Shown in pieces: positions 1 through 64,000 of a DNA stretch of 64,000 nucleotides. The notes beneath the pieces were generated by a model. The model saw only the letters and a program-made list of their open reading frames with translations, ran no database searches and was not told where the DNA came from. Source of the stretch: Bradyrhizobium xenonodulans (lineage in GTDB: Bacteria > Pseudomonadota > Alphaproteobacteria > Rhizobiales > Xanthobacteraceae); contig NZ_CP089391.1 of NCBI RefSeq assembly GCF_027594865.1, positions 1,456,501 to 1,520,500 on the forward strand. The letters are read 5' to 3'. Each line of letters starts with the position of its first letter. Position 1 is the stretch's first letter. The position numbers and the translations under genes were made by a program.

Positions 1-1287
1 GCCGCGCAGCGAGGCGAGCCGCTGACGCGCTTCGGTCAGCAGCGCGAAGATGTCGACCTGCATGCTGGAGAAGCGCAGCTGCATCTCCTCGGTGATGATT
101 TTTCGCAAGGGGATGATCTCGCGCTGGTAGTGTCTGGCGATGTCGTAGCTGGAGCGATAGACACGATAAGCGTCGCGCGCTTCCGAGCGCACATTCACGG
201 CGCGCTCGGTCAGGCGGTTGAAGGCGAAATTGTAGGTCTCCGCCGCCTGGCGCGCTCGCACCTCGCCGCCGTCGAAGATCGGGATCTGGAACTGCACGTC
301 GAAGCCGCGCTCGCGGAACGGTGCGCCTTCGGGGTCCTGGGTGCGGCGGGAGATGCCGGTGAGATCGAGCAATGTCACGAAGCGCGTCGCCTCGGTGAGG
401 CTGAGCGATTTCGCCAGCGCCGTCAGCTCGAGCCGTGCGATCTGCAAGTCGATGCGATGCGCCACCGCGTCGGCCTCGATCGACGGCAGCGCCTGCGGCC
501 GGCGCGGCAGCGGCGGCAATTGATTGGGCAGACGGAAATCGAGGCCGCCGTCCCACAGTCCCATCAGCCGCGCCAGTTTTTCGCGTGCGCTCGCTGCGGT
601 CTGCCGCGCGGTGGCGAGGTCGGCGGTGGTTTCGGCGTAGAACACCTGCTCGCGGGCCTGGTCGAGCTTGTTGATCGAGCCGGTCTCGCCGAGCTTGACG
701 GCAAGCTGCGCCGTCGATTCCGCCGTCGCCTTTGCGTCCGTCAGCAGCGCGACCATCTCGTTGCCGGCAACGCTGCGGACATAGGCGCGGCGGACGTCGG
801 CGGCGAGCCGCAGCGTCGCCAGCGCCGCGCGCAACTGCGCCTGACGAAACCGCTCGCGCGCGATGTCGGAGCGGAACGGCAGGGTGGCGAGTGCGAGGAT
901 GTCACCGACCACCTGGCGCTCGATCTCGCTGGCGCCATTGCCCGAGATTCGCGACACCGAGAACACGGGATTGGGTGGCAGGCTCTGCTCGACGAGATCG
1001 GTCTCGGCCAGCGCCAGCTCGTTATAGGCGGCCTGCAGCCCCTTGTTGTTGAGCAGCGCGATCTGCACGGCGGTGTCTGCGCTCAGTGTTCGAGACAGCA
1101 GTTGGCGAACGCGCGCATCGACCGCGCCGGCGCCATCGGCTGTTCGCACGAAGGCGACATCCTTTTTGATGGTCTGGCTCGTCAGCTCCGAGACGGTCGT
1201 CATACCGCCGTCGGGCGAGAACGCGGCACAGCCAGACAGGCCAAGCGCAGCGAGAACGAGCAGGCTTCGCGCCAGATAATGTGTCAT
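1..1287 (-). CDS. TolC-family outer membrane efflux lipoprotein (3' end missing)
   Basis: The frame is open from an ATG at 1287 to the left edge, so the C-terminus lies outside the window. The N-terminus has a signal peptide with an LSGC lipobox, which puts the lipidated Cys at residue 20. The body is helical with the repeated long-helix character of outer membrane efflux channels, which carry substrates from an inner membrane pump out of the cell. A clear GGAG ribosome site precedes the start and overlaps the stop codon of the upstream lipoprotein gene, so the two are translationally close. The upstream His-rich gene suggests metal, perhaps copper, efflux; that is inferred from context only. 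Confidence 0.85.
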   Translation of the reverse strand, partial: MTHYLARSLLVLAALGLSGCAAFSPDGGMTTVSELTSQTIKKDVAFVRTADGAGAVDARVRQLLSRTLSADTAVQIALLNNKGLQAAYNELALAETDLVEQSLPPNPVFSVSRISGNGASEIERQVVGDILALATLPFRSDIARERFRQAQLRAALATLRLAADVRRAYVRSVAGNEMVALLTDAKATAESTAQLAVKLGETGSINKLDQAREQVFYAETTADLATARQTAASAREKLARLMGLWDGGLDFRLPNQLPPLPRRPQALPSIEADAVAHRIDLQIARLELTALAKSLSLTEATRFVTLLDLTGISRRTQDPEGAPFRERGFDVQFQIPIFDGGEVRARQAAETYNFAFNRLTERAVNVRSEARDAYRVYRSSYDIARHYQREIIPLRKIITEEMQLRFSSMQVDIFALLTEARQRLASLRG

Positions 1288-1296
1288 GGCGCGCTC

Positions 1297-1578
1297 CTAC
1301 CGGTCTTGCTTCGGCTGTGGCGTGACGGCGTCGTTGCGCGCGCGCCAGGGCGCCGGCGTCGCTGGCCGCAGGCTGGTGTAGGGCGCGATGGCCGACCGAT
1401 AGCCGACGGGCGCGACCCTCGCTGCCGGATCGGCAGGATCGGCGGCAGCGACTTGCGTGGTCGCCGGCATGCAGCCGGACAGCGCCAGCGCAATCACGGC
1501 CAGCAGCGGCCAATGACCTGGAAAATGTCGTCCGCGCGCCGCGGATGCGGCGAATTTCGCCCGGGAAAGCGTAAGCAT
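1297..1578 (-). CDS. Small lipoprotein upstream of TolC gene
   Basis: A 93-residue protein whose hydrophobic segment at about residues 24-35 ends in an LSGC lipobox, giving a lipidated Cys at residue 36. The rest is rich in Ala, Pro and Arg with no recognised domain. The n-region before the hydrophobic segment is long, so translation could begin further in, but an AGGGA site lies 7 bases before the chosen ATG. It ends 9 bases before the TolC-like gene and its TAG is part of that gene's ribosome site, so they are one operon. A role as an efflux accessory lipoprotein is inference. Confidence 0.6.
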   Translation of the reverse strand: MLTLSRAKFAASAARGRHFPGHWPLLAVIALALSGCMPATTQVAAADPADPAARVAPVGYRSAIAPYTSLRPATPAPWRARNDAVTPQPKQDR

Positions 1579-1656
1579 GATTCATCCCTGATCTGTCGTG
1601 GAGACCACAGGTTCGCGCGCGCAAATGCGCGCTCGGCCTGACGTCGTCGGGTCAGA

Positions 1657-2100
1657 TCAGGCGATGGGGGGACGGTAGTGCAGGGGCGGCGCCTCGCTGT
1701 GCAGGCTCGCCACGATCTCGGGTGCGCAAGCGGAGACCGGCTGAAGCGGCTTGGCGACGCTGGGCAGATCGGCCGGCAGGGCGCTGACGCACATCATCGC
1801 GCAGCACGGACCCACTGTGCCCTTGCCGTCATGATGATGCGGAGCGGGCGTGTCCTGCGCGGTGGTCTGGTGATGCGCGCGCATTCCCGCGTGGTCATGC
1901 GGCACGTCGCCATGCATGTGGCCGGCCTGCATCTGGTGATGCGCCGGCGCGAGGTCAGCCAGCGCGGTCTCATCGAGGCAGGGGGCCGGGCCACTGCCCC
2001 AGGCGAGGCTTGCTGCCGGCGCGAGCACGCAGAACAGATAGGCAAGGGCAATGAAACGCCCCACCTTGATCCGCATCGATCGTGTCAATCGCAGCAACAT
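1657..2100 (-). CDS. His-rich exported protein, probable metal homeostasis
   Basis: About 147 residues from the ATG at 2100; an ATG at 2076 is an alternative start closer to the signal-peptide-like segment. After the hydrophobic segment come many His in HH, HMH and HHH clusters, several Met and a CC pair with a following MC. This composition is typical of periplasmic copper or cobalt/nickel handling proteins. It is the first gene of a minus-strand set leading into the lipoprotein and TolC-like genes, which supports metal efflux. No named family is recognised with certainty; it somewhat resembles the DUF2946 type of small metal-related proteins. Confidence 0.6.
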   Translation of the reverse strand: MLLRLTRSMRIKVGRFIALAYLFCVLAPAASLAWGSGPAPCLDETALADLAPAHHQMQAGHMHGDVPHDHAGMRAHHQTTAQDTPAPHHHDGKGTVGPCCAMMCVSALPADLPSVAKPLQPVSACAPEIVASLHSEAPPLHYRPPIA

Positions 2101-2222
2101 TGCGCCGATAGGTTCCCCGCGCAGCAATGACGCCCACGCTGATCGCAAACTAATCGCAAAAGGCGCGGTCGCCAAGCACCTTCTTACCGCAGCGCACCGC
2201 GCATGCCCAATATCGCGCCACG

Positions 2223-3515
2223 ATGCTTGACCTTATGGCGGTCCACAACCATGGTCCGCCCGTGCTCGCGCCAAATCATTCAGAACAAACGCCTGCTTCA
2301 TTCAGCCCTGATTCGCGTCAGGCCTGGATGCGGCTCGTCATTGCGCTTGCGATCGGCTCGATCGGTGCCGTGGGGATGTGGGCCGTCGTGGTCGTGATCC
2401 CGGTGGTGCAGGCGGAATTCGGCGCCACACGCGGTGCGGTGTCGCTGGCCTTCACGCTGATGATGTTCGGCTTCGGGCTCGGCGGCGTGATCGCCGGCAA
2501 GATCACGGACCGATTCGGCATCGTGCCTGCGATGGCGATCAGCATCGCCTTCCTCGGCGTCGCCAACGTGCTCGCGGGGCTGTCGAGCCAGCTCTGGCAA
2601 TTCGTGGCGGCCTATTTCCTCATCGGCCTCGGGACATCGGCGACCTTCGCGCCCCTGATGGCGGAAGCCTCACACTGGTTCGAGCGCTATCGCGGGCTTG
2701 CCGTGACCATCGTCGCGAGCGGCAATTACGTCGCCGGCACGATGTGGCCGCCGATCGTGAACTGGGGCACGCAGACCGCCGGCTGGCGCTATACCCATAT
2801 CGGCATCGGCATTGTCTGCGCGAGCACGATGGCGCTTCTGGTGCTCATGCTGCGCGCGCAGATGGGCGACGACAAAGTCCGCAATCATGCCAATGCGCCG
2901 CCGCCGCGGGTCGATCTCAAGCTGTCGACCAACACGCTGACGGTGCTGCTCTCGATCGCCAGCATCTCCTGCTGCGTCGCCATGGCGATGCCGCAGGTGC
3001 ATATCGTCGCCTATTGCGGCGATCTCGGCTATGGCGTGGCGCGCGGCGCCGAGATGCTGTCCCTGATGATGGCCTGCGGCATCGTCAGCCGGATCGGCTC
3101 GGGCTATCTCGCCGACAAGATCGGCGGCATCCGCACGCTGCTGCTCGGCTCGCTGGCGCAGGGCTTTGCGCTGGTGTTCTATCTGTTCTTCGACAGCCTC
3201 GCCTCGCTCTATCTGATCTCGGCGATGTTCGGCCTGTTCCAGGGCGGCATCGTGCCGAGCTACGCCATCATCGTGCGCGAGGCGATGCCGGCCAGCGAAG
3301 CCGCAACCCGTGTCGGCATCGTGATCTTCGCCTCCGTGTTCGGCATGTCCTTCGGCGGCTGGGTGTCGGGCGTGATCTTCGACGCCACCGGGTCCTACGC
3401 CGCAGCCTTCGCCAATGGCGTCGCCTGGAACGCGCTCAATATCGGCATCGTCGTGTTGCTGTTGATCCGCTCGCGGATGAACGCGGTGAAGGCCGGTCCG
3501 GGGTTTGCGACCTAA
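2223..3515 (+). CDS. MFS transporter
   Basis: A 430-residue major facilitator superfamily protein of the inner membrane. About 35 polar residues precede the first of roughly 12 hydrophobic segments. The loop after helix 2 contains GKITDRFG, the family's conserved motif (GxxxDRxG), and the repeat half contains GYLADKIGG at the matching place. The layout fits proton-coupled carriers of monocarboxylates or drugs (OFA-like), but the substrate cannot be read from sequence. No clear ribosome site precedes the ATG at 2223; an in-frame ATG at 2235 is an alternative. The stop codon overlaps the first of two palindromic elements. Confidence 0.88.
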   Translation: MLDLMAVHNHGPPVLAPNHSEQTPASFSPDSRQAWMRLVIALAIGSIGAVGMWAVVVVIPVVQAEFGATRGAVSLAFTLMMFGFGLGGVIAGKITDRFGIVPAMAISIAFLGVANVLAGLSSQLWQFVAAYFLIGLGTSATFAPLMAEASHWFERYRGLAVTIVASGNYVAGTMWPPIVNWGTQTAGWRYTHIGIGIVCASTMALLVLMLRAQMGDDKVRNHANAPPPRVDLKLSTNTLTVLLSIASISCCVAMAMPQVHIVAYCGDLGYGVARGAEMLSLMMACGIVSRIGSGYLADKIGGIRTLLLGSLAQGFALVFYLFFDSLASLYLISAMFGLFQGGIVPSYAIIVREAMPASEAATRVGIVIFASVFGMSFGGWVSGVIFDATGSYAAAFANGVAWNALNIGIVVLLLIRSRMNAVKAGPGFAT

Positions 3516-3567
3516 AGCATGATCCGGAAAAGTGCGAAGCGGTTTTCCGAAAAGATCATGCTCAAAC
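3514..3567. repeat. Intergenic palindromic repeat (GCATGATC...GATCATGC)
   Basis: Arms GCATGATC at 3517-3524 and GATCATGC at 3554-3561 enclose a second nested pair (GGAAAA / TTTTCC). The element starts on the stop codon of the MFS gene. From general knowledge, near-identical copies are frequent between genes in Bradyrhizobium and Rhodopseudomonas. It may act as a transcript end or stability hairpin. Confidence 0.75.
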
Positions 3568-3576
3568 AATAGCCTA

Positions 3577-3613
3577 AAGCGCGATGATGATTCATTCCAA
3601 TCTCATCGCGCTT
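3577..3613. terminator. Inverted repeat between convergent genes
   Basis: Perfect 11-base arms AAGCGCGATGA (3577-3587) and TCATCGCGCTT (3603-3613) with a 15-base loop. It sits between the stop of the MFS gene and the stop of the minus-strand cupin gene, so it can serve as a bidirectional terminator. It is also a repeat type seen in many places in related genomes. Confidence 0.6.
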
Positions 3614-3622
3614 GAGGCCTCG

Positions 3623-4039
3623 TCAATGCGAAAGCGGGTCGAGAAAGGGCGTATCGGCCGTGCTGACGTAGAAGATGACGACCTTGGTCTCGCCGTCGGT
3701 CCGGTTGTAGCCGGTCATGGCCACGCCCGGGGGTTCCACCAGCCCCTCGCCGGCCTTGACCGTGAGGGGCGGCTTGCCGGCCAGCTCCAGTGTGAAGGCA
3801 CCTTCGAGCACGTACACAGTCACTGGGTAACGGTGGGTGTGATAGACGGTCTTGTCGCCTGGCTTGAATGATGCCGTCATCACTCGGACCCATTGCTTGT
3901 CGACCTTCGGCAGCCCCTCAACCATTTGCTGCAGCACCAGATTCGGTTTGGCGATGCCGTGCGCATCGTGGCTTTGAGCGATGGCTGCGGCAGTCCAGCC
4001 CAGCACGACTGCCGTGCCGAGGACGAGGTGAGGGCGCAT
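3623..4039 (-). CDS. Exported cupin-domain protein
   Basis: A 138-residue protein with a signal peptide (hydrophobic stretch at about residues 5-21, cleavage near AIAQ-S) and a single cupin barrel. The metal-binding motif HTHRYPVTVYVLEG at about residues 67-80 is the usual His-x-His...Glu pattern, though the order is shortened. Cupins of this small exported type have varied or unknown activities. It is divergent from the LysR gene at 4150 with about 110 bases between them, a classic regulator-target layout. The substrate is unknown. Confidence 0.75.
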   Translation of the reverse strand: MRPHLVLGTAVVLGWTAAAIAQSHDAHGIAKPNLVLQQMVEGLPKVDKQWVRVMTASFKPGDKTVYHTHRYPVTVYVLEGAFTLELAGKPPLTVKAGEGLVEPPGVAMTGYNRTDGETKVVIFYVSTADTPFLDPLSH

Positions 4040-4149
4040 CTTCAGGTCTCCATGGCCAATTTGCGGAAAGGCATCAGCCTAAAAGCGGTCGTTCAGGCCC
4101 GGGAGCCGCAACATTGCGGGTGGCGGCCCCAGAAGTGCATAATCCCTCC

Positions 4150-5040
4150 ATGTTCGACTGGAACGACCTCAAATATTTCCTCGCGGTCGCGCGCCACGGC
4201 AGCACCATTGCCGCCGGCAAGGCGCTCGGCGTCAGCCAGTCGACCGTGCATCGCCGGCTCGATGAACTCGAACGGCGGCTCGGCCGCACGCTGGTGACGC
4301 GTCAGCCGAGCGGTTACTGCCTGACCGAATTCGGCCAGGCGATGTTGCCATATGCCGAGCGCGTCGAAGCCACCATCGGAGACTTCACGCGGCGGGCCAG
4401 CGATATCGAGCAGGACATGAAGGGTGTGATCCGCGTGACCTGCCCGGAGCCGATCGTTGCCCGGCTGATCCAATCCGGCCTGGTCGACGTTTTTCACGCG
4501 CAGCATCCCTCGCTCCGGGTCGAGTTCGTGATGAGCGACCGCTATCTCGACCTGTCCAAGGGCGAGGTCGACGTCGCCTTCCGCTCAGGTGATACCGATG
4601 ATGAGCTTGTCGGGCGCAAGATCGCCGAGTCGATCTGGGCGGTGTACGCCAGCCGCGACTATCTCGAACGGCATGGCGAGCCGCAGCGCATCGAGGACCT
4701 CGCGCGGCATCTGCTGGTCGGCCTGGACGATTCGCTAGCCAATCACCGCGCCGTCATTTGGTTGAAGGAGGTCGCGCCGGATGCCCGGATGTCAGCACGC
4801 ATCAACAGCGTGCTCGGCCTCGTTTCTGCGATCAGGTCGGGAATTGGCATCGGGCCGCTTCCGATCGCGCTTGGGGATGCTGAGCCCGACCTCGTACGCG
4901 TGCTCGGCCCGATCCCGGAATTGACGCGGAGCTGGCGCATCCTGACGCATCCCGATCTCAGGCGCATACCGCGGATCGCTGCGTTCTTCGATTTCATCGT
5001 GCTGCGGCGCGACGCGCTGAAGCCAATCCTGACGGGATGA
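4150..5040 (+). CDS. LysR-family transcriptional regulator
   Basis: A 296-residue LysR-type regulator. The N-terminal winged helix-turn-helix (residues 1-60) has the typical sequence around SQSTVHRRLDELERRLG. The effector domain from about residue 90 is the periplasmic-binding-protein fold. The start at 4150 fits the family, which begins with a few residues before the first helix; the longer upstream open frame is spurious. It is divergent from the cupin gene at 3623-4039 and probably controls it and itself. Its stop lies three bases from that of the convergent TetR gene. Confidence 0.88.
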   Translation: MFDWNDLKYFLAVARHGSTIAAGKALGVSQSTVHRRLDELERRLGRTLVTRQPSGYCLTEFGQAMLPYAERVEATIGDFTRRASDIEQDMKGVIRVTCPEPIVARLIQSGLVDVFHAQHPSLRVEFVMSDRYLDLSKGEVDVAFRSGDTDDELVGRKIAESIWAVYASRDYLERHGEPQRIEDLARHLLVGLDDSLANHRAVIWLKEVAPDARMSARINSVLGLVSAIRSGIGIGPLPIALGDAEPDLVRVLGPIPELTRSWRILTHPDLRRIPRIAAFFDFIVLRRDALKPILTG

Positions 5041-5043
5041 TCC

Positions 5044-5676
5044 CTAGCGCTTCCGTTTTGCGATGGGGGTCGTCCGCTTGGCGGGACGCATGCCGGGCTT
5101 GGGCTGCATCCGCAGGCCGTCGACGAACACATCGAGCAGGCGCAGCACCGACGCTTGCCAGCCGGGCTGGTCGTGCATGTAGCACATCCCAAAAAATGCC
5201 CGCAGCAAATCCTCCGGGCTGACATCGCCGCGCATCTCGCCCGCCACGACCGCGCGATCGAGCAGCGAGCCGATCGCCTTGGTCAGCCGATCCATCGAGA
5301 ACGCCGCGAGCTCCGATGAACTCTGCACCGCAAGCGCCAGGGCAGCCATCATCCCCTTCTTGGTGGCAACGAATTCGACACCTGAGCGCAGCCAGCGCCT
5401 GAGCGCATCGACCGGGTCCTTCGCATTCTTCAACTGCTCGGCAAGCTCGCTGAGCTGGTCGACCTCGCGCCGGTACACCGCTTCGAACAGATCTTCGCGC
5501 GTCGGGAAATGCCGATAAAGCGTGCCGATGCCCACCCCGGCGCGTTTGGCGACGGCCTCCAGGCTCGCTTCGGGGCCGCCGGCGCTGAACACGATCTTCG
5601 CGGCTTCGAGCACGCGCTCGCGATTGCGCACGGCATCGGCGCGGGGCTTGCGGGTCTGGTCGGTGTGGTCGTCCAT
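5044..5676 (-). CDS. TetR-family transcriptional regulator
   Basis: About 210 residues with a TetR DNA-binding domain at residues 13-60 (AGVGIGTLYRHFPTREDL is the recognition helix region) and a helical ligand-binding part. The basic tail is rich in Lys and Arg. An ATG six codons upstream (5694) is also possible. It is divergent from the aldehyde oxidoreductase operon at 5919, so it likely represses that operon in response to an aldehyde or aromatic ligand; this is inferred from position. Confidence 0.87.
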   Translation of the reverse strand: MDDHTDQTRKPRADAVRNRERVLEAAKIVFSAGGPEASLEAVAKRAGVGIGTLYRHFPTREDLFEAVYRREVDQLSELAEQLKNAKDPVDALRRWLRSGVEFVATKKGMMAALALAVQSSSELAAFSMDRLTKAIGSLLDRAVVAGEMRGDVSPEDLLRAFFGMCYMHDQPGWQASVLRLLDVFVDGLRMQPKPGMRPAKRTTPIAKRKR

Positions 5677-5715
5677 GTCGCCAATGTAGATCACGAATTG
5701 GTTAGATTGAACCCC

Positions 5716-5782
5716 AGGCCTGCTGCATCGCGTTGTCTGCGCACGGGCTTTTGACGAATTCCAAATATTTTTCGGCAGGCCT
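5716..5782. promoter_or_regulatory. Inverted repeat in divergent TetR / aldehyde oxidoreductase promoter
   Basis: AGGCCTGC at 5716-5723 is repeated inverted as GCAGGCCT at 5775-5782, around an AT-rich stretch with TTGACG at 5751-5756 that could be a -35 box. The position between the divergent regulator and operon makes it a candidate for TetR binding or promoter looping. The arms are 51 bases apart, wider than most TetR operators, so confidence is low. Confidence 0.25.
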
Positions 5783-5918
5783 TGTTAAGCGGAGGGTGCC
5801 TCCGTATCTTCGCTCATGTGCCGGTCCGGATTGGGTCCGGGCGGCGCGATATCGACGGCGGCCACGGCGGTGGCGCGCTGCACGATGACTCATGTCAAAA
5901 ATCTGATCGGAGCCTTGT

Positions 5919-6416
5919 ATGAACCACTCCATCAGCCTCACCGTGAACGGTGCGCGGCGCGACTTCGTCCTCGACGATCCGCGCGTCACGCTGCTCGATC
6001 TCCTGCGTGAGCGCCTCCATCTCACCGGAACCAAGAAGGGATGCGACCGCGGCCAATGCGGGGCCTGCACCATTCTCGTCGACGGCAAGCGCATCAACTC
6101 CTGCCTCGCGCTCGCCATCAGCCATGACGGCGCCGACATCCTCACCATCGAAGGCGTCGCGCGTGGCGACCAGCTTCACCCCGTGCAGGCCGCTTTCATC
6201 GCGCATGACGGCTTTCAATGCGGCTTCTGCACGCCAGGCCAGATCATGAGCGCGATCGGCATGATGCAGGAGGCCCAGGCCGGCAACGATCCCGAGCGCA
6301 TCCGTGAATGCATGAGCGGCAATCTCTGCCGCTGCGGCGCCTATGCCGGCATCGTCGATGCCGTGCGGGAAGCGCAGGCCGGCATGGACGAAACCAATCA
6401 GAGGCGCTCCGCATGA
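5919..6416 (+). CDS. paoA: Aldehyde oxidoreductase, [2Fe-2S] subunit (PaoA-like)
   Basis: A 165-residue iron-sulfur subunit of the xanthine oxidase family. The plant-type [2Fe-2S] cysteines lie in GCDRGQCGACT (about residues 43-53), and the second cluster's cysteines in CGFCTPGQ and in CMSGNLCRCGAY. It passes electrons from the molybdenum site to the FAD subunit. Unlike E. coli PaoA there is no Tat signal, so the complex is predicted to be cytoplasmic. It overlaps the next gene by 4 bases (ATGA). GGAG lies a few bases before the start. A TetR gene reads away from it. Confidence 0.9.
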   Translation: MNHSISLTVNGARRDFVLDDPRVTLLDLLRERLHLTGTKKGCDRGQCGACTILVDGKRINSCLALAISHDGADILTIEGVARGDQLHPVQAAFIAHDGFQCGFCTPGQIMSAIGMMQEAQAGNDPERIRECMSGNLCRCGAYAGIVDAVREAQAGMDETNQRRSA

Positions 6417-7468
6417 AACCGTTCGATTACGTCAGGCCGGCCACGGTCACTGAAGCCGTCGCTGCGGCCGCGCAGCCGGGTGCGACCTATCTCGCTGCCG
6501 GCACCAATCTGCTCGATCTGATGAAGGGCGGCGTCAGCCGGCCGGATCGCCTGGTCGATATCACGCATATCGAGGGGCTCGATGAGATCGAGCGTCTCGC
6601 CGATGGGTCGTTGCGGATCGGTGCGCTCGTCAACAACGCCGACCTCGCGCATGACCTGGGTTTTGCAAAGTCCTACCCGGCCGTCGCCGAAGCACTGCTC
6701 TCCGGTGCATCCGCACAATTGCGCAATGCCGCGACCGTCGGCGGCAACCTGCTGCAACGGACGCGCTGTGCGTATTTCTACGACACCGCGAGCCGTTGCA
6801 ACAAGCGCGAGGCCGGCAGCGGCTGCGACGCCCGTGACGGCGAGAACCGCGGCCATGCCGTGCTCGGCTGGAGCGAGAGCTGCATCGCAACGCATCCGTC
6901 CGACTTCTGCGTGCCTCTCGTCGCGCTCGACGCCGTCGTCGAGATCGAAGGCAAGAACGGCCGCCGCGAGATCGCGCTCGACGAATTGCATCGCTTGCCC
7001 GGCAATACCCCAGAGAGTGAATCCGCACTGGAGCCGGGCGATCTGATCGTCGCCTTGCGCCTGCCGCCCGCGGCGCGCCACTTTGCCGCGCATGCGCGCT
7101 ACCTCAAGGTCCGCGAGCGGACGTCCTATGCTTTCGCCGTCGTCTCGGCCGCTTCTGCGTTGCGGATCGAGAACGGCAAGATCGCGGAAGCGCGGCTTGC
7201 GCTCGGCGGCGTCGCCGCAAAACCCTGGCGTGCCCGCGCTGCGGAAGACGTACTCAGGGGCGTCGCGCCAACGGCCGATGCCTTCCAGGAAGCCGCCTGG
7301 CGCGCGCTCACGGACGCAAAGCCGTCCGGCGACAACGCCTTCAAGATCGAGCTCGCGCGCCGCATCGTCGTGCGCGCGCTGACCCTCGCTGCTGCCGGTA
7401 CGCCCGCGCGCATCCCCGCGCTGCCGGCCTCTCCCTTTGCTTCGACGTCTGGAGCCATTCATGCCTGA
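6413..7468 (+). CDS. paoB: Aldehyde oxidoreductase, FAD subunit with extra Fe-S insertion (PaoB-like)
   Basis: A 351-residue FAD-binding subunit. The FAD motif around AAGTNLLDLMKGG (residues 27-39) and NAATVGGNLLQRTRC are typical. A Cys-rich insertion at about residues 118-166 (CAYFYD, CNKREAGSGC, then further Cys) matches the [4Fe-4S] insertion of PaoB-type and 4-hydroxybenzoyl-CoA-reductase-like subunits, and not standard xanthine dehydrogenases. Start and stop overlap both neighbours (4 and 8 bases), so expression is coupled. The exact aldehyde substrate is unknown. Confidence 0.9.
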   Translation: MKPFDYVRPATVTEAVAAAAQPGATYLAAGTNLLDLMKGGVSRPDRLVDITHIEGLDEIERLADGSLRIGALVNNADLAHDLGFAKSYPAVAEALLSGASAQLRNAATVGGNLLQRTRCAYFYDTASRCNKREAGSGCDARDGENRGHAVLGWSESCIATHPSDFCVPLVALDAVVEIEGKNGRREIALDELHRLPGNTPESESALEPGDLIVALRLPPAARHFAAHARYLKVRERTSYAFAVVSAASALRIENGKIAEARLALGGVAAKPWRARAAEDVLRGVAPTADAFQEAAWRALTDAKPSGDNAFKIELARRIVVRALTLAAAGTPARIPALPASPFASTSGAIHA

Positions 7469-9722
7469 GCTCAACCTGACCAGCACACCCGCTCATCTGC
7501 GCCACGGCTCGAATATCGGCCAGCCGCTGACGCGCCGCGACGGCGTCCTCAAGGTGAAGGGGCAGGCGACCTACGCCGCCGACAATCACCCACCGGGCAT
7601 GCTGTTTGCGGTGATGGCCGTCGCCGGCATCGCGCGCGGCCGCGTGACCTCGCTCGATGTCGCCGCCGCAAAACGCCATCCCGGCGTCGTCGAAATCATG
7701 ACGCCGGACCACAAGCCACAGCTCGCGATCGATCCGGAGATCAAGACCAATCCGTTCGTGTTCCGAATGGAGGTGCTGCAGAGCAACGAGGTCCGCTACG
7801 CCAACCAGCCGATCGCCGTGGTGATCGCGGAAACGCTGGAGGCGGCGACGGAAGGTGCGGTGCTGCTGGCGCCGCGTTACGAGACGCTGCCGGCACTTGT
7901 CGGCCTCGATGCCGGCGAAAGCTTCGTGCCGCCGGTCGTTGGCGTCGGCAACCCGACCGAAAATCACCGCGGCGACGTCGAGGCCGGCCTTGCCGCAGCC
8001 GAGAAGCAGATCGACTCGATCTACGAGACGCCGCCGCAATATCACAACGCGATGGAGCCGCATGCGATCGTTGCGTCCTGGGACGGCGACAAATTGTCGG
8101 TCGACATGCCGACCCAGGGGCTGATGATGTCACTCGCGCGCATCGCTGAATTGTTCGGCATCGCGCACGACAAGATTCACATCCGCAGTCCCTTCCTCGG
8201 CGGCGGCTTCGGATCCAAGGGCCTGATGGCCGGGCCGCAGACGCTCGGCATCATGGCTGCCAAGCTGGTCGGCAAGCCGGTCAAGCTCGTGCTGCGCCGC
8301 GAGCAGATGTATGGCCCGGTCGGCCATCGTGCCCCGACGCGTCAGCGCTTGCGCATCGGCGCCGATGGTGAGGGGCGCCTGACGGCGCTCGATCATCACG
8401 CGAGGACCGTGTCGAGCACGTTCGACGATTTCTACGAGCCAGCCGCCGACGCCTCGCACACGCTCTATGCGGCACCTGCGATCCGCACCTCGCACGATGC
8501 GGTGCGCGTCAACACCGGCACGCCGCTCTTCATGCGCGCGCCCGGCGAGGCAACTGGTTCGATCGCGCTGGAAAGCGCGATCGACGAGATCGCCTGGGCC
8601 TGTGGCATGGATCCGCTGGCTTTCCGCCTGAAGAACTATGCCGAGGTCGAGCCGATCACGGGAAAGCCGTTCTCCTCAAAAGCACTGCGTGCCTGCTACG
8701 AGCAGGGCGCGGCGCGCTTCGGCTGGTCGAAGCGCTCGCTCCAGCCGCGGCAGATGCGCGACGATGCCGGTCTGCTCGTGGGCTGGGGCATGGGCACCGC
8801 GACGTTCCCGGCGCTGATGTTCCAGGCCGAGGCACGCGCGGTGCTCCGCCGTGACGGCTCCGGCGCGATGGAGATCGGCGCGCATGACATGGGGCAGGGC
8901 GCCTGGACGGCGCTCGCCCAGATCGCGGCCGACGAACTCGGGCTCGATATCGATCGCGTCGAGTTCAAGGCCGGTTCTTCCGACCTGCCCGACGCCGGCA
9001 TTGCCGGCGGCTCGGCGCACACCGCGACCGCGGGTGCTGCGATCCACAGCGCCGGCGCGGCCGTGATCGCAAAGCTCGCCGATCTCGCGACGGGTGATGA
9101 GCGCTCGCCGCTGTTCGGCGCCGGCAATGCCGGTGTGATCGCGCGCGATGGCAGGTTGATCCGGCGCGACGATGAGAGCCGCAGCGAAAGCTACGCCGAG
9201 ATCCTCGCGCGCGCCGGCGTTGCCGAGGTCGAAGCCCGCGGCACCGGCGCGCCGAACCCGGCCGCAATGGAAGAGTATGCAATGCATGCCCACGGCGCGG
9301 TATTCGCCGAGGTGAAGGTCGATCCCGAGCTCGGCCAGGTCCGTGTCAGCCGGATGGTCGGCGCTTTCGCGGCGGGGCGGATCGTCAATCCGCATCTGGT
9401 GAAGAGCCAGCTGTTCGGCGGCATGATCTGGGGCATGTCGTTCGCGCTGCACGAGGAAGCCATCACCGATCGGCGCAGCGGGCGGATCATGAATGCCAAT
9501 CTCGGCGAGTACCACATCCCCGTGAATGCCGACGTGCCGCCGCTCGACGTCATCACGGTCGAGGAGCACGACCCGCATGTGAATGCACTCGGCATCAAGG
9601 GCGTCGGCGAGATCGGCATCACCGGCAGCGCCGGCGCGGTCGCCAATGCGGTCTGGCATGCGACCGGCAAGCGTGTGCGTCGCTTCCCGATCCGGATCGA
9701 GGAGTTGATCACGCAGCTCTGA
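7461..9722 (+). CDS. paoC: Aldehyde oxidoreductase, molybdenum-cofactor subunit (PaoC-like)
   Basis: A 753-residue catalytic subunit binding the molybdenum pterin cofactor. It has GGGFGSKG near residue 250, the APGEATG segment that lines the cofactor, and near the C-terminus GVGEIGITGSAGAVANAV, whose Glu is the general base of this superfamily. Subunit order and FAD-subunit insertion favour periplasmic aldehyde oxidoreductase PaoABC homologues over xanthine dehydrogenase, but no Tat signal is present on the Fe-S subunit. No XdhC/MocA-type maturation gene follows in the window. A strong hairpin terminator follows the stop. Confidence 0.9.
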   Translation: MPELNLTSTPAHLRHGSNIGQPLTRRDGVLKVKGQATYAADNHPPGMLFAVMAVAGIARGRVTSLDVAAAKRHPGVVEIMTPDHKPQLAIDPEIKTNPFVFRMEVLQSNEVRYANQPIAVVIAETLEAATEGAVLLAPRYETLPALVGLDAGESFVPPVVGVGNPTENHRGDVEAGLAAAEKQIDSIYETPPQYHNAMEPHAIVASWDGDKLSVDMPTQGLMMSLARIAELFGIAHDKIHIRSPFLGGGFGSKGLMAGPQTLGIMAAKLVGKPVKLVLRREQMYGPVGHRAPTRQRLRIGADGEGRLTALDHHARTVSSTFDDFYEPAADASHTLYAAPAIRTSHDAVRVNTGTPLFMRAPGEATGSIALESAIDEIAWACGMDPLAFRLKNYAEVEPITGKPFSSKALRACYEQGAARFGWSKRSLQPRQMRDDAGLLVGWGMGTATFPALMFQAEARAVLRRDGSGAMEIGAHDMGQGAWTALAQIAADELGLDIDRVEFKAGSSDLPDAGIAGGSAHTATAGAAIHSAGAAVIAKLADLATGDERSPLFGAGNAGVIARDGRLIRRDDESRSESYAEILARAGVAEVEARGTGAPNPAAMEEYAMHAHGAVFAEVKVDPELGQVRVSRMVGAFAAGRIVNPHLVKSQLFGGMIWGMSFALHEEAITDRRSGRIMNANLGEYHIPVNADVPPLDVITVEEHDPHVNALGIKGVGEIGITGSAGAVANAVWHATGKRVRRFPIRIEELITQL

Positions 9723-9731
9723 GGCAAAAGA

Positions 9732-9754
9732 CGGAGCGAGATCGTCTCGCTCCG
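9732..9754. terminator. Hairpin terminator after paoC
   Basis: Perfect 10-base arms CGGAGCGAGA / TCTCGCTCCG with a 3-base loop, 9 bases after the stop of the molybdenum subunit and 8 bases before the stop of the convergent 50-residue gene. There is no T-run, as is usual in high-GC genomes. It can act on both strands. Confidence 0.75.
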
Positions 9755-9762
9755 CCGGTCCG

Positions 9763-9915
9763 TCAGTTCATCTTCCTGCGGAGCGCCTTGATCGCTTCGC
9801 GCTGCATCTCGATGTAGTCGGCGATCGCCTTGCGCAGCTCGCGCGAGTGGAGCTTGTCGGTGTCGCGCTGAACGTCGTCGAGCGCGGCTTCGGCATTGGC
9901 GAGCGTGATCTTCAT
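9763..9915 (-). CDS. Small charged helical protein (50 aa)
   Basis: A 50-residue frame beginning MKITLANAEAALDD and ending in a basic KALRRKMN tail. It is predicted to be almost wholly helical with alternating charges, with no membrane segment and no Cys. Coding bias matches its neighbours (G/C at most third positions), and it is flanked by a terminator hairpin downstream and another hairpin in its leader. I recognise no family. It is a short conserved-looking hypothetical of unknown function. Confidence 0.6.
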   Translation of the reverse strand: MKITLANAEAALDDVQRDTDKLHSRELRKAIADYIEMQREAIKALRRKMN

Positions 9916-9936
9916 CTGCGAGCCCTGTTACGAAGC

Positions 9937-9965
9937 GGCCCCGGAGTGCCTAGGAGTCCGGGGCC
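9937..9965. promoter_or_regulatory. GC-rich hairpin in leader of the 50-aa gene
   Basis: Arms GGCCCCGGA (9937-9945) and TCCGGGGCC (9957-9965), perfect over 9 bases, loop 11. It lies 22-50 bases upstream of the minus-strand start at 9915, so it would be in the leader if transcription starts further right. It could be an attenuator, a stability element or a terminator for an unseen RNA. Confidence 0.4.
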
Positions 9966-10102
9966 ATAACCTCAACACCTTTGCGCGAGGCTGCTCGGCT
10001 ACGGTTCGCAATATATAGCGGTTGGGGCCACTGAAATTGAGGTGGCTCAAGCTCCGCAAGATAACGGTGCTCCGTATGATTGCGGATGGGATCGATCGCG
10101 CT

Positions 10103-10651
10103 TCAGAACGTCGGCGGCGTACAGGCCGAGATCACCTCGCACGGCTTGCCGCCGACGCAGCGGAAGCGATGCGGCCGGCGGCTTTCGAAATAATAGGCAT
10201 CGCCCGGATTGAGGATGCGGCGCTCGTCCTCGACGGTGACCTCGAGCTTGCCCGAGATCACGATGCCGCCTTCCTCGCCGTCATGGACGAGGTGGACGCG
10301 TCCGGTGTCGCTGCCGGGCTCGTAGCGCTCCTTCAAAATCTGCAGGCTGCGGCCGAACAGATTGTCGCCGATCTGGCGATACGAGATCGGCTTCTTGCCG
10401 ACCTCCGTCAGCTCTTCGGAGCGGTAGAAGATCTTGCGCCGGCTCTCCGGCTCCAGCGCGAAGAACTCGGCGAGCCCCATCGGGATGCCGTCGAGGATGC
10501 GCTTGAGCGCGCCGACCGAGGGGTTCATCTGGTTGGATTCGATCAGCGAGATCGTCGAATTGGTGACCCCGGCGCGCTTGGCGAGCTCGCGCTGCGACAG
10601 CTTGTGACGTGCCCGGATGAATCGCAGCCGTCCACCGATGTCGACGCTCAT
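10103..10651 (-). CDS. XRE-cupin transcriptional regulator (PuuR/PauR-like)
   Basis: A 182-residue regulator with an XRE helix-turn-helix at residues 8-62 (KLSQRELAKRAGVTNSTISL) and a C-terminal cupin at about residues 105-175 that would sense a small ligand. PuuR in E. coli and PauR in Pseudomonas, which repress polyamine catabolism genes, have this design. The start at 10651 is preferred over the longer open frame because the family begins just before the HTH. It is divergent, with 160 bases between, from the beta-alanine-type aminotransferase gene. Its cupin ends in SRRPHRF, shared with the second XRE-cupin gene at 14292. Confidence 0.87.
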   Translation of the reverse strand: MSVDIGGRLRFIRARHKLSQRELAKRAGVTNSTISLIESNQMNPSVGALKRILDGIPMGLAEFFALEPESRRKIFYRSEELTEVGKKPISYRQIGDNLFGRSLQILKERYEPGSDTGRVHLVHDGEEGGIVISGKLEVTVEDERRILNPGDAYYFESRRPHRFRCVGGKPCEVISACTPPTF

Positions 10652-10811
10652 ACTTGGTCCTTGCCCTGGTCCGGTGTTGCAGGTGTTGCGGATTGCGCAA
10701 ATATGGACCGGCAGCCCCTGTAAAATCAATGGCTTGCGGGTCGTCAGAAAAGGACTTGTTGCGCCATTGAAGCCGTGGCTCTGCTGTCCGGTCAGCAAAG
10801 GAGCGTGGCCC

Positions 10812-12140
10812 GTGACCCTTCATCAGATTCCGAACACTATCAAGACCGACTCGTTCTGGATGCCGTTCACGGCCAACCGGCAGTTCAAGAAGGCGCCGCG
10901 CCTGTTCTCCTCGGCCGAGGGCATGCACTACACCACGGTCGACGGCCGCAAGGTGATCGACGGCTCCGCCGGCCTCTGGTGCGTCAATGCCGGCCATGGC
11001 CGCAAGCAGATTGCGGCTGCGGTCGAGCGGCAGCTGATGACGCTGGACTTCGCGCCGTCGTTCCAGATGGGCCACCCGCTGGCATTCGACTTCGCCGAGC
11101 GTCTTGCCGAGATCGCGCCCAAGGGCCTCGACCGCATCTTCTTCACCAATTCCGGCTCCGAATCGGTCGACACCGCGCTGAAGATCGCGCTCGCCTATCA
11201 CCGTGCCAACGGCCAGGCGAGCCGCACCCGCCTGATCGGCCGCGAGCGCGGCTATCACGGCGTCGGCTTCGGCGGCACGTCGGTCGGCGGCATGGTCGCC
11301 AACCGCCGCGCCTTCGCCACCCTGCTGCCGGGCGTCGACCACATCCGACACACGCATGATCTGACCCGCAACGCCTTCGCCAAGGATCAGCCCGAGCACG
11401 GCGCCGAGCTTGCCGACGACCTCGAGCGCCTGGTGGCCCTGCACGGCGCCGAGACCATCGCCGCCGTCATCGTCGAGCCGGTGCCCGGCTCGACCGCGGT
11501 GCTGCCGCCGCCGAAGGGCTACCTCCAGCGCCTGCGCGAGATCTGCGACAAGCACGGCATCCTCCTGATCTTCGACGAGGTCATCACCGGCTTCGGCCGC
11601 CTCGGCACGCCGTTCGCCGCCAACTTCTTCGGCGTCACGCCCGACCTGATGACGACGGCCAAGGGCATCACCAACGGCACCATTCCCTGCGGCGCGGTGT
11701 TCGCGAGCCGGAAGATTCACGACGGCATGATGGTCGGCCCGGAGAACGCGATGGAGCTGTTCCACGGCTACACTTATTCCGCGCATCCGACCGCCTGCGC
11801 CGCCGGCATCGCGACGCTCGACATCTACAAGGACGAAGGCCTGCTCACGCGCGGTGCGGAGATCGCCGAATACTGGCGCGATGCGCTGCACTCGCTGAAG
11901 GGGCTGCCCAACGTCATCGACATCCGCAATTGCGGCCTGATGGGTGCGGTCGAGCTATCGCCGCGTGACGGCACGGTCGGTGCACGCGGCTACGACGTCA
12001 TGGTCGACTGCTTCAATCGCGGGCTGTACTTCCGCATGAGCGGCGACTCCTTCGCGCTGTCGCCGCCGCTGATCGTCGAAAAGAGCCACATCGACGACAT
12101 CGTCTCGATCCTGGGCGACGCCATCAAGCGGGTGGCCTGA
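10812..12140 (+). CDS. bauA: Omega-amino acid (beta-alanine):pyruvate aminotransferase
   Basis: A 442-residue class III aminotransferase that moves an omega amino group to pyruvate using PLP. It carries the WMPFTANR start region, GSGLW-like substrate loop, FFTNSGSESVDTALK, LIFDEVITGFGRLG with the PLP-ring Asp, and the PLP Lys in TTAKGITNG. Recalled P. aeruginosa BauA aligns through the same blocks. The start is the GTG at 10812, placed 8 bases after AAGGAG; the upstream open frame has no support. BauA degrades beta-alanine from spermidine and spermine breakdown. It is followed 70 bases on by a DadA-like gene. Confidence 0.88.
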   Translation: MTLHQIPNTIKTDSFWMPFTANRQFKKAPRLFSSAEGMHYTTVDGRKVIDGSAGLWCVNAGHGRKQIAAAVERQLMTLDFAPSFQMGHPLAFDFAERLAEIAPKGLDRIFFTNSGSESVDTALKIALAYHRANGQASRTRLIGRERGYHGVGFGGTSVGGMVANRRAFATLLPGVDHIRHTHDLTRNAFAKDQPEHGAELADDLERLVALHGAETIAAVIVEPVPGSTAVLPPPKGYLQRLREICDKHGILLIFDEVITGFGRLGTPFAANFFGVTPDLMTTAKGITNGTIPCGAVFASRKIHDGMMVGPENAMELFHGYTYSAHPTACAAGIATLDIYKDEGLLTRGAEIAEYWRDALHSLKGLPNVIDIRNCGLMGAVELSPRDGTVGARGYDVMVDCFNRGLYFRMSGDSFALSPPLIVEKSHIDDIVSILGDAIKRVA

Positions 12141-12210
12141 TAATTGCTCTCGCCGTTGTGAGTAGTTTCCTTGCAGCGGCGAGCGTGATGCCGCGGGAGT
12201 TTGACCAAGC

Positions 12211-13476
12211 GTGAAAGTTCTGATCCTCGGCAGCGGTGTCATCGGTGTCACCTCTGCCTACTACCTCGCACGTGCCGGCCATGAGGTGACGGTCGTTGAC
12301 CGCCAGCCGGAGCCGGCACTGGAGACCTCGTTCGCCAATGCCGGCGAGGTGTCGCCCGGCTATTCCTCGCCCTGGGCCGGCCCCGGCGTGCCGGTGAAGG
12401 CGGTCAAATGGCTGCTGATGAAGCACGGCCCGCTGGTGATCCGGCCGAAGCTCGATCCCGTGATGTGGGTCTGGCTGCTCAAGATGCTGCGCAACTGCAC
12501 CAGCGCGCGCTACGCGGTCAACAAGAGCCGGATGATTCCGATCGCGGAATACAGCCGCGATTGTTTGCGCGATCTGCGCCGCGACATCGGCATTCAATAT
12601 GACGAGCGCGCGCAGGGCACGCTGCAACTGTTCCGTTACCAGCAACAACTCGACGGCACGGCCGAGGATATCGCCGTGCTCAAGCAATATGGCGTGCCTT
12701 TCGAGGTGCTGAGCCGCGAGGGCTGTATCGCGGTCGAGCCGGCGCTCGCCGGCGTGAAAGAGAAGTTCGCCGGCGGGCTTCGCCTGCCGCAGGACGAGAC
12801 CGGTGACTGCCACATGTTCACGCAGGCGCTGGCCAGGCATGCCGAAGCGCTCGGCGTCCGCTTCATGTTCAACACCGGCATCGATCGCATCGTCACCGAC
12901 GGTGCGCGCGTCAGCGGTGTCGCGACCAGTGCCGGGATGTTGCAGGCCGACAGCTACGTCCTCGCGCTCGGAAGCTATTCGTCACGAATGGCCGCGCCGC
13001 TCGGTATCTCGCTGCCGGTCTATCCGGTGAAGGGCTATTCGATCACGGTGCCGATCAAGGACGCCTCCGGCGCGCCGGAATCGACCGTGATGGACGAAAG
13101 CTACAAGGTCGCGATCACCCGCCTCGGCAATCGCATCCGTGTTGGCGGCACCGCCGAAATCTCGGGCTTCTCGACCAAGCTTTACGACGCGCGCCGCGCC
13201 ACGCTCGATCACTCCCTGACCGACCTGTTCCCGCGCGGCGGCGACCTTTCCAAGGCGACGTTTTGGAGCGGCCTGCGTCCGATGACGCCGGATGGCCCGC
13301 CCGTGATCGGCCCGACGCCATACGCCAATCTCCACCTCAACACCGGCCACGGCACGCTCGGCTGGACCATGTCCTGCGGTTCGGGGCGCGTGCTCGCGGA
13401 CATGCTGTCGGGCAAGAAGCCGGAGGTCGATGTGAGTGCGCTGAATGTGGACCGCTACGCGCATCGGTTTGGGTGA
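12211..13476 (+). CDS. dadA: D-amino acid dehydrogenase-like FAD oxidoreductase
   Basis: A 421-residue FAD protein. The N-terminal Rossmann motif [20 protein letters not shown] with Asp after it binds FAD. The C-terminal [18 protein letters not shown] matches DadA of E. coli and Pseudomonas. DadA oxidises D-amino acids to 2-oxo acids and passes electrons to the respiratory chain from the inner membrane face. It starts with GTG. It follows the aminotransferase in the same direction, so they likely form one unit; here it could oxidise an amine or imino compound from the same pathway. Confidence 0.85.
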
Positions 13477-13535
13477 GACTCCATCCCCTCGTCATTGCAA
13501 TGACGACGTGTAAAGATCGCAATCCCAATCCATCA

Positions 13536-13646
13536 CCGTCACCCTGAGGTGGCCGCTTCTTCAGCGGCCCTCGAAGGGCGACGGCCCGGCTCCATCGGGC
13601 CCGTGCATCCTTCGAGGCTCGCTACGCTCGCACCTCAGGATGACGG
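13536..13646. repeat. REP-type inverted repeat pair (BIME-like)
   Basis: Two related palindromic units lie tail to tail. The outer arms CCGTCACCCTGAGGTG (13536-13551) and CACCTCAGGATGACGG (13631-13646) pair with one mismatch over 16 bases. The first unit also has an inner hairpin GGCCGCT...AGCGGCC (13551-13569). Both units share the TTCGAGG / CCTCAGGATGA words with the pair at 26364-26496. Such elements are scattered between genes in Bradyrhizobium. Here it fills most of the gap between convergent dadA and SUKH genes and probably ends both transcripts. Confidence 0.75.
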
Positions 13647-13668
13647 GGTGAAGCCCACAGCGTGCAGC

Positions 13669-14226
13669 TCAATCCCGCTTGCGACGGGTGGAGATAATCC
13701 GGGCGATGTGGCCATCATCGCCGTACATGGCGTCCCACAGGTTGACGCCGGATGCCCACGATCTGATCCAGTCTTCGAAACTTGAATCGCCCTCGAAGAA
13801 GGCGTCGGTCCAGTCGTCGCCATCAAGGACGTTGGGATCGAAAATCCGCATCCGGAAAGCCGGGTCGCGACAATCGACGCAAGAGTAGATGGCGCATCCC
13901 CAATGGCAGATCGGCAGCAACCCATCGGACCATCCCAACTCCGGAGCGCTCCGAAACACATCGTAGATCGCAACAGCGGTCTTGCCGGTATCGTCGGGAA
14001 CGCCGTTCGTTAATCCGATGAGTCCGTATCCGGGGCCAAAACCTCCATTCCCGATCTCCGCATAAATTTGCTTCAGGAGGGATGGTAGCCGGAAACGAAG
14101 ATGTTCTTCGTCGGCGGCGATATCGGCGGCATTGCCGGGGACCAGGCCTGCGCGCGGAGGTCGGCCCAGGTCGGTGACTTTCGTCTTCAGTTGCCTTCGG
14201 ATCGCAGCGATGATGAGATCTCCCAT
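13669..14226 (-). CDS. SMI1/KNR4 (SUKH) family protein
   Basis: A 185-residue protein of the SUKH superfamily: an N-terminal LPSLLKQIYAEIGNGGFGPGYGL block with the family's W/Y-G-G...GxGxxGL pattern, then Asp-rich C-terminal part ending in a basic tail. SUKH proteins often act as immunity proteins against polymorphic or contact-dependent toxins. No toxin gene lies beside it, so it looks like an orphan immunity gene or a domesticated copy. Base use around it is somewhat less GC-biased than its neighbours, which fits recent transfer. It reads convergent to dadA. Confidence 0.8.
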   Translation of the reverse strand: MGDLIIAAIRRQLKTKVTDLGRPPRAGLVPGNAADIAADEEHLRFRLPSLLKQIYAEIGNGGFGPGYGLIGLTNGVPDDTGKTAVAIYDVFRSAPELGWSDGLLPICHWGCAIYSCVDCRDPAFRMRIFDPNVLDGDDWTDAFFEGDSSFEDWIRSWASGVNLWDAMYGDDGHIARIISTRRKRD

Positions 14227-14291
14227 CGGCGGATTTCCTTCGCCCCATGGAACGCCCTCACATCATGCCCGCAGATGGGGGCGGCGGCAAA

Positions 14292-14972
14292 CTACCCCGC
14301 CGCCGTCACGCAATTCACCCACAGCACCACGGTCTTTGCATCCTGCGCCGGATTGGAAAACCGGTGCGGCCTTCGGCTTGCAAATCGAAAGCTGTCGCCC
14401 GTCTTCAGCGACCACGTCTCGCTGTCCACCGTCAGCATCATCTCGCCCTCGAGCACGAGGCCGGCTTCCTCGCCGTCGTGGGTGTAGAGCTCGTCGCCGG
14501 TGGAGCCGCCGGGCTCCAGATGCACCAGGAACAGATTGAGCTTGTTGTCGGCGCTCGCCGGGCTCAGCAATTGTTTTGAGACGCCGGTGCGCCAGAGTTT
14601 GAGCTCGGGCCGCTGAAGGGAGCGCGTCACCACCTGGTCGGAGGCGCCATCGGCGCTCGGGCTTGCGCCGAACAGGGCGGCGATGCCGACGCCGAGCACG
14701 TCGGCCAATGTTGCGAGCACGCGCAGGGACGGCGACGACAGGCCACGCTCGATCTGGCTCAGGAAGCCGATCGACAAATCGGTGCGCGCCGCGACCGTCT
14801 CCAGCGAGAATTGCCTGACGCGCCGGAGATCCCGGATGCGGCGGCCGACCGCGACATCCATGGCGGGCTCGGCTGATTTGGTGACGGCCCCGGGCTTGAC
14901 CTTGGTATTGGCCTTGGCCCTCTTCACCGGCTTTGCGATGGCCGGTTTGCGCATTCTTTTGCCACCGCTCAC
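14292..14972 (-). CDS. XRE-cupin transcriptional regulator
   Basis: A 226-residue regulator with a basic, low-complexity N-terminal arm of about 35 residues (Lys/Ala/Pro rich), an XRE helix-turn-helix at about residues 42-97 (FSLETVAARTDLSIGFLSQIERG) and a cupin at about residues 150-220. It is the second regulator of this class in the block, also divergent from a transport/oxidation operon (15134). An inverted repeat ATTTTCA-TGAAAAT in the shared promoter is a likely binding site. An ATG at 14954 is an alternative start. Confidence 0.85.
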   Translation of the reverse strand: MSGGKRMRKPAIAKPVKRAKANTKVKPGAVTKSAEPAMDVAVGRRIRDLRRVRQFSLETVAARTDLSIGFLSQIERGLSSPSLRVLATLADVLGVGIAALFGASPSADGASDQVVTRSLQRPELKLWRTGVSKQLLSPASADNKLNLFLVHLEPGGSTGDELYTHDGEEAGLVLEGEMMLTVDSETWSLKTGDSFRFASRRPHRFSNPAQDAKTVVLWVNCVTAAG

Positions 14973-15033
14973 GTCAAACCGCTTCCTTCATGTGCATGAA
15001 AACCGCTTGCGTCGTTCGCGAAAGTGTGACCAA

Positions 15034-15053
15034 ATTTTCATATTGGTGAAAAT
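15034..15053. promoter_or_regulatory. Candidate operator in XRE-cupin / ABC operon promoter
   Basis: Perfect 7-base arms ATTTTCA (15034-15040) and TGAAAAT (15047-15053) with a 6-base spacer, AT-rich in an otherwise GC-rich region. It lies between the divergent regulator (start 14972) and the binding-protein gene (start 15134), where an XRE-cupin dimer would bind. Function is inferred from symmetry and position. Confidence 0.55.
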
Positions 15054-15133
15054 AGGCCGAAACGGCTTGGCCCGCAACGTCTGATCACGACATGCGCGGG
15101 CGCCGCCACCGGCCGGACCCAAAGGGGGATGCA

Positions 15134-15892
15134 ATGAAGCGTTTTGGTCTGGCCGCGGTCGCGGCGCTCGCACTGTATGCCGTGACGCCGGTTTCGGCGC
15201 AGCAGGTGCTGAAGGTCGGCTCGACGCCGACAGGCATTCCCTTCACCTTCCTCGACACCAAGACCAACAGCATCCAGGGCATCATGGTCGATCTCATCAC
15301 CGAGGTTGGCAAGGATGCCGGCTTCAACGTGCAGATCGAGCCGATGCAGTTCTCGGCGCTGATCCCGTCCCTGACCTCGAGCAAGATCGACATCATCGCG
15401 GCCGCGATGTTCATCACGGCGCCGAGGAAAGAGGTCGTCGACTTCTCCGACCCGATCTACTCTTATGGCGAGGGCCTGGTGGTGCCGAAGAGCGACACCA
15501 AGGCCTATGCCACGCAGGACGATCTGAAGGGCGAAACGGTCGGCGCCCAGGTCGGGACCGCCTTCGTCGACGCGCTGAAGAAGACCGGCCTGTTCGCCGA
15601 TGTGAAGGCCTACGACACCATTCCCGACATCCTGCGCGACGTGAACACCGGCCGTCTCAAGGCCGGTTACGCCGACTATCCGATCCTCGCCTACAATCTG
15701 AAGCAAGGCGGTTTTCCCGAGGTGCGCCTCGTCGACGGCTACAAGCCCGTCACTGTCGGCTCGGTCGGCATCGGCGTGCGCAAGGGCGAGGCCGCGTTGC
15801 TCGGCAAGATCAACGCCTCGCTCGCGAAGCTGAAGGCCAACGGCACCATCGACAAGATCCTCGATAAATGGGGCCTCAAGGCGCAGGGCTGA
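15134..15892 (+). CDS. ABC transporter, polar amino acid-type binding protein
   Basis: A 252-residue periplasmic binding protein of the family 3 (amino acid / opine / polar compound) type. A signal peptide ends near PVSAQ-Q at about residue 23. The sequence has the usual VGSTPTGIPF start, a DIIAAAMFITAPRKEVVDFSDP segment and a C-terminal NGTIDKILDKWGL. It feeds the permease and ATPase that follow. GGGGGAT precedes the ATG by a few bases. With a PuuB-like oxidase at the end of the operon, the substrate may be a polyamine-like or amino acid compound. Confidence 0.87.
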   Translation: MKRFGLAAVAALALYAVTPVSAQQVLKVGSTPTGIPFTFLDTKTNSIQGIMVDLITEVGKDAGFNVQIEPMQFSALIPSLTSSKIDIIAAAMFITAPRKEVVDFSDPIYSYGEGLVVPKSDTKAYATQDDLKGETVGAQVGTAFVDALKKTGLFADVKAYDTIPDILRDVNTGRLKAGYADYPILAYNLKQGGFPEVRLVDGYKPVTVGSVGIGVRKGEAALLGKINASLAKLKANGTIDKILDKWGLKAQG

Positions 15893-15932
15893 TAGCGGCT
15901 GATCGAAGAAGGTTTCCGATGAAGGCTTGCCG

Positions 15933-16586
15933 ATGAAAGGCTTCTGGCACGACGCCGCCGAGTTCTTCCCGATCCTGATGAGCGGCGTCGCGTTGACGAT
16001 CGTCGTCACCATCGGCTCGCTGCTGCTCTCGACGGTGCTTGGCCTCGTCTGGGCAATGATGCGGGTCTCCGGCATCAAGGCGCTGTCGATGCTCAGCGCC
16101 AGCCTGATCAATGTGATCCGCGGCATCCCGATCATCGTGCTGCTGTTCTATCTCTACTTCGTGATGCCGGATCTCGGCGTCACGCTGTCCGCCTTGCAGG
16201 CCGCGATCCTCGGGCTCGGCATCGCCTATTCGGCCTACCAGGCGGAAAATTTCCGCGCCGGCATCGAGGCGATCGACAAGGGCCAGATCGAGGCGGCGCA
16301 GTCGATCGGGATGGGCTGGTGGCTGACCATGCGCCGCGTGGTGCTGCCGCAGGCGGTCCGCATCGTGCTGCCGCCTTACGGCAACGTCATGATCATGATG
16401 CTGAAGGATTCCTCGCAGGCCTCGACCATCACGGTCGCCGAGCTGGCGCTGCAAGGCAAGCTGATCGCGTCTTCGACCTTCAAGAACACCAACGTGTTCA
16501 CGCTGGTCGCGCTGATGTACCTCACCATGAGCATCCCCCTGATCCTGCTGGTCCGTCATTTCGAGAAGCGGGCCGGCAAGCGATGA
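15933..16586 (+). CDS. ABC transporter permease, amino acid type
   Basis: A 217-residue inner membrane permease of the HisMQ type with about five membrane segments. The EAA loop that contacts the ATPase is at [26 protein letters not shown] single permease gene implies a homodimer. An upstream TTG at 15927 is open but the ATG at 15933 is preferred. It overlaps the ATPase gene by 4 bases. Confidence 0.88.
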
Positions 16587-17314
16587 TCGAGCTCAGCGAC
16601 GTCCACAAGAGCTTTGGCAAGGTCGAGGTGCTCAAGGGCATCACAGCCTCCGTCCAAAAGGGCGAGGTGGTCTGCATCATCGGGCCATCCGGCTCCGGCA
16701 AGTCCACTATCCTGCGCTGCATCAACGGTCTCGAAAGCTACGACCGCGGCGAGATCAGCGTCGAAGGGCTGAAGGTCGATCGCGATGCGCCGTCGATCGT
16801 GAGCATCCGTACCCAGGTGTCGATGGTGTTCCAGCGCTTCAACCTGTTCCCGCACCGAACCGCGCTGGAAAATGTCATCGAAGGACCGCTTTACGTAAAG
16901 AAAGAGTCCCGCGCCCAGGCGTTCGAACGCGGCCGTGCACTGCTGGCGCGGGTCGGGCTCGCCGAGAAGGCCGACGTGCATCCGCCGCAGCTGTCCGGCG
17001 GCCAGCAGCAACGCGTTGCGATCGCGCGGGCGCTGGCGATGCAACCCAAGGCGATCCTGTTCGACGAGCCGACCTCGGCGCTCGATCCCGAACTCGTCGG
17101 CGACGTGCTCGGCGTCATGCGCAAGCTTGCTGATGAGGGCATGACCATGGTCGTCGTCACCCACGAGATGGGCTTTGCCCGCGATGTCGCCGACCGCGTG
17201 CTGTTCATCGACGGCGGCGTCATCGTCGAGCAGGGGCCGGCCAAGGCGCTGCTCAATCAACCCCAGCATCCGCGCACGCAGGATTTTTTGCGGCGCGTGC
17301 TGCATCCGCTCTGA
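16583..17314 (+). CDS. ABC transporter ATP-binding protein, amino acid type
   Basis: A 243-residue ATPase of the GlnQ/HisP type. Walker A is GPSGSGKST, the Q-loop is in [10 protein letters not shown], the signature is LSGGQQQR and Walker B is [11 protein letters not shown], followed by a switch His in [10 protein letters not shown]. It energises uptake with the permease and binding protein just upstream. The stop is 12 bases before the oxidoreductase gene, so all four genes form one operon. Confidence 0.92.
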
Positions 17315-17326
17315 CCGGATCTCACC

Positions 17327-18610
17327 ATGTCGCGCATGCCTCTGCCGCCCTCGCTCTATGCCGACACCGCCGTCGCGCCGGTGGCAACGCCGCCGCTCGA
17401 CACCGATAAGAGCGTTTCCATCGCGATCGTCGGCGGCGGCTATACGGGGCTTTCCACGGCGCTGCATCTGGCGGAGCAGGGCGTCGAGGCCTTGGTGCTG
17501 GAGGCGCAGGAGCCCGGCTGGGGCGCGTCGGGTAACAATGGTGGACACACCAATCCCGGCCTGAAGCACGACCCTGACAAGATCGAGGCCGATTTCGGTG
17601 CTGAGCTCGGCCGCCGCATGATAGAGTTCTCCTATGGCACCACCAACTTCACGCACGACCTGATCCGCCGCTATCAGATCCCCTGCGAGGCGCGGCAGAA
17701 CGGCACGTTGCGCGCGGCTTATCACGAGGCCAGCGCCGCCGCGATCGAGACAACCGCGCAGCAATGCATCCGCCGCAGCATGCCGGTAAAATATCTGAAT
17801 CGCGAGCAGTTGCGCGAGATGACCGGCACCGACCGCTACATCGGCGCCATGCTGGATACCCGCGGCGGCGATCTGCATCCGCTCAGCTATGCCCGCGGTC
17901 TCGCGCGCGCCGCGATCTCCGCTGGCGCGAAAGTGCACGGTGAGACGCCGGCGCTGTCGCTCCGGCGCGACGGCAGAAGCTGGCGCATCGAGACACCGCG
18001 CGCGGTGGTGCACGCCGACAAGGTACTGCTCGCCACCAACGGTTTTACCGATGATCTCTGGCCGGCGCTCCGCCGCACCATCGTGCCGGTGTTTTCGTCG
18101 ATCGCCGCGACCGCGCCGCTCTCCGACGCGGTCGCAAGTTCGATCATGCCGACGCGGCCCGTGCTCTACGAGAGCGGCCACATCACCGTCTATTACCGCA
18201 TCGACCAGCAGAACCGTCTCTTGATGGGCGGCCGCGGCCCGATGCGCTGGATCAAGTCGCCCAACGACGTCGCCTATCTCATGCGCTACGCCGAACGGCT
18301 ATGGCCGCAGCTCAAAGGCGTTTCCTGGACCCACGGCTGGAACAGCCGGCTTGCGATCACCGGAGATCATTATCCCCACGTGCATGAGCCTGCCGAAAAC
18401 ATCCTGATCTCGCTCGGCTGCAACGGCCGCGGCGTCGCGCTCTCGACCGCGATGGGTGCCCAGCTCGCCCGCCGGCTGATCGGTGGTGCCAGGGCCGAGA
18501 TCGACATGCCCGTCACCGGCATCAAGCCGATCCCGATGCACGCGTTCTGGCCGGTCGGCGTGACGACAGCGGTGATCGCCGGCCGGGTGAGAGATCGGTT
18601 GGGCGTTTGA
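17327..18610 (+). CDS. FAD-dependent oxidoreductase, PuuB/PauB-like
   Basis: A 427-residue DAO-family flavoprotein. It has GGGYTGLSTALHLAEQG for FAD binding and the GWGASGNNGGHTNPG segment typical of gamma-glutamylputrescine oxidase and similar amine oxidases. The C-terminal ISLGCNGRGVALSTAMG binds FAD too. Family members oxidise gamma-glutamylated polyamines or secondary amines to aldehydes. It is the last gene of the ABC operon under the second XRE-cupin regulator, so it likely handles the imported compound. A gamma-glutamyl ligase (PuuA) is not in the window. Confidence 0.82.
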   Translation: MSRMPLPPSLYADTAVAPVATPPLDTDKSVSIAIVGGGYTGLSTALHLAEQGVEALVLEAQEPGWGASGNNGGHTNPGLKHDPDKIEADFGAELGRRMIEFSYGTTNFTHDLIRRYQIPCEARQNGTLRAAYHEASAAAIETTAQQCIRRSMPVKYLNREQLREMTGTDRYIGAMLDTRGGDLHPLSYARGLARAAISAGAKVHGETPALSLRRDGRSWRIETPRAVVHADKVLLATNGFTDDLWPALRRTIVPVFSSIAATAPLSDAVASSIMPTRPVLYESGHITVYYRIDQQNRLLMGGRGPMRWIKSPNDVAYLMRYAERLWPQLKGVSWTHGWNSRLAITGDHYPHVHEPAENILISLGCNGRGVALSTAMGAQLARRLIGGARAEIDMPVTGIKPIPMHAFWPVGVTTAVIAGRVRDRLGV

Positions 18611-18618
18611 AGAAGAAG

Positions 18619-18646
18619 GCGCCGCCCGGTCAGGGACGGCGCCTCG
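18619..18646. terminator. Hairpin terminator after oxidoreductase gene
   Basis: Arms AGGCGCCG (18619-18626) and CGGCGCCT (18639-18646), perfect over 8 bases, loop 12, starting 8 bases after the stop codon at 18610 and before the stop of the convergent His-rich gene. Confidence 0.7.
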
Positions 18647-18666
18647 CATGAATCGCGGAAAGGGCG

Positions 18667-18903
18667 TCAGCAGCGGCCCTGTTTCCACAGGCCGGGCGGG
18701 CAGCCCTTGCCGCGCCAGCCGACCTTGCGCCCGTGGTGCCATCCGGGCGGAGTGGCATGGCGATGTGCATGGTATCCGCCGTGATGGCCATAGCCGTGAC
18801 CATGGCCGTGACCATGTCCGTGGCCGCCCCTGGCCAATGCGGCGTGTGGCATGGTGAAGCCGGCCGCGATGATCAATGTTGCGGCGAGCGCAAGTTTCTT
18901 CAT
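18667..18903 (-). CDS. Exported Gly-His repeat protein (78 aa)
   Basis: A 78-residue protein with a clear signal peptide (residues 1-24, cleavage after AALA) followed by a run of Gly-His dipeptides (about residues 26-45) and a C-terminal PPGW...CPPGLWKQGRC. The His repeat would bind nickel, cobalt, copper or zinc in the periplasm. A strong AGGAGAG site lies 7 bases before the ATG. I do not recognise a named family; small Gly-His-rich proteins of this sort are common in Rhizobiales. Confidence 0.72.
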   Translation of the reverse strand: MKKLALAATLIIAAGFTMPHAALARGGHGHGHGHGHGYGHHGGYHAHRHATPPGWHHGRKVGWRGKGCPPGLWKQGRC

Positions 18904-18994
18904 TCGAAATCTCTCCTGTTAGGCACGCATCTGTCCGTTCGACGAACGAACATCGATTGCGGTGTCGCGTGCAAATGCGGAGGAGTCGTGACGC

Positions 18995-20584
18995 TCAGGA
19001 TTCGGCGACAGCGTCGGCCCAGGGCTGGAAGATCTCGACCGCGCCGGAATTCGTCTCGCCCTCGCGCATGACCACGCTGGGGCAGGCGAACTTCTGCGGC
19101 AACGTCTGCACCTGGCTCTCTTCATAGTCGAAGCGCGCCGCCAGGGCTTTGCGCACGTCTGCCGGCAGTCTGGCATCGCCGATCACCACCGCGCCTTCGC
19201 TGGCGTCGATGCGCGGCTGGTGGATCGCAGCCTCGAGGTCCATGCCGAAGTCCATCGCAAAGGACACGAGCTGCATCACCGACGGCAGGATGCGGCGGCC
19301 GCCGGAGGCGCCGACCGCGAGGCGCTTGCCGTCCGCGGTCTCCGTGATGACGGGCGTGTAGTTGCACAGGCAGCGCTTGCCGGGCGCAAGCGAGTTGGTG
19401 GTACCTGGTGTCGGGTCGAACCACATGATGCCGTTGTTCATCGCGATGCCGGTGTGCGGCGTCACATATTTCGAGCCGAACGACGAGAGCAGCGTCTGCG
19501 TCACCGCGGCCATGTTGCCGTGGCGGTCGACCACGGAGAAATGCGTGGTGCAGGCGGGCGCCAGATATTCGGCGCCGAGCGAGCGCTTGCCGTCGGCATC
19601 GCCCATGTCCTTGAGCCGCTCGCGGAAGGCTGCTTGCAGAGCGAGGGCATATTCGGTGTAGGCGGCCGCATCCGGCGCGCCTCCCGGCTTCAGGCTCTGC
19701 TGCAACAGGCGTAGCGCATGCGCCATAGTCGGCCCGGCGGTGAGCTCCGGCGTCGCAAACACCTTGCCGCCGCGATAGGGGATCGCGAGCGGCTCGCGCA
19801 AATGGCTGCGGAACGCCGCCAGATCCTCCACCGACAGCGAGCCTCCATCGGCCTTGATGTCGGACGCGATGCTCCTGGCGAGATCGCCCTGATAGAAATC
19901 ACGCGGACCGGCTTCGGCGAGATGCGACAGCGTCGCCTTCAGCGTGTCCTGCGGCAGCCGCGTCTCGGCCTTGATACCCCAAGGTGCGCTCGGCGGCAGG
20001 CCGTCCTTCAGGAATGCTGCTGCGCTTGCGGGATAGCGCCTGAGATCGGCGGCCGAGCCCGAGATCGTCACCGTGGTCCACCAATCGACCAGCAGGCCCT
20101 CGCCGGCGAGCGTGGCGGCCGGCGCGACCAGATCTTTCCACGGCATTTTGGCGTAGCGGCGATGCGCCTCCTCCATGCCGGCAACGACGCCGGGCACGGC
20201 GACCGAGCCGGGGCCGTGGATGTTGCGATCGTCCTTCACCCGCGGCCAGGGAAACAGATCGGAGGCCGCGCCTTCGCCGCTGAGTGGATAGTCGGACGCG
20301 CGCAGGCTCTGCGGCGCGCACATGCCGTAGTCGATCACCTCAGTGCGATTGTCCTTGGCGCGGTAGAGCACCATCGCGCCGCCGCCGCCGATGCCGCTGT
20401 TCCAGGGCTCCAGCACGTTCAGCGCAAAAGTGGTCGCGACGATCGCGTCCACGCAGTCGCCGCCGGCTGCCAGCACCTGTGCCCCGACTTCAGCCGCCCG
20501 CCGCGATTGCGAAGCGACGATGCCGCCCTTGGATGTGACGGCGGGTTTGCGGACGGTTTGGTTGAGGCTGAACTGATGAGGCAT
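18995..20584 (-). CDS. ggt: Gamma-glutamyltransferase, cytoplasmic form
   Basis: A 529-residue Ntn-hydrolase that is made as one chain and self-cleaves. The predicted processing site is before Thr 346 in TTHFSVVD, the nucleophile of the small subunit. GSGGRRI-like ASGGRRILPSV near the C-terminus binds the alpha-carboxylate of the gamma-glutamyl donor. Most bacterial Ggt proteins have a signal peptide, whereas this one starts MPHQFSLNQT with none, so it should act in the cytoplasm. It may hydrolyse gamma-glutamyl intermediates of amine breakdown. It reads away from the enoyl-CoA hydratase gene. Confidence 0.85.
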   Translation of the reverse strand: MPHQFSLNQTVRKPAVTSKGGIVASQSRRAAEVGAQVLAAGGDCVDAIVATTFALNVLEPWNSGIGGGGAMVLYRAKDNRTEVIDYGMCAPQSLRASDYPLSGEGAASDLFPWPRVKDDRNIHGPGSVAVPGVVAGMEEAHRRYAKMPWKDLVAPAATLAGEGLLVDWWTTVTISGSAADLRRYPASAAAFLKDGLPPSAPWGIKAETRLPQDTLKATLSHLAEAGPRDFYQGDLARSIASDIKADGGSLSVEDLAAFRSHLREPLAIPYRGGKVFATPELTAGPTMAHALRLLQQSLKPGGAPDAAAYTEYALALQAAFRERLKDMGDADGKRSLGAEYLAPACTTHFSVVDRHGNMAAVTQTLLSSFGSKYVTPHTGIAMNNGIMWFDPTPGTTNSLAPGKRCLCNYTPVITETADGKRLAVGASGGRRILPSVMQLVSFAMDFGMDLEAAIHQPRIDASEGAVVIGDARLPADVRKALAARFDYEESQVQTLPQKFACPSVVMREGETNSGAVEIFQPWADAVAES

Positions 20585-20700
20585 GATGTCGCTGAACTCT
20601 GTCGTCACTTCGTTGCGCGGATGTTGGGGCGCCGCAATTGGCGGCGCGCGCGAAGAATGGCACATTGCCGCCAACGAGAACATCCAAAGGGAGACGCGAC

Positions 20701-21474
20701 ATGGCAGGTGTGAAACAGGCGCGGGATGGCGCTGTCGGGATCTTGACGCTCGACGAGCCGGCGAGCTTGAACGCGATGACGCCGGATCTGCTCGGCGCGC
20801 TCGCTGCCGCAGTTGCCGAGATGACGCAGGACGATAGAGTGCGCGCCCTGGTCCTCACCGGCGCAGGGCGCGGTTTTTGCTCAGGGCAGAATTTGAAGGC
20901 GTCCGAAGCGCTGGGCGAGGACATCGCCGCCGGCGTCATGCGATTCTACTGGCCGGCTTTCAAGGCGCTGCGCGAATGCCGCGTGCCTGTCGTCGTTGCC
21001 GTCAACGGCGTCGCAGCCGGCGGCGGCTTCAGCCTCGCGATGGCCGGCGACATCATTGTCGCGGCGCGGTCGGCGAGCTTCATCCAGGTGTTCAGCCGCA
21101 TTGCGCTGGTGCCCGATCTCGGCTCGACCTGGCTGCTGCCGCGGCTGGTCGGCCGCCAGCGCGCGCTCGAGCTGATGCTGCTGAACGAGCCGCTGACGGC
21201 CGAACGCGCCCGTGAGATCGGCCTGGTGCGAGAGGTCGTCGACGATGCCGAGCTGATGGATGAGGCGTTGATTCTGGCGCGCCGTCTCGCCGACGGCCCG
21301 ACGCGCGCTTTGGTCGCAACCCGCGGGTTGCTCGAGGAGAGCGAGCACACCACCTACGAGGCGCAGTTCCGTCGTGAGATCGAGCTTCAGGCCACGATCC
21401 GCAAGAGCGCCGACGCCGTCGAAGGCCGCACCGCCTTCGTCGAGAAGCGCAAGGCGAAATTTACGGGGAAGTGA
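20701..21474 (+). CDS. Enoyl-CoA hydratase/isomerase family protein
   Basis: A 257-residue crotonase-fold protein. The oxyanion-hole residues are in GRGFCSGQNLK and NGVAAGGGFSLAMAGD. At the place of the hydratase Glu pair it has LVPDLGSTWLLPR, where an Asp resembles PaaG-type isomerases acting on ring or phenylacetyl-CoA-type substrates. It probably works in CoA-thioester degradation; the substrate is unknown. AAAGGGAGA precedes the ATG. It is divergent from ggt and ends before a strong hairpin. Confidence 0.85.
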   Translation: MAGVKQARDGAVGILTLDEPASLNAMTPDLLGALAAAVAEMTQDDRVRALVLTGAGRGFCSGQNLKASEALGEDIAAGVMRFYWPAFKALRECRVPVVVAVNGVAAGGGFSLAMAGDIIVAARSASFIQVFSRIALVPDLGSTWLLPRLVGRQRALELMLLNEPLTAERAREIGLVREVVDDAELMDEALILARRLADGPTRALVATRGLLEESEHTTYEAQFRREIELQATIRKSADAVEGRTAFVEKRKAKFTGK

Positions 21475-21491
21475 AGGGGGGCTCCCAAACG

Positions 21492-21522
21492 CATCATGCC
21501 CGGGACAGGCCCGGGCATGATG
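21492..21522. terminator. Strong hairpin terminator between convergent genes
   Basis: Perfect 13-base arms CATCATGCCCGGG (21492-21504) and CCCGGGCATGATG (21510-21522) with a 5-base loop. It lies between the enoyl-CoA hydratase stop (21474) and the stop of the minus-strand 58-residue gene (21550). The same kind of hairpin is found between many Bradyrhizobium genes. Confidence 0.8.
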
Positions 21523-21549
21523 TGTGGCGAAATCGTTCGTAGGAAGCCC

Positions 21550-21726
21550 TCAGAGCCTGCGATCCAGCCGGCTGGCCTGATACTTGGCGCGCCATTTCGG
21601 GCCGGGCCCGCGCATGTAGTGGAGCTCGGGGCGGTAGGGGTCGCCTGCGACCCGGATCAGCGTCTGCCATTTGGTGGCGACGAAGCTCAGGGGCTGGCGG
21701 AGCAGGGTCAGTGAAGCGAGCAGCAT
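21550..21726 (-). CDS. Small basic hypothetical protein (58 aa)
   Basis: A 58-residue frame starting MLLASLTLLRQPL and rich in Arg, Tyr and Pro. There is a good GAGGTGATG ribosome site before the ATG, inside the 9-base gap after the DUF6894-like gene, so the two are in one operon. The N-terminus is mildly hydrophobic but not a full signal peptide. I recognise no family. Confidence 0.6.
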   Translation of the reverse strand: MLLASLTLLRQPLSFVATKWQTLIRVAGDPYRPELHYMRGPGPKWRAKYQASRLDRRL

Positions 21727-21735
21727 GGCATCACC

Positions 21736-21969
21736 TCAATGCGGCCTGCCGAGCATGGCGGTGAAGGGGAGATCGAAAAGATCCTCGCCGTCGGAGCCAC
21801 TGACATGGATCACCCAGTCGCGCCAGTCTTCGGCACCGGGCGTCTGGATCATCGAGTTCATGATCTGGGCAGCACGGTCACGCGCCTCGGTCAGGCTGGC
21901 CACCGCGGTGCCGCTGCGATCGATCAGCGTGCCGTCGGTGTTGGAGCAGTGAAAGTACACCTGGACCAT
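21736..21969 (-). CDS. DUF6894-like small protein
   Basis: A 77-residue protein with the pattern of the small Rhizobiales DUF6894 family: VYFHCSNTDGTLIDRSGTAV, then an Ala-rich helix with EARDRAAQIM, then a DWRDWVIHVSGSDGEDLFDLPF strand pair. The function of this family is not known; copies are abundant in Bradyrhizobium. It is followed 9 bases later by the 58-residue gene on the same strand. Confidence 0.75.
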   Translation of the reverse strand: MVQVYFHCSNTDGTLIDRSGTAVASLTEARDRAAQIMNSMIQTPGAEDWRDWVIHVSGSDGEDLFDLPFTAMLGRPH

Positions 21970-22176
21970 ATGCGTCTCCTATTGGGAGCGATTGGGATGG
22001 CAAACTGATACCACCCGAGGCCTTCGCGAAACATTCGGGGCGAGCCCGGTAAGGGAATCTACGGAGATTGGTCGGTGCGAAGGTCGTTACAGGTTTAATC
22101 ACAGGCGGGTGATGATCAACTGGACGGCGTTTCCATGGCATGGAACAACTTTGGACGGAAAGTCCGGGAGACCGCC

Positions 22177-24252
22177 GTGCATCACCTCACATTCCGGCGC
22201 GAGCGCCGACGCCTGCGTGCGTTCGCGGCTGTTGTCGCCGGGGCGCTGCTCGGCCTTGCTGCGGCAGCCTCCTCCGAACCGGTGAGACAAAGCGGCTATG
22301 CGATCGGCACGGAGACCTGCGGCAGCGGCGATCTCGCCTTTCCGAAAATCCAGATCGACATGAAGGCGGGGTTCTGCGCCGGTCTCGTCGCCAGCGAGGA
22401 GGATCGTCTCAAATTCCCGCGCTCGATTATCCAGGTGCCGGGCCGCGACCTGTTCGTGGTCGCCGACATGGGCGGCTGGGGCCATACCGACGGACGGCTG
22501 CTGCTGCTCGATCCGCATGCGCCCCAGGGGCAGCGGTTCAAGGAACTGCTCACCGGCGTCGAGTATCCGTTCGGCCTCGCGATCGGCCCGGACAAGAAGC
22601 TCTATGCCTCGACCGCCGAGACGATCTTCCGGTTCGATCCGCTCGCCGACGATCCGCGGAGCACGGTCGAGACCATCATCCGTCACATGCCCGGACGCCG
22701 GATCAGGCTGCCTGACGGCACCAGGCTCGACGAGAGCGCGCATCCGCTCAAGCAGTTCGTGTTCGACAGGAACGGACGGCTGTTCGTCAATGTCGGCTCG
22801 CACAGCGACGACTGCATCACGCCGGCGCCGATCACAAAACCTTGCGTGGCCGCCGAGGGCACGTCCGCGATGGCGTCGATCTGGCTGTTCACGCCGCCCT
22901 CGGGCGGTGTCTTCCCGGCATTGGGACCGAAAGACCCGGATCCGCCGCACACCGTCTATGCGCGCGGCCTGCGCAATTCGATGGCGCTGGCGCTGCATCC
23001 GAATTTTCCCGATGCCGGCTACGCGTTCCTGCAAGGCGAGAACGGCCGCGACCTGCCCGACATCTTCAAGCCGAACGAGGAGATCAATGCGATCGAGCAG
23101 GGCAGGCACTACGGCTGGCCTTATTGCTACGACCTGTCGACGCCGAGCCCCGAATTCAGGAGTGTGCTGCAGTCCGGGGTCTACAAATCGCTCTGCACGG
23201 CCAACGCGCTCTACAAGGCGCCGTTCTCGTTGATGCCGCCGCATGGGGCGCCGCTCGCGATGCTCTATTATCACGGCGCGAAATTCTTGGAGCTGGAAGG
23301 CAAGCTCCTGGTCGGCCTGCACGGCTATCGCCCGACCGGCAGCCGCGTCATCGTCTACGACGTCGACGATCACGGCTTCCCGAAGCCCGTCCCGGCGCCG
23401 GTGAACTATCACGTCAGTTGCGCGGCCGATCCGACCCACAGCTTTGAGACCGAGGCCGGCGACGTCGCCGCCGCGCCATTCGACGAGCTGATCGCAGGCT
23501 GGCATCGCGTCAACGGTGCACGGCCGCAGGGTGCCCCGGTCGGCATGACGGTCGCCGAGGACGGCGCGATCTGGCTGGTCGAGGACAAGAACCAGACCGT
23601 GATCCGGATCGATCGCGCCGCTGGCGATGCGCCGGCGCCGCTCCCCTGCGACATGCGCAGCCAGGCGATGATCGACCAGCTCGCGGCATTCGTTGCGAGA
23701 GACGCGCAGAACAGCATCCGCCTCACCGCGCTGCGCAAGGGCCTCGTCGAGAAGCACTGTCTCGGCTGTCACTCGGACTTTGGCCTGAAGCCAGGGCAAT
23801 CGGACGCGGAGAAGGACAAGACGGTGCTCCGATTCATGCTGTCGCAGGACGGCTGGATCTATCCTGGCGACCCTGATGCCGGCAGGCTGCGCACGCGGCT
23901 GCGCGGCATCGGTGCGGAGAAGCTGATGCCGCCGGGCGGCGAGAGCCTGCCGAAGTCCGAGCCCGGCTACACGCGCCTGCTCGATACCGCCGATCTGCTC
24001 GTCGCGAAAATGGTTCCGGGCACGCGGATGCGGATCAAATCCGGCCCGCCGCAGCGCAAGTTTTTCAGCAAGGCGAACAAGGAATGCGGCGAAATACCGG
24101 CCAGTAAGGTCGTCGTCGTGACACAAAGGAGCGCTGTAGACAAACCCGGTTTTAGCCGGTTCTTCCGGCCGGCCGATCCCTATTTGAATGGCGAGTGCAG
24201 CGACGACGATGGCTATTACATCCGGCAGGAATTTCTGGTGCCTGTGCAGTAG
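22177..24252 (+). CDS. PQQ-dehydrogenase-like (glucose/sorbosone type) protein with c-type heme
   Basis: About 691 residues from the GTG at 22177, chosen because GGGAG lies 6 bases before it and it gives a normal signal peptide (Arg-rich start, hydrophobic segment, AAAASSEP). An ATG at 22135 would add 14 residues. The first about 480 residues form a beta-propeller of the soluble glucose/sorbosone dehydrogenase type. The heme site CLGCH (Cys codon at 23758) and a later MPPGG suggest a cytochrome c tail that takes electrons in the periplasm. The sugar or alcohol substrate is unknown. It overlaps the next gene by 65 bases. Confidence 0.78.
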   Translation: MHHLTFRRERRRLRAFAAVVAGALLGLAAAASSEPVRQSGYAIGTETCGSGDLAFPKIQIDMKAGFCAGLVASEEDRLKFPRSIIQVPGRDLFVVADMGGWGHTDGRLLLLDPHAPQGQRFKELLTGVEYPFGLAIGPDKKLYASTAETIFRFDPLADDPRSTVETIIRHMPGRRIRLPDGTRLDESAHPLKQFVFDRNGRLFVNVGSHSDDCITPAPITKPCVAAEGTSAMASIWLFTPPSGGVFPALGPKDPDPPHTVYARGLRNSMALALHPNFPDAGYAFLQGENGRDLPDIFKPNEEINAIEQGRHYGWPYCYDLSTPSPEFRSVLQSGVYKSLCTANALYKAPFSLMPPHGAPLAMLYYHGAKFLELEGKLLVGLHGYRPTGSRVIVYDVDDHGFPKPVPAPVNYHVSCAADPTHSFETEAGDVAAAPFDELIAGWHRVNGARPQGAPVGMTVAEDGAIWLVEDKNQTVIRIDRAAGDAPAPLPCDMRSQAMIDQLAAFVARDAQNSIRLTALRKGLVEKHCLGCHSDFGLKPGQSDAEKDKTVLRFMLSQDGWIYPGDPDAGRLRTRLRGIGAEKLMPPGGESLPKSEPGYTRLLDTADLLVAKMVPGTRMRIKSGPPQRKFFSKANKECGEIPASKVVVVTQRSAVDKPGFSRFFRPADPYLNGECSDDDGYYIRQEFLVPVQ

Positions 24253-25147
24253 CGTTCTTCTCGTCATCTCGACGTCCGCCCAGGCGGAAACGAAGCTGTT
24301 CGAAAGCGTGCAGGTGACACCGCCGGGCGAATACACCTTCGGCATCGAAGGGCCGGCTGCCGATCTCGATGGCAACCTCTTTGTGGTCAATCTCGGCAAG
24401 CCCGGCACGATCGGCAGATTGCCCGCGGGCGGTGCGGCGTCCGAGCCATTCACCGCACTCCCCGAAGGCAGCGTCGGCAACGCGATCCGCTTCGCGCGCG
24501 ACGGCACCATGTTCATTGCCGACTACAAGAAGCACAATATCTTCGCGATCCCGAAGGGCGCGACCGAGCCTGCCGTCTGGTTTCACTCCGACGAGATGAA
24601 CCAGCCAAACGACATCACCATCGCCCGCGACGGTACGATCTATGCGAGCGATCCGAACTGGAAGGGCCGGGAAGGCCACATCTGGCGGATTACGAAATCT
24701 GCCGACGGTACGGTGCAGGGCCAGGTGATGTCGGCGCCACGCGCGATGGGGACCACCAACGGCATCGATCTCAGCCCCGACGGCAAGACGCTCTATGTCG
24801 GGGAATCCAGCAGCGGCCAGATCTGGTCCTATGCGATCAACGGCAACGAGCTCGCGGCTGCAAAACTCGTCAAGGCGTTTCAGCCCGACACGGTCGACGG
24901 CTTGCGCACCGATGTGGCCGGCCGCCTCTATGTCGCGCGCATTCTCAAGGGTACGGTCGCGCTGATGAAGCCCAACGGCGCGGTCGAGCGGGAGATCGCG
25001 CTGAAGGGCAAGGAGCCGACCAACCTCGCCTTCGGCGGCAGCGACGGCAAGACCGTCTTCGTCACCCAGCGCCAGGGCGGCTTCATCGAGTCATTCCGCA
25101 CCGATCAGCAGGGCCGTGAGCACTGCCTTCAGCGCGGCCGCTGCTGA
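24188..25147 (+). CDS. Exported SMP-30/gluconolactonase-like beta-propeller protein
   Basis: A 319-residue protein with a signal peptide (hydrophobic stretch ending STSAQA-E; ATG at 24209 is another possible start) and a six-bladed propeller of SMP-30/strictosidine-synthase type, with repeats such as DLDGNLFVVN, ARDGTMFIAD, ARDGTIYASDP and SPDGKTLYVGES. Such enzymes hydrolyse lactones, so it could open a lactone made by the dehydrogenase upstream. The start lies inside the upstream gene, so translation is probably coupled. The Cys pair near the C-terminus is unusual. Confidence 0.78.
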   Translation: MASAATTMAITSGRNFWCLCSSVLLVISTSAQAETKLFESVQVTPPGEYTFGIEGPAADLDGNLFVVNLGKPGTIGRLPAGGAASEPFTALPEGSVGNAIRFARDGTMFIADYKKHNIFAIPKGATEPAVWFHSDEMNQPNDITIARDGTIYASDPNWKGREGHIWRITKSADGTVQGQVMSAPRAMGTTNGIDLSPDGKTLYVGESSSGQIWSYAINGNELAAAKLVKAFQPDTVDGLRTDVAGRLYVARILKGTVALMKPNGAVEREIALKGKEPTNLAFGGSDGKTVFVTQRQGGFIESFRTDQQGREHCLQRGRC

Positions 25148-25273
25148 ACTTCACGGGCGTTCTGCTCCGAGCGCAGGGCAGCGCGAAAAGAGCGGCATTC
25201 TTCTTGCTTGCATCCGTCGGCCGCAGCGATCAAGACGTTTGTGGCACCTTCAAAGCGACCACGGAGTGTTTGA

Positions 25274-26299
25274 GTGAAAGCCGTCCATACCGAACTGCAT
25301 CGCAGCCACGATCCGCAATTCTTCCTGGTTCGCGGCGTCGTCAAGCGCACCACCGAGCAGCCCGAGCGCGCCGACCGCCTGCTCAAGGGATTGAAGGACG
25401 GCAAGCACCAACTGGTCGAGCCGACCACATTCGGGCAGGGCCCCCGCGCGCGCATCCACAGCCCGGAATATCTGTCGTTCCTGAGCGAAGCCTGGGACGC
25501 CTGGACCGCGCTCGGCGATTCCGGTCCGGAGATGATCGGCAACATCCATCCCGTGCGCCACGCCGCGACCTATCCGACCCATATCGTCGGCAAGCTCGGC
25601 TGGCACACCGCCGACACTGCGGCGCCGATCGGCCCCGGCACCTGGGCCGCGGCCTGCGCGGCGACGGACGTTGCAGTCATGGCAGCGCAGATGGTGATGG
25701 ACGGCGAGGATGCGACCTACGCGCTCTGCCGTCCGCCCGGCCATCACGCCTATCGCGACATGGCCGGCGGCTTCTGCTTCCTCAACAACAGCGCGATCGC
25801 GGCAGCGCATCTGCGAACCAAGCACGAGCGCGTCGTGATCCTCGATGTCGACGTCCATCACGGCAATGGCACGCAAGGCATCTTTTACGCGCGGCCGGAT
25901 GTGTACACGATCTCGATCCATGCCGACCCGACTGCGTACTATCCGTTCGTGTGGGGCTATGCCCACGAGCGCGGCGAGGGCCCCGGCCTCGGCACCAATC
26001 TCAACATCCCGCTCGCCATCGGCACCGGCGACGACGGTTACATCCAGGCGCTGGATCTCGCGCGCAAGGCGATCGAATCCTTCGCGCCCGGTGCCCTCGT
26101 CATCGCGCTCGGCCTCGATGCCTCCGAGCACGATCCGCTGAGAGGATTGGCCGTCACCACACCCGGCTTCCGCCGCATCGGCCAGGCCATCGCGAAGATG
26201 GGCCTGCCGACCGTGTTCGTGCAGGAGGGCGGTTATCTCTCGGATATTCTGGGCGCGAATTTGACCTCGGTGCTGGCGGGATTCGAAGAGGCAAGGTGA
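25274..26299 (+). CDS. aphA: Histone deacetylase-family amidohydrolase (acetylpolyamine amidohydrolase-like)
   Basis: A 341-residue zinc amidohydrolase. Catalytic features are the His pair H157-H158 in RPPGHHAYRD, zinc ligands D193 and H195 in DVDVHHGNGT and D282 in LGLDASEHDP, and the Tyr in EGGYLS. The long sequence between and the GH-H pattern resemble bacterial acetylpolyamine amidohydrolases and HdaH. These remove acetyl groups from acetylputrescine or acetylspermidine. It starts with GTG. Its place next to polyamine-type genes supports that role, but the substrate is inferred. Confidence 0.85.
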   Translation: MKAVHTELHRSHDPQFFLVRGVVKRTTEQPERADRLLKGLKDGKHQLVEPTTFGQGPRARIHSPEYLSFLSEAWDAWTALGDSGPEMIGNIHPVRHAATYPTHIVGKLGWHTADTAAPIGPGTWAAACAATDVAVMAAQMVMDGEDATYALCRPPGHHAYRDMAGGFCFLNNSAIAAAHLRTKHERVVILDVDVHHGNGTQGIFYARPDVYTISIHADPTAYYPFVWGYAHERGEGPGLGTNLNIPLAIGTGDDGYIQALDLARKAIESFAPGALVIALGLDASEHDPLRGLAVTTPGFRRIGQAIAKMGLPTVFVQEGGYLSDILGANLTSVLAGFEEAR

Positions 26300-26363
26300 G
26301 GTCTTTCTTTACCTCTCCCCGCTTGCGGTAGAATAATCGCATTGAAGACTGTTCGTTTGCGGC

Positions 26364-26496
26364 CATCCTTCGAGACGCCCGCTCTTGGCGGGCCCTCAGG
26401 ATGAGGGCGGAGCGTGCGGTAGCAGTTTCAGCGAGCACCGATGCCGCTTAGCCTCATCCCGAGGAGACCGCGGAGCGGTCGTCTCGAAGGACGAGG
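26364..26496. repeat. REP-type inverted repeat pair (second copy of family)
   Basis: Unit A at 26364-26406 runs CATCCTTCGAGACG ... CCTCAGGATGAGG, and unit B at 26452-26496 is its inverted relative, ending CGTCTCGAAGGACGAGG. Each unit has its own inner hairpin (GCCCGC / GCGGGC in A, GACCGC / GCGGTC in B). The same words occur at 13536-13646. This fills the 308-base gap between the amidohydrolase (+) and the PPTase (-), in which I see no gene. Confidence 0.75.
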
Positions 26497-26607
26497 CGCG
26501 CGCTCAGGCGCTGCCAAAAGGCACATGCGATTGCCCTGCCGCTTGCGGAGAGGGGTCGGAATTTGCGTGAGCGGCTTCGTCCGCGACCATGTCGAGCATG
26601 ACCGTGG

Positions 26608-27339
26608 TCATTCAGCCGCTTCCTGGAGCGGCCAGGCATTGCGCGCGATGGGAAGACCCCCGGTCGCACGGGAGCCGTCGGCGATCGCGAGGCGGTGCGA
26701 GGGCGACGGCGAGCACAACGAGAACCGCCATCCATGAGGGTCGTCGGCGATATCGGGCTTGAAGCTGATTTCGATGGCTTCCCGCGACACCTGCATCGCG
26801 AAGGCGTCGAGCGGCAGATTGAGCCCAAAGCCCCTGGCCTTCAGATAGGCCTCCTTGAGCGTCCAGTAGTCGAAGAAGCGCTCGATTGCGGCCGGTTCCG
26901 GCAGTCCGCGCAAGGTTTCGACCTCCTCCGGCGCAAAGAAGCGAAGCGCGGTGGACAGCGGCGCGACACGGCGCGACACGGTCTCGACGTCGACGCCGAC
27001 TGTTTCATGCGCTGACACGACGCAGGCAACGCAGCCGTCGGCATGGGACAGGCTGAAATGCAGCGCGGTCGAGGTCGCGGGCGCTGCAACAAACGGCCGC
27101 CCGTAGCGGCCGGCTGCAAAGGACCAGTCGGACGGCGCGACATTGGGCGCGACCCGCGACAGCGCGAGGCGCAACATGGCGTGCGCAAAAACATATTGCC
27201 GCCGATGCCGCTCGAACATGAAGCGGTCGGCGCGGATCCGCTCGTCGACCGAGAGCAATCGTCGGCACGCATCGACCGCGCCCGGCGCGTCGATGCTCTC
27301 GATCAGTCCGACAAACAGTTCAATTCTGTCGTCTGCCAT
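26608..27339 (-). CDS. 4'-phosphopantetheinyl transferase (Sfp type)
   Basis: About 243 residues from the ATG at 27339. It has the Sfp-type motifs: VGVDVETV with the magnesium Asp and Glu, and FDYWTLKEAYLKARGFGL (W-x-x-KEA-x-x-K). It transfers the phosphopantetheine arm from CoA to a Ser of carrier domains. The nearby NRPS has two carrier domains (Ser 570 and Ser 1640) that need it. A longer frame to 27444 exists but adds an unlikely N-terminus. The leader contains a nested hairpin at 27401-27451. Confidence 0.88.
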   Translation of the reverse strand: MADDRIELFVGLIESIDAPGAVDACRRLLSVDERIRADRFMFERHRRQYVFAHAMLRLALSRVAPNVAPSDWSFAAGRYGRPFVAAPATSTALHFSLSHADGCVACVVSAHETVGVDVETVSRRVAPLSTALRFFAPEEVETLRGLPEPAAIERFFDYWTLKEAYLKARGFGLNLPLDAFAMQVSREAIEISFKPDIADDPHGWRFSLCSPSPSHRLAIADGSRATGGLPIARNAWPLQEAAE

Positions 27340-27400
27340 CAATTGGGCCCATGGCGTCAGGCGGGCTAGGTCCCCGGTCCCGACGGAAGAAAAAGCTGAG

Positions 27401-27451
27401 CAAGAATCAACTGCGCGGACCGCTTTAACGGTCCACCCGGGCAAATTCTTG
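27401..27451. promoter_or_regulatory. Nested hairpin upstream of PPTase gene
   Basis: An outer pair CAAGAAT (27401-27407) / ATTCTTG (27445-27451) encloses an inner pair GGACCG (27417-27422) / CGGTCC (27429-27434) with a 6-base loop. It lies 62-112 bases upstream of the minus-strand PPTase start. It could be a leader structure controlling the PPTase gene, or the end of the transcript from the NRPS side. Confidence 0.4.
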
Positions 27452-27537
27452 TCGATTTGCAGGCCGGTTTACAGGCGCAAGCTTGTGCGAGACCCCAGCC
27501 CGACGAGCGAGCGGCCATATCCGAAAAGTGAAGCCTG

Positions 27538-27570
27538 AAGATTCGTGCGGCGTCCCGGCCGACGAATCTT
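27538..27570. terminator. Hairpin at the stop codon of the Lys-rich gene
   Basis: Perfect 9-base arms AAGATTCGT (27538-27546) and ACGAATCTT (27562-27570), with a CGGC/GCCG pair inside the loop. The right arm includes bases of the TAA stop codon of the minus-strand 55-residue gene, so the hairpin forms right at the end of that message. Confidence 0.6.
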
Positions 27571-27736
27571 ACTTCTTCTTCTTGGCTTTCTTCGATCCGC
27601 CCAGCACCGAAAGGCTGGCGTCGACGTCCTTGAGCGCGGCCTGGAGCTTCTTCTTCTCGGCAGCCAGCAGCTTTTGCAGGGCCTTGCGGTCCTTGTCGCT
27701 CAATGAGGTGCCCTTGGTAAATTTGATGAAACCCAT
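27569..27736 (-). CDS. Lys-rich small protein between NRPS and PPTase (55 aa)
   Basis: A 55-residue protein from the ATG at 27736, preceded by a GGGGGAG site. It starts MGFIKFTKGTSLSDKDRKAL, forms a charged helix and ends in GGSKKAKKKK. It has no membrane segment, no Cys and no carrier-protein GxDSL motif, so it is not a carrier protein. It lies 143 bases after the NRPS stop on the same strand. I do not recognise a family; it might bind nucleic acid or an acidic partner through the Lys tail. Confidence 0.6.
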   Translation of the reverse strand: MGFIKFTKGTSLSDKDRKALQKLLAAEKKKLQAALKDVDASLSVLGGSKKAKKKK

Positions 27737-27878
27737 AACAAACTCCCCCGGTTGAAAATAATCGTCCAAATCAAAACACGGGAATAATCTTGCGCGGTGG
27801 CGCCAAATAATCAAGATACAACTTGCTCATTCACAGCTTTGACGAGTGAACCTGCATTCGTTCGCGCTTTACAGCCGG

Positions 27879-30800
27879 TCATGCCGCACGGCGCGCGATT
27901 AATCGGCCGAGCGGCGTGTTGGGTTGAGCGACGGCGGTCTGAAGCAGCGCGACGAGATCTGCCATCCACTCCGCGACCATAGGGCCATCGAGCAGCTCGC
28001 GCTTGTAATTGCACGAACCGGTGATTCCTGTCGGCCGCTCCTTGAGCATCAGCGACAGCCAGGTCTGGTCGATCGGCAGCACCGGCTGGCCCTCGCGCGC
28101 GATGTTGCCGATCGACTGCGCCGTAATCTCCGGTAGATCGAGCGGCTGGCGCAGCGGGTTCTGCAAGGTGAAATAGACCTGGAGCAGCGAGGCCGGATCG
28201 ATCCCCTCCTGCTCCAGATGGTCGGCCAGGATGTTGAACGGCAGCTCCTGCCGCGCATGCGCGTCGAGCACGCTCTGGCGCACGCGGGCCAGGGCCTGCG
28301 CGAACGACAGCTCCGGCGTGATTCGGGTGCGGACGATCACCGTGTTCTCGAACGGACCGACGATCCGGTCGGTGTCCGGCTGGGCGCGATTGGCCATGGC
28401 GGTGGCAATCGAGATGTCGGTGCGGCCGGTCCGCGCCAGCAGCAGGGCCTTCAGCCCGGTGAGAAGGCACATGAACAGCGTGCCGTTATGCTGGCCGGCG
28501 AACGCCGTGAGCCGGCTGATCAGCTCGCGCTCGAGGCTGACGGGGTGATGTCCGGCGGAGGCGTGGGGGCTCGCTTCCCCGTCGAAGAGGGGATTCGCAC
28601 CGCGCAGATTCGCGGTCCAGTCGGCGGCCTGGCGGCGGGCGGCGTCGGTGCCGCACCACCAGCGCTGCCACCGGGCGACGTCCGAAAAGGCGAGCGGCAG
28701 TTTCGGCAGCGGGACGGACGGACGTCCGGCCAGCGCCGCATAGCGGCTGGACAATTCCTCGAACAGCACGCCGATCGACCAGCCGTCGGCGACGGCATGA
28801 TGGAGCGTCAGCAGCAGCACGTGCTCCTCGGCATGGAGCCGCAACAGCCGCGCCCGCAACAGCGGCGGCCGCGCGGCGTCGAACGGGGCGTAGGTCTCCT
28901 GCTGGATCAGGAGATCGATCTTCCGGAGTTCGAGGGCCTTGCGCCGCTTGTTGTTGTGCGGGCGCCCGTCGCCGATGATTTCGACGGTGAGGACGGGTCC
29001 AAGTTCGCCGGGTGTGACGATGCGGCTGACGGGCTCTTCGCCGCTCCAGCCGAACCCGGTCCGCAGCGATTCGTGGCGCCGCACGATGTCGCCGAACGCC
29101 TGCGCGAGGATGGCCGGAGCGAGCGGGCCATGCAGACGGAAGGCAAAGGGCAGGTTGAACAGCGGCAGGCCCGGCAGGTTCTGCTCGATGCGGATCATCT
29201 GGTCCTGCGCGATCGAGAGCGCGAGAGGCCCGCCCTCGGCCAGGGGCGGTACGTTTGCGGCCGGCTCGTGCGGCTTCGCCGCCACGGCCTCGTCGACCCG
29301 CCGGGCGAGCGCCTCGATCGTCGGTGCCTCGAAGATGGTCTTGAGCGGCAGCGATACGCCGAGCGCACGGGCGATACGCGCCATCGTCCGGCCCGCCAGC
29401 AGCGAGTGGCCGCCGAGATCGAAGAAATTGTCGGTGACGCCCAGGCTCTCGACCTTCAGCAGGTCGATCCAGATGTCCGAGAGCACTTTTTCGGTGAAGT
29501 GCCGCGCCGGCACGGCGGCCTCCGGGCTAGAGACGTCCTGCTGCGCGGGCGCGCGCAGCGCCGACCGGTCGATCTTGCCATGGGCGTTGAGCGGCATCTG
29601 ATCCATGAACAGGAAGACGGACGGAATGGCATGACCCGGCAGCCGGCTCTTCAGGAATTGACGCAGCTCGCTGGCGCTGCTCTGGCTGCCGGGCTTTGCG
29701 ACGATGTGGGCGATCAGCCTGACGTCGCCGCTCGCCTCGCGACGCGGCTCGACGATGCCAGCGCGCACCGCCGGATGATCGGCAAGCGCGTTCTCGATCT
29801 CCTTGAGCTCGATACGATAGCCGCGGACCTTGACCTGATGGTCGGCGCGGCCCAGGCATTCGATCGTGCCATCGGTGCGGCGGCGGGCGAGGTCGCCGGC
29901 CCGGTACAGCCTCCTGCCTGCCTGGCGCGAGAACGGATCGGGGATGAAGCGCTGCCGGCTTTGCGCGGGATCGTTGATATAGCCGCGTCCAACGCCGGCG
30001 CCGGCGATGCAGAGCTCACCGGTCACGCCGACCGGCTGCGGCTGGAGGTGCGCATCGAGCACGTAAAGCTGGGTGTTGGGCAGCGGCGCGCCGACCGGAA
30101 CGTTGCTCGCCGCCGCCGCCGGCGCCTTGGTCAGACGGTGCAGCGAGACGTCGTCGGAGCATTCCGACGCACCATAGGCGTTGATCAGGGGCACCTTCGG
30201 GCAACGGGCGAACCAGGCACGGCAGAGATCGACCGGCAGCGGCTCGCCGGTCGAGATCAGCAGCCGCAATTTCGCAAAGGCGCGCCGGACCTGTGCCTCG
30301 TCCATGCGATCGAGTATCACGCGCAACAGCGACGGCACGATCTCGATCACCGTGATGCCCTCGCGCTCGATCTCGCGCGCGAACAGGATCGGGTCCTGCA
30401 CGATCGCGTTGGTGCAGACATGGACGCGCGCGCCGACCATCGGCCCGGCGAGGAACTGCCAGACCGAGATCACGAAGCTCTGCGGCGCGGTCTGCGCGAT
30501 GACGTCCCTGGCCGAGAGGCCGAGCTCGGAGATCAGCGAGGCCAGATGGTTCGAGAGCCCACGCTGCTCGATCATGACGCCCTTCGGCGCGCCGGAGGAG
30601 CCGGATGTATAGATGAGATAGGCAAGGCTGGAAGCCGCGCGCCGCGCGGCGCGGGCCGGCTTGACCGATCCGGGCGTGAGCGCGTCTTCGAGCTTGGCCA
30701 CATGGATGCGCTCGACCAGCGGTTCGAGCAGCGCCTCGGCCATGGATGACTGCGCGCGCCCGGTCAGCAGCATGCGGGCGCAGCTCGATCCCAAAATGGT

Positions 30801-33800
30801 CGCAAGCCGCGCCGGCGGCTGGTCGGGCTCGAGATTGAGGAAGGCCGCGCCCACGCGCTGCACGGCGATCATTGCGGCGAGCAAATCGGGCCCGCGCTCC
30901 GCGAGCAGGGCGACCACGCTCTCGGCGCCGACGCCTTCGCGCGCCAGCCAGCGCGCGGCGGCTTCGCTGCGGCGGGCCAGCTCGCGATAGGTCATGGATG
31001 TGCGTCCGTCCGATACTGCGATCGCGTTCGGCGTCTTCTTCGCCTGGCGGTCGTAACGTTCGCTCGGATTGCCGAGTGTCTTGAAATCGGCCGCCTCGCC
31101 CTGGCTCTTCGCCAGCATTTGCCGGCGCTCGGCCTCGGTCAGGAGCGGCAGGCGCGAGATGCGCTGCTCCGGATTGGCGATGACGGCCTTGAGCAGTGTC
31201 TTGAACTGCGCGGCCATGGCTTCGATCGTACCTTCGTCGAACAGATCGGTGGCGTATTCGAAGAAGCCGGTGAAGCGGCCGTCGGCCTCCACCAGTTCGA
31301 GCGTGATGTCGAAGCGTGCCACCTTGGGGTCGACCTCCAGCCGCCGCGTCGACAGGCCGGGGAAACGCGCCGCCTCGATCGAGGCGTTCTGGAGGATGAA
31401 CATGATCCGGAACAGCGGATTGCCGTCGGTCCTTCGTGCGACCTGGAGCGCGCGCAGCACCTCCTCGATCGGAAGATCCTGGTTGCGGTATGCATCCAGT
31501 GTGACTTGCCGCACCCGCCGCAACACGTCGCCAAAACCCGGATCGCCGCCGAAATCGTTGCGCAGGATCAGGGTATTGGCGAACAGGCCGATCAGGCGTT
31601 CGCTCTCGATCTGGTTGCGATTGGCGATCAGCGATCCTGTCGCGACATCTTCGTGGCCGGTGTGGCGGAATAGCAGGCACTGGAACGCCGCGAGCAGCGT
31701 CATAAAGGGCGTGACGCCCTGGTTCTGGCTCAGTGCGCGCAGATCAGCCGACAGCGTTTTGGAGAATTCGAGATAGTGACGGGCGCCGTGACCGCTCCAG
31801 ACCTCCGGCCGTGGCCGGTCGGTCCGCAGCGGCAGCGTGGTGATGCCGTCGAGCTGCGTCTTCCAGTAGTCGAGTTGCTCCTTTGCGGCCGGCATCTCGG
31901 CCCAGCTCTGCTGCCACAGCGCAAAGTCGCGGTACTGGAAGGTGAGCGAAGGCAGCGTCGCCGCCCTCGCCTTGCGTGCGGCGGCATAATGGGCGGCGAG
32001 CTCTTCCCAGAACAATCGCTGTGACCAGCCGTCGGTGACGAGGTGGTGGACGTTGACCACCAGCGCATGGCTGGATCTGTCGAACGACAGCAGCGTGACC
32101 TTCAGCGGTGGCTCCCGCGAAAGATCGAACGGATATTGCGCGAGCCTGGCCGCCTCGCGATAGATGACCGCGGTCCGTTTGTCCGCGGGGCAGGGCTTGA
32201 GCTTGATCCACTCGAACCGCGGCGGCGATTGCAGCACGCGCTGCACCGGCTCGCCCCGTCGCTCGATGAAGACCGAGCGCAGCGCCTCATGGCGCGCGCA
32301 GATCGTGGTGAGGCTCGCAGACAGCGCGGAGACATCGACCAGGCCCTTGAGAAGGGCGACCTCGACGACGTTGTAATTGTAGCGGGTCGGATCGAGCCGC
32401 GAGAGCACATACATCCGCTGCTGCTGGAACGACAGCGGCGCATCCGCCGCCGCGGCCGGACGCCAGGCCGGCAGCATCGTTTCGCGATGCGCCGCGGCGG
32501 TCTCGATCCGGGCCGCAAGCGCCGAGACCGTCGCGCAATCGAAGATGTCCTCGAACGAGAAGTCGACATTGAAGCGCTCGCGCAGGCGCGAGCGCATCTG
32601 CGTCGCCGCGAGCGAGTCCGCGCCGAGCGCAAAGACGTCCTGGTCGACGCCGACCTGCGGCAGCTCCAGCAGGCCGGCCCAGATCTCCGCAAGCTGGGTC
32701 TCCAGCGCGTTGCGCGGCAGTTGCGCCTCATCGCCGTGCTCTGCCCTGGCGACCAGGTCCGCCAGCGCATTGCGCTTGACCTTGCCGCTGGCACCCTTCG
32801 GCAGCGTGGCCACGCTGCGGATCAGGCTCGGCACCTTGTAGGCCGCAAGTCGTTTGCGCGCGAATTGCCGTAGCTGATCCGAGGTCGCCTCGGAATTCGG
32901 CCGCAGCACCACGACGGCGGCGACGTTCTCGCCGAGCTTTGGGTGCGGGACGGCGAACACGCCGGCCTCCAGCACCGCCGGATGGCTGAGCAGGACCTCC
33001 TCCACCTCCAGCGGCGAGATCTTCTGGCCGCCACGATTGATCACGTCCTTGATGCGGCCGACGATGAAGAGATAGCCGTCGGCATCGAGATAGCCGAGGT
33101 CGCCGGTCCGGAACCAGCCGTTGCGGAATGCGGCCCGGGTCGCCGCCTCGTCATTGTAATAGCCGCGGCTCATGTTGGGGCCGCGCAGCATGATCTCGCC
33201 ATGCTCGCCGCTCGCAAGCGTGCGGCCGGTTTCGTCCATGATCGCGATTTCCGGGCCTGCGGCGCGGCCGACCGATCCGACCTTGCGCAGCTCGAACGGA
33301 TTGGCCGCGATCTGCGAAGCCGCTTCCGTCATGCCGTAGGTTTCGAGCACGGGAACGCCGAACATCGTCTCCAGCCCGCTCAGGATCGCAGGCGCGAGCG
33401 AGGACGAGGCCGAACGGATCACGCGCAGCGAAGACGAGCGGGCGCGATCCGGATTGGCTTCGGCTGCCGTCAGCAGCGCGCGATGAATGGTCGGCACCGC
33501 CGTGTACCAGGTCGGTCGCAGCTCCCGCATCCAGCCGAAAAACGACGATGCATCGAAACCGTCGGTGCAGATCACGCTGGAGCCCGCGGCCAGCGCCGTC
33601 AGCAGGCCGGAGATCAGCCCATGGGCGTGAAACAGCGGCAGGGCATTGAGCAGGCGGTCGTGGGGCCCAAGCGACAATACGCGGCCGGCATTGTAGGCGG
33701 AGAGACACACATTGCGCTGCGTCAGCGGCACCATCTTCGGCCGCGCTGCGGTGCCTGACGTCAACAGGATGAAGGCGTCGTCGTCGCCGCGCGAGGCGCC

Positions 33801-34322
33801 GCTGCCATTGGCCGGACCGACCGTCGGGCCGATGAATGCGCAGCCGCCGAGATTGTCGTCCGGTCCCGGCACGAAATCGATCACTGCGATATCGAGCGCC
33901 TTGGCGACGTCACGACTTGGTGAGTTCATGTCGGCGCGGGTGAGGAGCGCCGTCAGCTTCAATTCGCTGAAATAACGTTGCAGCTCGTCGGCCGTCAGGT
34001 CGGGATTGATGGGGACGCAGGCGCAGCTCGAGGCGACCGCGATCAGCGCCAGCGCACTGTCGGCGCCGCGTGGCAGCGCAACGGCAATCCGGTCCGCAGG
34101 GCCAATGCCGAGCCCGCGCAGGGTGCGGACCAGGTGCTGGATCAAGTCACCCAGCTTGCCGTAGGTGAGGGGTGGCCGGCCAGGGGCGAGGAGAGCCGGT
34201 GCCGCCGGCGTCTTCCGGGCATAAAAGTCGAGAAGGCCGCCGATATGGGCAAAGGTCCTGGTTTCGGCGCCTGCGCTGTCCGATCCCTCTTCCGTTCCGG
34301 ATGCAGTGTCCGACAATGCCAT
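27879..34322 (-). CDS. Nonribosomal peptide synthetase, A-T-C-A-T-C
   Basis: A 2147-residue assembly-line enzyme. A1 (about residues 25-525) resembles acyl/oxalate-CoA ligases (LLTSGTAARPKMVPLTQ, TYGMTEAASQ). T1 has its phosphopantetheine Ser at 570 (GADSL). C1 (about 630-1070) has HHLVTDG at 759-765. A2 (about 1075-1585) is amino-acid-type (YTSGSSGAPKGV, AYGASECSDDV). T2 has Ser 1640 (GGHSL). C2 (about 1700-2140) has HHAVADG at 1841-1847. No thioesterase, reductase or epimerase is seen. The likely product is an acyl-aminoacyl unit joined by C2 to a free amine. A TTG at 34355 is another start; AGGA lies directly against the ATG. It is divergent from the cyclase gene. Confidence 0.9.
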   Translation of the reverse strand: MALSDTASGTEEGSDSAGAETRTFAHIGGLLDFYARKTPAAPALLAPGRPPLTYGKLGDLIQHLVRTLRGLGIGPADRIAVALPRGADSALALIAVASSCACVPINPDLTADELQRYFSELKLTALLTRADMNSPSRDVAKALDIAVIDFVPGPDDNLGGCAFIGPTVGPANGSGASRGDDDAFILLTSGTAARPKMVPLTQRNVCLSAYNAGRVLSLGPHDRLLNALPLFHAHGLISGLLTALAAGSSVICTDGFDASSFFGWMRELRPTWYTAVPTIHRALLTAAEANPDRARSSSLRVIRSASSSLAPAILSGLETMFGVPVLETYGMTEAASQIAANPFELRKVGSVGRAAGPEIAIMDETGRTLASGEHGEIMLRGPNMSRGYYNDEAATRAAFRNGWFRTGDLGYLDADGYLFIVGRIKDVINRGGQKISPLEVEEVLLSHPAVLEAGVFAVPHPKLGENVAAVVVLRPNSEATSDQLRQFARKRLAAYKVPSLIRSVATLPKGASGKVKRNALADLVARAEHGDEAQLPRNALETQLAEIWAGLLELPQVGVDQDVFALGADSLAATQMRSRLRERFNVDFSFEDIFDCATVSALAARIETAAAHRETMLPAWRPAAAADAPLSFQQQRMYVLSRLDPTRYNYNVVEVALLKGLVDVSALSASLTTICARHEALRSVFIERRGEPVQRVLQSPPRFEWIKLKPCPADKRTAVIYREAARLAQYPFDLSREPPLKVTLLSFDRSSHALVVNVHHLVTDGWSQRLFWEELAAHYAAARKARAATLPSLTFQYRDFALWQQSWAEMPAAKEQLDYWKTQLDGITTLPLRTDRPRPEVWSGHGARHYLEFSKTLSADLRALSQNQGVTPFMTLLAAFQCLLFRHTGHEDVATGSLIANRNQIESERLIGLFANTLILRNDFGGDPGFGDVLRRVRQVTLDAYRNQDLPIEEVLRALQVARRTDGNPLFRIMFILQNASIEAARFPGLSTRRLEVDPKVARFDITLELVEADGRFTGFFEYATDLFDEGTIEAMAAQFKTLLKAVIANPEQRISRLPLLTEAERRQMLAKSQGEAADFKTLGNPSERYDRQAKKTPNAIAVSDGRTSMTYRELARRSEAAARWLAREGVGAESVVALLAERGPDLLAAMIAVQRVGAAFLNLEPDQPPARLATILGSSCARMLLTGRAQSSMAEALLEPLVERIHVAKLEDALTPGSVKPARAARRAASSLAYLIYTSGSSGAPKGVMIEQRGLSNHLASLISELGLSARDVIAQTAPQSFVISVWQFLAGPMVGARVHVCTNAIVQDPILFAREIEREGITVIEIVPSLLRVILDRMDEAQVRRAFAKLRLLISTGEPLPVDLCRAWFARCPKVPLINAYGASECSDDVSLHRLTKAPAAAASNVPVGAPLPNTQLYVLDAHLQPQPVGVTGELCIAGAGVGRGYINDPAQSRQRFIPDPFSRQAGRRLYRAGDLARRRTDGTIECLGRADHQVKVRGYRIELKEIENALADHPAVRAGIVEPRREASGDVRLIAHIVAKPGSQSSASELRQFLKSRLPGHAIPSVFLFMDQMPLNAHGKIDRSALRAPAQQDVSSPEAAVPARHFTEKVLSDIWIDLLKVESLGVTDNFFDLGGHSLLAGRTMARIARALGVSLPLKTIFEAPTIEALARRVDEAVAAKPHEPAANVPPLAEGGPLALSIAQDQMIRIEQNLPGLPLFNLPFAFRLHGPLAPAILAQAFGDIVRRHESLRTGFGWSGEEPVSRIVTPGELGPVLTVEIIGDGRPHNNKRRKALELRKIDLLIQQETYAPFDAARPPLLRARLLRLHAEEHVLLLTLHHAVADGWSIGVLFEELSSRYAALAGRPSVPLPKLPLAFSDVARWQRWWCGTDAARRQAADWTANLRGANPLFDGEASPHASAGHHPVSLERELISRLTAFAGQHNGTLFMCLLTGLKALLLARTGRTDISIATAMANRAQPDTDRIVGPFENTVIVRTRITPELSFAQALARVRQSVLDAHARQELPFNILADHLEQEGIDPASLLQVYFTLQNPLRQPLDLPEITAQSIGNIAREGQPVLPIDQTWLSLMLKERPTGITGSCNYKRELLDGPMVAEWMADLVALLQTAVAQPNTPLGRLIARRAA

Positions 34323-34457
34323 TCCTTTTTGATCTGATTGGTCTATTCTTCCCAAGACTTAGGGAACGCGTCCAGTCTGAGGTGAAGTTCGGGCCCCAAA
34401 ATCTGTGGTTGAGGGGCCTAAAGCCCTTCGACGGAGTGAGGGTCGGGCAGAATCACC
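34323..34457. promoter_or_regulatory. Divergent promoter region, NRPS / cyclase
   Basis: 135 bases between the NRPS start and the cyclase-like gene must hold both promoters. The NRPS side is more AT-rich than the genome (around 34323-34355). I see no clear -35/-10 pair or palindrome. Confidence 0.4.
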
Positions 34458-37400
34458 ATGCTGGAGAATGAGCCGGACACGGGGACGGAAGGCGGGCTGA
34501 AGCGCTGGCTCGAAGGCATCGGTCTTGGTCATTACACCGATCTCTTCGCGCAGCACCGCCTCGACCTCGATGTGATGGGGGATTTGACTGAATCCGATCT
34601 GGTCGAGCTCGGATTGCCGTTGGGCGATCGCAAGCGCCTCCAGCGGGCCATGACAGCCTTGTTCCAGGCCGAGACCGTACAGAAGCCAGAGGCGGCGCCC
34701 CGCCCGCAAGACCGGGCGGAAGTTGGCGCCGAGCGGCGTCAGCTCACCACCATGTTCTGCGACATGGTGGATTCCACCTCGCTCTCGGTGCAGTTCGATC
34801 CGGAAGACGTACGCGACATGATCGCGAGTTTTCGCGAAACCTGCGTCCGGGTGGTGAAGCATTATGAAGGCTTTGCCGCACGTTTCGTCGGCGACGGTAT
34901 CCTGGTCTATTTCGGCTATCCGACCGCGCATGAGGACGATGCCGAGCGCGCGGTGCGCGCCGGGCTCGAGATCGTGCGGGTGTTGTCGACGGCGCGCGCA
35001 ATCGAGCCGCGCGGCGCGCTCAGCCACGCGCCCGCCGTCCGCATCGGCATCGCAACCGGTCTCGTCGTGGTCGGCGACCTCGTCGGACAGGGCACCGAGG
35101 AGCGCGACTCCGCGGTCGGAGAAACCGTCAATCTCGCCGCACGCCTGCAAGGCCTCGCGCCGCCCAACGGCGTCGTGATCTCGGCATCGACGCAGTCGCT
35201 GTTGAAGGGAAAGTTTGATTACCGCAATCTCGGCGTCCATGCGCTGAAGGGCATCTCGGACAAGGCGCAGGCCTGGCACGTGATGCGGGCCTCCCGGGTG
35301 GAGACCCGCTTCGCCGCCGCGATGGGCACGCGGCTGACGCCGCTCGTCAATCGCGAGGAGGAGATCGCGCTGCTGATGGGGCGCTGGCAGCAGGCCAAGG
35401 ACGGCGACGGCCAGGTCGTGGTCAAGTTCGGCGAACCCGGCATCGGCAAGTCGCGCATCATCCAGGAGATTTTCGAGCGGATTTCCGGCGACCGGCACGG
35501 GCAGATCTCGTTCCAGTGTTCGCCCTATTACACCTCCACGGCGTTCTACCCGTTCTCCGAGCAGCTCAAATTCTCGCTCGGTCTCGACCGCGAGGATCCG
35601 TCCGCGATGTCATTGGCCGGCCTGGAGGCCGCGATTGCCGCAGCCCATGGCGACATCGAGCAGGTTGCGCCGCTGTTTGCCGCGCTGCTGTCGATCCCGA
35701 CCGGAGATCGCTATCCGCCGCTCGACCTGTCGCCGCAGCAGCAGAAGGATGCGACCGTCGCGGCGCTGGTCAATCACCTGCTCGGCCTCGCGCGCGAAAT
35801 GCCGCTGGTGATCGCGCTCGAGGATCTGCACTGGATCGATCCGACCTCCCGCGAGGTGATCGACCTCCTGGTCGACCGGGTGCAGAACCGGCCGATCCTG
35901 ACCATCATCACCGCGCGCTCCGAATTCCAGCCGAGCTGGGATGCGCATTCGCACATCACGACGCTGGTGCTGAACCGCCTGAGCCGCCAATTGCGCGCGA
36001 CGCTGGTCGAGCGCGTTGCGGGCCGCGAGCTTCCCAAGGAGGTGGTCGAGGAGATCATCGTCAAGACCGATGGTGTGCCGCTGTTCCTCGAGGAGCTGAC
36101 CAAGACGGTTCTGGAATCCAACCTCCTCACCGAGCGGCACGGCCGCTACGTGCTTTCCGGCCCGTGGCGGCAACTCGCGATCCCGGCGACCCTGACGGAT
36201 TCGCTGATGGCGCGGCTGGACCGGATGGGGCCGTTCAAGCGGATCGCGCAGATCGGCGCCACAATAGGCCGCGAGTTTTCCTACGAGACGCTGCGCGCGG
36301 TCGCCAACACGCCGGCAGAGCAGATCGAGGCCGCGCTCAATCATCTGGAGGAGGCGGGACTGATCATGCGCCGCGGCCATCCGCCCGACGCGCTCTATTC
36401 CTTCAAGCACGTGATGATCCAGAATGCCGCGCATGCGAGCCTCTTGCACAGCGAGCGGCGCAAGCTGCATTCCCGGATCGCCCAGGTGCTCGCCGAGATG
36501 TATCCGGAGAAGACCGAGCGCGAGCCGGAGCTGCTCGCCCATCATCTGACTGAATCCGGTCAGAGCGAGGGTGCCGCCAGCTTCTGGCTCAAGGCCGGCA
36601 AGCAGGCGGCCAAGAGCGGCGCCAATCTGGAGGCGATCGGCCATCTGCGTCGCGGCCTCAGCGTCGTGCAGGCCAATGCGCGCATGCAAGGAGCGGACGA
36701 GATGGAGCTCGAGCTGCGCATCGCGCTCGGCAACGCACTGATCGCCGCCAGAGGCTATGCGGTGCAGGAGGTCGAGGAGAACTACATTCGCGCGCTCGAA
36801 CTCGGCCAGCAGCTCGACGACGACGAAAAGATCTTTGCCGCCACCCGCGGGCTCTGGGTCTGCCATTTCATCCGCGCCGATCTCACCCGCGCTCACGATC
36901 TCAGCGTCGAGCTGCTCAAGTTCGCCAAGCGCGAGCGGCTGAACGAGCGGACGCAGCCGGCGCAGCAGACCGGCTATCTGATCGAGGCGCACCGCGCGAT
37001 CGCGATGACCATGCTCTATCGCGGCCGTTTTGCGGCGTCCCACCATCACCTGCATCGCTGCATCAATCTCTACAGTCCGGATCTGCATTTTGAACTGATG
37101 GAGCGGCACGGCATCGAGCCCGGCGTCGTCTCGCTGTCCTATCTCGGCTACCTCCTGTGGTTCCTTGGCCGGCCCGACGCGGCGCGACAGCACAGCGAGC
37201 AGGCGATCGCTAACGCGGAGAAGGTCCGCCATCCCTTCACGCTCGCCTTTGCGCTGGTGTTCGGCGCCTATCTCTGCCAGCACCTGCGCGACGTCGAGGG
37301 TACGCGTGACTACGCCAACCGCGCCATGATCATCGCCACCGAGCACAATTTCCTGCATTGGAAGCAGCAGGCGGCGATCCTGCGCGGCTGGGCGCTGGCT

Positions 37401-37928
37401 CAGCTCGGCGAGGCGGACGAGGGCCTCAGCCAGATGCGCTTCGGCCTCGACGAATACGAGGCGATGGATTCCTGGCTTGCCGGCTGCTGGTTCCGCTGCC
37501 TGCTGGCGGAGGCCTACACCAAGGTCGGGATGCGCGATGCCGCGTTGCGCGCGCTGGACGGCGCGCTCGCGACTGCGAGACGCACAGGCGACCACTCTTA
37601 CCTCGCAGAGGTCTATCGCCTGCAAGGCGAAATCACGCTGTTGGACGGCGAACCTGCGTCGGTGCAGGAGGCCGAGGACTTGTTCGCGCTGTCGTTGGAG
37701 ACTGCGCGCAAGCAGGGCGCGCTGTCCTGGGAGCTTCGCACCGCGGTCAGCCTCGCGCGTCTGTCGCAGCAAGCCGGCAAGCGCGAGCATGCCAGTCTCC
37801 TGCTCGTGCCGATCGTCGGCAAGTTCAGCGAAGGTTTTTACACGCCGGACCTGAAACAGGCGATGCAGCTCGTCAACGAGCTCGGTGCGGACGCACTCGT
37901 TCGCGAACCGGCCGATCCCGTGCGATGA
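34458..37928 (+). CDS. SAM domain - class III adenylate cyclase - AAA ATPase - TPR protein
   Basis: A 1156-residue cytoplasmic signalling protein. A SAM domain (about residues 12-70) is followed by a class III cyclase (about 95-265) with metal Asp in FCDMVDSTS, VGDGILVYF and the VNLAARLQ Asn/Arg pair. Arg replaces the usual Lys before FVGDG. Next comes an AAA/STAND ATPase (about 295-600) with Walker A GEPGIGKSR and Walker B-like VIALEDLHWID, and a long helical TPR-like C-terminus. The SAM-first architecture is known in rhizobial proteins of unknown signal. It is divergent from the NRPS and overlaps the methyltransferase gene by 4 bases. Confidence 0.85.
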   Translation: MLENEPDTGTEGGLKRWLEGIGLGHYTDLFAQHRLDLDVMGDLTESDLVELGLPLGDRKRLQRAMTALFQAETVQKPEAAPRPQDRAEVGAERRQLTTMFCDMVDSTSLSVQFDPEDVRDMIASFRETCVRVVKHYEGFAARFVGDGILVYFGYPTAHEDDAERAVRAGLEIVRVLSTARAIEPRGALSHAPAVRIGIATGLVVVGDLVGQGTEERDSAVGETVNLAARLQGLAPPNGVVISASTQSLLKGKFDYRNLGVHALKGISDKAQAWHVMRASRVETRFAAAMGTRLTPLVNREEEIALLMGRWQQAKDGDGQVVVKFGEPGIGKSRIIQEIFERISGDRHGQISFQCSPYYTSTAFYPFSEQLKFSLGLDREDPSAMSLAGLEAAIAAAHGDIEQVAPLFAALLSIPTGDRYPPLDLSPQQQKDATVAALVNHLLGLAREMPLVIALEDLHWIDPTSREVIDLLVDRVQNRPILTIITARSEFQPSWDAHSHITTLVLNRLSRQLRATLVERVAGRELPKEVVEEIIVKTDGVPLFLEELTKTVLESNLLTERHGRYVLSGPWRQLAIPATLTDSLMARLDRMGPFKRIAQIGATIGREFSYETLRAVANTPAEQIEAALNHLEEAGLIMRRGHPPDALYSFKHVMIQNAAHASLLHSERRKLHSRIAQVLAEMYPEKTEREPELLAHHLTESGQSEGAASFWLKAGKQAAKSGANLEAIGHLRRGLSVVQANARMQGADEMELELRIALGNALIAARGYAVQEVEENYIRALELGQQLDDDEKIFAATRGLWVCHFIRADLTRAHDLSVELLKFAKRERLNERTQPAQQTGYLIEAHRAIAMTMLYRGRFAASHHHLHRCINLYSPDLHFELMERHGIEPGVVSLSYLGYLLWFLGRPDAARQHSEQAIANAEKVRHPFTLAFALVFGAYLCQHLRDVEGTRDYANRAMIIATEHNFLHWKQQAAILRGWALAQLGEADEGLSQMRFGLDEYEAMDSWLAGCWFRCLLAEAYTKVGMRDAALRALDGALATARRTGDHSYLAEVYRLQGEITLLDGEPASVQEAEDLFALSLETARKQGALSWELRTAVSLARLSQQAGKREHASLLLVPIVGKFSEGFYTPDLKQAMQLVNELGADALVREPADPVR

Positions 37929-38719
37929 GCGATCTCGCCGCCGCGCGCGCGCGTTATGTCGAATTGATTGCGAAGCGCGAGCGGATTTCCTCGCCGCGCC
38001 TGCTCGCGGCGCTGGCCGCCGTCCCACGCGAGGATTTTCTGGTGAAGGGACCCTGGCGCATCAAGAGCGAAGCGGCGCGCAGCTATCGTCTGACGCCAGA
38101 TGCCGATCCCGTTCACCTCTATGACAACGTGCTGGTCGCGATCGATGCACGCCGCAAGCTCGACACCGGGCTGCCGAGCCTGTGGGCGCATTTCATCGAT
38201 CGGATCGGTATCGGGGAGAAGGACCGCGTGGTCCAGATCGGCTGCGGGCTCGGCTATTTCTCGGCGGTGTTGTCGAAGATCGTGGGCCCCAAGGGCAGGG
38301 TGCACGCCATCGAATGCGACGAGCGGCTTGCTGCTCGCGCCGCGACCTGTCTTCGCCCCTATCGCAATGTCGAGGTGGTCCATTGCGATGGATGCGAGAA
38401 GATCGGCGAGCCCGCCGACGTGATCATCGTGCATGCCGGGTTCTCGCATCCGCACCCGCTCTGGCTTCAGTCGCTCCGCCCGCGCGGCCGCCTGCTGGTG
38501 CCGCTGACCCAGCGGGACCGCGAAGGCGCCGCTCTCAAGATCACGCGCAGGGGCAAGGGGTTCGAGGCCGAGGCGGTGCAGCAGATCCGGATCTTCCCCG
38601 GCCACGGCCGCGGCGTGACCGCGCTCGACGACCGCGTCGCCGACTGGTGGCAGCGCGCCTCGGCGCTGGCGCCGCTGCGCTTTCGCAGCATCGAGCAGGG
38701 CCTGCCGTCGGATGGCTAA
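37925..38719 (+). CDS. PIMT-like (protein-L-isoaspartate O-methyltransferase family) methyltransferase
   Basis: A 264-residue SAM-dependent methyltransferase of the PCMT family. The N-terminal RYVELIAKRERISSPRLLAALAAVPREDFL matches PIMT, and the SAM-binding motif is VVQIGCGLGYFSAVLSK with the acidic residue in AIECD. PIMT repairs isoaspartyl residues in damaged proteins. This copy is longer than classical PIMT (about 210 residues) and keeps VHCDGCEK where family members read GDG-type. It overlaps the cyclase gene by 4 bases, so it is translated with it; its actual target may be different. Confidence 0.78.
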   Translation: MSDLAAARARYVELIAKRERISSPRLLAALAAVPREDFLVKGPWRIKSEAARSYRLTPDADPVHLYDNVLVAIDARRKLDTGLPSLWAHFIDRIGIGEKDRVVQIGCGLGYFSAVLSKIVGPKGRVHAIECDERLAARAATCLRPYRNVEVVHCDGCEKIGEPADVIIVHAGFSHPHPLWLQSLRPRGRLLVPLTQRDREGAALKITRRGKGFEAEAVQQIRIFPGHGRGVTALDDRVADWWQRASALAPLRFRSIEQGLPSDG

Positions 38720-38814
38720 TGATTCGTTTCGTTTTACCTTGATTCCGTTTGTGAGTTTCCAGCATCTCGCGGTGCGGCTATGAGTGCGGCTTGATGGCCA
38801 TTTGAGCGCGCTCC

Positions 38815-39765
38815 ATGCATTCCGTTGCCCTGCTGACCGCCAGCTATGCCAAGGATATCGAGCGCTTTTCGCTGCTCAGCGAGAGCATCGACACTTGGCT
38901 CACGGGATACACGCGGCATTATGTTCTCGTTAACGATGAGGACGTGCCGCTGTTCGCGCGGTTCGCGTCCGACAAGCGCGTCATCGTTCCCGCCTCGCGC
39001 TATTTGCCGAAATGGCTCTGGGCGCTGCCGCCAGCGCTCCAGTTCCTCAGCAAGCGCCGGGTCTGGCTGTCGCTGCTGTCGTCGCCTGTGCACGGCTGGC
39101 ACATCCAGCAGATCCTGAAGATCGCCGGCGTGCTCAACGCGCCCGAGCAGCGGGTCTGCATCCTGGATTCGGACAACCTGTTCTTCCGTGAATTCGACGT
39201 CGGCCAATATGCCGGCGCCGAGAAGACGCCGCTGTTCGTCACCCCGAAGGACATCGGCGCTGACCACCCGCTGCATGGGCTGTGGCTGCGCACCGTCGAT
39301 CAGCTTCTCGGCATCAAGCAGCGCTCGTTCCCCGCCGACGATTATGTCGGCAACGCGCTGGTCTGGGACAAGGACACCGCGCGCGCGATGACCGCCCAGA
39401 TCAAATCGGCGACGGGGTTGAACTGGGTTCTGGCGCTGTGCCGGAAGAAGAAGTTCTCGGAATATTTGATGTATGGCCACTTTGTCGCGAACTCGCCCGC
39501 GCATCTGGCCACCCATCGCGTGACGGAAGACAGCATCGCCGTCTCGCACTGGGACGACACGCCGCTCGACCGCCCGGCCATCGAAGCCATGATGCGCGCC
39601 GCTTCGCCCGAACAGGTCGCGCTCTGCATCCAGTCCTATTCGTCGACTTCGGTCGACGACATCCGCGACGTGTTCCGCCTCAGCTCGCGCGACCGCCGCG
39701 CTCCGAGCCTGTCTCCCGACCACATGGGGGAAGAAGCTCAGTTCGAGATGCCCAAGGCACGCTAG
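38815..39765 (+). CDS. DUF6492-like protein, possible glycosyltransferase
   Basis: A 316-residue soluble protein. It opens with SVALLTASYAKDIERFSLL, a pattern like GT-A type transferases, and has CILDSDNLFF at about residues 121-130, a DxD-like motif that could bind a metal-nucleotide sugar. This agrees with the DUF6492 family found in polysaccharide loci. No signal peptide or membrane segment is seen. It is followed by a GH10 gene (convergent) and a flippase, so an envelope or exopolysaccharide role is plausible. Confidence 0.65.
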   Translation: MHSVALLTASYAKDIERFSLLSESIDTWLTGYTRHYVLVNDEDVPLFARFASDKRVIVPASRYLPKWLWALPPALQFLSKRRVWLSLLSSPVHGWHIQQILKIAGVLNAPEQRVCILDSDNLFFREFDVGQYAGAEKTPLFVTPKDIGADHPLHGLWLRTVDQLLGIKQRSFPADDYVGNALVWDKDTARAMTAQIKSATGLNWVLALCRKKKFSEYLMYGHFVANSPAHLATHRVTEDSIAVSHWDDTPLDRPAIEAMMRAASPEQVALCIQSYSSTSVDDIRDVFRLSSRDRRAPSLSPDHMGEEAQFEMPKAR

Positions 39766-39768
39766 GCC

Positions 39769-40869
39769 TCACGCGTCCCTCGTAAACTTGCTGATCACGT
39801 CCATGAACGGCTTCGGCTTGAACTCGCCGTCGAGCGGCAGGGGACGGTTCGGCTGCTTGTCGGCGCGGGCGAAGACGCCGTTGATCCAGCTGTAGCGATC
39901 CGAAAGGCCCCAGGTCAGAATCGAGCGCACCGGGCCGCTGGTCGAGATCGCCGTCAGCAGATCATTGACGCGCCTGGCGACGATGGCGTCGCGCTCGGCC
40001 GCATTGCCCGTCAGCTTCTGATCGTCGACGTCGAGCTCGGTGACGAGTACCTCGAGCCCCCACGAGCGCAGCTCCGTGACGAATTCGGCCAGCCCATGCG
40101 TGTCGATCTCGAGCTCGGCATGCAGATGCGATTGCAGCCCCACGGCGTGCAGCGGCACGCCCTGGTCGAGCAAATCCATGATGAGATGGCGGTAGGCCGC
40201 GCGCTTGGCAATGAACGTATCCTTCGCCGACTCGATGTCATATTCGTTGATCGCGAGCTTGACGAAGGGATCGGCCGCGGCGGCGGTGCGGAACGCCAGC
40301 GGAATCCAGTTATTGCCGAGATGCTGTGTCCAGAACGTGTCGCGCCGGTCGGTGACCTTCTTGGGATTGTCCGGGATCGGCTCGTTGACGACGTCCCACG
40401 AGGTCAGCTTGTCCTTGTAATAGGATACGACGGTGCCGATGTGGTCGACATAGGCGCGCTCGACGCCCTTGGTGTCCTTGATCTGCTTGGTCCAGTCCGG
40501 AATGTCGTGATACCAGGCGAGCGCATGGCCGCGCATCGTCAGATCGTTGTCCCGCGCGTAATCCAGGATCGCATCCGCGCGTTCGAAGTTGAACGTGTGC
40601 GCGTTCGGCCGCAGCATCGGCCATTTCAACTCGAGCACCGGTACCACCTGCGTGCAATAGGTGCTGATGGCTTCGCCGAGCCTGGGATCGGCTTGCAGGT
40701 CCCAGAGCGTCGCCGCCGCGCCAAAGCCCGGACGGCGCTGCGCGAGTTTGGACGCAGGTGCCGCCGACGCCGTTGCGCCCGCTGCGAGCGTTGCGGCGCC
40801 GCAGAGAAGAAATTCGCGTCTGTCGAGCCTGGTCACGTCGGGGTGTTCCTTTTGGAACCAACGCGCCAT
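39769..40869 (-). CDS. GH10 endo-1,4-beta-xylanase, Tat-exported
   Basis: A 366-residue glycoside hydrolase family 10 enzyme. It has a twin-arginine signal (LDRREFLL at residues 15-22, then an Ala-rich hydrophobic stretch). The acid/base Glu is E163 in WDVVNEP and the nucleophile is E278 in VTELDVD. GH10 enzymes cleave xylan and related beta-1,4 chains. Only the catalytic domain is present, with no carbohydrate-binding module. It is convergent with the DUF6492-like gene and divergent from the flippase gene 317 bases away. It might trim a bacterial polysaccharide or plant wall xylan. Confidence 0.9.
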   Translation of the reverse strand: MARWFQKEHPDVTRLDRREFLLCGAATLAAGATASAAPASKLAQRRPGFGAAATLWDLQADPRLGEAISTYCTQVVPVLELKWPMLRPNAHTFNFERADAILDYARDNDLTMRGHALAWYHDIPDWTKQIKDTKGVERAYVDHIGTVVSYYKDKLTSWDVVNEPIPDNPKKVTDRRDTFWTQHLGNNWIPLAFRTAAAADPFVKLAINEYDIESAKDTFIAKRAAYRHLIMDLLDQGVPLHAVGLQSHLHAELEIDTHGLAEFVTELRSWGLEVLVTELDVDDQKLTGNAAERDAIVARRVNDLLTAISTSGPVRSILTWGLSDRYSWINGVFARADKQPNRPLPLDGEFKPKPFMDVISKFTRDA

Positions 40870-41186
40870 CGTACCAAGCGTCGCCCCGTGACGCCGGGGT
40901 TTCCTGTTGTTGGGTTAACCCTTGCCGGATGTTCGGGGCACCTGCGCGCGTGGTGTCGCATCGCTGTTCCAGTCTGGACCAAGGTTTCGTCCGGGATCGC
41001 GGAAATCGCTTCAACGAAAGGGCAAATTTAACGCTAACGCGCAAAAGCGGCCTCAAAGCCTCATTCGGCGCCCGATCTGCAGACTTATGTGACACTGTTG
41101 CGAGATGCTGCGGCGCAGTTCGTTCGCCCGCCAAGATCCCGTTAAGGCCCATTGATTAACGGCCGTCATCATCGCAACGGTCCCGC
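40870..41186. other. Intergenic region with no gene seen
   Basis: 317 bases between the divergent xylanase and flippase genes. The middle (about 41020-41090) is more AT-rich and could hold promoters. A weak inverted pair GTTAAGGCCC / GATTAACGGCC lies at about 41142-41163. I see no convincing short gene on either strand. Confidence 0.4.
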
Positions 41187-42623
41187 ATGCTGAACCGCCA
41201 TTTCTCGATTTATCTCGTCGCCTACATCCTGCCCGCGGCGGTGGGCTTCTTCGCGATCACGGCCTACACGCGGCTGCTGACGCCTGCGGAGTATGGTGTC
41301 TATGTCGTCGGCATCAGCCTTGCCGGAATCCTGGGCGCGATCTTCTTCGCCTGGATCAAGCTGTCGGTGTCGCGCTATCAGGCGATGTCGGCGGAGGTGG
41401 ATTTTCGCGGCACGGCGATGGTCGCCTTCGGGCTGACGGTCGCGGTGCTCTGCGCCACCACGCCGCTGGTGTTTCTGTTTCGCAGCGATGTCAGTATCGA
41501 GTTGCTGCTCGCCAGCATGTTCGTCGCCATCATGGCCAATGCGGTCGACGTCGGGCAGGAGTTCGAGCGCGCCAAATTGCGGCCCTATCGTTTCGCCGCG
41601 ATCTCGATCGTGCGCAGCGTGTCGAGCGTCGGCTTCGGTCTGCTCGGCATCTGGCTGGGCTGGGGTGGATTGGGGCTGCTCGCGGCATTCGGCCTCGGTT
41701 CGCTCAGCGGCATCATCCTCAATCTCGTCGGCGATCGCACCAAGATCGCGCGCTTCCAGCGCAGCCAGTTCATGCAGTTGGCGCGCTACGGCCTGCCGCT
41801 GACGCTGGCTGGACTCTCCGTCGCCGTCTATTCGGCCTGCGACCGGCTCATCGTCGCCTATCTGCTCGGCAAGGACGCCGCCGGTATCTTTGGCGTCGCC
41901 GCCGATCTGCCGCGCCAGTTCATGGTGATGATCGCCTCCAGCGTCGCAGCTGCGACCGTGCCGCTGGTGTTCCGGTCGTTGTCCGAGAAGAATGATGAGA
42001 TCACGCGGGAACGGCTGACGGAGAGCCTCGAATTGCTGCTCGTCGTCGTCGCGCCCGTTGCCGTCTGGCTCGCGCTCGCGGCCGACGAGGTCGCGGGCAC
42101 GCTGGTTGGCGTCGACTTCCGCGCCGGTGTGTCGGCGTTGCTGCCGACACTCGTGCTTGCCCGCTTCTTCGGCATCGCCAATCAGTTCTACGTGCAGATC
42201 AGCTTCCAGCTCGCCGAGCGGCCCTTCATGCTGGCGACGCAGTCGTTCCTCACGCTGGTCGTCAGCGTCGTGCTGATGTTTGCGCTGGTGGCCGGCTACG
42301 ATCTCTACGGCGCGGCGCTGGCGACGCTTGCGACCGAGGCGATCGGCTTCGTCGTCGCCGTCGCGCTGATGCACCGCGCCCATCCCGTGCCGTTCGATTT
42401 CAACCGCCTCGCTGGTGTTGCGGTTTCAGCCGCGGCAATGGCGGCTGCGATCCTGCTTGCGCGGTCGCAGGTTAACGGCACCGGAATCGTGGCGCTGATC
42501 GTCGTGAGCCTTGCCGGCGGCTTTGCTTATGTCGCCGTGGCCTGGCTGCTGAACGTCGCGAACGTGCGGACGCTGTCGCTGCGCTTCCTGCGGACGTTCA
42601 ACCGGAAAGCGGTCGGCGTGTAG
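41187..42623 (+). CDS. Polysaccharide/lipid-linked oligosaccharide flippase (Wzx/MATE-like)
   Basis: A 478-residue inner membrane protein with about 12-14 hydrophobic segments of the MOP superfamily. The N-terminal AYTRLLTPAEYGVYVVG is typical of polysaccharide transport proteins that flip lipid-linked sugar units. No Wzy or Wzz-like gene is in the window. Its stop lies two bases from that of the convergent SDR gene. Confidence 0.85.
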   Translation: MLNRHFSIYLVAYILPAAVGFFAITAYTRLLTPAEYGVYVVGISLAGILGAIFFAWIKLSVSRYQAMSAEVDFRGTAMVAFGLTVAVLCATTPLVFLFRSDVSIELLLASMFVAIMANAVDVGQEFERAKLRPYRFAAISIVRSVSSVGFGLLGIWLGWGGLGLLAAFGLGSLSGIILNLVGDRTKIARFQRSQFMQLARYGLPLTLAGLSVAVYSACDRLIVAYLLGKDAAGIFGVAADLPRQFMVMIASSVAAATVPLVFRSLSEKNDEITRERLTESLELLLVVVAPVAVWLALAADEVAGTLVGVDFRAGVSALLPTLVLARFFGIANQFYVQISFQLAERPFMLATQSFLTLVVSVVLMFALVAGYDLYGAALATLATEAIGFVVAVALMHRAHPVPFDFNRLAGVAVSAAAMAAAILLARSQVNGTGIVALIVVSLAGGFAYVAVAWLLNVANVRTLSLRFLRTFNRKAVGV

Positions 42624-42625
42624 CG

Positions 42626-43360
42626 CTACCCCGCGAGAAACCCGCCGTCCACGGCCACGACGGTGCCGGTCGCATATCGCGAGGCCGGCATGCAGAGGAA
42701 TGCCACGGCTCCCGCGATGTCCTCCGGCTGGCCCCATCGCTTGAACGCGGTGCGGTCGGCGATGCGCTGATAATGCGCAAGATCAGTGCGGCCGGCGGCG
42801 TTGATCGCGGTTTCGATATAGCCGGGCGCAACGGCATTGACCCGGATGCCGTCCTCGGCCCACTTCAAGGCCAGTGCCTTGGTCAGCATCACGACGCCGC
42901 CCTTGCTGGCGCAATAGGCGGGAATCCGCGGCAACGCCAGCGTGGCATTCATCGAGGCGATGTTGACGATCGAGCCCTTCCTCTCCGCCAGCAGCGGCTG
43001 GAACGCCATGCAGGTCCGGAACGTCCCGGTGAGATTGACGTCGAGCACCTTCATGAAGGTCTCGATCTCGAATTCCTTGTCGCGCGCGAGAATTCCGGCG
43101 CAGTTGACCAGCGCGTCCACGCGCTTGTGCGTCCGGGCGAAGGACGCCACCGCCGCATCATCGGTCACATCAAGCGTCGCAAGCGTAAGACCCGCGCGCG
43201 GCTTGAGCAGTGTGCGCGCAAGATCCGCCTCATTGGCGCCGGTTGCCGTCACCGTCGCGCCGAGATCGCAGAATTGATTGCTGATCGCGGCGCCAATGTC
43301 GCCGGCACCGCCGATCACGACGGCATGAAAGCCGGGCGCGAGGGAGAAATTCGAAGTCAT
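42626..43360 (-). CDS. SDR-family oxidoreductase
   Basis: A 244-residue short-chain dehydrogenase/reductase. It has a [11 protein letters not shown] cofactor motif, NCAG, a Ser in IASMN, YCASKGG with the catalytic Tyr and Lys, and the PGYIET segment. Family members reduce or oxidise sugars and alcohols with NAD(P). A TTG directly before the ATG makes the longer frame. It starts 10 bases after the end of the LacI-type gene, so both are on one transcript and probably serve the adjacent sugar locus. Confidence 0.88.
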
Positions 43361-43370
43361 CAAGGTTGTC

Positions 43371-44411
43371 TCACTTCAGGGATTTCGGCGGCGGGGCCGT
43401 GGATTCGCGAACCACCAGCGAGAAGTCGATCTCGCGATGCATGATGGTCTGCTCGCCGGCAAGGCTCCGCACCAGATATTCGCCGGCGCGCTGCCAAGTC
43501 TCTCCGGTCGGAACGTGGATCGTGGTCAGGCTCGGCCGCAAGTGCCGGCTCCAGTCGAGGTCGTCGAAGCCGACAACCGATAGATCGCGCGGGACCGAGA
43601 ATCCGTCGCGCTCCGCCTCGAGCAGCACGCCATAGGCGATGACGTCGTTGCCGCACACCACGGCTGTCGGGCGGTCTTTGAGGCTCAGGAGATAGCGCGC
43701 CGCCTCGCGCGCGTCGTCCAGCGTATAGGGCACCTCGACATGCCACTGCGCCGGAAGCTCGAGGCCATTCTCGGTCAGCGCGCGGCGGAAGCCGGCGACG
43801 CGGGCGCTGGCGCGGTCGTTGTTGCGCTGGAGCGCCGAGACGATCCCGATGCGGCGATGGCCGAGCTCGATGACATGTGCGGCGGCGCGATGGGCGGCGG
43901 CCTCGTTGTCGGTGCCGACGCAAGGGTAGGGCCGGTCGGGCTGGTAGATGCCGACATTGATGAACGGCACCGCATTGTCCGCAAGCAGTTTTCGCAAGCC
44001 GTCGTGATGGCAATCGCCGCGCAGCACGAGGCCGTCGACGCCGCGGCTGATCAGATTGCGCGCCTGCTGCAATTCGACGTCGAGATCGTAGCCGCTGGTG
44101 GTGAGAAACAGCATGTATCCGACCGAGGACAGATATTGTTGCAGCGAGGCGATGCCGCGCGCGAACATCGTGTTGTCGATCGTCGGCACGATTGCGCCAA
44201 GCGTGCGCGAGCGGCGCGACGACAGGATGCGAGCCGGCGCATGCGGGATGTAACCGAGCGCGTCGATGGCCTGCTCGATGCGCGCGCGCAAGGACGGGCT
44301 CACCGCATCGGGATTGTTGAGGGCGCGCGAGACCGATGCCGTCGACACGCCGGCGCGGGCCGCCACGGCGCGGATGCCCTGTTTCACGGACTTGGCGTTG
44401 GTCAGTCTCAT
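43371..44411 (-). CDS. LacI-family transcriptional regulator
   Basis: A 346-residue LacI-type repressor. Residues about 10-60 hold the helix-turn-helix and hinge ([19 protein letters not shown]) and the remainder a periplasmic-binding-like sugar domain. A perfect palindrome ATGTAACGTTACAT lies two bases upstream of the ATG, so it probably represses itself. The longer frame upstream crosses that operator and is not real. It is divergent from the ABC transporter genes at 44604 and should control them. Confidence 0.9.
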
Positions 44412-44413
44412 TG

Positions 44414-44427
44414 ATGTAACGTTACAT
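44414..44427. promoter_or_regulatory. LacI-type operator palindrome
   Basis: ATGTAACGTTACAT is a perfect 14-base palindrome with the central CG step that is typical of LacI-family sites. It begins two bases from the start codon of the LacI gene, so binding there would block that gene's transcription or its leader. Confidence 0.75.
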
Positions 44428-44524
44428 ATCGCGTGACAAGCCGCATAGTAGCGGAAATGACGCAAATTTGCCGCAGATTGTGCAGCTTGTCCACCGCTTG
44501 ACACGATCGATGCGAGGTCTATTT

Positions 44525-44538
44525 TGTAACCGTTTTCA
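44525..44538. promoter_or_regulatory. Imperfect second LacI-type site
   Basis: TGTAACCGTTTTCA keeps the TGTAAC half of the palindrome at 44414 and has a degraded second half. It lies 66 bases upstream of the GGAGGAG site of the binding-protein gene, where it could let the regulator repress the sugar operon or form a loop with the first site. Confidence 0.45.
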
Positions 44539-44603
44539 GATGGTGTTCAAACCTGTTCAAAATGGTCCGCCAGCTTAAGGCGGCCAGCCGGGAGGAGAGT
44601 TCA

Positions 44604-45905
44604 ATGAAGGCCAGGATGCTCGCGACGCATGTCGCGTTGCCCGTTCTCGCGCTAGCCGCGATCAGCGCGCAGGCGAACGCGGCCGATTTCGACTGGACGA
44701 AGTTCAAGGGCAAGACCGTCACCTTTCTCGCCAATAACAACCCGGTCGCGCAGGCGCTGCTGACCTACAAGGCCGATTTCGAGAAGCTGACCGGCATGAC
44801 CCTGAAGGTCGACGGCTATCAGGAGCAACAGATGCGCCAGCGTCTGGTCACCGTCATGAATGCGAACAGCGACGAGGTCGACGTGTTCATGACGCTGCCC
44901 TCGCGCGAGGGCGAGCAGTTCGCCGTGGCCGGCTGGTACGGCGATCTCACCGCGATGGCCAAGAATGAGGTTGCCAAGGACTACGATCCGGCGGGGCTGA
45001 GCCAGGCCCTGCTGAAGGCCGCGACCTTCGGCGGCAAGCTGACCAGCATGCCGATGAACCTCGAAGGGCCGATCTTCTATTACCGCACCGACATCTTCAA
45101 GAAGTGCGGCCTCGAGGCGCCGAAGACCATCAAGGAGGTCGAGGCCGCGGCCGAGAAGATCAAGGCTTGCGACAGCGCGGTAACGCCGTTCGTCTCGCGC
45201 GGCCTCAAGCCCGCGGTCGCCTACACCTTCAGCAACATGCTGCACAACATCGGCGGCGCGTATATCGCGAGCGGCAAGTCGAACCTCTGCTCGGCCAAGG
45301 GCAAGGAGGCGCTCGACACCTATAGCCGGCTGCTGCGCGATTTCGGGCCGCCCGGCGTCGTCAACTACAGCTTCCAGCAGATTTCCGCGCTGTACCGCAG
45401 CGGCCGCGCCGCGATGGCGTTCGAGTCGTCCAATGAGCTGCGTACCGTGATGGAAGGTGGCGCGCGGTTGAAGGACACCGGCCTGCTGCCGTTCCCGGCG
45501 GGCGAAGCCGGCCAGGTGCCGACCACGATCGGCTGGGGCATGGCGGTCTCCTCGCACAGCAAGCAGCCGGATGCGGCCTGGTATTTCGTGCAGTGGGCGA
45601 CCAGCCCCGAAGTGCAGAAGAAGATGGCGCTCCAGGGCATCGCCCCGCCGCGTCCGTCCGTTGCCAACGATCCTGAATATCGCAAGTGGATCGACGAGGA
45701 GCCGGTGCGGAAGGAATGGCAGGCCGCCCTCGACGTGCTCGCCACCAAAGGCTCGTCCGAAGTCGGCTATCCCATCGTCGCCAATCCGCAATCGCGCGAG
45801 TTCATCGGCCAGGCGGTGCAGGATCTGATCCTGAAGCAGAAGACCGTCGATCAGGCTTGCGCGGATGCGGACAAGGCGCTGGACGCGCTGATCGCGCTGA
45901 ACTGA
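44604..45905 (+). CDS. ABC transporter, carbohydrate binding protein
   Basis: A 433-residue family 1 extracellular sugar binding protein. The signal peptide ends near ANA-A at about residue 23. It carries PMNLEGPIFYYRTDIFKKCGL and the GWGMAVSSHSKQPDAAWYFVQW segment that are typical of MalE/UgpB-type proteins. GGAGGAG precedes the ATG by 5 bases. It is the first gene of a long plus-strand operon under a LacI-type regulator. The sugar cannot be told from sequence. Confidence 0.9.
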   Translation: MKARMLATHVALPVLALAAISAQANAADFDWTKFKGKTVTFLANNNPVAQALLTYKADFEKLTGMTLKVDGYQEQQMRQRLVTVMNANSDEVDVFMTLPSREGEQFAVAGWYGDLTAMAKNEVAKDYDPAGLSQALLKAATFGGKLTSMPMNLEGPIFYYRTDIFKKCGLEAPKTIKEVEAAAEKIKACDSAVTPFVSRGLKPAVAYTFSNMLHNIGGAYIASGKSNLCSAKGKEALDTYSRLLRDFGPPGVVNYSFQQISALYRSGRAAMAFESSNELRTVMEGGARLKDTGLLPFPAGEAGQVPTTIGWGMAVSSHSKQPDAAWYFVQWATSPEVQKKMALQGIAPPRPSVANDPEYRKWIDEEPVRKEWQAALDVLATKGSSEVGYPIVANPQSREFIGQAVQDLILKQKTVDQACADADKALDALIALN

Positions 45906-45966
45906 CCGCCCGATGCCGGCTGGCTTCGCGCCTGCCGGCATCTCACTCGATCAAGGAAACGGACGG

Positions 45967-46854
45967 ATGTCTGAGGCGGCTGCGACACTCACGCAGGACC
46001 GGCAGAAGCTGGAGATGGCGGCGCTCTCGGCGCCGGCCGTGATCTTCACGGTTGCGATGATCGCGTTTCCGGTCGTCTATACGATCTGGCTCGGCTTCCA
46101 GACGTTCTCCTCGACGGGCAAGCAGTCGTTCGCGGGCCTCGCCAATTATTCGAAGCTGATCTCGGACTACGAGTTCTGGCACGGGCTGTGGATCACCATC
46201 GCGCTGTTCGTGCTGTCGTTGGTGTTGCAGCTCGTCTTCGGCGTCTGGCTGGCGCTGGTGCTGTTCCACGCCAAACGGCTGCCGGGGATCGTGCGCTCGC
46301 TGTTCATCTCACCCTTCATGATGCCGCCGGTCGTGGCCGGGATGATGTGGCTGGTCATCCTCGATCCTTCGCTGGGCGCCGCCAACTACATCCTGCAGTC
46401 GTTCGGCCTGCCGCCGTCGGACTGGCTGGCCTCGCCGTCCCTGGTCATTCCGACCGTGGCGCTGATCGACAGCTGGCAGTGGACGCCTTACGTCGCGCTG
46501 ATCGTGCTGGGCGGCCTGCAATCGTTGCCGCCGAGCGTCTACGAAGCCGCGCAGATCGACGGTGCATCCCCGTTCAAGACGTTCCAGCGCATCACGCTGC
46601 CCCTGCTGCTGCCGACCATCGTCACCGCAGCGATCCTGCGCAGCGTTGATCTCCTGCGCTTCTTCGACATCATCTACATCACCACTCAGGGCGGCCCGGG
46701 CAACGCCTCGAACACGCTCAACATCTACGGCTTCCGGGTCGGCTTCGAATTCTTCAACATCGGCTATGCCAGCGCCCTGATGCTGACACTGACGGCGATC
46801 GTGTTCGGCGCCGTGCTCGCCTTCAACCGCCTGCGCGGCGCAGTGGCGTGGTGA
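45967..46854 (+). CDS. ABC sugar transporter permease (MalF/UgpA type)
   Basis: A 295-residue permease with about six membrane segments and the EAA loop at YEAAQIDGASPFKTFQRITLP. The ATG at 45967 is preferred because it follows AAGGAA; the upstream ATG at 45913 has no such site. It pairs with the next permease gene, which starts 4 bases after its stop. Confidence 0.9.
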   Translation: MSEAAATLTQDRQKLEMAALSAPAVIFTVAMIAFPVVYTIWLGFQTFSSTGKQSFAGLANYSKLISDYEFWHGLWITIALFVLSLVLQLVFGVWLALVLFHAKRLPGIVRSLFISPFMMPPVVAGMMWLVILDPSLGAANYILQSFGLPPSDWLASPSLVIPTVALIDSWQWTPYVALIVLGGLQSLPPSVYEAAQIDGASPFKTFQRITLPLLLPTIVTAAILRSVDLLRFFDIIYITTQGGPGNASNTLNIYGFRVGFEFFNIGYASALMLTLTAIVFGAVLAFNRLRGAVAW

Positions 46855-46858
46855 TGTC

Positions 46859-47686
46859 ATGAACGACGCCGTCAACACCGACCGCTGGATCCGCTGGCTC
46901 AACACGGCGCAGCTCGTGCTCGCCGGTGTGCTGATCATGGCGCCGACAGTCTGGATGGTGCTGTCCTCGTTCAAGCCGTCCTTCGAGGTCACGGCCTATC
47001 CGCCGACGCTGGTGTTCTCGCCGACACTCGACAATTATGTCGAGCTGACCAGGACCACGCCGTTCCTGAGCTATGCGCTCAACAGTCTCATCGTCACCGT
47101 CGGCTCGACCGCGCTCGGGCTGCTGTTTGGAATCCCTGCCGCATTCGCCGTCTCCTGGACGCGGATTTCGTGGCCGGCGATCCTGACGCTGGCGGCGCGC
47201 ATGGCGCCCGGCACGCTGTTCCTGCTGCCATGGTACGTCATGTTCCGGCAAATCGGCATGATCGGCTCCTACACCGCGCTGATCCTCAGCCACGCCGTCA
47301 TCACGCTGCCGATCGTGATCTGGGTTCTGCTGCCGTCGTTCGACGGCATTCCGCGTAGCGTCTTCGAAGCCGCACAGGTCGACGGGTGCAGCGTCACGCG
47401 CATCCTCTGGCGCATCGCGCTGCCGCTGGTGGCGTCCGGCGTCGCGGTGTCGGCGATCCTCGCCTTCGTCTTCTCGTGGAACTATTTCCTGTTTGCGCTG
47501 GTGCTCTCCAATGGCGACACCAAGACGCTGATCGCGGCGGCCTTCAACTTCATCGGCGAAGGCTCGACGCAATGGGGCGCCCTCATGGCCGCGGCGACGC
47601 TGATCGCATTGCCGCCGCTGGTGCTGGCGGCCCTGGTTCAGCGCTGGCTGGTGTCCGGACTGACGCTCGGCGCGGTGAAAGGTTAA
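46859..47686 (+). CDS. ABC sugar transporter permease (MalG/UgpE type)
   Basis: A 275-residue permease with about six membrane segments. The EAA loop reads FEAAQVDGCSVTRILWRIALPLV. It would form a heterodimer with the permease encoded just before it and bind the ATPase encoded at 48703. Confidence 0.9.
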   Translation: MNDAVNTDRWIRWLNTAQLVLAGVLIMAPTVWMVLSSFKPSFEVTAYPPTLVFSPTLDNYVELTRTTPFLSYALNSLIVTVGSTALGLLFGIPAAFAVSWTRISWPAILTLAARMAPGTLFLLPWYVMFRQIGMIGSYTALILSHAVITLPIVIWVLLPSFDGIPRSVFEAAQVDGCSVTRILWRIALPLVASGVAVSAILAFVFSWNYFLFALVLSNGDTKTLIAAAFNFIGEGSTQWGALMAAATLIALPPLVLAALVQRWLVSGLTLGAVKG

Positions 47687-47691
47687 ATCCG

Positions 47692-48696
47692 ATGAATGTA
47701 TCGCCCCGCCCGAATTCGATCATGCAGGCTGCGGTGTTCCACGGCGACGACCGCATCACCATCGAGCGCGTGGCGATGCCTGATGTCGGCACCGGCGAAG
47801 TGCTGGTCCGCGTCTCGCGCACCGCGCTGTGCGGCTCGGACTTCAAGCTCTGGCACAAGGGCGCCGAGTTCACCGCAGGCCACGAGATCTTCGGCGTCGT
47901 GGAGCAACCCGGCCACCGCCTGCACGGCCGCCGCTGCGCCGTCTACATTCCGTTGCACTGCGACCATTGCGCGGCGTGCAAGCGCGGCGACACCCAGATG
48001 TGCCTGGAAGTCTCGAGCCTGATCGGCTGGAACAGGCCGGGCGGCTATGCCGAATATGTGCCGGTGCCGGAGAACTGCCTGCTGCCGGTCCCCGATGATA
48101 TCGAGGACAGCCTCGCGCCGCTGCTGCTCGACACCATCGGTACCTCGGGCCATGCCGTGCGCTTCGTCAGCCGCGTGGTGCCGGCGAGTGAGGCCGGCCC
48201 GGTCCTCGTGATGGGCGCAGGACCTGTCGGCCTCGGCGTCGTGCTGGCGCTCCGCGCGGTCGGCTACAACGACATCCATGTCGCCGATCCCAACGCGGCG
48301 CGCCTCAGAATCGCGCAATCCTTCGGCGCGAAGGCGCATCCCGTCGGCGAGACCTCCAAGCGTTTCGCCCTGATCATGGAATGCTCCGGCGCCCATGCGG
48401 CGCGCAATCTCGGCATCGAACTGGTGCTGCCGCGCGGTGCGCTGGTGCTGGTCGGCGAGAACGCCGCGCCCTGGACCATCGAGGAAGGCAAGGTTTTCCG
48501 CCGCAAGGATTTCTACATGATCCGGACCTTTTACTTTCCGGTGTCCGATTTCGAGCCGAATGTCGAGCTGCTGCGCAAGTACAAGGACGAATACCGCGTC
48601 CTCGTCGACGGCGAGTTCGGCCTACAGGCCTTGCCCGAAAATTTCGCCCGCTTCGCCAAGGGCGAGCTGATCAAGCCTGTGCTGGCGCTGGACTGA
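47692..48696 (+). CDS. MDR-family zinc-type alcohol/polyol dehydrogenase
   Basis: A 334-residue medium-chain dehydrogenase. The first zinc ligand is in TALCGSD, the GHEIFG motif gives the second, and a structural-zinc-like Cys cluster CDHCAACKRGDTQMC is present. The GAGPVGLGVV motif binds NAD(P). Similar proteins oxidise polyols and sugar alcohols such as sorbitol or L-idonate. It sits between transporter genes, so it should work on the imported substrate. It starts 6 bases after the permease stop. Confidence 0.85.
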   Translation: MNVSPRPNSIMQAAVFHGDDRITIERVAMPDVGTGEVLVRVSRTALCGSDFKLWHKGAEFTAGHEIFGVVEQPGHRLHGRRCAVYIPLHCDHCAACKRGDTQMCLEVSSLIGWNRPGGYAEYVPVPENCLLPVPDDIEDSLAPLLLDTIGTSGHAVRFVSRVVPASEAGPVLVMGAGPVGLGVVLALRAVGYNDIHVADPNAARLRIAQSFGAKAHPVGETSKRFALIMECSGAHAARNLGIELVLPRGALVLVGENAAPWTIEEGKVFRRKDFYMIRTFYFPVSDFEPNVELLRKYKDEYRVLVDGEFGLQALPENFARFAKGELIKPVLALD

Positions 48697-48702
48697 GCGA
48701 TC

Positions 48703-49776
48703 ATGGCCTCGATCTCGATCCGCAACCTCACCAAACGCTACGGCAATTTCACCGTGATCCCCGATCTCAATCTGGAGATCGCGGACCATGAGTTCGTCGT
48801 GTTCGTCGGCCCGTCCGGCTGCGGCAAGTCGACCTTGCTGCGCATCATCGCCGGCCTCGAGCCGATTTCGGGCGGAGACCTCTATATCGGCGACAAGCGC
48901 GTCAACGGCGTGCAGGCCGCGCAACGCGATATCGCCATGGTGTTCCAGGATTATGCGCTCTATCCGCACATGCGGGTCTACGACAACATGTCGTTTGCGC
49001 TGGAGCTGCGGGGCACGCCGAAGGCGGAGATCGACGCGCGAGTAAAGCGCGCCGCTGCGCTGCTGCACATCGAACCCTATCTGGACCGCAAGCCCAAGGA
49101 GCTGTCCGGCGGCCAGCGCCAGCGCGTCGCCATGGGCCGCGCCATCGTGCGCAATCCCAAGGCGTTTTTGTTCGACGAGCCGTTGTCCAATCTCGACGCA
49201 AAGCTGCGTGGGCAGGTCCGTGCGGAAATCAAGGCACTGTCGCAGCAGCTGAAGACCACCATGGTCTTCGTGACCCACGACCAGATCGAGGCCATGACCA
49301 TGGCCGACCGGATCGTGGTGCTCCAGAGCGGCACGATCCAGCAATACGACACGCCGGAGACGGTTTACGAACGGCCCGCCAACCAGTTCGTTGCCGGCTT
49401 CATCGGCTCGCCTGCGATGAATTTCTTCCCGGTCGAGTGGCGTCAGGAGCGCGCGATCCTTTCGCAAGGTGGAACGGTGGTGCCGCTGGACGGCCAGACT
49501 GCGGTCAGCCTGAGCAAGGCCGGCAATGCCGTGCTCGGCATCCGGCCCGAACATTTCGCCGTCGCGACCGATGCCGCCGATGGCATTGCCATCAACGTCA
49601 AGCTGGTCGAGCCGCTCGGCTCGGACACCCTGATCCATTTCGACCTCGCCGGCGCATCCTCGATCGCGCGGGTCGATCCGGCGCTGCGGCCGAAGGTCGG
49701 CGATCGCCTCACGCTGCGTCCGCAGCCGGGCAAGACGCATCTGTTCGATGCCGCCAACGGACGGGTTTTGCGGTGA
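48703..49776 (+). CDS. ABC sugar transporter ATP-binding protein (UgpC/MalK type)
   Basis: A 357-residue ATPase with Walker A GPSGCGKST, signature LSGGQRQR, Walker B FLFDEPLSNLD and switch His in VTHDQIEA, plus the C-terminal OB-fold (TOBE) domain that is specific for sugar transporters, including VLGIRPEHF. It is the only ATPase of the operon and should serve both permeases. Its stop overlaps the GTG of the kinase gene. Confidence 0.93.
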   Translation: MASISIRNLTKRYGNFTVIPDLNLEIADHEFVVFVGPSGCGKSTLLRIIAGLEPISGGDLYIGDKRVNGVQAAQRDIAMVFQDYALYPHMRVYDNMSFALELRGTPKAEIDARVKRAAALLHIEPYLDRKPKELSGGQRQRVAMGRAIVRNPKAFLFDEPLSNLDAKLRGQVRAEIKALSQQLKTTMVFVTHDQIEAMTMADRIVVLQSGTIQQYDTPETVYERPANQFVAGFIGSPAMNFFPVEWRQERAILSQGGTVVPLDGQTAVSLSKAGNAVLGIRPEHFAVATDAADGIAINVKLVEPLGSDTLIHFDLAGASSIARVDPALRPKVGDRLTLRPQPGKTHLFDAANGRVLR

Positions 49777-50732
49777 GTTCGGTAACCGATATCGGCGATC
49801 TCTCAGCACTGGCGGACGTCGCGTCCAGGGTAAGGCCCGTGCATGTGATCTGCCTCGGACTATCGGCGCTCGATCAGGTTTGGCGCGTCGATCGGCCGTT
49901 CGCGGGCGGAAGCGAAAAGATCAAGGCCGTCGAATACGGCACGCTCGGCGGCGGCATGGCCGCCAATGCGAGCGTCGCCGTGGCAAAGCTCGGTGCGTCC
50001 GTCGCGTTCTGGGGGCGGGCAGGGAATGATGCCGCGGGCCACGAGATGCGATCGGCCTTCGCCGCCGAAGGCGTCGATGTCGAGAATTTTCGACTGTTTC
50101 CCGATGGCCGCTCGTCCGTTTCCGGAATCATCGTCGACAGTTTTGGTGAGCGGCAGATCGTGAACTTCCGGGGCTCCTATCCCGAGAGCGCGGATTGGCT
50201 TCCGCTCAAAACCGTCGCGCGTGCATCGTCCGTGCTGGCTGACCCGCGCTGGGTCGAGGGTGCCGCAACGCTGTTCCGTGAGGCGCGGGCGCGCGGCATT
50301 GCGACGGTGCTTGACGGCGACGTGGCCGATGCCGAGGTGTTCGAGCAGCTGCTGCCGCTGACCGACCACGCGATCTTCTCCGAGCCCGCGCTCACGGCCT
50401 TTGCCGGCGCGGCCGAGGATCAATCTCTGGCCGGTCTCGCGCGCTTCGGCTGCCGCGTCATCGCCGTCACGCGCGGCGAGGGTGGCGTGAGCTGGTACGA
50501 GAGCGGCCGCCTGCACCGGCAGGCCGCCTATGCCGTCGACGTCGTCGACACCACGGGCGCGGGCGACGTCTTCCACGGTGCCTATGCTCTCGCGATCGGC
50601 GCCGGCCTGGAGGTGCGCGCCGCCATGGCGTTTTCGGCGGCGACCGCCGCCATGAAATGCCGCCACGCCGGCGGACGCAACGGAATCCCCGATATCAACG
50701 AGTGTCTTGTATTCATGAGGACGAAGCCATGA
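49773..50732 (+). CDS. PfkB-family carbohydrate kinase
   Basis: A 319-residue ribokinase-like sugar kinase. The GGGMAANASVAVAKLG block and the DTTGAGDVFHGAY motif with its catalytic Asp identify it. It phosphorylates a sugar or sugar acid with ATP. It starts with a GTG overlapping the upstream stop by 4 bases and ends overlapping the aldolase gene by 4. Paired with an aldolase, it may make a ketose phosphate that the aldolase splits. Confidence 0.88.
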   Translation: MSSVTDIGDLSALADVASRVRPVHVICLGLSALDQVWRVDRPFAGGSEKIKAVEYGTLGGGMAANASVAVAKLGASVAFWGRAGNDAAGHEMRSAFAAEGVDVENFRLFPDGRSSVSGIIVDSFGERQIVNFRGSYPESADWLPLKTVARASSVLADPRWVEGAATLFREARARGIATVLDGDVADAEVFEQLLPLTDHAIFSEPALTAFAGAAEDQSLAGLARFGCRVIAVTRGEGGVSWYESGRLHRQAAYAVDVVDTTGAGDVFHGAYALAIGAGLEVRAAMAFSAATAAMKCRHAGGRNGIPDINECLVFMRTKP

Positions 50733-51766
50733 GAACGATTGGAAAGAACCGCGGGCTGGCACGGCTTGCTGACGCGGACGGCCACTTTCGCATGGTCGCA
50801 CTGGACCAGCGGCCGCCACTGTTCGATGCCATCGCGAAAGCGAAAGGCATCACGCGGGAGCAGGTCGAATATTCCGACGTCACGGCGGCTAAGCGCCTCC
50901 TCGTCGAAAATCTTGCGCCGCATTGCAGCTCGATGCTGTTCGACCCGAATTTCGCCGTGCCTGCCGCGATCGATCTGCTGCCGCCGCGCTGCGGTCTGAT
51001 CATGACGCTGGAAGAGCATCGCGTCGAGGAAACCGCGGGCGGCCGCAAGTCGCGCGCGATCACCAACTGGAGCGTGGAGAAGATCCGCGCGATGGGCGGC
51101 GACGCCGTCAAGGTGCTGGCCTGGTACCGGCCGGACGCGGATGCCGCAGTGAACGAGCATCAGAAGAAGTTCGTGCGCGAGATCGGCGAGGACTGCGCCC
51201 GTCACGACATTCCCTATGTCCTGGAATTGCTGGTCTATCCGTTCCTCGGCAGCGCCAATCACACCGCCGACTACGTGGAATCGCCGGGCAAGCTTCCCGG
51301 CCTCGTCATCGACAGCGTGCGCGAGTTTGCCAAGCCCGAATATGGCGTCGACCTCTTGAAGCTGGAGAGCCCGCTTGCAGCCAACAGCCTGCCGGCGCGT
51401 GATGGCAGTGCGGAAGCGAAAGCCGCGCAGAAGGAGTTCGATGCCATCGGCGATATCTGCCGCGCGCGGAATATCCCCTGGGTGCTGCTGTCGGGCGGCG
51501 CCGCGCCCGAAAAATTCGAGCGTGTGCTCGACTATTCCTATGCCGCGGGCGCGAGCGGCTTCCTCGCGGGTCGCACGATCTGGCTCGATGCCGTCCTGAG
51601 GAACTTTCCGGACCGCGCGGCGGTGTCGGCCAGCCTGCGCAAGGATGGCCTCAACGTGCTCGAACGGCTCAGCGAACTGACCACGGCCAAGGGCACGCCG
51701 TGGAAGGCGCGCTATCCTGTCTTCACTGATATCAAGCAGGAAGGTGACTTCGCGCGCGCCTACTGA
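50729..51766 (+). CDS. LacD/YihT-like class I aldolase
   Basis: A 345-residue TIM-barrel aldolase of the tagatose-bisphosphate aldolase (LacD) group. The Schiff-base Lys is in DLLKLESP, and SGGAAPEKFERV and GASGFLAGRTIW are family blocks. The group includes tagatose-1,6-bisphosphate aldolase and the sulfofructose phosphate aldolase YihT. Which sugar phosphate it cleaves is not clear. It is translationally coupled to the kinase gene. Confidence 0.8.
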   Translation: MRTIGKNRGLARLADADGHFRMVALDQRPPLFDAIAKAKGITREQVEYSDVTAAKRLLVENLAPHCSSMLFDPNFAVPAAIDLLPPRCGLIMTLEEHRVEETAGGRKSRAITNWSVEKIRAMGGDAVKVLAWYRPDADAAVNEHQKKFVREIGEDCARHDIPYVLELLVYPFLGSANHTADYVESPGKLPGLVIDSVREFAKPEYGVDLLKLESPLAANSLPARDGSAEAKAAQKEFDAIGDICRARNIPWVLLSGGAAPEKFERVLDYSYAAGASGFLAGRTIWLDAVLRNFPDRAAVSASLRKDGLNVLERLSELTTAKGTPWKARYPVFTDIKQEGDFARAY

Positions 51767-51784
51767 AATGGTAGAGGCTGCAAC

Positions 51785-52909
51785 ATGACTGACAGCTTTA
51801 CCATCCGCTCGATCGAGGCGCTCTGCTATCGCTATCCGCTGGCGACACCGGTGGTGACGTCGTTCGGCAAGATGCTCAACCGTCCCGCCGTGTTCGTTCG
51901 CGTTGTCGACGAGGACGGCGTCGCGGGATGGGGTGAGGCCTGGTGCAACTTTCCGGCACCGGGTGCGGAGCATCGCGCCCGGCTCGTCAACGAGGTGCTT
52001 GCGCCCGGCCTCGTCGGACGCAAGTTCGACAGTCCCGCTGAGGCTTTCGAGGCGCTGACCAAAGGCACCGAGGTCCTCGCGCTTCAATGCGGCGAGCCCG
52101 GTCCGTTCGCGCAGGCCATTTCCGGCATCGATCTGGCGCTATGGGATCTCGCCGCGCGCCGCCGGAAGTTGCCGCTGTGGCGGCTGCTCGGCGGGCAGTC
52201 GGGCAGGATCAAGGTCTATGCCAGCGGCATCAACCCCGGCGGCGCGGCACAGACAGCCGAAGCCGCGCTCGCGCGGGGCCATCGCGCGTTGAAGCTGAAG
52301 GTTGGCTTCGGCGCCGAGACCGATCTCGCCAATCTCGCCGCGCTGCGCGCCATCGTCGGCGCCGGCATGCTCGCCATCGATGCCAATCAGGGCTGGTCGG
52401 TGGATCAGGCATTGGAGATGCTGCTGCGGCTGGCCGCGTTCGATCTGCGCTGGCTGGAGGAGCCGATCCGCGCCGACCGGCCGCGCGAGGAATGGCGCAG
52501 GCTGCGGGCAGCCGCAAAGATGCCGATTGCCGCGGGCGAGAACATTTCGAGCGTCGAGGGATTCAAGGACGTCCTCGCCGAGGACGTGCTCGGCGTGGTC
52601 CAGCCCGACATCGCGAAATGGGGCGGGCTCAGCGCCTGCGCTGGCCTCGCGCGCGACATCCTGAAATCAAGCAAGACATTCTGCCCGCATTACCTCGGCG
52701 GCGGCATCGGACTGCTTGCCTCGGCGCATCTCCTGGCCGGCATCGGAGGCGACGGCTGGCTGGAGGTCGACGCCAACGACAACCCGCTGCGCGACCTGTT
52801 CTGCGGTCCCGTGGCCAGCGTGACGGACGGCACGATCGTTTTGAACGAGGAGCCGGGACTCGGGTTCGCGCCCGACCTGTCGGGGATCGCGGACTACCGC
52901 AGCCTGTAG
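51785..52909 (+). CDS. Enolase-superfamily enzyme (mandelate racemase/muconate lactonizing type)
   Basis: A 374-residue enolase-superfamily protein. The Lys pair is in KLKVG (about residues 173-177), the metal ligands are in AIDANQGW (Asp), WLEEPI (Glu) and AAGENI (Glu), and the C-terminal HYLGGGIGL has the partner His. Superfamily members act as sugar acid dehydratases, racemases or cycloisomerases. At the end of a sugar operon, an acid sugar dehydratase is the likeliest role. It starts 18 bases after the aldolase gene. Confidence 0.85.
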   Translation: MTDSFTIRSIEALCYRYPLATPVVTSFGKMLNRPAVFVRVVDEDGVAGWGEAWCNFPAPGAEHRARLVNEVLAPGLVGRKFDSPAEAFEALTKGTEVLALQCGEPGPFAQAISGIDLALWDLAARRRKLPLWRLLGGQSGRIKVYASGINPGGAAQTAEAALARGHRALKLKVGFGAETDLANLAALRAIVGAGMLAIDANQGWSVDQALEMLLRLAAFDLRWLEEPIRADRPREEWRRLRAAAKMPIAAGENISSVEGFKDVLAEDVLGVVQPDIAKWGGLSACAGLARDILKSSKTFCPHYLGGGIGLLASAHLLAGIGGDGWLEVDANDNPLRDLFCGPVASVTDGTIVLNEEPGLGFAPDLSGIADYRSL

Positions 52910-53111
52910 GCGGCTCCGACACCGGCGGTCGCCGCGCAAGCGAGTTTCCCGTTGCGTTCTATTCCTTGTGGCGGAAAGCCGCGGAGGAGCCGGGCAGCCG
53001 CATCACTTTTCATGGCGGCGGCCAGAGCCATGTCCTGTTGCGCTTGAAAATCAAGGTTCGTTCTGCTCATTAGGAGGCTGAAACTGCGCTGCAACATGCG
53101 CAGAAAAGTCC

Positions 53112-53127
53112 ATCGACTAAAGTCGAT
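53112..53127. promoter_or_regulatory. Short inverted repeat before livJ-like gene
   Basis: ATCGACT-AA-AGTCGAT, 7-base arms around a 2-base centre, lies 22-37 bases upstream of the ATG at 53150. It could be an operator in the leader of the branched-chain-type transport operon. No regulator gene is adjacent. Confidence 0.35.
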
Positions 53128-53149
53128 AGCCAGCGAGGAAACGAAAATA

Positions 53150-54382
53150 ATGCGCAAGCTCACTTTGGCCATTGCCGTGATCGCCCCGATGCTCGGTCAT
53201 GCCGCGTCGGCCGAGGACACCATCAAGATCGGCTACATCGATCCGCTCTCGGGCGGCGGCGCCAGCGTCGGCGAAGGTGGTTTGAAGACATTCCAGTATC
53301 TGGCCGACGAGCTCAACGCCAAGGGCGGCATCCTCGGCAAGAAGATCGAGATCGTTCCGCTCGACAACAAGACCAATCCGCAGGAGAGCCTGGTGCAGGC
53401 CCAGAAGGCGATCGACGCCGGGGTCCACTACATCACGCAGGGCAACGGCTCGTCCGTCGCCGCGGCGCTGTCCGACTTCGTCACCAAGAACAACACGCGC
53501 AATCCCGGCAAGGAAGTCCTGTACTTCAACTACGCCGCCGTCGATCCGAGCCTGACCAACGAGAAGTGCAGCTTCTGGCACTTCCGCTGGGATGCGAGCT
53601 CCGACATCAAGATGGAGGCGCTCACCAGCTACATGAAGGACATCGCCTCGATCAAGAAGGTGTACCTGATCAACCAGGACTATTCCTTCGGCCAGTCTGT
53701 CCGCTCCGACGCGCGCAAGATGCTCGGCGCCAAGCGGCCCGACATCCAGATCGTCGGCGACGAGCTGCATCCGCTGCTGAAGGTCACGGACTTCTCGCCC
53801 TACATCGCCAAGATCAAGGCCTCCGGCGCCGACAGCGTCGTTACCGGCAATTGGGGCCAGGACATCGCGCTGCTGCTCAAGGCCGCTGCCGATGCCGGTC
53901 TGAAGGTCAACTGGTACACCTACTATGCCGGCGGCGCCGGCGGTCCGACCGCGATCAAGCAGACCGGTCTCGATCACCAGGTCTTCCAGATCACCGAGGG
54001 TTTTGCCAATTCGGGCCACCAGGCCGCGATGGACTTCGAGAAGTCCTTCCGCGCCAAGGCCGGCCTGTCGCTGTGGTATCCGCGTGCGGTCAACGAGATG
54101 CGCATGTTCAAGGCCGCGGCCGAGAAGGCCAACTCCATCGAGCCGGTGAAGGTGGCGGCGGCGCTCGAGGACCTGAAGTTCGAGGTTCTCGACGGCGGCC
54201 AGGGCCTCATGCGCAAGGACGACCACCAGTTCTTCCAGCCGATCTACATCTCTTCCTTCGGCAAGCTCGCCGCCAACGAGCCGTTCGACGAGGAGAGCAC
54301 CGGCTGGGGCTGGCACCTCGTCTCCAAGATCGACACGCCGCAGGCCATGGTCTCCACGACCTGCAAGATGGTGCGGCCGTAA
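53150..54382 (+). CDS. ABC transporter, branched-chain amino acid-type binding protein
   Basis: A 410-residue family 5 (LivJ-like) periplasmic binding protein. The signal peptide ends near ASA-E (about residue 21). It has IGYIDPLSGGGASVGE and the usual two-lobe layout. Proteins of this family in Bradyrhizobium bind amino acids, aromatic acids or other carboxylates. A GAGGAAAC site precedes the ATG at 53150. A hairpin in the gap to livH likely sets a higher level of this protein than of the permeases. Confidence 0.9.
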   Translation: MRKLTLAIAVIAPMLGHAASAEDTIKIGYIDPLSGGGASVGEGGLKTFQYLADELNAKGGILGKKIEIVPLDNKTNPQESLVQAQKAIDAGVHYITQGNGSSVAAALSDFVTKNNTRNPGKEVLYFNYAAVDPSLTNEKCSFWHFRWDASSDIKMEALTSYMKDIASIKKVYLINQDYSFGQSVRSDARKMLGAKRPDIQIVGDELHPLLKVTDFSPYIAKIKASGADSVVTGNWGQDIALLLKAAADAGLKVNWYTYYAGGAGGPTAIKQTGLDHQVFQITEGFANSGHQAAMDFEKSFRAKAGLSLWYPRAVNEMRMFKAAAEKANSIEPVKVAAALEDLKFEVLDGGQGLMRKDDHQFFQPIYISSFGKLAANEPFDEESTGWGWHLVSKIDTPQAMVSTTCKMVRP

Positions 54383-54400
54383 TCACGACATCCGTCGTTG

Positions 54401-54426
54401 TCCCGCGGCCGTCATCGGTCGCGGGA
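54401..54426 (+). promoter_or_regulatory. Intra-operon hairpin between livJ- and livH-like genes
   Basis: TCCCGCG...CGCGGGA with an inner CCG/CGG pair and one G-T bulge pair, 18 bases after the binding protein stop. Such hairpins often protect the binding-protein message from decay or partly stop transcription so that the binding protein is made in excess. Confidence 0.55.
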
Positions 54427-54501
54427 AGGCGGCGGCCGGAATGCATTTGATTGGGCGATGTTCACCGGGACCATCGGGCCCCGGATGGAGACGAGTGCGC
54501 T

Positions 54502-55449
54502 GTGCTTGAACTGATTGTCATTTCGACCCTCAACGGCGTGCTGTTCGGCATGCTGCTCTTCCTGCTGTCGAGCGGGCTCACCGTCATCTTCAGCATGATG
54601 GGCGTGCTCAACTTCGCCCATGCCAGCTTCTACATGCTCGGCGCCTTCTTCGGCTTCCAGCTCACCAAGTGGATCGGCTTCTGGCCGGCGCTGGTGCTGG
54701 CGCCGCTGCTGGTCGGCGCCATCGGCATGGCGGTGGAGCGCTACGGCCTGCGCAACACCCACAAGCACGGCCATGTCGCGGAATTGCTGCTGACCTTCGG
54801 TCTGGCGTTTGCGATCGAAGAGATCGTGTCGATGATCTGGGGCAAGAGCCCGGTCGATTACCGCGTGCCGGCGCTGCTCGACTTCCCGGCCTTCACGATC
54901 TTCTCGACCAACTATCCCGCCTACAAGATCTTCATGCTGGCCGTGTCGGTCGTGATCTTCGTGGCGCTGCTGATCGTGCTCAAGCGCACCCGCGTCGGCC
55001 TGATCGTGCAGGCGGCGCTGACCCATCCGCACATGGTCGGGCATCTCGGCCACAATGTCGGGCGCGTCTTCATGGTGGTGTTCGGCGTCGGCAGCGCGCT
55101 GGCCGGCCTTGCCGGCGTCATCGCGGGACCTGCGCTGGTGACGCAGTCCGACATGGCCGCGGCGCTCGGGCCCATCCTGTTCGTCGTCATCGTGTTCGGC
55201 GGCCTCGGCTCCTTGCCCGGCGCCTTCGTCGCCTCGCTGGTGATCGGCCTGGTACAGACCTTTGCGGTGGCGCTGAACGGCTCGCTGGCGAGTGCGTTCG
55301 GGCCGCTCGATCCGTCGACCGGACCGTCCGTCCTCACCGACATCTGGAACGTCACCATCGCGCAGGTCGCGCCGATCGTTCCCTATATGCTGCTGGTGCT
55401 CATTCTGATCGTTCGCCCCATGGGCCTGATGGGGACGCGCGAGTCATGA
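54502..55449 (+). CDS. livH: Branched-chain amino acid-type ABC permease (LivH-like)
   Basis: A 315-residue permease with about eight hydrophobic segments and the LivH patterns SGLTVIFSMMGVLNFAHASF and FGGLGSLPGAFVASL. The GTG at 54502 is chosen as start because it falls just before the first membrane segment; an upstream ATG at 54451 would add an odd polar extension. It overlaps livM by 4 bases. Confidence 0.88.
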   Translation: MLELIVISTLNGVLFGMLLFLLSSGLTVIFSMMGVLNFAHASFYMLGAFFGFQLTKWIGFWPALVLAPLLVGAIGMAVERYGLRNTHKHGHVAELLLTFGLAFAIEEIVSMIWGKSPVDYRVPALLDFPAFTIFSTNYPAYKIFMLAVSVVIFVALLIVLKRTRVGLIVQAALTHPHMVGHLGHNVGRVFMVVFGVGSALAGLAGVIAGPALVTQSDMAAALGPILFVVIVFGGLGSLPGAFVASLVIGLVQTFAVALNGSLASAFGPLDPSTGPSVLTDIWNVTIAQVAPIVPYMLLVLILIVRPMGLMGTRES

Positions 55450-56738
55450 CGAGTGCAACGACTTCGACATCGAAGGCGACGGCCAAGCCCGCCGGCGGCA
55501 GCCTGCGCTTCTACGGCGTCTGGCTGATCGGCATCGCCGCGCTGATCGTCCTACCCATGATCTTCTCCTCCGGCGGCTCGCTGACGTCGTTCAGCCTGAT
55601 CGGCATCGCGATCGTCTTCGCGCTCTCCTACAACATCCTGCTCGGCCAGACCGGCCTGCTGTCGTTCGGCCACGCCGTTCACTACGGTCTCGGCGGCTTC
55701 GCCGCCACCCACATGATGAACGCGGTGGTCTCGCACGGCTGGCCGATCCCGCTGCCGTTCATCCCGCTGTTCGGCGGCATCGGCGGTCTCGTGTTTGCGA
55801 TCATCATCGGCTGGGTCATGACCAAGCGCGCCGGCACCGTGTTCGCGATGATCTCGCTCGGCATCGGCGAATTGGTGGCGTCGTCCTCGCTGATCCTGCG
55901 CTCGGTGTTCGGCGGCGAAGCGGGCATCACGACGGATCGCACCGCCTTGCCGAAGATGCTCGGCTGGTCGTTCGGGCCGCAGCTTCAGGTCTATTACCTC
56001 ATCGCGTTCTGGCTGGTGCTGTCGGCGATCGCGATGTACGCGCTGACCCGGACGCCGCTGGGACGGATCAGCAACGCCGTCCGCGACAATCCCGAACGCG
56101 TCCAGTTCATCGGCTACGATCCTCACGTGGTTCGCTATCTTGCCTTCTGCTTTGCCGGGTTCTTCGCCGGCGTTGCCGGCGGGCTTGCCGCGATCAATTT
56201 CGAGATCGCCAATTCCGCCTATCTCGGCGCGATCCAGTCCGGCCTCGTGCTGTTCTCGACCTTCATCGGTGGCGTCGCTTATTTCTTCGGCCCGATCCTC
56301 GGCGCGATCCTGGTGACCTATCTCCAGCTCGGGCTGACCAGTGTGACCAGCGTCTGGCAGCTCTATTTCGGCATCATCTTCATCGGCATCGTGATGTTCT
56401 CGCCGGGCGGCATCGCCGGCCTGTTGATGATGCACCGGCCGCTGGTTCGCGCCGGAACGCTGTGGACGGTGATCCCGTCCTATCTCGTCGCTGTCGTGCC
56501 GACCCTGGCGCTCGCCTGCGGAATCATCCTCACCATCGAGACGGTCGCGCGCTATGCGGGCGGCGAGTCCATCAACCTGTTCGGCATCGGATTCAACCCG
56601 AAATCGCCGGTGACATGGATAGCCGCGGCGGTTCTCGTTGTCGGCGGCGCGTTCGTTGCAAAGCTGACCTGGCGGCGGATCGCGGACGCGTGGGACAGGG
56701 CTGCGACGGTCGCCCGTGACCGGGGGTATCTGGCATGA
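55446..56738 (+). CDS. livM: Branched-chain amino acid-type ABC permease (LivM-like) with extended C-terminus
   Basis: A 430-residue permease. The core LivM sequence (YNILLGQTGLLSFGHA and FAGVAGGLAAI) ends near residue 330. About 100 further residues contain two extra predicted membrane segments (near residues 342-364 and 392-410) and a basic tail, which standard LivM proteins of 330 or so residues lack. It forms the membrane channel with LivH. Confidence 0.88.
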   Translation: MTSATTSTSKATAKPAGGSLRFYGVWLIGIAALIVLPMIFSSGGSLTSFSLIGIAIVFALSYNILLGQTGLLSFGHAVHYGLGGFAATHMMNAVVSHGWPIPLPFIPLFGGIGGLVFAIIIGWVMTKRAGTVFAMISLGIGELVASSSLILRSVFGGEAGITTDRTALPKMLGWSFGPQLQVYYLIAFWLVLSAIAMYALTRTPLGRISNAVRDNPERVQFIGYDPHVVRYLAFCFAGFFAGVAGGLAAINFEIANSAYLGAIQSGLVLFSTFIGGVAYFFGPILGAILVTYLQLGLTSVTSVWQLYFGIIFIGIVMFSPGGIAGLLMMHRPLVRAGTLWTVIPSYLVAVVPTLALACGIILTIETVARYAGGESINLFGIGFNPKSPVTWIAAAVLVVGGAFVAKLTWRRIADAWDRAATVARDRGYLA

Positions 56739-57487
56739 CCGCAGCAGCCATCGAAGTCCGCGCCGTCGAAAAGCGTTTTGGCAATGTCGGCATCATCCGC
56801 GACCTCAACTTAAGCGTCGCGCAAGGCGAACGTCACGCCATCATCGGTCCGAACGGCGCCGGCAAGTCCACGACGTTCAACCTCATCAGCGGCCACATCA
56901 AGCCGACCGCGGGCGAGGTGAAGCTGAACGGCGACGTGATCTCCGGCCTGCGGCCGTTCGAGATCAACCGGCGCGGCCTGTCGCGCTCGTTCCAGGTGAC
57001 CAACGTGTTCGCGCGCATGTCGGTCTGGGAGAACGTGCGCTGCGCCGTGCTGTGGGCGACGGGACATCGCTATGCCTTCTGGAAGAACGTCGACAGCCTT
57101 CCCGAGGTGCGCGAGCGCACCGCGCAAATCCTCGACGACATCCATCTGACGCATCGGCGGGATGTTCCGGCGGGACTTCTGACTTACGCCGAGCAGCGCG
57201 AACTCGAGATCGGCATCACCATCGCAAGCGGTGCCACCGTCGTGATGCTGGACGAGCCGACCGCCGGCATGAGCCACGCCGAAACCGACCGCGCGGTGGC
57301 GCTGATCCGCCGGCTGACCGAGGGCAAGACGCTCGTGATCGTCGAGCACGACATGAGCGTCGTGTTCGGCCTTGCCGACCGCATCTCGGTTCTCGTTTAC
57401 GGCCACATCATCGCCTCGGGCACGCCGGAACAGATCCGAAGTGATCCGAAGGTCAAGGAAGCCTATCTCGGCGAGGAAGCGCACTGA
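56735..57487 (+). CDS. livG: Branched-chain amino acid-type ABC ATPase (LivG-like)
   Basis: A 250-residue ATPase with a normal Walker A GPNGAGKST, a Q-loop in FQVTNVF and Walker B VVMLDEPTAGMSH. The signature segment is altered: where LSxGxxR is expected it reads LTYAEQRELEIG, as seen in some LivG-like subunits. It overlaps livM by 4 bases and livF by 1 base. Confidence 0.9.
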   Translation: MTAAAIEVRAVEKRFGNVGIIRDLNLSVAQGERHAIIGPNGAGKSTTFNLISGHIKPTAGEVKLNGDVISGLRPFEINRRGLSRSFQVTNVFARMSVWENVRCAVLWATGHRYAFWKNVDSLPEVRERTAQILDDIHLTHRRDVPAGLLTYAEQRELEIGITIASGATVVMLDEPTAGMSHAETDRAVALIRRLTEGKTLVIVEHDMSVVFGLADRISVLVYGHIIASGTPEQIRSDPKVKEAYLGEEAH

Positions 57488-58182
57488 TGCTCGAGGTCAG
57501 GGATCTCCACGCCTATTACGGCAAGAGCCACATCCTTCAGGGCGTCGACCTCGACGTCGCCGCAGGCGAGGTGGTGAGCCTGCTCGGCCGCAACGGCGTC
57601 GGCCGCTCCACCACGGTCAAGGCGATCATGGGCGAGGTCGCGCCGCAGGGCACGATCCGCTTCAAGGGCAAGGACATCGCGGGCCTTCCCAGCTACAAGA
57701 TCGCGCGCCTCGGCCTCGGCTATGTTCCTGAACATCGCGACATCTTCCCGAGCCTGACCGTGCGCCAGAACCTCCTGCTCGGCGTCAAGGACACGCGCCG
57801 TCCCGGCAAGTGGCGGCTGCAGGACATGCTCGACATGTTCCCCAATCTCGCCGCGCGCGCCGATACGGCCGCGGGCGTGCTGTCCGGCGGCGAGAAGCAG
57901 ATGCTCACCACTTGTCGCACGCTGATGGGCGATCCTGATTTGATCATGATCGACGAGCCGACCGAAGGTCTGGCACCGCTGATCGTGCAGCAGGTCGGCG
58001 ATCTCATCGCGCGCATCGCACAGGCCGGCGTCGCGATCCTGCTCGTCGAGCAGAAGCTGTCGATCGCGATGCGTATCTCCAAGCGCGTCTACATCATGGG
58101 CCATGGCCGCGTCGTGTTCGAGGGCACGCCGGACGCGCTCAAGGCCAATGCCGCCGTGCGCCAGGAGTGGCTCGAGGTCTGA
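57487..58182 (+). CDS. livF: Branched-chain amino acid-type ABC ATPase (LivF-like) with Arg in Walker A
   Basis: A 231-residue ATPase of the LivF type. The Walker A loop reads GRNGVGRSTT, so residue 40 is Arg where Lys is normally required for ATP binding; the codon is CGC at 57604-57606. The rest looks functional: signature LSGGEKQM, Walker B IMIDEPTEGLAP and a Glu that could act as base. The other half-site ATPase (LivG) is normal, so the pair may have one active and one impaired site. Confidence 0.88.
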   Translation: MLEVRDLHAYYGKSHILQGVDLDVAAGEVVSLLGRNGVGRSTTVKAIMGEVAPQGTIRFKGKDIAGLPSYKIARLGLGYVPEHRDIFPSLTVRQNLLLGVKDTRRPGKWRLQDMLDMFPNLAARADTAAGVLSGGEKQMLTTCRTLMGDPDLIMIDEPTEGLAPLIVQQVGDLIARIAQAGVAILLVEQKLSIAMRISKRVYIMGHGRVVFEGTPDALKANAAVRQEWLEV

Positions 58183-58333
58183 CGTCGCCTCGAGGTGATG
58201 CACCCATCAAACAGAACGGCTGCAGGCTGCGTATACGCATTTGAATTAATCACGACATCTCACGCGTCGCAATCGAGGTATTGTCGTGCTCGTCGGGCCC
58301 GCACTTGTTTCCTCCAACGATAGTGAAGCGACG

Positions 58334-59527
58334 ATGACAGCGACAGGTCCCCTCAGCGGCATCCGCGTTCTCGACCTGACCAGCGTGCTGTTCGGTCCCT
58401 ATGCCGCGCAGATGCTCGGCGATTGGGGCGCCGATGTCATCAAGATCGAGCCGCCCGCGGGCGATACCTGGCGTTACACCGGGGTGTTCCGGAACCGCGG
58501 CATGAGCGGCCAGTTCATGGCGGTCAACCGCAACAAGCGCAGCCTCGCGCTCGACCTGAAGCATCCGGACGGCAAGGCCGCATTGGCGAAACTGATCCCG
58601 ACCGTCGATGCGCTCGTCACCAATGTGCGCCCCGCCGCGATGGCGCGGCTCGGCTTCGGTTACGAGGCCTGTGCCAAGCTCAATCCGCGGCTGATCTATG
58701 CTGCCGCCACCGGCTTCGGCCAGGATGGCCCGTGGGCGGCGCGGCCCGCCTTCGACGAGATCATCCAGGCCGCGTCAGGCCTTGCGTCCGCGATCGGATC
58801 TGACGAGGAGCCGGCATTCGTCCCGAGCCTGATCGGCGACAAGATCTGCGCCATGGCAATGGTCGGCGCGGTGTCTGCGGCCTTGTTCCGGCGCGAGCGC
58901 ACCCGGCAGGGCCAGATGGTCGAGGTGCCGATGCTGGAAACCATTGCCGGCTTCAACAGCATCGAGATGCTGGGCGGCCACGCCTTCGATCCGCCGATCG
59001 GTCCGGCCGGCTACAAGCGGATGAAGAACAGGCGCCCGGTAAAGACGAAAGACGGCTGGCTGACCATGCTGCCGTACTCCGGGGACAATTGGTGCGCCTT
59101 CTTCGAGGCGGTCGGCCGCCCCGAGCTGATCGAGGAACTGGGGGTGCGCGATCCCGTGCTGCGCTCGCAGAACATCGACAAGGTCTACGATCGCATGAGC
59201 GAGATCGGGCCGACCCGCACCACCGCGGAGTGGGAGGAGTTGCTGCTGCGGCTCGACGTGCCGCACACCGCCTTCGCCCGGCTCACGGAGATCGGCGAGC
59301 AGCCGCATCTCGCCGCCGTCGGATTGTTCGCCGATATCGATCATCCCACGGAAGGGCGTATTCGGCAGGCGCGCCCGGCGACAAAATTCTCCGAAAGCCC
59401 GGCCGGCATTCATCGCATGGCGCCGCGCCTCGGCGAGCATTCACGCGAGGTGCTGCGCGAAGCCGGCCTCAGTGAAGCGGAGATCCAGGCGGCGATCGAC
59501 AGCAAGGCGGTTGGCGTTGCGTCGTAG
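58334..59527 (+). CDS. Class III CoA-transferase (CaiB/BaiF family)
   Basis: A 397-residue CoA-transferase of the formyl-CoA transferase type. It starts with GIRVLDLTSVLFGPYAAQMLGDWGAD and has the likely catalytic Asp 141 in AFDEIIQAASG. These enzymes move CoA between carboxylates in carnitine, oxalate or aromatic acid pathways. It follows the livF gene by 151 bases in the same direction, so it may activate the acid brought in by that transporter; this is inference. The ATG at 58334 fits the family start better than one at 58286. Confidence 0.88.
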   Translation: MTATGPLSGIRVLDLTSVLFGPYAAQMLGDWGADVIKIEPPAGDTWRYTGVFRNRGMSGQFMAVNRNKRSLALDLKHPDGKAALAKLIPTVDALVTNVRPAAMARLGFGYEACAKLNPRLIYAAATGFGQDGPWAARPAFDEIIQAASGLASAIGSDEEPAFVPSLIGDKICAMAMVGAVSAALFRRERTRQGQMVEVPMLETIAGFNSIEMLGGHAFDPPIGPAGYKRMKNRRPVKTKDGWLTMLPYSGDNWCAFFEAVGRPELIEELGVRDPVLRSQNIDKVYDRMSEIGPTRTTAEWEELLLRLDVPHTAFARLTEIGEQPHLAAVGLFADIDHPTEGRIRQARPATKFSESPAGIHRMAPRLGEHSREVLREAGLSEAEIQAAIDSKAVGVAS

Positions 59528-59635
59528 CCTGTTCATGAATCGATCGCGTGACACAATTCTCTGTGATTATGGTCACATCCTGCTGCCCTGATTGGGCTTA
59601 GGATGGGGTCCGTTCATCAACGCCATGATACGACC

Positions 59636-59854
59636 ATGACCACCACCGACCTTGCCTTCGTTTTGCGCAAGCTGGGTTTTGCAGCAGCCCTCATCTGCGT
59701 CCTTCTCGGCCTTACGGTCTTTGTCGTGTTGCTGGTGAGGGAGCATGAACCGGCCGGGCAAGCCGCCTTGCGTGCTCTGCCCCTCCTGGTCTTTGCGCTG
59801 TTCGGCATGTTCGGCGCTGCAATGACGCGGCTGATCGGGCGCCGAACCCATTAA
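59636..59854 (+). CDS. Small membrane protein (72 aa)
   Basis: A 72-residue protein from the ATG at 59636 with two predicted membrane helices (about residues 14-34 and 48-66) and a short polar turn holding VREHEPAGQ. The end is RLIGRRTH, so a positive-inside rule would keep both ends in the cytoplasm. The family is not recognised. A start at 59603 would add 11 polar residues. Confidence 0.6.
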   Translation: MTTTDLAFVLRKLGFAAALICVLLGLTVFVVLLVREHEPAGQAALRALPLLVFALFGMFGAAMTRLIGRRTH

Positions 59855-60069
59855 CCGGACATTCTGCCGCAGCGATTCGCCGCCAGCTCCCGGCCAGCCT
59901 CGGCCTTGGGGCACCTTCCGCCTGTGCAAGCCGTCGTATATGAGAGATTTGCCGCCGGACCGGACCGAATATCGCCGGATACGGAACGCAAGGTGGCTGC
60001 GATTTCTTAATCTAGAGACCGCAATTTAATCGACTGAAGGCGCGGACTGGTACTGGACCGGGGAATGGC

Positions 60070-61632
60070 ATGAAAGACCTGATGACGACGGCGCAATCCA
60101 CCACGGCGATGCGGCGTTGGCGGCCTCCCGGACTCGTTGCGCTGGCTACGGCCCTGGCCCTGACGGCGCTGACCGGCAGCGCCGAGGCGGCCAAGCAGGC
60201 CCGCCAGCCGGTCGAGGCCGTGGCGCCGCGCGAAGCCGGTGAGCCGATCATGGCGATCGTGTCGATCAAGAGCCAGCAGGTCACTTTCTACGATGCCGAG
60301 GGCTGGATCCTGCGCGCACCGGTCTCGACCGGCACCACCGGCCGCGAGACGCCGGCCGGCGTCTTCGCCATCGTCGAGAAGGACAAGGACCACCGCTCGA
60401 CCATGTACGACGATGCCTGGATGCCGAACATGCAGCGCATCACCTGGAACGGCATCGCGCTCCACGGCGGGCCGCTGCCCGGCTATGCCGCCTCGCACGG
60501 CTGCGTGCGCATGCCCTTCGGCTTTGCCGAGGGCCTGTTCGACAAGACGAACATCGGGATGCGCGTGATCATCTCGCCGAACGATGCCGCGCCCATCGAT
60601 TTCTCCCATCCTTCGTTGTTCGTCCCGAAGCGCGAGGCCATCGCGACCGCGCCCGGCCGGATCGACAAGCTCTCCGGCGAGGCCGAGGAGGCCATCCTCG
60701 CCGCTGACGAGGCCAAGAAGGCCGCTGCAGTGGCCGCGAAAGAAGCCGCCTCGCTCCCCACCTCGTTGCGCAAGCTGGAACAGCAGAAGGCCAAGGCCGA
60801 TGCCGAGCTTGCTTTCGCCGACAAGAAGCTCGCGTCCGCCAAGACCGATCAAGCGCGGGCGCAGGCCGAGGACGTGAAGCAGAAGGCCGCAGGGAAAGCT
60901 GCCGATGCAGCAACGCAGCTCGATGCCGCCAGGGCCGCCGCACAGCCCAAGCGCGACGCCGTCGCCGCCACGAAGGAAGCAGCCAAGCTCGCGGCGACCA
61001 AAAAGGCCGACGCCGTGAAGGCAGCGACCGACGCCAAGCTCGCACTCGAGCCGGTCTCGGTCTATATCAGCCGCGCGACGCAGAAGCTCTATGTGCGGCG
61101 GAACACGCACAAGCCGGCGCCGGATGGTGGCGGAGAGGTGTTCGACACCAGTATCGAGGTGCCTGTCACCATCCGCAATCCCGACCAGCCGCTCGGCACG
61201 CATATCTTCACGGCGATGGCGAAGACCGATACCGGCCTGCGCTGGAGCGTCGTCACGATCGACAACGGCGACGATGCCAAGAACGCGCTCGACCGCATCG
61301 CCATCCCGCAGGAGGTGTGGGACCGCATCGGGCCGACCGCGCTGCCGCGCTCCTCGATCGTCATCTCGGACGAGCCGCTGAGTGCCGAAACCAACTACCG
61401 CACCGAGTTCGTCGCTGTGCTGAGCAACCAGCCGCAGGGCGGCTTCATCACCCGCAAGCCGACCGCGCCTCCGATGGACGTTGCCAGCGATGACGGCTGG
61501 GACAATGGCGGCAATGGCTTCGGCTTCTTCTTCCAGCAGCGCGATCCGTACCAGCAGCAGGCCAATCCGCGCCGGCGCGGCCAGTATCAGTACTATCAGC
61601 CGGCGCAGCCGATGCAGCGAAGCTTCTGGTAA
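60070..61632 (+). CDS. L,D-transpeptidase (YkuD) with coiled-coil linker
   Basis: A 520-residue exported protein. A signal-like segment at about residues 20-40 precedes a YkuD domain (about 58-170) with H132 in LHGG and the catalytic motif SHGCVRM (H143, C145, R147), which builds 3-3 cross-links or attaches proteins to peptidoglycan. An Ala/Lys/Asp-rich coiled coil follows (about 195-325). The region 328-450 resembles a second YkuD fold (VSVYISRATQKLYV start) but has no SHGC. The tail is rich in Gln and Tyr. Confidence 0.82.
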   Translation: MKDLMTTAQSTTAMRRWRPPGLVALATALALTALTGSAEAAKQARQPVEAVAPREAGEPIMAIVSIKSQQVTFYDAEGWILRAPVSTGTTGRETPAGVFAIVEKDKDHRSTMYDDAWMPNMQRITWNGIALHGGPLPGYAASHGCVRMPFGFAEGLFDKTNIGMRVIISPNDAAPIDFSHPSLFVPKREAIATAPGRIDKLSGEAEEAILAADEAKKAAAVAAKEAASLPTSLRKLEQQKAKADAELAFADKKLASAKTDQARAQAEDVKQKAAGKAADAATQLDAARAAAQPKRDAVAATKEAAKLAATKKADAVKAATDAKLALEPVSVYISRATQKLYVRRNTHKPAPDGGGEVFDTSIEVPVTIRNPDQPLGTHIFTAMAKTDTGLRWSVVTIDNGDDAKNALDRIAIPQEVWDRIGPTALPRSSIVISDEPLSAETNYRTEFVAVLSNQPQGGFITRKPTAPPMDVASDDGWDNGGNGFGFFFQQRDPYQQQANPRRRGQYQYYQPAQPMQRSFW

Positions 61633-61635
61633 GGC

Positions 61636-61653
61636 GCGGGCCTCGAAGCCCGC
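61636..61653. terminator. Hairpin terminator between convergent genes
   Basis: GCGGGC (61636-61641) and GCCCGC (61648-61653) with a 6-base loop, filling the gap between the L,D-transpeptidase stop (61632) and the stop of the minus-strand methyltransferase (61656). Confidence 0.6.
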
Positions 61654-61655
61654 CC

Positions 61656-62468
61656 CTACGGTCGCGCTTCGATCACGATCGCCTGGATCTTGCCCTCGAC
61701 CGCACCGGATCCGTGGCGCGTTCGCAGCGCTTCGGCGACGAAGTCGGTTGCAGCCTGAAGCTTGCTGGCATCCCTGGCTTCGATCTCGCTGCGCAGCGGC
61801 GTGCCCTGGCAGAGCGCGATCGCGACATACTCGGCCGACGGCGCGCGGCTGATCTCGGATCGTGTTTCGATCGAGATGTCGCGGAAGCCCGCGCGTTCGA
61901 GGTCGGATTTGATGACGGCCTTGTCGTGATAGCCGTGCGGCGTCCGGATCATGAAACGGGGCGGATCATCGGGAAACATCCTGCCGAGCGTGACCGTCGC
62001 CTCATGCGTGAGCACATTGTCCTCGATGCGATCCCAGACGTTGAACACGAACGCGCCGTCGCCCTTCAGGACGCGCTTCACTTCGCCGTATGCCTTGACG
62101 CGGTCCGGAAAGAACATCGCGCCGAACTGGCAGCAGACCAGGTCGAACTCGGCGTCGCCGAACGGCAGCGCCATTGCGTCCGCCTGCCGCCAAACGATGC
62201 GATCATCCTCCGCCTGACGCTGCGCCGCGACCGCAAGCATCGGCTCGTTGAGGTCGGTCGCGACATAGCGGACGCCGCGCGGCAGCGCCGCCGCCACTGC
62301 GCGCGTCACCGCGCCGGTGCCGGCTGCGATCTCGAGCAGCACGGAAGGCGAACGCGCCGCGACATGTCTTGCGATGTCGTCGGCATAAGCGGAGAAGATC
62401 ATCGGGACGAGATACTCGTCGTAGATCTTCGGAATCGAGCCGGCAAAAACCTTGTCAGTGTTGGACAT
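61656..62468 (-). CDS. Class I SAM-dependent methyltransferase
   Basis: A 270-residue methyltransferase of the UbiE/Methyltransf_11 type. It has the SAM-binding motif LLEIAAGTGAVTRAV, an acidic residue in VATDLNEPML and the DLVCCQFGAMFFPDRVKAYGEVKRVLKGDG segment (the long C-terminal helix). The substrate is unknown. The stop is just past a shared hairpin. Upstream lies the WD40 gene on the same strand with 53 bases between. Confidence 0.82.
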   Translation of the reverse strand: MSNTDKVFAGSIPKIYDEYLVPMIFSAYADDIARHVAARSPSVLLEIAAGTGAVTRAVAAALPRGVRYVATDLNEPMLAVAAQRQAEDDRIVWRQADAMALPFGDAEFDLVCCQFGAMFFPDRVKAYGEVKRVLKGDGAFVFNVWDRIEDNVLTHEATVTLGRMFPDDPPRFMIRTPHGYHDKAVIKSDLERAGFRDISIETRSEISRAPSAEYVAIALCQGTPLRSEIEARDASKLQAATDFVAEALRTRHGSGAVEGKIQAIVIEARP

Positions 62469-62521
62469 GCTTGCCTCGCTGAAGGTTCGGACGCGAAGCC
62501 CATTTTACCACAGATCGGCGG

Positions 62522-64000
62522 CTACCGCGCCAGCAGCAAGCTGAACCCCGCCGGTTCCTGCATCGCCTTGCGGGCCTCCAGCGACATCGGCTCAAAACGG
62601 CTACCGCTGGAGATGCTGAGCCGGCTTTCGACGCCGTTCGATCCGGCGTAGCAGCCTTCGGGCGTGTAGCTGACAAAACCGTCGTCGCCGAAGCCGATGG
62701 CGGTGAGGAGCAGGCGGCGTTCGGCGATGTCCCAGACCTTGATAGTCTTGTCCTCGCTCGCGGAGATCAACCGCGTGCCGCCCGGAAAGAACGCGACCGC
62801 CTCGATATCTTCCTGATGGCCGGCAAAGCTTGCGAGCAGCCGGCCGCTCTCGGCGTCCCACAGGTTCACCGACTTGTCGCGTCCGCCGCCGCCGGTGACG
62901 ATGCGCTTGCCGTCCGCGGACCAATTGGCCGAGACGACATAGTCGCGATGGCCGGTGAGGAGCCGCGTCGCGCCGCTCTTGACGTCGAACAGTTTCACGT
63001 CGAACACCTTCGAACCGAGCTCCGCATCGGAGCCGGCGGTGACCACGCGCGTGCCGTCGGGCGAATAGGCCACCCGCAGCGCCTTGCGGCCGTAGGCGTC
63101 CTTGGCCTCGATCGCGCCGCTGGTGCGATAGAACCTGATCCTGCCGTCGTAACCGGCCGAGACGAATTCGCCCGAGCCGGATGGCGCGTAGCTCAGCGAG
63201 CGCACCGCCGCGCGCGCGGGATCTGAGCTCTGGTGGTCGAGCCTGCTCCTGGCGAGCTCGCGGGTGCCGAGATTCCAGATGCGCACGACACCGTCCTCGC
63301 CGGCCGAGGCGAGGTATTTGAGCGACGGCTCCGGCGCGAAGGCGACCGCGAATTGTTTGGCGCCGGCATCGAACGTCAGGCTCTCGCCGTCGCTCCTGAG
63401 GTCCCACATCTTCACCTTGCCGTCCCATCCGGCGGAGGCGAGCAGCGTGCCGTCGGTCCAATAGTCGAGCGCGTAGACGGCGCCGGCATGTCCCCTCAGC
63501 ACGCGTGTCTGCCGGAACGAGGATGCATCCCAAAGCCGGATCAAGCCGTCGTCGCCGGCGGTGGCGATCTCGCGGCCGTTGGGAGAGACGGCGATGGTGC
63601 GGACGCTCGCACCCTCGACGTTCGGCCTGATCGAGACCGGAATGAAGGGGCCGCCGACGGCACCGTTGCCGCGCCGCGCGATCCGCGTGGTGCAGCTCGC
63701 GGCCACGACGGCCGCGACACTCTTCGTCTCGGTCATGGGCGGACTCACGAGCGTGAGCGGTGTGACGATCGGCGGAGCAGCCGCGAGTTTTGGTGCGGCG
63801 ACGGGCTTTGGCGCCTCCGGTTGCGGCGGCAGCACGGGTGAGGTCTGCACCTTCTTCGTTTCAATCGCGACGGTCGCCGGCGCTGGCGCGGCGGCTGCCG
63901 CGAGCTTGTTGCGCTGAACCTTGGCAAGATCGGTGTAGAACCCGCTCGGATGCGATGCGATGTAGAGATCCCAGGCCTCCACCGTCCCGACGCGCTCTGA
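62522..64000 (-). CDS. WD40-repeat protein (5' end missing)
   Basis: The frame is open to the right edge, so the N-terminus is outside the window; the GTG at 63982 is inside a longer frame and is unlikely to be the true start. The visible 490 or so residues begin with a Pro/Ala-rich linker, then about seven WD40 repeats (for example SPNGREIATAGDDGLIRLWD, SASEDKTIKVWD) forming a propeller from about 63590 down. The unseen N-terminus may be a caspase-like peptidase domain, since related proteins have that order; that is inference. Confidence 0.78.
   Translation of the reverse strand, partial: SERVGTVEAWDLYIASHPSGFYTDLAKVQRNKLAAAAAPAPATVAIETKKVQTSPVLPPQPEAPKPVAAPKLAAAPPIVTPLTLVSPPMTETKSVAAVVAASCTTRIARRGNGAVGGPFIPVSIRPNVEGASVRTIAVSPNGREIATAGDDGLIRLWDASSFRQTRVLRGHAGAVYALDYWTDGTLLASAGWDGKVKMWDLRSDGESLTFDAGAKQFAVAFAPEPSLKYLASAGEDGVVRIWNLGTRELARSRLDHQSSDPARAAVRSLSYAPSGSGEFVSAGYDGRIRFYRTSGAIEAKDAYGRKALRVAYSPDGTRVVTAGSDAELGSKVFDVKLFDVKSGATRLLTGHRDYVVSANWSADGKRIVTGGGGRDKSVNLWDAESGRLLASFAGHQEDIEAVAFFPGGTRLISASEDKTIKVWDIAERRLLLTAIGFGDDGFVSYTPEGCYAGSNGVESRLSISSGSRFEPMSLEARKAMQEPAGFSLLLAR

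Follow-up and report, generated by a model that had tools for sequence, protein, structure and literature searches.

How does a nonribosomal peptide synthetase (NRPS) that stops at a condensation domain release its product? The question is raised by a gene of Bradyrhizobium xenonodulans found within the window, the 64,000-nucleotide stretch from 1,456,501 to 1,520,500 of contig NZ_CP089391.1 that we analysed. NRPSs with a terminal C domain and no thioesterase (TE) are a known kind, and release of the chain onto an amine by the last domain, C2, is the likeliest mechanism that we infer here. Our preferred reading, to which we give a probability of about one half, is that of a two-module Bradyrhizobium NRPS in which C2 releases onto an amine, with a small protein as partner, cyclases for control or sensing and a flavin-dependent oxidation.

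The gene lies on the minus strand at 27879..34355 and counts 2158 codons from a TTG at 34355, although a start at the ATG at 34322 or at the TTG at 34316, which is conserved in 13 of 13 aligned sequences, is more likely. With Pfam we detected AMP-binding, PP-binding and Condensation stretches, two of each, and the motif positions place them in the order A-T-C-A-T-C, as the initial annotation had it. On the minus strand these are the acyl/oxalate-CoA-ligase-like adenylation domain A1 (32754..34244, residues 38–534), the carrier T1 (32505..32696, residues 554–617, GADSL serine), C1 (31113..32444, residues 638–1081, HHLVTDG), A2 (29556..31052, approximately residues 1102–1600), T2 (29295..29492, approximately residues 1622–1687, LGGHSL) and C2 (27882..29231, approximately residues 1709–2158, HHAVADGWS). 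The serine motif is present in both carriers and HHxxxDG in both C domains; C2 comes last, with nothing after it and with the intact motif (HHAVADG) already described for it. An amine-releasing NRPS of this kind should have no TE, and, in line with the earlier claim, no TE family was found nearby in Pfam scans of 40 ORFs of the window, some of which are shadow ORFs. Relatives of the NRPS are encoded by the best 74 of 429 candidate loci, all distinct, so the locus is not a product of chance. Of these, 73 are named Bradyrhizobium and one is labelled Frankia; we take the label of that record ('Frankia sp. RB7', L034) to be wrong because its eight compared neighbours are 84–96% identical to those of the window.

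The closest solved relatives of A1 are the plant and yeast oxalate-CoA ligases (5ie0, 6qjz and 8aff), with 387 bits to 5ie0, and A1 falls within the oxalate-CoA ligase sequence family, which agrees with its earlier description as an acyl/oxalate-CoA ligase. Its score against a FadD7-type ligase model was 589 bits, below the model cut-off of 650. A1, unlike the oxalate-CoA ligases, forms a fusion with a carrier, and the residue after MTEA is Ser in the window and Thr in short forms of the enzyme, in place of the His of the aligned ligases, which we take to be their active-site residue; the conserved His that marks an oxalate-CoA ligase is thus missing from the A1 of the window. For A2, we read the pocket in 88 rows (two lacked A2 and one was unreadable) at ten positions, including 235, that we took from GrsA. 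The code was VIWEITADDK in 77 of the 85 readable rows and VIWQITADDK in 6, with one variant each in the other 2. Asp235 is typical of ordinary alpha-amino-acid A domains; A2 has Val at this position in 85 of 85 rows instead, and in an alignment to LgrA A2 this Val falls under the LgrA Asp. The domain had been called an amino-acid domain: that it is an adenylation domain stands, but a plain alpha-amino acid as its substrate is doubtful because of the Val, and the pocket suggests that the substrate is probably something else. The change is compatible with a substrate having or lacking an alpha-amine. Codes with Val235 are found for beta-alanine and keto acids, a lead rather than a result. The product would be of the acid-amino acid-amine type.

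We then considered whether C2 is a working enzyme, since a C2 without a conserved catalytic fold had been named as evidence against the annotation. HHxxxDG was kept in 83 of 83 readable copies (5 of 88 rows have gaps at the motif columns), and a structure model built from 52 sequences, replacing one from only 8 sequences that was discarded at a pLDDT of 48, gave a confident C-domain fold (pLDDT 90.5). The domain is under purifying selection with a median dN/dS of 0.26. This value is the highest among the six NRPS domains, and the TE search covered the ORFs of the window only, both of which would suit a dead remnant with release by hydrolysis or by a TE elsewhere; set against the intact motif, the modelled fold and the purifying selection, this explanation is scarcely credible.

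Known enzymes offer partial parallels to release onto an amine. Rhabdopeptide/xenortide synthetases likewise carry a C domain at the very end and no TE, and amine release has been proposed for them, but they are iterating single-module proteins that use methylated amino acids, whereas here one fixed two-module protein has an acyl ligase first and a small basic protein and a cyclase as neighbours. VibH and SgcC5 share the condensation fold and use a non-carrier acceptor, as we propose for C2; these are free-standing, however, and C2 is fused to its donor carrier, and C2 scored less against SgcC5 (4znm, 111 bits) than against Txo1 (169 bits). HtmB2-CT (8z0q/8z0r, 'special condensation domain in NRPS') is also a C-terminal C domain, with high fold similarity and 27–29% identity to C2, but its HHxxxDG stretch is altered and that of C2 is intact. 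An alternative is that C2 cyclises or ends the chain intramolecularly, like fungal CT domains or perhaps the HtmB2 terminal C. We consider this unlikely, because ordinary C domains (Txo2, LgrA) match C2 at least as well and because short A-T-C forms, described below, would carry a single loaded acid and leave little to cyclise.

A search of genus genomes with a C2 alignment (E of 1e-90 or better) returned 78 C2-type matches in 76 of 146 Bradyrhizobium genomes; the genomes are related and the counts are of non-independent events. Complete copies in the genus scored at least 639 bits; partial copies scored 596 bits (G225) and 437 bits (G188), and the divergent second copy of G200 reached 313 bits. 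Outside the genus we found no near member of the family in 150 genomes of the order or 398 of the phylum, where the best matches reached 241 and 301 bits, respectively; since no outside match exceeds 301 bits and complete genus copies start at 639, the C2 clade is seen, in these samples, in Bradyrhizobium only. In a plasmid collection, no close relative was found, all 939 records being less than 60% identical. Three of the 78 matches (G194, G225 and G188) lie in shortened frames, so some copies look broken.

Within the genus the enzyme occurs in three architectures. The first is the long A-T-C-A-T-C form of the window. The second is a short A-T-C form with frames of 1087–1110 residues, present in G009, G010, G198, G200, G248 and G284. 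The third was seen at locus L086, where a first protein ends after A-T-C-A-T and is followed by a luciferase-like monooxygenase and then by a C-A-T-TE protein; L087 shares this first part and the monooxygenase, G029, apparently the same genome as L087, has a second NRPS frame after the first part, and the TE was identified by a scan in L086 alone. A quick C-domain tree, which carries long-branch warnings (one concerns the point where L156, the second copy of G200, joins the C2 clade), united the terminal domains of 11 long forms (C2) and 5 short forms (C) in one clade (SH-aLRT 100), placed the C1 of 15 proteins in a separate clade and grouped the C of the C-A-T-TE protein with ordinary C domains. 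The identities are in keeping with this: short-form C domains are 44–46% identical to C2 and 30–32% to C1, whereas the C of the L086 C-A-T-TE protein is 37.5% identical to C1 and 32% to C2. The A1 tree unites the six short forms in a clade of their own (100/100) and places L086 and L087 among the long forms (group support 99/100). Taken together, the C-domain and A1 trees show the terminal C as a unit that follows one or two modules and is absent in one TE-bearing lineage. The motif reads HDxxxDG instead of HHxxxDG in 5 of 5 compared short-form C domains, so catalysis differs at least in the short forms, and HQxxxDG in the distant L156.

The third architecture has C-A-T-TE where C2 would be, which could mean that C2 hands its chain in trans to the carrier of another NRPS; the host genome, a single contig of 8.28 Mb, does contain two further NRPS frames. 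There is, however, no partner A-T protein among the compared neighbours, and A-T-C forms in other genomes end in the same way. We regard such a transfer as distinctly improbable.

Downstream of the NRPS, where a phosphopantetheinyl transferase and a Lys-rich small ORF had been noted and were both found again, lies a gene for a small basic protein of 55 aa (27569..27736, minus strand; MGFIKF...KKAKKKK). The suggestion that it belongs to the locus gained much from comparison. A member of its family lies beside 77 of the 78 C2-type domains of the genus sample, in 76 cases on the same strand with the match 119–458 bp (median 145) from the end of the C2 match. The two exceptions to same-strand pairing are G248, where the gene is inverted (48 residues), and the second copy of G200, beside which none was recognised. 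By genome, 76 of 76 with C2 have a match, against only G219 among the 70 others, a co-occurrence with a Fisher p of 1e-41 when the kinship of the genomes is ignored. Seen from the best 74 of the 429 candidate loci, the gene follows the NRPS in 72, of which 66 were recognised by pattern, five (L059, L061, L077, L090 and L092) by frame reading and L076 by tblastn; the remaining two, L086 and L087, are also those missing C2. The short A-T-C forms likewise have the small gene behind them.

Purifying selection acts on the small ORF, with a pN/pS of 0.16 when 15 comparisons against the window are pooled. Seven sequences gave no Pfam match above the curated cut-off. A core alignment of 16 rows has invariant M1, L12, L20, L24 and L35, a spacing that, judged by eye, suggests a long helix. 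All 15 full sequences, orphans included, span 55–65 residues and have a C terminus rich in Lys and Arg. In L151 acidic residues come after this stretch, and its net charge is −1, against a positive one in the other 14.

Could the small protein itself be the amine? In this alternative C2 acylates a lysine of the small protein, a ribosomal amine acceptor, and flavin monooxygenases act on the tethered product. It would fit that the protein accompanies C2 almost one to one, in the long and the short forms alike, and is missing where C2 is missing, and that the Lys/Arg-rich stretch holds at least one Lys in each of the 15 compared sequences; the orphan copies described below have a cyclase and a flavin-monooxygenase-like gene as neighbours, and their genomes carry the NRPS elsewhere. 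The core has no invariant lysine, however, the tails vary (that of L151 ends acidic, and the inverted copy, at L159, lacks a long one), orphan copies persist with no adjacent NRPS, and we know of no bacterial C domain that acylates a ribosomal protein. On balance the small protein is unlikely to be the acceptor, and the fuller form of the idea, a novel release pair in which C2 moves an acyl-aminoacyl chain onto a lysine in a dedicated ribosomal peptide, and the peptide so modified is read or controlled by a nearby class III cyclase, is more doubtful still. PEARL/scaffold-peptide pathways and acylated RiPPs, in which flavin oxidases and a bond-forming enzyme are paired with a peptide some 50 residues long, are an analogy only. 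No PEARL or RiPP enzyme was noticed among the genes examined.

The second recurrent neighbour is a class III nucleotide cyclase. In the window, a SAM-class III nucleotide cyclase-AAA-TPR protein is encoded at 34458..37928 on the plus strand; the gene diverges from that of the NRPS, and 135 bp separate the two ATG codons. A cyclase of this window type is near the NRPS in 70 of the best 74 named loci (429 candidates); the others are L086, L087 and L068 and L089, whose contigs end there. Among 22 representative loci, the flanks of 20 contain a class III cyclase domain, L086 and L087 being the exceptions, and class III cyclases were near all 20 C2-bearing loci examined. With 30 class III cyclase domains across the 8.28 Mb of the host genome, a chance of 0.036 per 2 × 5 kb is expected. 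The arrangements, possibly not independent of each other, vary: the window type is divergent from the NRPS start, the cyclase is tail to tail with the NRPS in L151, L152 and L162, and it lies downstream on the same strand in L155, L157, L159 and L161, separated by one gene in L157 and L161 and by more than 5 kb in L159. L158 is divergent with another cyclase type, and in L156 the cyclase is 50 bp upstream on the same strand.

Second copies of the small gene occur with no NRPS beside them in G251, G002 and G213, where they are tail to tail with a SAM-cyclase-AAA gene 70–72% identical to that of L151 and stand behind a flavin-monooxygenase-like frame of 546–595 codons from stop to stop. This frame starts like the frame immediately upstream of the L151 NRPS, and both match the same families (Pyr_redox_3 and, weakly, Lys/Orn oxygenase). 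A further second copy, in G034, lies at a contig end, and all four genomes carry the C2 enzyme elsewhere. The small gene can therefore remain beside a cyclase and a monooxygenase where an adjacent NRPS is missing, and the small protein may serve the cyclase and not C2 alone. Losses were also seen. In G011 and G219 the site has no NRPS, cyclase or luciferase-like monooxygenase, and the small gene is a broken relic in G219 and has no match in G011; G017 keeps the cyclase and a histone-deacetylase-family (HDAC) gene and has no C2 or small-protein match and no phosphopantetheinyl transferase in the stretch read.

These sites bear on whether the small protein is a signalling adaptor of class III cyclases that merely travels with the NRPS while C2 uses a diffusible amine, which would be compatible with the reading we prefer. 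The three orphan copies tail to tail with a cyclase gene speak for it, as does the decay or absence of the small gene where NRPS and cyclase are both gone. G017, however, keeps its cyclase and no small protein, and the cyclase types nearby differ widely (SAM-CHD-AAA, CHD-TPR) whereas the order of NRPS and small gene is nearly constant. We see the adaptor as a possible but rather unlikely role. Small protein and cyclase are confounded because loci without one are mostly without the other, L086 and L087 being without both.

The Sfp/HetI-like phosphopantetheinyl transferase (PPTase; 26608..27444, minus strand) is apparently the sole Sfp-type enzyme that the genome encodes, since the other of two PF01648 matches, in a 176-codon frame, reads to us as AcpS-like. 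It had been called dedicated, which we rule out: it is kept in G011 and G219 after loss of the NRPS, and has no match beside the NRPS in 5 of the best 74 named loci (L059, L061, L086, L087 and L090), so that gain and loss are not joint. Nor does the idea of a self-contained locus hold, because the luciferase-like monooxygenase found at the locus in 64 of the best 74 named relatives is absent from the window, with no close copy elsewhere in the host genome (best 31% identity), and the genes adjoining the NRPS include none that evidently provides the acid or the amine. An HDAC-family protein (25274..26299, plus strand) was considered as an HDAC/acetylpolyamine deacetylase supplying a polyamine and was rejected: the gene is present in 26 of 27 other genomes of the genus, including 13 of 14 with no C2-type domain, and has no match beside the NRPS of L059, L061, L077 and L090. 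We assign it to the genome backbone, outside the system.

Returning to amine release by C2, the steps would be as follows. The PPTase would load both carriers. A1, as its domain family indicates, would activate a carboxylic acid and pass it to T1, A2 would load T2 with a non-standard amine-bearing acid, as the loss of Asp235 suggests, and C1 would join the two units. C2 would then transfer the chain to an amine-bearing acceptor with no hydrolysis by a TE. The small protein, given its association with the locus, may work together with the neighbouring cyclase or take part in the C2 step, serving as a docking partner, an activator or an acceptor. In most relatives the luciferase-like monooxygenase would oxidise the product, in one lineage a second flavin-monooxygenase-like protein would do so, and the class III cyclase proteins found nearby may control the genes or sense the product.

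We know of no product of this Bradyrhizobium NRPS family, and to our knowledge a Bradyrhizobium clade with three architectures, a nearly constant small protein and recurrent cyclases is not part of any described system. Some form of the C2 enzyme is present in about half of the sampled genomes of these bacteria, which are of agricultural weight. One terminal C domain exists in natural variants, after one module, after two modules and in a lineage with C-A-T-TE in its place, and release by C domains in NRPSs is therefore testable by comparison. A small, so far undescribed protein that almost always accompanies C2, together with cyclases that recur nearby, points to a helper, an acceptor or a connection to signalling that has gone unrecognised, and the three side by side may represent a novel type of partnership.

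Gene arrangement around the NRPS varied among the relatives compared. At one locus (L086:10031-20528), three proteins occupied the place of the enzyme ending in a terminal condensation domain: one of order A-T-C-A-T, a luciferase-like monooxygenase, and one of order C-A-T-TE. Another (L151:8395-18759) carried a PPTase, a luciferase-like monooxygenase, a second flavin-monooxygenase-like gene that immediately preceded the NRPS, the NRPS itself and the small basic protein, with the cyclase oriented tail to tail. A recognised small protein was absent from L156, the most divergent of the short (A-T-C) forms; an ORF overlapping the NRPS end of this locus (L156:10882-11184) contained a similar 'GLSQEERAKLKAEAL' stretch.

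Orphan copies of the small protein were located at L184:9447, L185:9685, L186:9126 and L187:327, the last at the end of a contig. The copies in L184, L185 and L186 had no NRPS beside them; each was adjoined by two genes, one flavin-monooxygenase-like and the other of the SAM-cyclase-AAA type.

The NRPS copies of genomes G225 (L160:5921-12299) and G188 (L164:5402-8778) look broken, with domains missing or split over frames. In Bradyrhizobium sp. AT1 (L081:10001-17151), the NRPS stretch was ~680 bases longer and included unread bases.

The source genome itself contained two further NRPS frames. The second (G000:C1:6898715-6904192) spanned 2167 codons and shared 31-38% identity in parts with the NRPS of the window; the third (6989928-6991892) had 896 codons. 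Past the cyclase, window positions 38815-42623 encoded a DUF6492 protein, a GH10 glycosidase and a polysaccharide flippase, an apparent polysaccharide locus.
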